DNA of 21,189 nt from a virus (IMGVR_UViG_3300047409_000163:1-21189), one strand, 5' to 3'. Shown: positions 1-21,189, numbered from the stretch's first letter. Made by a program: numbers and translations. Notes: generated by a model not told the origin, from the sequence alone.

Positions 1-197
1 CTTTTACAACTACCGCAGATCTTGGCCTTCGGATCTTTCTCGGCCGTTTGAAGCCTCTTGCGATCGTAGTTGTTTTCGACGTCTCGACGACCACCGCCAT
101 GCCCACAGTAAGTGTTGCCATCCTCGTCGAAGAGATGAATCGTCTTCGTGTTGCGGTGTTGAAGAACCATCATGGTAGCTTTTAGCTTGCGCGCCAT
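1..197 (-). CDS. Small zinc-ribbon-like protein, 3' end outside window (partial)
   Basis: This gene starts at ATG 197 and runs off the left edge, leaving 65 residues visible. I do not recognise the family. The N-terminus is basic (MARKLKAT). It is followed by a strand-rich stretch, then Cys31-Gly-His33 and a CxxC pair at Cys61/Cys64, which together could bind zinc. An AAAGGG ribosome site lies 5 to 10 bases before the ATG, inside the end of the preceding gene, whose TGA at 199-201 almost touches this start. That spacing suggests translational coupling in one operon. The zinc-binding reading is an inference from Cys/His spacing only, and the missing C-terminus could change it. Confidence 0.7.
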   Translation of the reverse strand, partial: MARKLKATMMVLQHRNTKTIHLFDEDGNTYCGHGGGRRDVENNYDRKRLQTAEKDPKAKICGSCK

Positions 198-198
198 A

Positions 199-384
199 TC
201 AGCCCTTTCTAACTTCGAACATACGAGTATGAGTGGCCCCATGCGTCTCTACAGTCCACCCATCATTGACAAGTTTCTCGATCTCTCGAAACATGGACTC
301 TTCGTTGACGTGCTTCTTCGACTCTCCGTCGTCTCTGCGCCATTGTCCTAATAGCTGTTTCTTGAACCAGATTACTTGTTCCAT
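199..384 (-). CDS. Hypothetical 61-aa protein
   Basis: This is a 61-residue protein of unknown family. I place the start at ATG 384, where GAGGTGAT lies just upstream as a strong ribosome site. A longer open frame to position 456 crosses the GC-rich palindromic intergenic stretch and has no ribosome site, so I reject it. The N-terminus (MEQVIWFKKQLLGQW) is an aromatic amphipathic segment. The middle is charged, and the C-terminal half (REIEKLVNDGWTVETHG) resembles the short alpha-beta proteins common in phage accessory regions, with a motif like 'leklindGWev'. No catalytic residues are evident. It sits directly upstream of the partial zinc-ribbon-like gene and is probably cotranscribed with it. 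Confidence 0.7.
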   Translation of the reverse strand: MEQVIWFKKQLLGQWRRDDGESKKHVNEESMFREIEKLVNDGWTVETHGATHTRMFEVRKG

Positions 385-540
385 AATCACCTCACAAAGT
401 AGGCGGGGGCCCCTGACGTCAGAGGTGGTGGCCAACCGCGCCAGGATTACCCCCACCCATCTTGGAAACTAGGAGAGCGTCTTAACCGGCATAGGAGGGA
501 AGACACTGCTTTTTCGTCTGAAGAATCCCAGTTCCAAGCT
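385..540. other. GC-rich intergenic stretch with adjacent palindromes
   Basis: I see no convincing gene here. The stretch carries two abutting perfect palindromes, GGGGCCCC (406-413) and CTGACGTCAG (413-422), shortly upstream of the ribosome site of the 61-aa gene that starts at 384. They could be an operator or the stem of a leader RNA. The rest holds only very short open frames without ribosome sites. No promoter of the class seen at 9.8-13.0 kb is present. Confidence 0.4.
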
Positions 541-621
541 TTAACGACTTCCTTTTCGCCTCATCGCGATGATGATTGCGATTATCAAGAGGCCGATGAT
601 TATGCCCCAGAACCAGTTCAT
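541..621 (-). CDS. 26-aa single-pass membrane peptide
   Basis: A tiny gene of 27 codons including TAA encodes MNWFWGIIIG, then a run of Leu/Ile/Ala, then MRRKGSR. It has an aromatic N-terminus, one hydrophobic segment of about 17 residues and a positively charged C-terminus. By the positive-inside rule the C-terminus should face the cytoplasm. Its ATG overlaps the TGA of the preceding gene (ATGA at 618-621), a classic translational-coupling arrangement, and a GGGTGG element lies just upstream. I do not recognise a family. Roles such as a small holin or a regulator of a membrane complex are possible, but the sequence alone does not support either. Confidence is limited by size, but overlap, composition and charge pattern all favour a real gene. 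Confidence 0.6.
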   Translation of the reverse strand: MNWFWGIIIGLLIIAIIIAMRRKGSR

Positions 622-878
622 TTCTGCACCACCCTTCTACTACTGACGGGCTCGAGAAATGCTGGCACATCGAGTTTACCCTCTGCTGATCGTCCGAAGT
701 AATTGTGTAGAACAATGCCTTGACAATCGGTGCAGAGATCAGCTTCGAATCTTTCTGCTCCTTCGGGGAAACGCTTGTCTTCTGTGATTATGAACGTTAC
801 TCGATAGATCTTGCGATGATCTTTTGAAACGTCCTTACTCTCGGTAACTCCACATCCGTCGCAGTGCATCTTTTCCAT
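618..878 (-). CDS. Zinc-ribbon-like protein, 86 aa
   Basis: This is an 86-residue soluble protein with CxxC pairs at Cys6/Cys9 and Cys49/Cys52, the arrangement of a two-knuckle zinc ribbon. Between them is a strand-rich segment (KIYRVTFIITEDKRF) typical of a small beta fold. The second knuckle (FEADLCTDCQG) is followed by a short helix. The start at ATG 878 is supported by TAGGAG seven bases upstream. The gene follows the 68-aa gene by 8 bases, and its stop overlaps the start of the 26-aa membrane peptide. Similar short zinc-ribbon proteins occur widely in phages without an assigned role. Nucleic-acid or protein binding is possible but inferred from the fold alone. Confidence 0.8.
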   Translation of the reverse strand: MEKMHCDGCGVTESKDVSKDHRKIYRVTFIITEDKRFPEGAERFEADLCTDCQGIVLHNYFGRSAEGKLDVPAFLEPVSSRRVVQK

Positions 879-886
879 AGTGTCTC

Positions 887-1093
887 CTAGAGAGCGCCTA
901 CGGCTTCGGCAAGACCGGTGAAGTGGTGTTTCAGTTCGTTCTTACCGGTTGCGATATCCGCGGCTTCGGCTTTGAGTTTATGGAGAACGTTGATGTCCTC
1001 CGCACTAATCTCCGCTTCTCGACCTTTTTCGATGAAGAAGTCGCACATGCGCTCTACCTTTTCGGCGAACTTTTGCAACTCTTCGTTGGTCAT
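887..1093 (-). CDS. Hypothetical helical protein, 68 aa
   Basis: This 68-residue protein is predominantly alpha-helical and charged, and is predicted cytoplasmic, with no membrane segment. The N-terminal two thirds (EELQKFAEKVERMCDFFIEKG, then AEDINVLHKLKAEAADIA) read as two amphipathic helices. Its ATG at 1093 directly abuts the TAG of the Rpf-like gene (stop 1094-1096), with a GGGAG ribosome site inside that gene. I do not recognise the family and see no catalytic motif. A helical hairpin of this sort may be a small adaptor or dimerising protein, but that is a guess from composition. Confidence 0.7.
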   Translation of the reverse strand: MTNEELQKFAEKVERMCDFFIEKGREAEISAEDINVLHKLKAEAADIATGKNELKHHFTGLAEAVGAL

Positions 1094-1414
1094 CTATGCA
1101 CTCCCACATACGGGCCAAGGTTGGTAGCCACGTTTCTGAATAAGTAAAACGGCTCGGTATTTTTGTTCGCGCTTGGTGTTATTGTGCGGAAGCTTTTTTC
1201 CGCCTACCGACTTCCATGTTGATTTGTCAAACTGCAGACCGCCGTAAAATCCATTACCATTATTAAGAAACCATCGCGCATGCCCTTTGAAGTGTGTCTC
1301 ACAATATGCCATTCGTTCTAACTTGGCATTGTAAGGGCGAATTACAGCAATGCGCGGATCATGATTGTTTGATAGTGGCAGAAATATAACGAGCGCTGTC
1401 AGTATTGAGATCAT
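1094..1414 (-). CDS. Membrane-anchored Rpf-like transglycosylase/lysozyme
   Basis: This 106-residue protein has an N-terminal hydrophobic signal or anchor (about residues 1-15). The rest matches the resuscitation-promoting-factor (transglycosylase-like) domain of Actinobacteria, from about residue 34 to 104. The landmarks are YCETH with candidate catalytic Glu39, NNGNGFYGGLQFDKSTW (residues 51-67), and a C-terminal GYQPWPVC. Cys38 and Cys103 probably form the family's disulfide. In known members the Glu protonates the glycosidic bond of peptidoglycan. The start at ATG 1414 has GGAGG five bases before it. The protein is almost nothing but domain, far smaller than a usual phage endolysin. It is encoded among replication-side genes rather than in an obvious lysis cassette. 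It could help cell-wall passage, lysis or release. The family call is firm and the role is inferred. Confidence 0.9.
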   Translation of the reverse strand: MISILTALVIFLPLSNNHDPRIAVIRPYNAKLERMAYCETHFKGHARWFLNNGNGFYGGLQFDKSTWKSVGGKKLPHNNTKREQKYRAVLLIQKRGYQPWPVCGSA

Positions 1415-1542
1415 CGTCCTCCAATGTCGAGGGGAGGCCCTGAGCTGTCTGAGCTATGAGGTGTTCGAGACTCAGACACTCCCGTTGCGGCCACGGTCGC
1501 AGAGCCCGGGGAGGCTCCCACTCAGGCGCCTGGGGGTCGTGT
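1415..1542. other. GC-rich intergenic stretch with inverted repeat
   Basis: No gene with a credible start lies here. The segment is visibly richer in G+C than its flanks and contains a perfect 8-bp inverted repeat, TGTCTGAG (1446-1453) and CTCAGACA (1471-1478), with a 17-base loop. No T-tract follows, so it is not a standard terminator. On the minus strand one frame stays open across the whole stretch (see findings). Confidence 0.35.
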
Positions 1543-1854
1543 TCATTCGACCGGGTCGAAGTTCGCCTGAAATGCTTTGGTCGTGTACACCTTGTAGCCG
1601 CGCTCGGTGTAAAGAATCCAGTCTCCCACAAACGCCTTTGTCTGCCTGGGGTTCTTGGGATTATGAACTCGCACATGGATATACTGCTTGGTTGGCTGAA
1701 TATCTGCTGAGCGATCGACAGGGGATTCGTCGATGTTACCGACCTCTCCAAAGCACCACCTGGCGATATCCTCAAAGTTCTGCTCAGTAACCTGAACGGC
1801 ATCTACGAATAGCGGCTTGCGAACGTACTTTGTGGTAAGGCTGGTAGTTTCCAT
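1543..1854 (-). CDS. Conserved phage hypothetical protein, 103 aa
   Basis: This 103-residue soluble protein starts METTSLTTKYVRKPLFVDAV. It has the layout of a small alpha-beta phage protein I remember from many actinobacterial and Firmicutes phages: an N-terminal strand with KP.FVDAVQVT, an acidic helix (ENFEDIARWCFGEV), a strand pair (YIHVRVHNP), and a conserved 'QTKAFVGDWILYTERGYKVYTTKAF' segment. The 'GDWI' turn and the following YKVY strand are the most characteristic parts. No enzyme motif or metal site is obvious. The start at ATG 1854 has AAAGG seven bases upstream and lies 12 bases after the SSB-like gene, consistent with cotranscription. Function unknown. Confidence 0.8.
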   Translation of the reverse strand: METTSLTTKYVRKPLFVDAVQVTEQNFEDIARWCFGEVGNIDESPVDRSADIQPTKQYIHVRVHNPKNPRQTKAFVGDWILYTERGYKVYTTKAFQANFDPVE

Positions 1855-1865
1855 AGAGCCTTTCG

Positions 1866-2333
1866 TTATGCTTGGTCGAGTTCGTTATACTTCCTTTCCA
1901 GAGGATCTTCTTCGATTGTGACATAAATGCTCTGGAGATATGCCTTTACTCCACTTTTCTCGTTGACCATCCACTCATACGGGTTCACGATCAAGTCAAC
2001 GTTGATGATGTCAGCCCAATCAAGCATCTCGACGGAATTCTCATCGAGGTTCGTGCGACCACGGGAAGTGATTAGTACGATTCGTGGCGGACGGCCGCGG
2101 AAGTTCACTGAAACAGGCAAGTAGGCTTGTGGGGTTTCCTCTTCGTCTTCATCACGAGGCTTAAGCCATTTGACGTTCCAGTTGTCTTCGGCCATCATCT
2201 GGGCGGTCTTGTCATCTAGAAGAACTGCGAAGTTTCGATCGCCTTCGCGGTTGTACTGGCCCTCTTTACCTGAGAAGTTGCGGAAGATAATACGGACACC
2301 TTCCATCAATACAGTGTTGTCATTCTTAGGCAT
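1866..2333 (-). CDS. Predicted single-stranded DNA-binding (OB-fold-like) protein
   Basis: This 155-residue protein directly follows the replication polymerase and the 52-aa coiled-coil gene. It begins VLMEGVRIIFRNFSGKEGQYN and continues as alternating beta strands: NFAVLLDD, WNVKWLKPRDEDEEE, AYLPVSVNFRGRPPRIVLITSRG, VDLIVNPYEW and VKAYLQSIYVTIEED. The pattern of strands separated by charged and aromatic loops, an acidic C-terminus and the position beside the polymerase resemble phage SSB or DUF2815-type DNA-binding proteins. I infer that it coats single-stranded DNA during replication. The start at ATG 2333 lies inside the last codons of the upstream gene (8-base overlap), which suggests coupling. 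The fold assignment is moderate, and direct homology to named SSBs is not something I can confirm. Confidence 0.75.
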   Translation of the reverse strand: MPKNDNTVLMEGVRIIFRNFSGKEGQYNREGDRNFAVLLDDKTAQMMAEDNWNVKWLKPRDEDEEETPQAYLPVSVNFRGRPPRIVLITSRGRTNLDENSVEMLDWADIINVDLIVNPYEWMVNEKSGVKAYLQSIYVTIEEDPLERKYNELDQA

Positions 2334-2484
2334 TTGCTTCCTCAGGCTTGTCGGGCGGTTTTTCTCCCCGGAGAATTTTGTCGATTTCTTCGGCTAGTTC
2401 TGGACTCATAAAAGCAGCTAGCGTTTGAACTGCTTGCTCAAGCCGATCGACTCTCCGATCAATTTGGAGCTGAGGCTGTGCCAT
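2326..2484 (-). CDS. 52-aa coiled-coil protein between polymerase and SSB-like gene
   Basis: This short gene of 53 codons with stop starts at ATG 2484, inside the last nine codons of the polymerase. It ends TAA at 2326, overlapping the start of the SSB-like gene. An AAGGAG ribosome site lies eight bases before the ATG. The product begins MAQPQLQIDRRVDRLEQAVQ. It has heptad-like spacing of hydrophobic residues through about residue 25, then a helix (SPELAEEIDKILRG), and ends in a proline/acidic tail. I do not recognise a family. A small coiled-coil partner of the polymerase or the SSB-like protein would fit its position, but this is an inference. Overlap on both sides and the strong ribosome site are why I accept it. 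Confidence 0.75.
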   Translation of the reverse strand: MAQPQLQIDRRVDRLEQAVQTLAAFMSPELAEEIDKILRGEKPPDKPEEANA

Positions 2485-5400
2485 TCACAAACTCCTTATA
2501 GGAACCGAATTGTTCGATGGTTTTTACCGCTACGTCACTCAACTTCTCGAAATATGACATGTCGATTTTAAGGTCGGGAATTTCTTTTGCAATTTCGGCC
2601 TCGACCCATTGATGCCCTTTCGTGCCAGTTACCGCGTAATACTTTTCATCTTTGACGCGATAGAGGGTCCCCCCGCCTTCGAGTACAGGAACAAACCGGC
2701 CAGTCCTGCCGAGATGGCGCATCCTGCGATGATCCAGCTCTTCATCTTCCTCGTGCTCCTCTCTGTCTAGGTACATCGTCCCCTGGATGACGTTCTTGTT
2801 CTCACAGAAATCGTCGAAACCAAGTTCCTCACCAGAGAACAGAGTTTTGAATACATAGGGATGTTGAAACTGAGAGCCTACCGCGGTCCAGGTATTACCT
2901 TTGAGAGCAATATAAACGGCATCGTTGACGAGACAGAGTTTGTCGTACGTAATCTCATGCTCAAAGTCGTAGCCGTATTTCTTACCGTGCTCAATCACAA
3001 AGTCGATGACACCTTCTCCACCGCCGGAGGCGTAAGGGAGTTTTACCGAGTCGGTCTTGATGTGCACGACGGCATGGTGATTGTCCTTTAGATCGTTCTT
3101 CAAGTCGATCATGTACAAGGCACCACGCTTAGCGACAATGTTGTCTTTATTACGAGGATCGCGAAATGGATTAGGGAAGCTGGCTGAGGTCAAGCCATAA
3201 ACTATGTTGATCACGATCTTCAATGCATACGCTAATTTGTCGGCGCCATCTTCATTCTTTAGATAAGGCGCCAATTTGCCGTCCAACATCTTTCGAGCTA
3301 CTGCATAGTCGTGTCGCTTTATTGCTAATCTTGCTTCTTTGAGATCCGTGAATCTTTCGGTGTACTTTCCAAAAAGATTTAAGATCTCAATTGACGTTGG
3401 GTGCATCGATGCTATATCCAATAGAGCAACGCTAGAATAAATTCCAGGTTCCGCATAGACATAGCCGCCTTCTCCGGGATTCTCGTCACGGTATGAACTC
3501 TTACCAGCGTCAAATACATAACCAGGGAACTCCTGACTGAGATCGGTATACACAAAATATTGTTGGGGGTTCTTATCCTTCCCAAATATAATCTGTGCTG
3601 TATGGCGTTGTGTCGTGTCATTAACAGTCAATCCACTGAGTTCAGCCAAGATTTGACGCGCGACGAAGTCTTCCCAGCGATCTTCGAGCACAGCTTCGGT
3701 TGCTCGAACATCGTTGATACAGTATTCGACTACCCTTGGAATATCCTCCTCCGCTACGGGCTCGTCCAAGGGAAAATCCAACTCCATGTGATGAATGCCG
3801 AGATCTATCTCGAACTTCTTCAAGCCTTGCTTGATGGAGCTGAAGTCCCACACATCGGAATATGAAAGATTGTACGCTTGCGCGAACATAGCGTTGCGAT
3901 TGTTGTCTATAACAATCTTCCGTGCCAGATCATAAAGTTGCCCAACGCTATACCCAAGCAAAGCAGCGTAGAGTATATGATTATCAAAGCGCCGATTGTA
4001 AAACCCCACTAATTTAAGTTTGGTCAAAGCCTCAATTTCAGCCTGTGACGGATTGATCATCGGAGTGACGTGGTCGTCTCCTCTAAATTTCCAACAAACG
4101 ACAAACAAATTGGGATAGACCTCGATGTCAAATATGACCATTCGTTCGTCGTCTACATCGACAACAGCATCTGATTCAAGCTCCTCCTCGGATTTGAAAC
4201 GCATCGTCTGAACGGTTTTCAGACATGTGGCAGCTTGGTGCGTGCTGTTGTTGGCGAATGCTAGAATGCGTGGACGCAGATCTGTGACGTCATACTTAAG
4301 ATCGGATTCATGAGCCTCCTCGAGGATATGCGCAATGAAGTCGATCGATGGTTTGGTGCCAGGGTGAATCTCTTTCTTGAGATTCCGCTCTATTAGATCC
4401 CTAAGACCCTTTTCACTTGTAATCGTCTTAGCCTTAAGCATCTTCTCCTTCTTCTTAAGAGGGAGCCCACTATTGATCGTCGCAATTGGAACAGCGTTGC
4501 ACATCGTCAATTTGCGACGTAACGAAGCATCTCCCGTATACGCCTTGATTTCGATGCCCTCGGAGTATTCGGTTGCTAGCTGAGAAGGATCTCCTTCATA
4601 GTTGTAATGAAGATGTACTCCTTCACCAGATTTGCTGAGCTCGGCATACGTGGGTGGCCATTGGCTCGCGGCCTCGAGATTTCGTTCGAGCGCAGTAACG
4701 CCGTTGGTTTCCTTCAAGTCGAAGTCGATGACGATATGTTTTTCGGGTACCCTTACGTAGTGGAGTTCCTTTGTGTCAATAGCTGAAAGAGTCTTCTTAA
4801 CATTTTCCCACTTTCGTCCAGGAACTCCCTTTGAATTTGCGAGCTGCGCAGGCTGATTCGCAAACTCACGATCAAGGAGTGAATCAGTTTCGCCCATAAC
4901 CAGAGAAAATGCCGGTAGCTCTTCGCTACTCTCCTTAGGAAATTTAAACTTGTCAGCATTAAATCCAGAATAGAGACTTCGTAGTTGTTCTCCATCTACT
5001 TCACCTCGGTCTAGGAACTCATCGAAGTAGTTACGTAGCTCTTCACGAATTTTGTACTGAGGCAAAGGTCGCTCAATGCCACTTTCCAAACACCATTCTT
5101 TGTACAAACCATATGCCTGTTTCAAGGTCGTGTAATTTTGGGATTTGAACACGTCGTAATAGGCTTCGATAAAGTTGAAAAAGACGTCCGTTTGCAGCAT
5201 CATTTCCAACGGTCGATAGCCATTGTAGTAGTTCCGACCCATGCTCAAATATACGTTCAGGCAATGCTTTGCAATCGCGCCTAACTCGAAATCTATACGC
5301 TCGAGTAAGTGCGTGTAATGCCGAATAGGAATCCTAACACCCGTAGGATGAATATCGATCAATCTTCGGATAATTCCTGATTTGGCGTCCGTGATTTTAA

Positions 5401-6235
5401 CAGGCTGATTCGAGCCGATGAAAAGCAAAGCGTCGGCCCTAGAAGTGTAACTCGGCTTATACTTCTCGTTGATGACCATTTGTTCATGAGCAACGATTGA
5501 ATTCAGCCGAGTGTTATCTTCAAGTTTGGACAGATCACCATCGTGTTGAATAGCAACGAGAGGGTTGTGTTTGAAAGCTTCCGTAGAGAAATTAGTCTCC
5601 GAGCGTCCGAGCGCTTTTCCGTCGAACGCCGTCGTATAGCCGTCAAACAATTTATGCAGAATGTTCAAGATAGTGGACTTACCGGATCCAGCGGGGCCAT
5701 AGAAAACGAAGAATTTTTGAATTTTCTTCGAGTCTCCAGCCACGATGGATCCGATAGCCCATTCGATCTTTGCCCGCTCTTCTACTGAATACAACGTGCC
5801 AACGAGCTCGTCCCAAGCAGAAATATCGCCCTCTTCTATGGGGTAGTTCAAGTGCCTACTCGCATAGTCCCGTTTTGTTATTTCGGAATTCGAAAACAGA
5901 ACCTTGGAGTCAAGAGAGCGATTGTTGTCACTGATATAAGTCAAGAATTGTTTGAACTTCGCCCACGTGTTGCTCTGGAACGATCGCATGTACTTCACGA
6001 TATAGTTCATACCAGTTTCCTGACGTAGCCTATCGGCTTCAGCTTCCAGCTCTTCGTCTACTAGCCGCTGTACGTCGTACTCATCACGAGACCAAAGACC
6101 TTTTTCTGCGTCCCAGATTGCATAAAAGGTCCGTCCTTGAACCATCAGATCCTGAGAACGTCCGACGATGAAATCAGGGTACAATTCCATACGCTTATCT
6201 TTCGTTTCTCTAGACCGGATCTGATAGAAGTCCAT
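2459..6235 (-). CDS. Fused SF3 helicase, AEP primase, exonuclease and family B DNA polymerase
   Basis: This 1258-residue protein carries most activities of a replisome. Residues 150-300 form an SF3-type helicase: Walker A GPAGSGKS (180-187), a Walker B-like strand ending HD (231-232), sensor SN at 275-276 and an arginine pair at 290-291. Residues 490-600 resemble an archaeo-eukaryotic primase core: DFD at 504-506, SGEGVHLH at 536-543 and a third acidic residue near Glu562. Then comes a 3'-5' exonuclease: Exo I DIE (703-705), Exo II NRRFD (747-751) and Exo III YCIND (838-842). Polymerase motif A is DIASMHPTS (940-948). Motif B is K1006...N1010..YG1014. Motif C is KTDS (1060-1063), where family B normally has DTDS. 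The start at ATG 6235 has GGGAGGG just upstream. Its likely role is replicating the phage genome, with the SSB-like protein encoded next. The helicase preceding the primase reverses the usual order. Confidence 0.9.
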   Translation of the reverse strand: MDFYQIRSRETKDKRMELYPDFIVGRSQDLMVQGRTFYAIWDAEKGLWSRDEYDVQRLVDEELEAEADRLRQETGMNYIVKYMRSFQSNTWAKFKQFLTYISDNNRSLDSKVLFSNSEITKRDYASRHLNYPIEEGDISAWDELVGTLYSVEERAKIEWAIGSIVAGDSKKIQKFFVFYGPAGSGKSTILNILHKLFDGYTTAFDGKALGRSETNFSTEAFKHNPLVAIQHDGDLSKLEDNTRLNSIVAHEQMVINEKYKPSYTSRADALLFIGSNQPVKITDAKSGIIRRLIDIHPTGVRIPIRHYTHLLERIDFELGAIAKHCLNVYLSMGRNYYNGYRPLEMMLQTDVFFNFIEAYYDVFKSQNYTTLKQAYGLYKEWCLESGIERPLPQYKIREELRNYFDEFLDRGEVDGEQLRSLYSGFNADKFKFPKESSEELPAFSLVMGETDSLLDREFANQPAQLANSKGVPGRKWENVKKTLSAIDTKELHYVRVPEKHIVIDFDLKETNGVTALERNLEAASQWPPTYAELSKSGEGVHLHYNYEGDPSQLATEYSEGIEIKAYTGDASLRRKLTMCNAVPIATINSGLPLKKKEKMLKAKTITSEKGLRDLIERNLKKEIHPGTKPSIDFIAHILEEAHESDLKYDVTDLRPRILAFANNSTHQAATCLKTVQTMRFKSEEELESDAVVDVDDERMVIFDIEVYPNLFVVCWKFRGDDHVTPMINPSQAEIEALTKLKLVGFYNRRFDNHILYAALLGYSVGQLYDLARKIVIDNNRNAMFAQAYNLSYSDVWDFSSIKQGLKKFEIDLGIHHMELDFPLDEPVAEEDIPRVVEYCINDVRATEAVLEDRWEDFVARQILAELSGLTVNDTTQRHTAQIIFGKDKNPQQYFVYTDLSQEFPGYVFDAGKSSYRDENPGEGGYVYAEPGIYSSVALLDIASMHPTSIEILNLFGKYTERFTDLKEARLAIKRHDYAVARKMLDGKLAPYLKNEDGADKLAYALKIVINIVYGLTSASFPNPFRDPRNKDNIVAKRGALYMIDLKNDLKDNHHAVVHIKTDSVKLPYASGGGEGVIDFVIEHGKKYGYDFEHEITYDKLCLVNDAVYIALKGNTWTAVGSQFQHPYVFKTLFSGEELGFDDFCENKNVIQGTMYLDREEHEEDEELDHRRMRHLGRTGRFVPVLEGGGTLYRVKDEKYYAVTGTKGHQWVEAEIAKEIPDLKIDMSYFEKLSDVAVKTIEQFGSYKEFVNGTASAPN

Positions 6236-6250
6236 CGCCCTCCCTTCTCA

Positions 6251-6772
6251 TTAGGCGGCAAGCTCTATCGCATATGCTTGCATTTGATACCAGATCTCGA
6301 GCTGTCTTTGATCGACGTTAGGAAATCGAAGTGGAAAGAATCCTCCTTGCCCATCTGACTCATACGTCCTCCAGATGAAGCTTTCGAGAATTTCGTCCAC
6401 TCGTTGTGCTTTTGCACCATTCCAAGGGTCGGAGGCTTTAGTCAATCTGAGGTTTTTGAGAAGAACCCAAGCCCACTGTGGCGCAGTTCCTCCAGCAACC
6501 CACTCAGTTCTCCGACTAACTCCGATAAGCAACTCAAGAACAGATACCGGGCGTCTTACTGCCTTCCATCCACGGATGAACTCGGATCGAAGATCCATAG
6601 CATCCATGATGCGATTGTCATCACCCTGTACAACCCAAACGAACTCGGTCTCATGTAGTCGTTCGAACAGGTTGTAGTATGTGTTGCGATTCCCTGCGGG
6701 AATCTCTATCTGGGATGTCAACCACTCGAAATATTCAAGATCTCGTTTCGTCTTGATCTTCATCGAGAGCAC
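6251..6772 (-). CDS. Conserved Trp-rich phage protein of unknown function
   Basis: This soluble protein of about 173 residues starts at GTG 6772, or at ATG 6763 if the first three codons are excluded. Neither start has a strong ribosome site. The gene overlaps the end of the preceding one by about 30 bases, so coupling is likely. It is rich in Trp and Tyr and mostly helical. The landmark segments are KRDLEYFEWLTSQI, EFVWVVQGDDNR, VLELLIGVSRRTE, APQWAWVLLKNL, WRTYESDGQGGFFPL and a C-terminal DQRQLEIWYQMQAY. I recall this family from siphophages of Firmicutes and Actinobacteria, where it has no assigned function. The G-G-F/L-F-P-L turn and the final helix are the best conserved parts. It separates the membrane-protein block from the replication gene. 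Confidence 0.8.
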   Translation of the reverse strand: MLSMKIKTKRDLEYFEWLTSQIEIPAGNRNTYYNLFERLHETEFVWVVQGDDNRIMDAMDLRSEFIRGWKAVRRPVSVLELLIGVSRRTEWVAGGTAPQWAWVLLKNLRLTKASDPWNGAKAQRVDEILESFIWRTYESDGQGGFFPLRFPNVDQRQLEIWYQMQAYAIELAA

Positions 6773-7517
6773 GCTCTTCTGGATCTACCCCTTTTACTTC
6801 CGAGGCATAGGCTTTCCACGATCTGCAGAGTTCGAATTCGATCCCAACTCTTTCGTTGCGAACGAAGAGGACATCTGAGTCGTCTGAACCGTGCCCGAAC
6901 TTTTTCAGGTTCTCCTCACCTACGACCAACTCTGGCCGTACAACAACCTCGTCGTCCTCGTCGGCGAGAATATCATCACCCGCATAGTACGTCCACGTCT
7001 TCTGTCCGAGTTCTAGTTGATTGTTGTTGAACTCGTCCTGGTGGATAATGTACGGATGATTCGGGCTACGTGTTTGCATTTCCACACCATAATCCCACCC
7101 AAGATCTTTCTCTTTTGCGGTTTCACGGGTCTTTGGGTACTGAACTTCACGCGCTTGTTCAACAATTGGTTCTCTGACAGGTACTGGCGGTCGCGTCATG
7201 CGCTCTTCGACAACATCATCGAGAGACGGCTTCTGTGGGACGATACGCTCTTCGTCCATTGGCTCTGCTGTCTGATCTTTTTCGTACTTGTCGTGGTAGT
7301 ACATCCGAACCTCAACCATGTCCTGTTGCGCTTCTTTGAGAACTTCGGCTCGGATTTTTGCTCGATTGAAACGATATCCAAAGAAGAAACCGACGGCGAC
7401 ACCAAACGCTGCACCAGCGGCAAATCCTTGAATAAAACTCGTATTGATCTGTCGAGCAGCTTCGGCAACTTCTTCGATATGATCAGCCGCTTGGTTGGCT
7501 ACGGATTCAACTGCCAT
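6735..7517 (-). CDS. Single-pass membrane protein with acidic soluble domain
   Basis: This 260-residue protein begins with an amphipathic helix. A Gly/Ala/Phe-rich membrane segment follows at about residues 28-47 (GFAAGAAFGVAVGFFFGYRF), then a basic stop-transfer region. A proline-rich linker spans about 85-135. The C-terminal domain contains SPNHPYIIHQDEF, WTYYAGDDILADEDD, VVGEENLKKFGHGS and VLFVRNERVGIEFEL. I recall the 'HPYxIxxDEF...TYYxGDD' and 'FGHGS...VRNE' segments from other siphophage proteins of unknown function. The charge pattern puts the soluble part in the cytoplasm. The start at ATG 7517 overlaps the DUF6353-like gene by 19 bases, with a GGGAGAAAGG element upstream. It probably works with its neighbours in a membrane-associated complex, inferred only from gene order. 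Confidence 0.8.
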   Translation of the reverse strand: MAVESVANQAADHIEEVAEAARQINTSFIQGFAAGAAFGVAVGFFFGYRFNRAKIRAEVLKEAQQDMVEVRMYYHDKYEKDQTAEPMDEERIVPQKPSLDDVVEERMTRPPVPVREPIVEQAREVQYPKTRETAKEKDLGWDYGVEMQTRSPNHPYIIHQDEFNNNQLELGQKTWTYYAGDDILADEDDEVVVRPELVVGEENLKKFGHGSDDSDVLFVRNERVGIEFELCRSWKAYASEVKGVDPEERALDEDQDETRS

Positions 7518-8428
7518 GACAACCTTTCTCCCGGATTATCGATTTTGTCGTAGATTACGCCATCGACATTGAAATCGAGAAGAACGGATCCCTCGAATCC
7601 ATTCACGAAATCTCGAGCTTTCATGGTCTGACCTTCGAAAACCCCGAACGAAACGTAGTTGTCAGATTGTGGATGATGCTTTTGATGCAGCCAGCCGACA
7701 ACAGCTCCGGCTTTGGTGTGTGGCAATCCCAATCTCGCGTAGACTTCGTTCAAGAACAGATGCCCACGAGAAATGAGAATATCGTTGCAGTAGTTCTGTT
7801 CCGCTTTCAGAAAGATCAGGTTGTACTCGGGTTCCTTGCTCCATCTCGGAGAGTTACTGTCGAAGAATTTTGCATAAATCGACTCTCCCTGCGGCCCTAC
7901 TCGTACTACCGTCTTCTTCTCTTTTGTCTCGGGATCCTCGGTTGTGATCTCTCGAGTCCCGTAGCGCAATTCCTGGTCTACTTCTGGGCCGTACTTGTTC
8001 ACCACACGAGCTCGATACTCTCTGAAGCCTTTGTCGAGTGCAGCATATGCCGCCGTCAGACCTGCATTTCGCCTTGTCAGGATGCCATGAGAGCTCGTTA
8101 GAGCGGCGATCGAGAATCCACCCAGGACAATCGCGGGAGCGTACGCCCTTACCAGCTTGATTCCAGTCTGATAACGAACGAGCGCAAGATCCTTTTTGCG
8201 ATCCATCTCGCTATACTCCGGATGGTCCATATTCTTAGCGAGATCTACCTTCTCTTTCGCTTCGGTCAAAATTACATCAGCCTTCAACGTCGCTCGACAC
8301 GCGAGGACTGTACTTCCCACCATGCCAACGATGCCCGCGGCAAAGAGAAGTTCTGGAGAACTCTTAGACGCGAGCAACGCTCCATGGGCGACCTGTCTTG
8401 AGATCGCTGCTGGAACGAACTTCATCAT
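7499..8428 (-). CDS. DUF6353-like membrane protein (copy 2)
   Basis: This 309-residue protein has two membrane segments, at about residues 24-46 (SPELLFAAGIVGMVGSTVLA) and 94-115 (YAPAIVLGGFSIAALTSSHG). Between them lies a charged helical stretch of about 45 residues. After the second segment comes a conserved RRNAGLTAAYAALDKGFREYR helix, then a soluble domain with GLPHTKAGAVVGWLHQ and a beta-rich C-terminus. Layout and motifs match the protein at 10470-11258, and both resemble the DUF6353 family of phage proteins as I remember it. The start at ATG 8428 has AAGGAG five bases upstream. It lies 6 bases after the 61-aa gene and overlaps the next gene by 19 bases. Function unknown. The charge pattern suggests a cytoplasmic C-terminal domain anchored to the inner face of the membrane. 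Confidence 0.8.
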   Translation of the reverse strand: MMKFVPAAISRQVAHGALLASKSSPELLFAAGIVGMVGSTVLACRATLKADVILTEAKEKVDLAKNMDHPEYSEMDRKKDLALVRYQTGIKLVRAYAPAIVLGGFSIAALTSSHGILTRRNAGLTAAYAALDKGFREYRARVVNKYGPEVDQELRYGTREITTEDPETKEKKTVVRVGPQGESIYAKFFDSNSPRWSKEPEYNLIFLKAEQNYCNDILISRGHLFLNEVYARLGLPHTKAGAVVGWLHQKHHPQSDNYVSFGVFEGQTMKARDFVNGFEGSVLLDFNVDGVIYDKIDNPGERLSWQLNP

Positions 8429-8434
8429 AACTCC

Positions 8435-8620
8435 TTAAAATAAGGTGGCTTGCACGTACAGATCTTCGAATTCTTCTTTCTCTCTTTGCTCTTCGAATCG
8501 CATCCAGATTGCGAATGCTTGATTTTTTGACATCTCGTCGACTTTTCGATGCCAACCACTACTGAGCGGGTACATCTCCTTCAGGGAGTTCCTTATTTGC
8601 TGATCCGTCATCGATGCCAT
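8435..8620 (-). CDS. Conserved small helical phage protein, 61 aa
   Basis: This 61-residue soluble protein starts MASMTDQQIRNSLKEMYPLS. Two helices follow, with SGWHRKVDEMSKNQAFAIWMRF and an acidic EEQREKEEFEDLY stretch. The 'KEMYP...W...V..MS..Q..A...R' pattern is one I remember from other siphophages, without assigned function. The start at ATG 8620 is set by AAGGAG seven bases upstream, one of the better ribosome sites here. The gene lies 32 bases after the 211-aa gene and 6 bases before the second DUF6353-like gene, so it is part of the same transcription unit. Its size and helicity suggest an adaptor rather than an enzyme. Confidence 0.75.
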   Translation of the reverse strand: MASMTDQQIRNSLKEMYPLSSGWHRKVDEMSKNQAFAIWMRFEEQREKEEFEDLYVQATLF

Positions 8621-8652
8621 AGTCGATCTCCTTTAATGCGTCGACAACTTCT

Positions 8653-9288
8653 TCAGTCGAGGGGATCTGGGTCTGGGAGATCCAGTAGGTAACCATCGCG
8701 GATTCGAGAAACCCCTGCCCCGCGAAGATCCGTCCAACCCCACTTATGATCGGTATGCGAGGAACCAAGGCCAACAAGTTCGTAAAGGTCTGCAACTGAT
8801 GCTGATTCATAGCGACTCACCAAGTCGTATAGTCTGTCGATTACTTCTTCGGCTTCCGTTCTCGAGTCAAGAACAATTTCGTCGAAATCGTGGGCGGCAC
8901 GAGCTCGTCGACTCATTGCTCGTGATGCAGAAGTCATTCGGTCACCCATTGGACCCGACGAATATCGTGAGTAATTGATATACCCAGTCGGACCTGACGG
9001 CGGAGGTGCAGATCCTCGGCGTCTGCGTCCATCACCGAAGATCAACTTCGTAATGCCCTGCTCCACGACTTCAACGACCGTGTCCTTTGCCATCGGAAGT
9101 AGCACGTCCAAAGCCACGTAGCTTACGGTCGATCGCAACGTACCCGCAATGAACGTGTCCTTGAACCGTTTCCCGATGGACGGCTTCTTTCTTCGTGCTT
9201 CACCCGAAACAACACGCTCGATCTTTTTATCTTCTTCGGGCTGATTCTTACTTGCTTCGCTGTTTGGCGGAAAGTCAGGATGCTCCAT
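8653..9288 (-). CDS. Conserved phage protein with basic linker and C-terminal WTDL domain
   Basis: This 211-residue protein starts at ATG 9288, overlapping the preceding gene by 14 bases, with GGCGG upstream. A longer in-frame extension to 9399 would run fully inside the neighbouring gene and is rejected. The N-terminus is charged and disordered. A moderately hydrophobic helix at about 55-85 (TLRSTVSYVALDVLLPMAKD) is followed by GDGRRRR, a Pro/Gly/Ser/Tyr-rich linker, and a C-terminal domain. That domain has HDFDEIVLDSRTEAEEVIDRLYDL, SVADLYELVG, KWGWTDLRGA and a final RIRDGYLLDLP. I recall the same order in proteins from Firmicutes siphophages, where function is unknown. The C-terminal domain looks like a protein-protein interaction module, and the linker may bind nucleic acid or membrane lipid. 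Confidence 0.8.
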   Translation of the reverse strand: MEHPDFPPNSEASKNQPEEDKKIERVVSGEARRKKPSIGKRFKDTFIAGTLRSTVSYVALDVLLPMAKDTVVEVVEQGITKLIFGDGRRRRGSAPPPSGPTGYINYSRYSSGPMGDRMTSASRAMSRRARAAHDFDEIVLDSRTEAEEVIDRLYDLVSRYESASVADLYELVGLGSSHTDHKWGWTDLRGAGVSRIRDGYLLDLPDPDPLD

Positions 9289-9529
9289 TGTTTTCCGCCT
9301 CGCGACGCTGGTACCAGTCGTACGCCTTGTCGAACTGGCGATTGACATGATTCGACGCGTGCTCGGCGACCATCGATCCGAGAACGAGACTGCCTGCAAT
9401 GACCTTGACGGCGTCGGCCGTGGTCACGACGTTCGTGTTGTTAATGATGATGTCTTTGACAACCTTCGAGACGCCAACGCTTGCAACGATATGAACGCCT
9501 AGCTTAACGAGAGTAACCCCGTTTGACAT
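9275..9529 (-). CDS. Small membrane protein, 84 aa
   Basis: This 84-residue protein starts at ATG 9529, with TAGGAG seven bases upstream. Frames starting further upstream would cross the terminator hairpin at 9552-9585 and are rejected. Two hydrophobic stretches are visible, at about 5-28 (VTLVKLGVHIVASVGVSKVV) and 40-56 (VKVIAGSLVLGSMVAEHA). A charged helix with FDKAYDWYQRREAE ends the protein. The pattern resembles small two-segment membrane proteins found beside DUF6353-like genes in other siphophages, as far as I remember. Its end overlaps the next gene by 14 bases, which ties it to the downstream block even though a terminator lies just before it. Function unknown. Confidence 0.75.
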   Translation of the reverse strand: MSNGVTLVKLGVHIVASVGVSKVVKDIIINNTNVVTTADAVKVIAGSLVLGSMVAEHASNHVNRQFDKAYDWYQRREAENNGAS

Positions 9530-9551
9530 TTTCACTCCTAGCTTTTTGGCG

Positions 9552-9585
9552 AAAAGAAAAAGAGAAAGCCGCAGATGGCTCTCTC
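9552..9585 (-). terminator. Rho-independent terminator after the 76-aa gene
   Basis: On the minus strand, GAGAGAGCC pairs with GGCTTTCTC (one G-U pair, six-base loop), followed at once by TTTTTCTTTT. It begins 22 bases after the TAG of the 76-aa gene. It would end transcripts from the promoter at 9864-9888, so genes from 9529 on need readthrough or another promoter. Confidence 0.8.
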
Positions 9586-9606
9586 TTGTACTACTTGGGT
9601 CTTTGC

Positions 9607-9837
9607 CTAGTTGTTGTTCCAACTGTCGGGTGCAACTGCATCGATGGCGGATTCCGTCGCGGTAGCAACTACCACAGCAACCAGAATCGCGATCATCAGG
9701 GCTGAAGTCTGGAATGCAATGTTTTGCATTTTCGACTCCGGCTTCCTGAATTTCCTGAAACGGTCGCTGGCAGCTCTACCAGCAACGTATCCAACCATGC
9801 GTGAAGTCGCCCAACGGGCAACAGCAAATGTTGGCAT
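9607..9837 (-). CDS. Small single-pass membrane protein, 76 aa
   Basis: This 76-residue protein has a basic N-terminal half (ARWATSRMVGYVAGRAASDRF, then RKFRKPESK) and one membrane segment at about residues 45-64 (ALMIAILVAVVVATATESA). The tail is short and polar (DAVAPDSWNNN). The positive-inside rule puts the N-terminal half in the cytoplasm. The start at ATG 9837 has AAGGAG six bases upstream. The gene is a complete cassette, with its own promoter at 9864-9888, a ribosome site and a strong terminator at 9552-9585. I do not recognise the family. Function unknown. Confidence 0.75.
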   Translation of the reverse strand: MPTFAVARWATSRMVGYVAGRAASDRFRKFRKPESKMQNIAFQTSALMIAILVAVVVATATESAIDAVAPDSWNNN

Positions 9838-9851
9838 GAAAAACTCCTTTG

Positions 9852-9898
9852 TAGTGGGCTTTCATAATACGGTATGTTTTTTCTGCGAAAACCCACTA
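9852..9898. repeat. 12-bp inverted repeat enclosing promoter A
   Basis: On the plus strand, TAGTGGGCTTTC (9852-9863) is matched by GAAAACCCACTA (9887-9898), its reverse complement except for one base. The arms enclose the promoter at 9864-9888 and lie beside its -10 box and its TCGC box. It may be an operator, or it may fold as RNA only in transcripts that come from upstream of the promoter. Confidence 0.6.
9864..9888 (-). promoter_or_regulatory. Promoter A (TCGC-box class) of the 76-aa gene
   Basis: The TCGC box starts at 9888 and the -10 box TATTAT starts at 9869, 19 bp further. Conserved C residues stand at positions 13 and 18 of the spacer, as in five other copies. Transcription should begin near 9857, some 20 bases before the ATG at 9837. 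Confidence 0.7.
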
Positions 9899-9903
9899 AA
9901 AGG

Positions 9904-10434
9904 CTATTCAACCAGCCGTGCTGTCCCGTCAATCAGCTCTTTTTCCGCTTTTTCGAGCTCTTCTTGGTTCATTTGAATCATGTCTTGTCGACGTATGGCT
10001 CGTACAGCTTTCTCTGGTTTCGGAACCTCTTTCAGCTCACCGCGTTGCTCCAACGCCTTCTGAGTTTCTTCCACTAGATCAGAAGGCATGATTCCGTTTA
10101 TGAACTCTGTAGCCACCTCTGCGTCCGTGACCAATTCCATGAACAGCGTGGAATATGCCTCCGTGGATGCAAACTCATCACGAATCTCTTGGTTCTTGAT
10201 AAAGCGCTTTCCGTCGTCTGACCGTTTTCCATACGAGCTCAATATGATGTTCTTGAATTCGGTGATAATGCTCTTATTATCCTCGGAAGCGATGATGCGC
10301 TCCAAGGAGACGGACAGACCACCACGATGACTCATCTCGAGCTCGACGAGTTCGGCACGTGAGAGATGAAAGTAAAAATCCTCACTTACTTCTTCGTCAT
10401 TGAAGTCTTTGTAGGTGATCGTTTTCTTGAGCAA
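9904..10434 (-). CDS. Tail-assembly-chaperone-like protein
   Basis: This 176-residue soluble protein starts at TTG 10434. A TGA in the same frame just upstream rules out an earlier start, and AGGAG lies 11 bases before the TTG. It reads MLKKTITYKDFNDEEVSEDF, then FYFHLSRAELVELEMSHRGG, an acidic helical middle with IILSSYGKRSDDGKRFIKN, STEAYSTLFMELVTDAEVA and EFINGIMPSDL, and a charged C-terminal helix. I remember this layout from siphophage proteins usually labelled tail assembly chaperone, which bind the tape measure during tail building. The family call is from memory. Such genes normally stand just before the tape measure gene, whereas this one lies about 4.8 kb after it, so a different role is possible. 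An out-of-frame ATG at 10444 precedes the TTG. Confidence 0.7.
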   Translation of the reverse strand: MLKKTITYKDFNDEEVSEDFYFHLSRAELVELEMSHRGGLSVSLERIIASEDNKSIITEFKNIILSSYGKRSDDGKRFIKNQEIRDEFASTEAYSTLFMELVTDAEVATEFINGIMPSDLVEETQKALEQRGELKEVPKPEKAVRAIRRQDMIQMNQEELEKAEKELIDGTARLVE

Positions 10435-10469
10435 ATCCGGTCATACTCCTCTCGTACCTGAGTTTGTAT

Positions 10470-11258
10470 TCAGTCGTACAGACGCTTTGTGTAGTCTGAC
10501 GTAGGGAGAGGCGTGAAGTCCACCGCCAAGCATGGCTTCTCGTCGTCGGACAACACTGTTGTGAGATTGACTTCGAGATTCTCGTTACCCTGCCAACCCA
10601 CCGTATCCGTGTACGTCGTCGGAGGCAGGCCCACTTCTTCGTAGAACAACGACAGACTCGCGTACATGAAGTTGTTCAACTCTTTGTTGACTCGATTCTC
10701 TGCTTTCCGAAGCTTCTCAGCCGAGCTCAAGAAATATCGACCAGTCAACATGTCGTAGCAAAGCACATCCCCGTTACCCGTGATGATCACTTGACTCGTG
10801 TCGTGCGGGTTCTTCAAGATCCGGTCTCGGGCGATCTCTTCCCGAATCTTTTCGTTGTTGCCCTTACCCAGTCGTTCGTACACTTTCTCCTTGTATTCCG
10901 AGAAAGCACGCTCGGTGATCCCAGACGCGAGCGCTAGGGCAGCGATTCGCCTGGACGAGACCTTGTTGGCCATGACGATTGCAGCCATCGTGCCAGTCAT
11001 CACGGTCGCTGGCGGAATATAGTGTCGCCAGACAAGCTTGACCTTTTGCATCTTCGACGGCTCTTCTCCACCAGTCTGCTCGTAATGCATGATCTGATTG
11101 TGATCAATGAGACGAGCTGCCTTGAATGACGCACGACCCGTCAAATATGCGGTCGCACCTGTACCAACAACGCCTACACCCGTCAAAATCGTAGGCATGT
11201 TCTCGTTCATGAGAAACTTAGCTTTATGGGCTATTCCAGCCAGTCCAAGTGCGTTCAT
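10470..11258 (-). CDS. DUF6353-like membrane protein (copy 1)
   Basis: This 262-residue protein has two membrane segments at about residues 21-43 (PTILTGVGVVGTGATAYLTG) and 79-100 (HYIPPATVMTGTMAAIVMAN). A charged helical region lies between them. After the second segment comes SRRIAALALASGITERAFSEY, then the soluble domain: NPHDTSQVIITGNGDVLCYD, GRYFLSSAEKLRKAENRVN, MYASLSLFYEEVGLP and a beta-rich end. Of the two copies in the window this one fits DUF6353 better, as I remember the family. The start at ATG 11258 has AAAGG upstream. It follows the 51-aa gene by 25 bases, with no terminator between them, so promoter B probably also drives it. Function unknown; membrane attachment is clear from sequence. 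Confidence 0.85.
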   Translation of the reverse strand: MNALGLAGIAHKAKFLMNENMPTILTGVGVVGTGATAYLTGRASFKAARLIDHNQIMHYEQTGGEEPSKMQKVKLVWRHYIPPATVMTGTMAAIVMANKVSSRRIAALALASGITERAFSEYKEKVYERLGKGNNEKIREEIARDRILKNPHDTSQVIITGNGDVLCYDMLTGRYFLSSAEKLRKAENRVNKELNNFMYASLSLFYEEVGLPPTTYTDTVGWQGNENLEVNLTTVLSDDEKPCLAVDFTPLPTSDYTKRLYD

Positions 11259-11283
11259 CTTATGCCTTTCACTTTAGGGGACG

Positions 11284-11439
11284 TCAGCCGTATGGCCACG
11301 GTGCCGTATTTCTCTTGCGCATCTCACGGCAGAAGATCCAGATCAACCACAGCCCCAAGGTCAGAAAGACCATGAAGCAGTCGAACAAGAAATTAAAGAA
11401 CCCGTAGCGCTTGGGTTCTTGAATAAAGACGGGATACAT
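11284..11439 (-). CDS. Small membrane protein, 51 aa, paralogue of the 40-aa protein
   Basis: I set the start at ATG 11439, where an unusually complete ribosome site lies five bases away. Longer frames to 11511 would run through the branched inverted repeat and are rejected. The product begins MYPVFIQEPKRYGFFNFLFD. It has one membrane segment at about residues 17-36 and ends WIFCREMRKRNTAPWPYG. The basic C-terminus suggests it faces the cytoplasm. It is clearly related to the 40-aa protein at 12384-12506: both share RYGF, DC, LWLIW or FWLIW, and REMR-RNT. It is the first gene after promoter B and probably cotranscribed with DUF6353-like copy 1. Function unknown. Confidence 0.8.
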   Translation of the reverse strand: MYPVFIQEPKRYGFFNFLFDCFMVFLTLGLWLIWIFCREMRKRNTAPWPYG

Positions 11440-11451
11440 GATCACCTCCTT
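11440..11451 (-). promoter_or_regulatory. Perfect 12-base ribosome binding site
   Basis: AAGGAGGTGATC on the minus strand is fully complementary to the conserved 3' end of bacterial 16S rRNA (GATCACCTCCTT). It is followed directly by the ATG at 11439, five bases after GGAGG. It fixes the start of the 51-aa gene and suggests strong translation, or slow ribosome release because of the pairing. Confidence 0.85.
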
Positions 11452-11461
11452 AGGTAGACAC

Positions 11462-11520
11462 AAAAAGAAGGGATCGCGCTGTATCGCGCAAGTGTCCTCT
11501 TCCGAAGACACCTCCCTTCT
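11462..11520 (-). terminator. Branched inverted repeat with T-tract in leader of the 51-aa gene
   Basis: An outer 8-bp perfect repeat (11466-11473 with 11513-11520) encloses two hairpins. One is GTGTCTTC closed by a GGAA tetraloop (11492-11511) and the other is GCGC-GATACA-GCGC (11476-11489). On the minus strand TTTTT follows the outer stem. The 5' arm lies between the -10 box of promoter B and its expected start site. Only RNA arriving from upstream would therefore carry the complete outer stem, and this would be the terminator of the 117-aa gene. Structure seen by eye; the function is inferred. Confidence 0.6.
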
Positions 11521-11545
11521 ATTATATGAGTTGTTTTTCTTGCGA
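11521..11545 (-). promoter_or_regulatory. Promoter B (TCGC-box class) of the 51-aa gene
   Basis: The TCGC box starts at 11545, overlapping the stop of the 117-aa gene region. The -10 box TATAAT starts at 11526, 19 bp away. Both conserved spacer C residues are present. Expected transcription start is near 11514. Confidence 0.75.
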
Positions 11546-11546
11546 A

Positions 11547-11900
11547 CTACCCGGTTGTTCCAACTCCAACGATCTTGTAGTGAAGGCCGTTAAGATGCGG
11601 ATTGTGGCCATGCAAATGACGGGACATGCGTGCCAAAGGTACACCAGCAGATTTGGCTGACTCTGTAACTTTCTCCCACACTTGACCCGTCTCGAGGCAT
11701 TTGACCAATTTAGTCGTATGTCCCGCAAAGTTGACTTGCTGATTGCTGTTATTGAACACTGGCGCAATCGAGATAACTATTGGCTTCCGGATGGCCAACG
11801 TTATAGCAACACCAATGCCGATGCCGATGTAACGCTGTTTGTTTCTTCGAAAATGTGCCTTGATTCCTTCACCATCAGGAAAATTAACATTGTGTTCCAT
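11547..11900 (-). CDS. Membrane-anchored protein with NUMOD1-like DNA-binding domain
   Basis: This 117-residue protein has a basic juxtamembrane segment (KAHFRRNKQRYI) and a membrane segment at about 24-46 (GIGIGVAITLAI, then a KP, then IVISIAPVF). A short linker follows, and then a C-terminal domain at about 65-115. That domain (VKCLETGQVWEKVTESAKSA, then GVPLARMSRHLHGHNPHLNGLHYKIVG) follows the NUMOD1 pattern: a beta strand, a helix, then a helix-turn-helix with S/RMSRHL and a final aromatic strand. NUMOD1 modules usually sit in homing endonucleases and bind DNA; here no nuclease is present. The start at ATG 11900 has GGAGC upstream. The HFRR...YI anchor resembles that of the 71-aa protein upstream. 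It may tether DNA to the membrane, which is an inference. Confidence 0.75.
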   Translation of the reverse strand: MEHNVNFPDGEGIKAHFRRNKQRYIGIGIGVAITLAIRKPIVISIAPVFNNSNQQVNFAGHTTKLVKCLETGQVWEKVTESAKSAGVPLARMSRHLHGHNPHLNGLHYKIVGVGTTG

Positions 11901-11923
11901 AGTAGCTCCTTTCGAGCATAGAG

Positions 11924-12011
11924 AAATAAAAAGAGAGATCTATCTAGTAAGTACTGCTAATGCAGCGCGAACTAGGAGTACTGCTAATGCAGCGCTCAAA
12001 TAGATCTCTCT
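11924..12011 (-). terminator. Branched inverted repeat with T-tract in leader of the 117-aa gene
   Basis: A perfect 12-bp repeat (11932-11943 with 12000-12011, AGAGAGATCTAT and its complement) encloses two identical hairpins, CTGC-TAAT-GCAG, at 11954-11965 and 11981-11992. TTTTATTT follows the outer stem on the minus strand. The upstream arm lies directly beside the -10 box of promoter C and reaches past the expected start site near 12005. RNA made from promoter C would thus keep only about half of the arm. It has the same plan as the element at 11462-11520 but no sequence similarity. Confidence 0.6.
11951..11995. repeat. Two direct copies of an 18-bp hairpin unit
   Basis: GTACTGCTAATGCAGCGC occurs at 11951-11968 and again at 11978-11995, a 27-base period. 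Each copy contains its own 4-bp hairpin. The copies are identical, so they arose by duplication or are kept the same, for example as a paired protein-binding site. Confidence 0.85.
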
Positions 12012-12036
12012 ATTATATGATGTGTTTTTTTCGCGA
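12012..12036 (-). promoter_or_regulatory. Promoter C (TCGC-box class) of the 117-aa gene
   Basis: The TCGC box starts at 12036 and the -10 box TATAAT starts at 12017, 19 bp apart, with an A-rich spacer and both conserved C residues. The box overlaps the tail of the terminator at 12034-12066. Expected start near 12005. Confidence 0.75.
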
Positions 12037-12066
12037 AAAGGAAAGTCCTTGTTAGAACCTTCCTTT
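12034..12066 (-). terminator. Terminator hairpin after the 71-aa gene
   Basis: On the minus strand, AAAGGAAGGTTC (12066-12055) pairs with GACTTTCCTTT (12047-12037), with a seven-base loop and one bulge, ending in TTTTC. It begins 7 bases after the TAG of the 71-aa gene. The T-run is short, so efficiency is uncertain. Confidence 0.55.
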
Positions 12067-12072
12067 GAGACA

Positions 12073-12288
12073 TTAACTATTTCTCCATTCTTTCAAAGCG
12101 TATTGTACATCGACGTTATCACCGACGAAACGGTCAAGTTCGAATATGTCATCTAAAAGTTCTTTGGTAAGCTTTTCGCTTTCCTTTTTTTGTGCATACA
12201 GCACAACAATCAGGATAGCAGCAACGCTTACTATATACTTTCCACGATGACGACGAAAATGATTTCCAATTTTGCGAAGTCGATTCAT
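12073..12288 (-). CDS. Small single-pass membrane protein, 71 aa
   Basis: This 71-residue protein has a very basic N-terminus (MNRLRKIGNHFRRHRGKYI), a membrane segment at about 19-33 (IVSVAAILIVVLYA), and an acidic C-terminal helix (KKESEKLTKELLDDIFELD, then YALKEWRNS). The strong positive charge at the N-terminus puts that end in the cytoplasm. The start at ATG 12288 has AAAGGAGC seven bases upstream. Its HFRR....YI anchor is shared with the 117-aa protein downstream, which suggests the two genes share an ancestral anchor. It is a complete cassette: promoter D, ribosome site, gene, and a hairpin terminator at 12034-12066. Function unknown. Confidence 0.75.
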   Translation of the reverse strand: MNRLRKIGNHFRRHRGKYIVSVAAILIVVLYAQKKESEKLTKELLDDIFELDRFVGDNVDVQYALKEWRNS

Positions 12289-12319
12289 AATTAGCTCCTT
12301 TAATGTTTAATTAAGTCTC

Positions 12320-12344
12320 ACTATACGACGCGTTTTTCTTGCGA
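12320..12344 (-). promoter_or_regulatory. Promoter D (TCGC-box class) of the 71-aa gene
   Basis: The TCGC box starts at 12344, next to the terminator tail. The -10 box TATAGT starts at 12325, again 19 bp apart, with both conserved spacer C residues. Expected start near 12313, about 25 bases before the ATG, so the leader is short and unstructured. Confidence 0.75.
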
Positions 12345-12374
12345 AAAGGAAAGCCGTTGTTTTGGCTCTCCTTT
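12342..12374 (-). terminator. Terminator hairpin after the 40-aa gene
   Basis: On the minus strand, AAAGGAGAGCC (12374-12364) pairs with GGCTTTCCTTT (12355-12345), with one G-U pair and an eight-base loop, ending TTTTC. It follows the TAG of the 40-aa gene by 9 bases and runs into the TCGC box of promoter D. Confidence 0.65.
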
Positions 12375-12383
12375 CAAACTTAT

Positions 12384-12506
12384 CTACCACGCAGGGGTAT
12401 TCCTTCGGCGCATTTCACGGACAAACACCCAGATCAGCCAGAAGCCTCCTGTGAAGAAGGTCAAAAGGCAATCCAAGATGAATTTTCCGAATCCATAGCG
12501 TCGCAT
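12384..12506 (-). CDS. 40-aa membrane protein, paralogue of the 51-aa protein
   Basis: This 40-residue gene starts at ATG 12506, with AAGGAG six bases upstream. The product begins MRRYGFGKFILDCLLTFF, continues with a membrane segment at about 8-29 and ends VREMRRRNTPAW. It lines up with the 51-aa protein at 11284-11439 over nearly its whole length: RYGF, LDC or FDC, GFWLIW or GLWLIW, REMR-RNT. Both termini are basic, with more charge at the C-terminus. It is a complete cassette with promoter E, a ribosome site and a terminator at 12342-12374. Function unknown. The close paralogy and full set of signals make it a real gene despite its size. Confidence 0.85.
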   Translation of the reverse strand: MRRYGFGKFILDCLLTFFTGGFWLIWVFVREMRRRNTPAW

Positions 12507-12533
12507 GTCTACTCCTTAAATAGATTACGTTTC

Positions 12534-12558
12534 ACTATATGCGTGGTAATATCTGCGA
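12534..12558 (-). promoter_or_regulatory. Promoter E (TCGC-box class) of the 40-aa gene
   Basis: The TCGC box starts at 12558 and the -10 box TATAGT starts at 12539, 19 bp apart. The spacer is less A-rich than in the other copies but keeps both conserved C residues. Expected start near 12527, 20 bases before the ATG. Confidence 0.7.
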
Positions 12559-12611
12559 GTTGTATCGAAATTTCCCCCCGGGGATTTTTTGGATTTGAGA
12601 AAAATAAAGTG

Positions 12612-12651
12612 AAAGAAAATATGAAAGGCCGCTTTTACACGGCCCCTCATA
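12612..12651 (-). terminator. Rho-independent terminator after the 94-aa gene
   Basis: On the minus strand, TATGAGGGGCCG (12651-12640) pairs with CGGCCTTTCATA (12631-12620), with two G-U pairs and an eight-base loop. TTTTCTTT follows. It begins 12 bases after the stop of the 94-aa gene. This is the strongest terminator in the cassette region. Confidence 0.85.
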
Positions 12652-12663
12652 CTTGAGTTCCTT

Positions 12664-12948
12664 CTAATTCCTTACTCTTGCCTGCATGAGCAGTCCCATG
12701 GCTCTTGACGTCACGACGTTGACGTTCTCGTGCTTGATGATCATCAGGATGCCCAGAAGATTCGCTCCAATCACTGCGAGTGTATCTCGACTCACTCGTG
12801 TTGGTTTTTCTTCTCTCAACAGTCCATGAATCTTGACTATGTGCTCCAATGTCTTGGCGTATTCTTCTGAGCCTACCTGCTTGAACAACAGATCTCGAAC
12901 AGCTTCGTCATAAACGAGTTCGAGCCCAGTTAGCTCCTTATCGGCCAA
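12664..12948 (-). CDS. Conserved small phage protein, 94 aa
   Basis: This 94-residue protein starts at TTG 12948, five bases after GGAGG. It reads MADKELTGLELVYDEAVRDL, then a helix (SEEYAKTLEHIVKIHGLLRE), KPTRVSRDTLAVIGANLLGI and LMIIKHENVNVVTSRAMGL. The segment at about 56-70 is hydrophobic and could associate with the membrane. I recall 'VSxDTLxxxxANLxGIxMIxxxExxxVITSKAxxx' from other siphophage proteins of unknown function. It is a complete cassette with promoter F upstream and the terminator at 12612-12651. Its product is not clearly a single-pass membrane protein, so it differs from the other cassettes. Function unknown. Confidence 0.75.
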   Translation of the reverse strand: MADKELTGLELVYDEAVRDLLFKQVGSEEYAKTLEHIVKIHGLLREEKPTRVSRDTLAVIGANLLGILMIIKHENVNVVTSRAMGLLMQARVRN

Positions 12949-12971
12949 AATAACCTCCTTAGATAGGTCTC

Positions 12972-12996
12972 ATTATAGGAGTTGTTTCATTCGCGA
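12972..12996 (-). promoter_or_regulatory. Promoter F (TCGC-box class) of the 94-aa gene
   Basis: The TCGC box starts at 12996 inside the last codons of the 73-aa gene, and the -10 box TATAAT starts at 12977, 19 bp apart. Both conserved spacer C residues are present. Expected start near 12965, about 17 bases before the TTG. Confidence 0.75.
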
Positions 12997-13208
12997 CTGA
13001 GATCTACCTGAGAAGAGTCAACCTTGAAAACCACTTCTTTGCGAAATGCAAGTCTTTCGGGGTATTCGTCCAGTTCAAGGGAATATACCGTCTTTTCGTC
13101 CTCTTCCGTTACGAGGATAGTGCCGGTAGGATGCGTAAATAGCCTTTTGAGAAAGAATCCCACGATTACGCCTATACAGAAAATAACAACGCATATTAGC
13201 GGCTCCAT
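12987..13208 (-). CDS. Small membrane protein with C-terminal strand domain, 73 aa
   Basis: This 73-residue protein has an N-terminal membrane segment at about 4-20 (LICVVIFCIGVIVGFFLKRL), then GTILVTEEDEKTVYSLELDE, RLAFRKEVVFKVDSSQVDLS. The pattern of a membrane segment followed by 'G-T-L-x-V' and a 'V-x-x-K-V' strand is one I recall from small proteins of many siphophages, with no assigned function. The start at ATG 13208 has GGAGG four bases upstream. It follows the Gp37-like gene by 8 bases, so it belongs to the tail operon, and its end contains part of promoter F. The soluble part is small and beta-rich, and its charges suggest it lies in the cytoplasm. Confidence 0.75.
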   Translation of the reverse strand: MEPLICVVIFCIGVIVGFFLKRLFTHPTGTILVTEEDEKTVYSLELDEYPERLAFRKEVVFKVDSSQVDLSRE

Positions 13209-13216
13209 TCCACCTC

Positions 13217-14335
13217 CTAATCCAGCATCGTAACGGTAGGATATGCTTTTTCCCCTGTTTCGTCCTGTGTACGGATGTACTCGGTAACTCGAGCAGATCC
13301 GACAATCTCGCTATGGCCTTGTATCTCGACAATATCGCCAAGAGTGTAATCTCGTCCGTACTGAAACTGAGCCGTAGGAACGATCTCTCCATCCACAAGC
13401 TTGTCGTAAGGACTAGAGGCCAAACCACTTTTAGCTGCGATGTTTAGAGCGGCAGCAAGTTTCGTAGCGTCAGTTCCAATATCACCCGCTTGAATCTCTT
13501 GCGCCGTTACCACCATAGCGCGCAAATCAAAACCAGTGTATTGCTCACCAGTTAAATGAGCTTCTCCTGGCGGTTGACTATTCAATGTACCCATATCGCT
13601 TCCTGTAAACGCCCATACCTTGGTCTTGAGTGCTGCGATAGAGCGAACTTCCTTGATGTTGGTTAGAGAGTCCATCTGCGGGGAGAATCGAACTGGAGGT
13701 ACTTCAGTTTGTCCCGTTGTTCGATCGACGCCCTTATAGCTTCGAAAGCCAAGAACTGGATTGGTCCCTAGGAGGAGCTGCATGCCAATGTTATAATCGG
13801 AGGCAATCTGGCGAATACAGTCGTAAACGGGCTGATATTCAACAACAAACGTAAGGGCTTCTCCCGAATTATCGACATCGAGGAGGTCCAATTCCTGGAT
13901 TGCTAGTTGCTCTGGATGCGAAATACCCATAGTCGTCGCACCTGGCTGAAGATGTAGACTATCTCTATGACACGAGTTTCGAACGATCTCCCATACCACT
14001 AGTCCTGGCGTCATAGGTGGGTTGAGCTGATATGTTCGTGCATCTTGAGACGATGAATATCGAACGAATCTATTGTTCAGCCAAACTAGAAGAGAATTCC
14101 CAACAGCTTTTAGTTTTCCCTCTTCTATGCCCAAAGACTCGAGAATCATGACTTCGTCCGAACTATCGGAACCGACAAATACACCTTCGGGAAGTAATTG
14201 AATCATCTCGGCTGTTGCTGGGACTATGAGCTCAATATCGCTGTCTCCCAAATATCGTTCAGTCCAGATAGCTGAGTGAAAACCGTCGATGATGTCGGTT
14301 CTGTTGAAATTTCGGTCCAGAGTGTAGAGATTCAC
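13217..14335 (-). CDS. ReqiPepy6 Gp37-like tail protein
   Basis: This 372-residue protein fits the Siphovirus ReqiPepy6 Gp37-like family (PF14594), named after a Rhodococcus phage. It begins NLYTLDRNFNRTDIIDGFHS and continues AIWTERYLGDSDIELIVPAT, a strand-rich domain typical of tail-tip hub proteins, followed by VVWEIVRNSC and a mixed second half. The likely role is structural, at the tail tip next to the distal-tail protein. The start at GTG 14335 has GGAGG six bases upstream and overlaps the TAG of the distal-tail gene (TAGTG). The end, GRDYTLGDIVEIQGHSEIVG, fits the family's C-terminal part. No fibre or receptor-binding gene follows it in this window. Confidence 0.85.
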   Translation of the reverse strand: MNLYTLDRNFNRTDIIDGFHSAIWTERYLGDSDIELIVPATAEMIQLLPEGVFVGSDSSDEVMILESLGIEEGKLKAVGNSLLVWLNNRFVRYSSSQDARTYQLNPPMTPGLVVWEIVRNSCHRDSLHLQPGATTMGISHPEQLAIQELDLLDVDNSGEALTFVVEYQPVYDCIRQIASDYNIGMQLLLGTNPVLGFRSYKGVDRTTGQTEVPPVRFSPQMDSLTNIKEVRSIAALKTKVWAFTGSDMGTLNSQPPGEAHLTGEQYTGFDLRAMVVTAQEIQAGDIGTDATKLAAALNIAAKSGLASSPYDKLVDGEIVPTAQFQYGRDYTLGDIVEIQGHSEIVGSARVTEYIRTQDETGEKAYPTVTMLD

Positions 14336-15195
14336 TATAGACCTCCGAACTTCTCGTAATATCTAATTTCGAAGTCATTCGTTCCACCACCATCTGCACT
14401 AACGATAACTCGATTGGGGCCCGGTTGCAAGACAGGCCATTTGGATCCTTCGGCTACCGTGGTCTTGGATAGAAGGTTGATAATGGCGCCCGTACTCAAG
14501 TCGACATTCTGAATATACTTGCTTAGCGGCACCGAGCTCATTTCGAAATACAGGTTTGCCGACACTCCCGCAGCCACTTGAAGATCCGAGACGATTGGAT
14601 CTCCTACTTGAATACCGATTTTGGTAGGAAGTGCTCCCAGGTTATGACTGACCTGAATATAAACGCCGGTTTCAACGCTTCCCTCGTAGAAGATTATAGG
14701 CGCTAATTCGCCTGGATCTCCCGGAGGAACCACCGTGCCGAAAACGGACATGGGATCAAGCGCTGTGAAATATGGATCCGGGCAAATGACCGAAACAAGA
14801 ATCTCTGGATCAACGCTGAACATGTTGCTTTCCACAGATTCGACTACCCCTGAAATTTCCACCGGAGGAATATCGTCACTTTCAAATACCAAACGAGTTG
14901 GCTGCTTTGGCATGAAGTATTGGTAGATAAGTCGGCGTAGTGCTTCGTATGTCCAATTGGCCCAATTGGGATTTGGACGAAGCGTAAGGACGATGTTTCT
15001 GCTGATAACATCGCTTCCCACGTACGCCGACCCATCTACAGATCCGAAAGGTGATACGTTGACGGACGCCTTTACCGGATCTAGTCCCGTTATCTCTCGA
15101 ACCTGAATCAAGTCAGTTTCTGCACTGCCGTTCTCGTCTAGAAGTAGCGTAGGAGCGCCTTCCCAAGAACTATACGCCTTAACTTCGGTTAGCAT
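14335..15195 (-). CDS. Distal-tail (Dit-like) protein
   Basis: This 286-residue protein lies between the tape measure gene and the Gp37-like gene, the position of the distal-tail protein in siphophages. The N-terminal half reads like the tail-protein ring domain: strand-rich with VREITGLDPVKASVNVSPFG, DVISRNIVLTLRPNPNW and YEALRRLIYQYFMPKQPTRL. The second half (SVEVSVICPDP-like PEILVSVICPDPYFTALDPM onward) is a beta-rich, galectin-like segment. It probably forms the hexameric ring joining tube and tip. The start at ATG 15195 has GGAGG four bases upstream, 9 bases after the tape measure stop. The fold call is from sequence layout and gene order, and the family name is moderately certain. Confidence 0.8.
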   Translation of the reverse strand: MLTEVKAYSSWEGAPTLLLDENGSAETDLIQVREITGLDPVKASVNVSPFGSVDGSAYVGSDVISRNIVLTLRPNPNWANWTYEALRRLIYQYFMPKQPTRLVFESDDIPPVEISGVVESVESNMFSVDPEILVSVICPDPYFTALDPMSVFGTVVPPGDPGELAPIIFYEGSVETGVYIQVSHNLGALPTKIGIQVGDPIVSDLQVAAGVSANLYFEMSSVPLSKYIQNVDLSTGAIINLLSKTTVAEGSKWPVLQPGPNRVIVSADGGGTNDFEIRYYEKFGGL

Positions 15196-15204
15196 CTGAC
15201 CTCC

Positions 15205-18200
15205 TTACGCAAGGGCGAGTGCGGACTTGGCCTGAGAGAGTTGGTTCTTCGTCTGTCGGTAGATCTCAACCGCAGTCAATGCTTTGGGTGAGAAGTTGTT
15301 CTGCTCGAACTTCACTACCGATCCATTGGCTACTGCAGCAACCTGATCGGCTTCTGTCTTAGCCCGCTCTGAGGATATGGCAGAAGCGTGTCCGAACGAG
15401 GCAACAGCATTGACATTGGTTAGGGCGGCCAGCTCCGCGCTCTTACTCTGAACCTGGGTCAGATCAAGAATCGGAGTAATGACCGGATTTACGTCGAGGT
15501 GTTCGCTCACAACGCCTGAAATATCACGCATGTTCTTCCGCATTGCGTCCAACGCGTCCTGGGCGACATCGTCGACAGCATCTGTCATCGCGGATGAATC
15601 TGAGAAGCCTTGGGCCATGCCTTCCATCGATTGAACGCCGATCTGGGCGAATACCTCGGACGGTGACTTGATCTTCAACTTCTTCTTGATTCGCTCGACC
15701 ATTCCGTCGGCAATGCCGTCCATCACTTTCAAGATCTCGTCCTTATGATCCTGCAATCCCTTGACGAATCCTTGAGCGGTCTTCTTGCCGACGTCGTACA
15801 GTTCCTTCGCAGCATTGTCTGCCAGACCGGCAGCGGCTGTATCAAGCTGACCGTCGAGAGCGTTGATCTGATCGACCATAGGTTTGCCGCCAGCAAGAAT
15901 CTGCTTGGCGAAGTTTATGGCCGAAGGTCCCTGATCAAGAAGCATCTGATAGGTCTTGTCGTCCAGCCCCAATGCTTTGAGTTGCTGGAGAACGGTCTTG
16001 TATGCCGAAACAGCACCAACTTGCTCCGTGAGCTTGGTGATATAGGCCGATAGAGGATCAGCAATCGCAGCACCTTGCTCATCGACTGACGGAATCTCGG
16101 GAAGATCGTCGTATTGGTCGATGTACTGCTCGAACAGGTTCGTTGCGATTTCCAGGTCGGCCGACGTCTTCTCGTATTCCTTGGACAGCTCGATCAAGCG
16201 ACCTTTGTGCTTGGTGATCTCAGCAGTGAGTTCCTGGTGAAATCGCTTAGATCTTTGGATAATCTTGTTGTTCTCTTCGATAACCTTGTTCAGTTTTGTG
16301 TTCTCGTTGATTTGTTCTCTAGTTAGCTTCTTACCTTTGTCGGCTACGTTTAGATCCTGTCGTGCCTGAGCAATCTTCGACTTGGCGTCAGCAATCTGCT
16401 GATCGACCATTGCCTGCACGTCTTTGAGCGCCTGTCGAACTTCGCTCTCAGCTCCATTCTTCACGCCAAGAGCAAGTCCGGCGGCAACTTCGCGACCGAG
16501 TCGTGACATGACCTTGGACGGAGACGTGATCTCAAATATGGACTTGACTGCGTCAATAACACCGTTGCTCATCACTGCTGCAGCTTCGGTTGCATTCTTA
16601 GTATCCGACAGTCCATTCGCAAATCCGAGAACGACGTTCTTACCGATATCCTCAAATATCTTCGACGGAGACTTAAGATGCAGTTTCTTCTTTGCAGAAT
16701 CGATTGCCGAGTGTGCTAGATTGCCAGCTGCTTGCACCAATTCAGGACCGGCCTGTGCCAAACCTTTGATCATACCTCTGACGATTGCTATACCAATGCG
16801 CGTGCCAGCCAAGATCATCTGCGGTTCGTACTTGTCGATCGCGTCCGCAATGCCGTTCAAGAACGTGACAATTGCTCGAGCTCCTCGATCAACTAGCTTG
16901 AGAAGACCTCGCACGAGCGCATTGATCAACTGAGTAGCCGCATTTACACCAGCACTGATGATCTTCGAGCCTGCATTGGCAATTCCTTGAACGAAGTTGG
17001 CAATGGCGGTTCCACCAGCGGTTATCAGTCTTCCGTAGTTGTTTCCGATTCCTCGTACGATGTTGATGATGATGTTCGCACCAGCGGTCACCATTCGTTG
17101 AATGTTGTTGGCAATTCCCTGGACGAACTTGATGATCAAATCCGCTCCTGCTTTGAGGATTCGACCGTAATAACTGGCGATACCTCGGATAAGGGCGATT
17201 ATCAAGTTTGAACCGGCTTTCGAGATCTTTCCAACCTGAGAAGCCAATCCGTTTATGAAATTCGCGATGATATCGCCGACCAGATTGATGATCTGCGGTA
17301 TGTTGTTTCTGATACCAGTCAAGAACGCTACGAGAAGATCGAAACCTGCTTGGATGATTGGTCCCTGCTGCTGGTGCAGAATATCGATCAGTGTTGTGAT
17401 CAAAGCGATGATTACAGGCTTGACCTTTGGAAGGATCTTGAGAATCCCGTCCAACATCGCCGTAACGATCTTGACCAGCGAGTCAACAAACGCCGGAGCT
17501 GTATCGGCAAACGCCCGTACAACCTCGAGCAACCCGAGAACCAACAACTTGGCATTCTCGGTGATGCCCTTTACGAAGTTGACCCACGCTGCCATCAGCA
17601 CACCAGCCGCAGTAGCACCCGATACGGCAATAGCGCTAAGCCCTGCTCCGACTAGGAATATCCCGGCTCCTACGAGAGCGACGCCGACGCCGATCAAGGC
17701 TATGGCAGCGCCAAACCCAAGCAAAGACGGGATAGCGGGCGTAATCAGGGCGGCAGCGATACCGATGATCGTAAGTGCGGAGGCAAGTGCTACCATGCCC
17801 TTGATGATCGAGGTCCAAGACTGCCCTCCTAGAGCTAGCAGAGCTGGAGTAAGGAGCGCGATCCCTGCTGCGGCAACAGCCAGAGCAGCTGCTCCTGGAA
17901 GCGACTCCTCCATGAGAATCAAAGCCAAAGCCAAGATTCCTAGAGCCGCGGCAAGACTGATCAATCCCTTGGCGATTTCACTAACGGACATTCCGCCCAT
18001 TTGCTGAACCGCTCTTACAATTCCCTGAAGAGCAACCGCCACGATGAGTAGTCCTGCTGCCTGAAGCGCCATGTTTGCTGGCATCAGTCGCATTCCGACG
18101 CCAATGGCGATCAGAGCAGCTACGATACTGCCCATACCCTTGGCGATCGTGCCCATGTCCATACTGCCGAACTTGCTGACAGCCTCTCCGAGAACTCGAA

Positions 18201-20829
18201 GTGCAATTGCAATACCAATCAAAGCCGCAGCCTGAAGTACCATTCCCTTCGGCATGGCCTGCATGGAGAACGAGATCGCCTCGAGTCCTACGGATACGCC
18301 GATAAGACCCTTGGCTAGAGTTCCCAAGCTGAGATGGCCCATAATCGCAATAGCAGACGCCATGATGTTCAAAGCGACAGCTATGACGATTAGGCCCGCA
18401 CCGGCTCGGATCATTCCTGCCGAATTCGCCGACAATGGGATCGTCGCGGCAACAAGAACGCCCAGTCCAACACCAATTCCCGTGAGACCCTTAGCCAATT
18501 CCTCCCAACTGAGGAAGCTGAGAGCAATAATGGCGATAGCGAGAATATCGATCGCTCCGGCAAGCAAGATCAGCGATGCAGCAGCAACTGGAAGTCGAAT
18601 GAATCCCGCCGACTTGGTAATCTTGTCCATGATCGCCATTGCACCCAGAAGCTGAGCAAATACAATGGTGATCGCAGACATAGCCGAATTAAGCTTCTTT
18701 GGATCGACGAACGAAAGCGCTACAATCGAAGCCGTCAAGAGTGCAACAGCAATGGCAATCTCTTTGAGTGTCTTCGCTCTGATGTTGTTTTGGAGCGAAC
18801 CTAGTGCACCTGTAAGAGACTTAAGAGGAGAGACAATCTTTTGGAACAAACCAAGTCGAGCTGTACCCATTACTTGCTCGATAAGAGATCCTTTACCCAA
18901 GAAATTCTTGAACAGCAAGAATATACCGCCGAGAAGACCCGTTCGAATCACCGCGAGAATAGGCTCAAAGCTCATGTTTGACACAGCGTTTGCGAGAGCT
19001 GTCCCAAACGTCTGAACACCTTTGACGAATGCGTCGGCTACAGGACCAAATATGCCCTGAACTCCTCCGAGCGATTCTTTAAGTCGATCAAACGCGTCGC
19101 TGAGCCCATTGACGATCCTCTGAAGCGGCGACATCGCATCGCCCATCTTCGTAACTCCGTCAGAAATTCCGCCGGAGGAAAATCCAGTAATGAAATCTGT
19201 AAATATCCCAATCAATTCTCGAAGTGCGGCCACAGGAATGGCGATGGCGTTTCCGAGTTTATCGAAGAAACTAGCTGCTTTTCCACCCCTCTTCAACCAC
19301 AGGTCAAGAAGGTAAATATAATTCGCCCAGTTGGCGATCGTCTCTAGAAGGCTGCCCTGACCAAGCCCAAGAGCCTTGAATAGGCGCCCAATAACGTGAA
19401 TTATTCCCGTAACTATGATCTTTCCGATATCTATGGCTGCGAAAAGTCCCATGAAAATACGCTGAATGTTTAGAAGCGTAGATTTACTTGGGACGAGTCG
19501 ATCCATGAGCTCTTTGAAACTCTTCGTTAATTCAAAGAGCCGCTTTCCTGTCATCGGCGGGAAAATATCACGGAAACCTGCCTTAACCGCACCGAGAACC
19601 TTGCCCAGAGACTGGAATCCTTCTTTCAGTGCGTCAATGAGCAGGTCTCGGCCACCGCGCTTCTTCCACGCTGCCAAAATCTTGTTTCGTGCCTGGGCAT
19701 TCGCATTGACGATGTTGCCGATCGACTTGGCCATACCGGTGAAGAGTTTCTTGGCTTCTCCGAAGTTACCGATTATGATCTGGAAGGTTTGTGACCAACC
19801 AGAGCCAATCGCTTCTTTGGTTGTGTCCAACAGCTGCGAGAACGTCTTGACCTGAGTCGCAGCCTCGAGTGCCATCTTCGCTTGCGTCTGAATGGCCTTG
19901 ACCTGGGCGTCTGTCCAGCCCTGAGACTTCAACTGCGCTGCAGTCATGTCTCCAGAAAGCTGCTTGAGCGTCTGCGTCAAGACCTTGCCAGTCAACCAAG
20001 ACGTCTTCCCAGGCCCTGCGGAGGCCAACGACTGCCGGAAAGATTCGCCGTTGATTGTGACGTTCTTCATCGAGCCCGAAAGCTTAACGGCCTTGTCGTT
20101 CAGCGTTCCCATATGAACGGCGTTCTGTGCCAGAGCTCTCTGGAAGAACGTGCCGCCCATACCCGCGTTGACAACCGAGTTCCAATCCTGCAGTTTCACC
20201 GTTCCCGATGAAAGCGCCTGCGAAAGCTGATACATTGCTGTCGAAGCTTGCTCTGCATTCGAGCCCGACACCGCGGCAAGGTTCGAGATACCCTTGATTG
20301 CCGAGACCGACGTCTCCAAGTCGACGCCAGCCGCCGTAAACGTACCGACGTTCTTGGTCATCTGGCCGAAGTTGTAGATCGTCTTGTCCGCGTAATGGTT
20401 CAGCTGCAACAACGCGGCGTTGACATCCTTCAAGCCAGTTCCAGCTTGCGCGGTATTGGACAAGATCGTCTGAACCGCGTTCAGACCTGTCTCATACTCC
20501 TGAAAACCCTGAATGATTGGGCCAAGAGTGAGCGATTTCGCTAAGCTCAAACCGGTGCGAGCAGCCTGTGCGGCCAGATTCGACAGAACACCGATACCAA
20601 CGAGACGAAGCGATGACAGCTTGTGCGATACTTCGTCGACGCCCTTACCTACGCGACCAAGGTTAAAGTTCTTGAACGCATTGCTCAGGCTACTGAGTCC
20701 TTTTCCCGCATTGGGAAAATCAAGAGACTTCTTTAGCTTGTCGAGCGCGGAAATCGCCTTGCTAACTCCCGATTCGAACTTGCTCGACTCAAAACTCATT
20801 GCTACAACTTTGTCGTCGATAGTTGCCAC
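15205..20829 (-). CDS. Tape measure protein
   Basis: This is a 1874-residue tape measure protein. I set the start at GTG 20829 (VATIDDKVVAMSFESSKFES), which overlaps the stop of the preceding gene as TAGTG; an upstream ATG at 20853 is less likely. The N-terminus has the tape-measure domain with KGISNLAAVSGSNAEQASTA, at about 120-230. A hydrophobic stretch of four or five diverged repeats of about 65 residues spans roughly 760-1060. Eight tandem 22-residue repeats follow at 1158-1333. Then come SPSK/SPSE modules (LKSPSKIFEDIG, TSPSKVMSRLG, IKSPSEVFAQIG) and a coiled coil. At about 0.15 nm per residue the tail would be near 280 nm, an inference. I see no lytic domain. It sets tail length and probably forms a channel for DNA entry. 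Confidence 0.95.
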   Translation of the reverse strand: MATIDDKVVAMSFESSKFESGVSKAISALDKLKKSLDFPNAGKGLSSLSNAFKNFNLGRVGKGVDEVSHKLSSLRLVGIGVLSNLAAQAARTGLSLAKSLTLGPIIQGFQEYETGLNAVQTILSNTAQAGTGLKDVNAALLQLNHYADKTIYNFGQMTKNVGTFTAAGVDLETSVSAIKGISNLAAVSGSNAEQASTAMYQLSQALSSGTVKLQDWNSVVNAGMGGTFFQRALAQNAVHMGTLNDKAVKLSGSMKNVTINGESFRQSLASAGPGKTSWLTGKVLTQTLKQLSGDMTAAQLKSQGWTDAQVKAIQTQAKMALEAATQVKTFSQLLDTTKEAIGSGWSQTFQIIIGNFGEAKKLFTGMAKSIGNIVNANAQARNKILAAWKKRGGRDLLIDALKEGFQSLGKVLGAVKAGFRDIFPPMTGKRLFELTKSFKELMDRLVPSKSTLLNIQRIFMGLFAAIDIGKIIVTGIIHVIGRLFKALGLGQGSLLETIANWANYIYLLDLWLKRGGKAASFFDKLGNAIAIPVAALRELIGIFTDFITGFSSGGISDGVTKMGDAMSPLQRIVNGLSDAFDRLKESLGGVQGIFGPVADAFVKGVQTFGTALANAVSNMSFEPILAVIRTGLLGGIFLLFKNFLGKGSLIEQVMGTARLGLFQKIVSPLKSLTGALGSLQNNIRAKTLKEIAIAVALLTASIVALSFVDPKKLNSAMSAITIVFAQLLGAMAIMDKITKSAGFIRLPVAAASLILLAGAIDILAIAIIALSFLSWEELAKGLTGIGVGLGVLVAATIPLSANSAGMIRAGAGLIVIAVALNIMASAIAIMGHLSLGTLAKGLIGVSVGLEAISFSMQAMPKGMVLQAAALIGIAIALRVLGEAVSKFGSMDMGTIAKGMGSIVAALIAIGVGMRLMPANMALQAAGLLIVAVALQGIVRAVQQMGGMSVSEIAKGLISLAAALGILALALILMEESLPGAAALAVAAAGIALLTPALLALGGQSWTSIIKGMVALASALTIIGIAAALITPAIPSLLGFGAAIALIGVGVALVGAGIFLVGAGLSAIAVSGATAAGVLMAAWVNFVKGITENAKLLVLGLLEVVRAFADTAPAFVDSLVKIVTAMLDGILKILPKVKPVIIALITTLIDILHQQQGPIIQAGFDLLVAFLTGIRNNIPQIINLVGDIIANFINGLASQVGKISKAGSNLIIALIRGIASYYGRILKAGADLIIKFVQGIANNIQRMVTAGANIIINIVRGIGNNYGRLITAGGTAIANFVQGIANAGSKIISAGVNAATQLINALVRGLLKLVDRGARAIVTFLNGIADAIDKYEPQMILAGTRIGIAIVRGMIKGLAQAGPELVQAAGNLAHSAIDSAKKKLHLKSPSKIFEDIGKNVVLGFANGLSDTKNATEAAAVMSNGVIDAVKSIFEITSPSKVMSRLGREVAAGLALGVKNGAESEVRQALKDVQAMVDQQIADAKSKIAQARQDLNVADKGKKLTREQINENTKLNKVIEENNKIIQRSKRFHQELTAEITKHKGRLIELSKEYEKTSADLEIATNLFEQYIDQYDDLPEIPSVDEQGAAIADPLSAYITKLTEQVGAVSAYKTVLQQLKALGLDDKTYQMLLDQGPSAINFAKQILAGGKPMVDQINALDGQLDTAAAGLADNAAKELYDVGKKTAQGFVKGLQDHKDEILKVMDGIADGMVERIKKKLKIKSPSEVFAQIGVQSMEGMAQGFSDSSAMTDAVDDVAQDALDAMRKNMRDISGVVSEHLDVNPVITPILDLTQVQSKSAELAALTNVNAVASFGHASAISSERAKTEADQVAAVANGSVVKFEQNNFSPKALTAVEIYRQTKNQLSQAKSALALA
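16831..17358 (-). repeat. Eight tandem 22-residue repeats in the tape measure gene
   Basis: Eight consecutive units of 66 bases encode 22 residues each, with the pattern (I/L)(x)xAGxx(I/L)IxxxVxGIaxxxxx(R/K). Examples are ILKAGADLIIKFVQGIANNI and MVTAGANIIINIVRGIGNNY, each followed by two more residues. The register is exact, with no insertion across all eight. The 22-residue period equals six turns of a helix, which fits a regular amphipathic helical rod. The seventh unit is the most diverged. Confidence 0.8.
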
Positions 20830-21189
20830 TAAACCTTGGTCACCTCCCTCCATGCCTCTTTGACGATTGCGTCAAATATAGGCCGAATTGCAGGCATTAT
20901 GTAATCGCGGCCCTCGACATAGCCTCCAGTGCCGGTGCCGTGGCCGTACTGAAGGATGACCGCAATCGGAACTCCGTCTTCGATATGCCGGTTATGCCAG
21001 CGAATGCTGTGGTATCCTGGGCGCGACTCGATTGTGTAATACCACGATGCTGCAGTCTCGCCGCTTTCACGTGGAGTAGCGTTAGAAAGAGCTACCATTC
21101 CCTGGTTTCCGTACTTATCCAAGACTCGAAACGCTTCTTCTCGCTTCAAACGGCTCAAATATCGTTCAGTATTGTTGAACGATCCTTTT
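20829..21189 (-). CDS. HK97-gp10/neck-like protein, 5' end outside window (partial)
   Basis: The frame is open to the right edge, giving at least 120 visible residues. It reads KGSFNNTERYLSRLKREEAF, then RVLDKYGNQGMVALSNATPR, ESGETAASWYYTIE, HIEDGVPIAVILQYGHGTGT, GGYVEGRDYIMPAIRPIFDA and a C-terminal helix. This matches HK97-gp10-type head-tail joining or tail-completion proteins: the 'ATP..sGetA.sW.Y.i' segment and the 'G.a.ilqyGhg...gyv.Grdyi.pAi.pif' segment. A TTG at 21158 could start a shorter form, but the family normally begins with the sequence visible before it, so I treat the gene as truncated by the window. It ends TAG, overlapping the tape measure GTG. The place before the tape measure suits a tail-terminator or neck protein. 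Confidence 0.8.
   Translation of the reverse strand, partial: KGSFNNTERYLSRLKREEAFRVLDKYGNQGMVALSNATPRESGETAASWYYTIESRPGYHSIRWHNRHIEDGVPIAVILQYGHGTGTGGYVEGRDYIMPAIRPIFDAIVKEAWREVTKV

Follow-up and report, generated by a model that had tools for sequence, protein, structure and literature searches.

The question raised by this locus is what kind of element stands six times on one strand of a phage genome fragment, in a region rich in small genes, and which RNA polymerase reads it. The fragment, called the window hereafter, is a 21,189-base IMG/VR sequence of 49% G+C. Its genes encode tape measure, distal tail and minor tail proteins, followed by a run of small genes and then by a DNA primase/polymerase and a single-strand annealing protein. 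Neither known RNA families (Rfam) nor tRNAs (ARAGORN) were detected in the window.

A near-identity nucleotide search against cultured phages gave a single 38-base match, and protein searches were therefore used to find relatives. These are siphophages of Gordonia, Rhodococcus, Streptomyces, Arthrobacter, Curtobacterium and Microbacterium, those of Lactococcus being more distant. Clusters BI, AM, AU, CC, DJ and EL have already been recognised as a network of related phages (PMC7302621).

The six sites and their spacing

The six sites are listed in Table 1 together with the genes and predicted RNAs that follow them. The initial annotation had placed TCGC boxes on the minus strand at 9888, 11545, 12036, 12344, 12558 and 12996, and both the positions and the strand are correct. 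All six sites match the pattern TCGC-N8-C-N4-C-N-TATNNT with no mismatch, and the pattern has no match on the plus strand of the window. Second-order Markov simulations of the window gave a chance expectation of 0.03 matches for both strands together, with a maximum of 1 in 300 runs. The hexamer is TATAAT at three sites, TATAGT at two and TATTAT at one, and the fixed 19-bp distance from box to hexamer described earlier is exact in every copy. The consensus of the sites is TCGCRNRAAWTACACGCCCTATAAT, followed by GAGA or AGAAGG.

Spacing was analysed in a set retrieved without the motif, which comprised the window, ten named phages and 80 polymerase loci. TCGC was found 15 bases ahead of TATA[AG]T[AG][AG] 117 times, against at most 2 occurrences for each of the other gaps from 8 to 23, and ACA was found 5 bases ahead of the same element 123 times. 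These counts argue for a rigid geometry with ACA as a third element. The initial annotation had recorded this third element only as single C positions.

Table 1. Predicted features of the promoter region, and the DNA primase/polymerase gene of the window
Feature	Coordinates	Strand	Remarks
Promoter 1, TCGCGAATGAAACAACTCCTATAAT	12972-12996	-	predicted first base 12971; drives 94-aa gene
94-aa gene (phrog_5818)	12664-12948	-	downstream of promoter 1
Promoter 2, TCGCAGATATTACCACGCATATAGT	12534-12558	-	predicted start 12533; drives 40-aa gene
40-aa gene (phrog_29296)	12384-12506	-	downstream of promoter 2
Terminator-like stem-loop	12346-12373	-	T-run continues into promoter 3; direct sequence reading
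Promoter 3, TCGCAAGAAAAACGCGTCGTATAGT	12320-12344	-	predicted start 12319; drives 71-aa gene
71-aa gene	12073-12288	-	downstream of promoter 3
Terminator-like stem-loop	12037-12066	-	adjoins promoter 4; direct sequence reading
Promoter 4, TCGCGAAAAAAACACATCATATAAT	12012-12036	-	predicted start 12011
Small RNA A	11932-12011	-	fold prediction; MFE -37.6 kcal/mol, z -6.0 (folded as 11925-12011)
117-aa gene (phrog_27818)	11547-11900	-	past small RNA A
Promoter 5, TCGCAAGAAAAACAACTCATATAAT	11521-11545	-	predicted start 11520
Small RNA B	11466-11520	-	fold prediction; MFE -30.8 kcal/mol, z -5.7 (folded as 11461-11520)
52-aa gene (weak phrog_29296 match)	11284-11442	-	past small RNA B
Promoter 6, TCGCAGAAAAAACATACCGTATTAT	9864-9888	-	predicted start 9863; drives 76-aa gene
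76-aa gene	9607-9837	-	downstream of promoter 6
DNA primase/polymerase (phrog_4210)	2459-6235	-	places the phage; marker for lineage contigs with motif and RNA polymerase gene

Each copy had been said to stand just before a small gene. This applies directly to four sites, but at 12036 and 11545 a structured RNA of 55-80 nt and a terminator come first and the gene lies farther downstream. Part of promoter 1 lies within the 3' end of the gene before it (12987-13208). Since terminators adjoin the promoters at 12344 and 12036, the region appears as a string of short independent units.

Small RNAs and the probable start of transcription

Many copies of the motif precede small structured RNAs whose predicted closing helix extends from the base next to TATAAT to a U-run. 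In small RNA A (site 12036) the predicted closing helix, in which AGAGAGAUCUAU pairs with AUAGAUCUCUCU, spans from the first base past TATAAT to the U-run and encloses two near-identical hairpins. Small RNA B (site 11545) is predicted to form a three-way junction followed by a U-run, and its closing helix also starts directly after TATAAT, with AGAAGGGA paired to UCCCUUCU, the latter lying ahead of UUUUU. Removal of the first 6 nt abolishes all or half of the closing helix in both RNAs of the window, with a change in folding energy from -37.6 to -24.1 kcal/mol for small RNA A and from -30.8 to -21.7 kcal/mol for small RNA B.

The start site was surveyed over 657 non-redundant motif sites, and at 73 of them a strong terminator stem was found close to the promoter. 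In 67 of these 73 cases the stem starts at -4 to +4 of the base after TATAAT, compared with 0.1-0.7 per position in the shuffled control, and the few stems starting farther downstream are no more frequent than after shuffling. In the survey set TATAAT is invariably followed by a purine (581 G, 88 A). Because about half of the stems reach 1-4 pairs into TATAAT, which is roughly the extent of chance pairing, the start can be placed only to within a few bases, but it probably does not lie 7 bases downstream.

The initial annotation placed TATAAT at -12 and the start about 7 bases downstream of it. This geometry does not agree with closing stems that start directly after TATAAT and which argue that transcription probably starts right at the end of the box, at the following purine. 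The box would therefore occupy roughly positions -6 to -1, with TCGC near -25, and a start at this place counts against a sigma-70 promoter. The hexamers themselves are those of a sigma-70 -10 element at all six sites, but a sigma-70 consensus scan detected no TTGACA-like -35 box 16-18 bp upstream of any of the six, and it yielded 4 sites elsewhere against 7.4 expected.

Distribution of the motif among phages and bacteria

A profile was derived from eight sequences, the scanned lineage always being left out. It has 6 matches in the window and 9 in a contig 98% related to it. Matches were also found in phages of Gordonia (Gill 13, Secretariat 11), Rhodococcus (ReqiPoco6, 14), Streptomyces (ClubPenguin 9, Moozy 7), Curtobacterium (JoyLin 9), Microbacterium (Count 13) and Arthrobacter (Circum 9, CapnMurica 10, Michelle 12), and in a saliva siphovirus (6). 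Lactococcus phages P1046 and 1706 carry the variant TCACATGTTTTACACATGCTATAGTAGAAAG in 8 and 9 copies, respectively. A Faecalibacterium phage has 2 matches, one of them weak, and its one convincing site stands ahead of the polymerase operon. With this leave-lineage-out profile the matches lie only on the gene strand, forward in all 15 other sequences and minus in the window, and Markov control sequences gave none. The polymerase loci contain 87 forward sites and 1 reverse site. The motif is present across genera, not in the window alone.

A longer form of the motif was found in at least 120 IMG/VR stretches, and the reversed pattern had no match in IMG/VR. ORFs of the phage family are carried by 115 of the 120 stretches, to which extent the motif is confined to this polymerase-bearing family, and no family phage lacking the polymerase was found. 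Across 84,980 bacterial and archaeal genomes a stricter form matched a single contig, a 6-kb Clostridiales MAG contig without phage-family genes. Matches throughout the family and near-absence from bacterial genomes indicate a signal of the phage family rather than a host promoter.

These data bear on the alternative that host SigA reads the sites, as promoters whose -10 is perfect and whose -35 is odd and dispensable, that they resemble each other through recent duplication, and that the phage polymerase serves other genes. The conservation of TATAAT is expected under this alternative, and actinobacterial SigA tolerates poor -35 boxes. In addition, unless virions bring the enzyme along, the polymerase gene needs a first transcriber, and TATAAT makes an ideal sigma-70 -10 box that would be superfluous for a separate polymerase. 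Published notes on cluster DJ phages do read the motif as a sigma-70 -10 (PMC9671010, PMC10868162). Host SigA promoters nevertheless seem unlikely to us, given that the TCGC spacing is rigid at 15 bp, that phages with unrelated hosts, Lactococcus included, share the boxes, that bacterial genomes almost entirely lack the strict form, that the region shows no enrichment of sigma-70-like promoters, and that a sigma-70 geometry would cut off the RNA stems lying flush with TATAAT. It is very probable that the six are promoter sites of one class distinct from ordinary sigma-70 promoters, as first proposed.

The element could also be mainly a repeat for the shuffling of gene cassettes, or the operator of a regulator, rather than a promoter. 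Gene content between the promoters differs among relatives, and in Gordonia phage Mossy the repeat has been tied to rearrangements (PMC11008172). The copies are, however, on the gene strand and typically just ahead of a start codon, a tRNA or a small RNA, and it is short boxes that are kept, with a divergent spacer, instead of long identical repeats. A role of this kind in place of promoter activity is therefore very improbable.

The motif had been called new-looking, but MEME had already revealed it in the same small-gene region of Vardy, Conley and Mossy, three Gordonia phages of cluster DJ, where the repeat of 43-50 bp was described with a sigma-70 -10 (PMC9671010, PMC10868162, PMC11008172). 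These reports concern one cluster and do not deal with a polymerase link, start-site geometry or small RNAs. These three aspects and the cross-genus distribution are new. No paper linking the motif to the phrog_4291 polymerase was found in a search of mainly open literature, and an earlier mention is possible.

A phage two-barrel RNA polymerase as the candidate reader

An RNA polymerase of about 900 residues (phrog_4291), usually annotated as 'RNA-dependent RNA polymerase' or 'HTH protein', is encoded by every named relative examined. This type of polymerase occurs in 250 phage records, including Vardy and many others from cultured phages. The gene is located near one genome end, or mid-record in the Faecalibacterium phage. 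The LSGADFDGD signature is invariant, DFDGD being present in 13 of 13 named relatives, and helix-turn-helix segments, some similar to sigma-70 region 4, are found at both ends of the protein. A predicted model (pLDDT 79) aligned to QDE-1 with Z 18.9 over 355-377 residues (rmsd 4.3-4.7 A) and to the RNA polymerases of Thermus phages P23-45 and P74-26 with Z 14. The structural match of the model to QDE-1 covers the catalytic core, pointing to a two-barrel fold of the QDE-1 type.

The window has no polymerase gene and stops before its expected place. Many contigs that are long enough and have a DNA polymerase 71-85% identical to that of the window encode the RNA polymerase, usually with the motif alongside. 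In 11 of 13 genomes a motif-like site, weak in one case, lies 880-1075 bp upstream of the polymerase gene and precedes a nuclease-exonuclease-polymerase operon. In Lactococcus phage 1706 no motif was found near the polymerase gene. At least one motif site is present at 55 of 80 environmental polymerase loci.

The reading we consider likely is that a single-chain two-barrel RNA polymerase encoded by the phage itself uses the six sites as compact promoters and starts RNA synthesis directly after TATAAT. The case is built on the non-sigma-70 geometry, the start-site stems, the conservation across phyla and the absence from host genomes. Co-occurrence cannot prove that the polymerase reads the motif, because both belong to one phage family and could be inherited together without acting together. 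The initial annotation suggested that one regulator, a phage protein or a modified host polymerase, controls all six sites; that a phage protein reads them is very probable.

In the proposed mechanism the promoter would extend from about -25 to -1, ending where transcription starts, and its roughly 25 bp would be recognised as a single unit, probably through the terminal helix-turn-helix domains of the polymerase. TATAAT would serve as the melting element adjoining the start, and the RNA would begin at the purine right after it. Through alternation of promoters with terminators, the small genes and small structured RNAs would be transcribed in short units of their own. The operon of the polymerase would have the same class of promoter in most relatives. 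For the phage family at large, with hosts in two phyla, the chances seem evenly balanced that all of this holds together: a sigma-independent polymerase, a 25-bp promoter bound via fused HTH domains, a start at the TATAAT edge, a polymerase feeding its own operon and a large undescribed set of three-way-junction RNAs.

If the polymerase is not packaged, the host polymerase must first make it. Packaging in the virion may occur, the sole hints being the label 'structural protein' given to the polymerase in record GU580942 and the ReqiPoco6 annotation, which names 1706 gp75 as a structural protein.

Another phage protein, such as a small sigma-like factor or an activator, might instead steer the host RNA polymerase to the TCGC box. 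There is a phage precedent, in that the host polymerase is modified for the middle and late genes of Thermus phage P23-45 (PMC10770324), and several relatives of the window have small annotated HTH genes. No annotated regulator other than the polymerase, with its own HTH segments, is nevertheless present in all genomes read, and a start right after TATAAT, as deduced from the stems, does not fit the spacing of a bacterial holoenzyme. We regard redirection of the host enzyme as quite improbable, and return to the phage polymerase as the likely reader of the sites.

P23-45 is also a functional precedent for a phage two-barrel polymerase with its own promoters. Like the phages studied here, it is a siphophage with a single-chain two-barrel RNA polymerase, and a short conserved motif upstream of its phage genes tracks the presence of the polymerase. 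P23-45 gp64, whose structure is solved, and the homologue gp62 are the proteins matched by our model. It differs in polymerase family and hosts, and its promoters were established by ChIP-seq and cappable-seq, whereas ours are computational predictions. Unlike the tape-measure-fused polymerase of P23-45, five tape measure proteins of the phage family contain no DxDGD motif.

SP-beta YonO is likewise a single-chain DNA-dependent two-barrel RNA polymerase of a siphophage, and its promoter sequence was reported as undetermined in 2017 (PMC5467207). Its profile (phrog_8308) gives a weak match that is confined to the catalytic region (E 2e-4 to 1e-3), and over the whole sequence YonO has no significant match to phrog_4291 (hhalign probability 1.9, BLASTP E 0.22). 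By sequence, the phrog_4291 polymerase is not a close homologue of YonO. Reading by eye, we saw no obvious copy of the motif upstream of yonK in SP-beta.

Apart from P23-45, hardly any promoter of a single-chain two-barrel phage polymerase is known. The sites described here provide a sharp candidate promoter for a family of such polymerases that occurs in about 250 sequenced phage records. If the proposal is true, these phages would be independent of host sigma factors, which would agree with a low G+C content and with hosts in many genera, and an orthogonal expression system for Actinobacteria could be derived. The data also point to a large, unstudied set of phage small RNAs.

Promoters of the T7 type are compact, with a TATA element adjoining the start and a purine as first base. 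The candidate promoters resemble them in these respects, but differ in promoter sequence and in an unrelated polymerase fold.

Small structured RNAs downstream of the promoters

Across all loci, 55 small RNAs of 24-128 nt were predicted downstream of promoters of the TCGC-N8-C-N4-C-N-TATNNT class. In this set the 5' end is paired with the bases up to the U-run, forming a closing helix, and in 28 of the 55 this helix encloses two further hairpins in a three-way junction. Small RNA A carries a pair of near-identical hairpins. A search of Rfam gave no match for the small RNAs of the window. A tRNA of Rhodococcus phage ReqiPoco6 (L003 14604-14710) also lies downstream of a class promoter, and its leader pairs with its trailer, as in the small RNAs.

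Leader of the polymerase operon

The operon of the phage polymerase is preceded by a conserved leader, consisting of AGAAGGGATAGAATA or a similar sequence followed by a terminator-like hairpin, which may be an attenuator limiting polymerase synthesis.

Positions of predicted small RNAs and conserved polymerase operon leaders
Feature	Stretch	Position	Remarks
Small RNA A	window	11932-12011	predicted fold, class promoter upstream
Small RNA B	window	11466-11520	predicted fold, class promoter upstream
Small RNA	L001	5461	predicted fold, class promoter upstream
Leader	L003	45794	
Leader	L005	45871	
Leader	L010	34136	
Leader	L011	30482	
Leader	L012	45853	
Leader	L014	27683	
Leader	many of L136-L215		

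Motif outside the recognised family

The strict motif had a single match, in a bacterial MAG contig (L218 3896-3926, minus strand); this 6-kb Clostridiales contig bears no family genes and may be a phage fragment. Family ORFs were likewise absent from five motif-bearing IMG/VR stretches (L024, L099, L124, L133 and L135), of which L124 may represent a divergent relative, since it encodes a small RNA built like those of the promoter-linked set.

Repeated genes in the window

Two paralogous phrog_2152 genes (7499-8428 and 10470-11258) lie within the window, and phrog_29296 is matched by two tiny genes (12384-12506 and, weakly, 11284-11442), each downstream of a class promoter. Gene 75 of Gordonia phage Secretariat shares 97% identity with a 38-base stretch of the second tiny gene.
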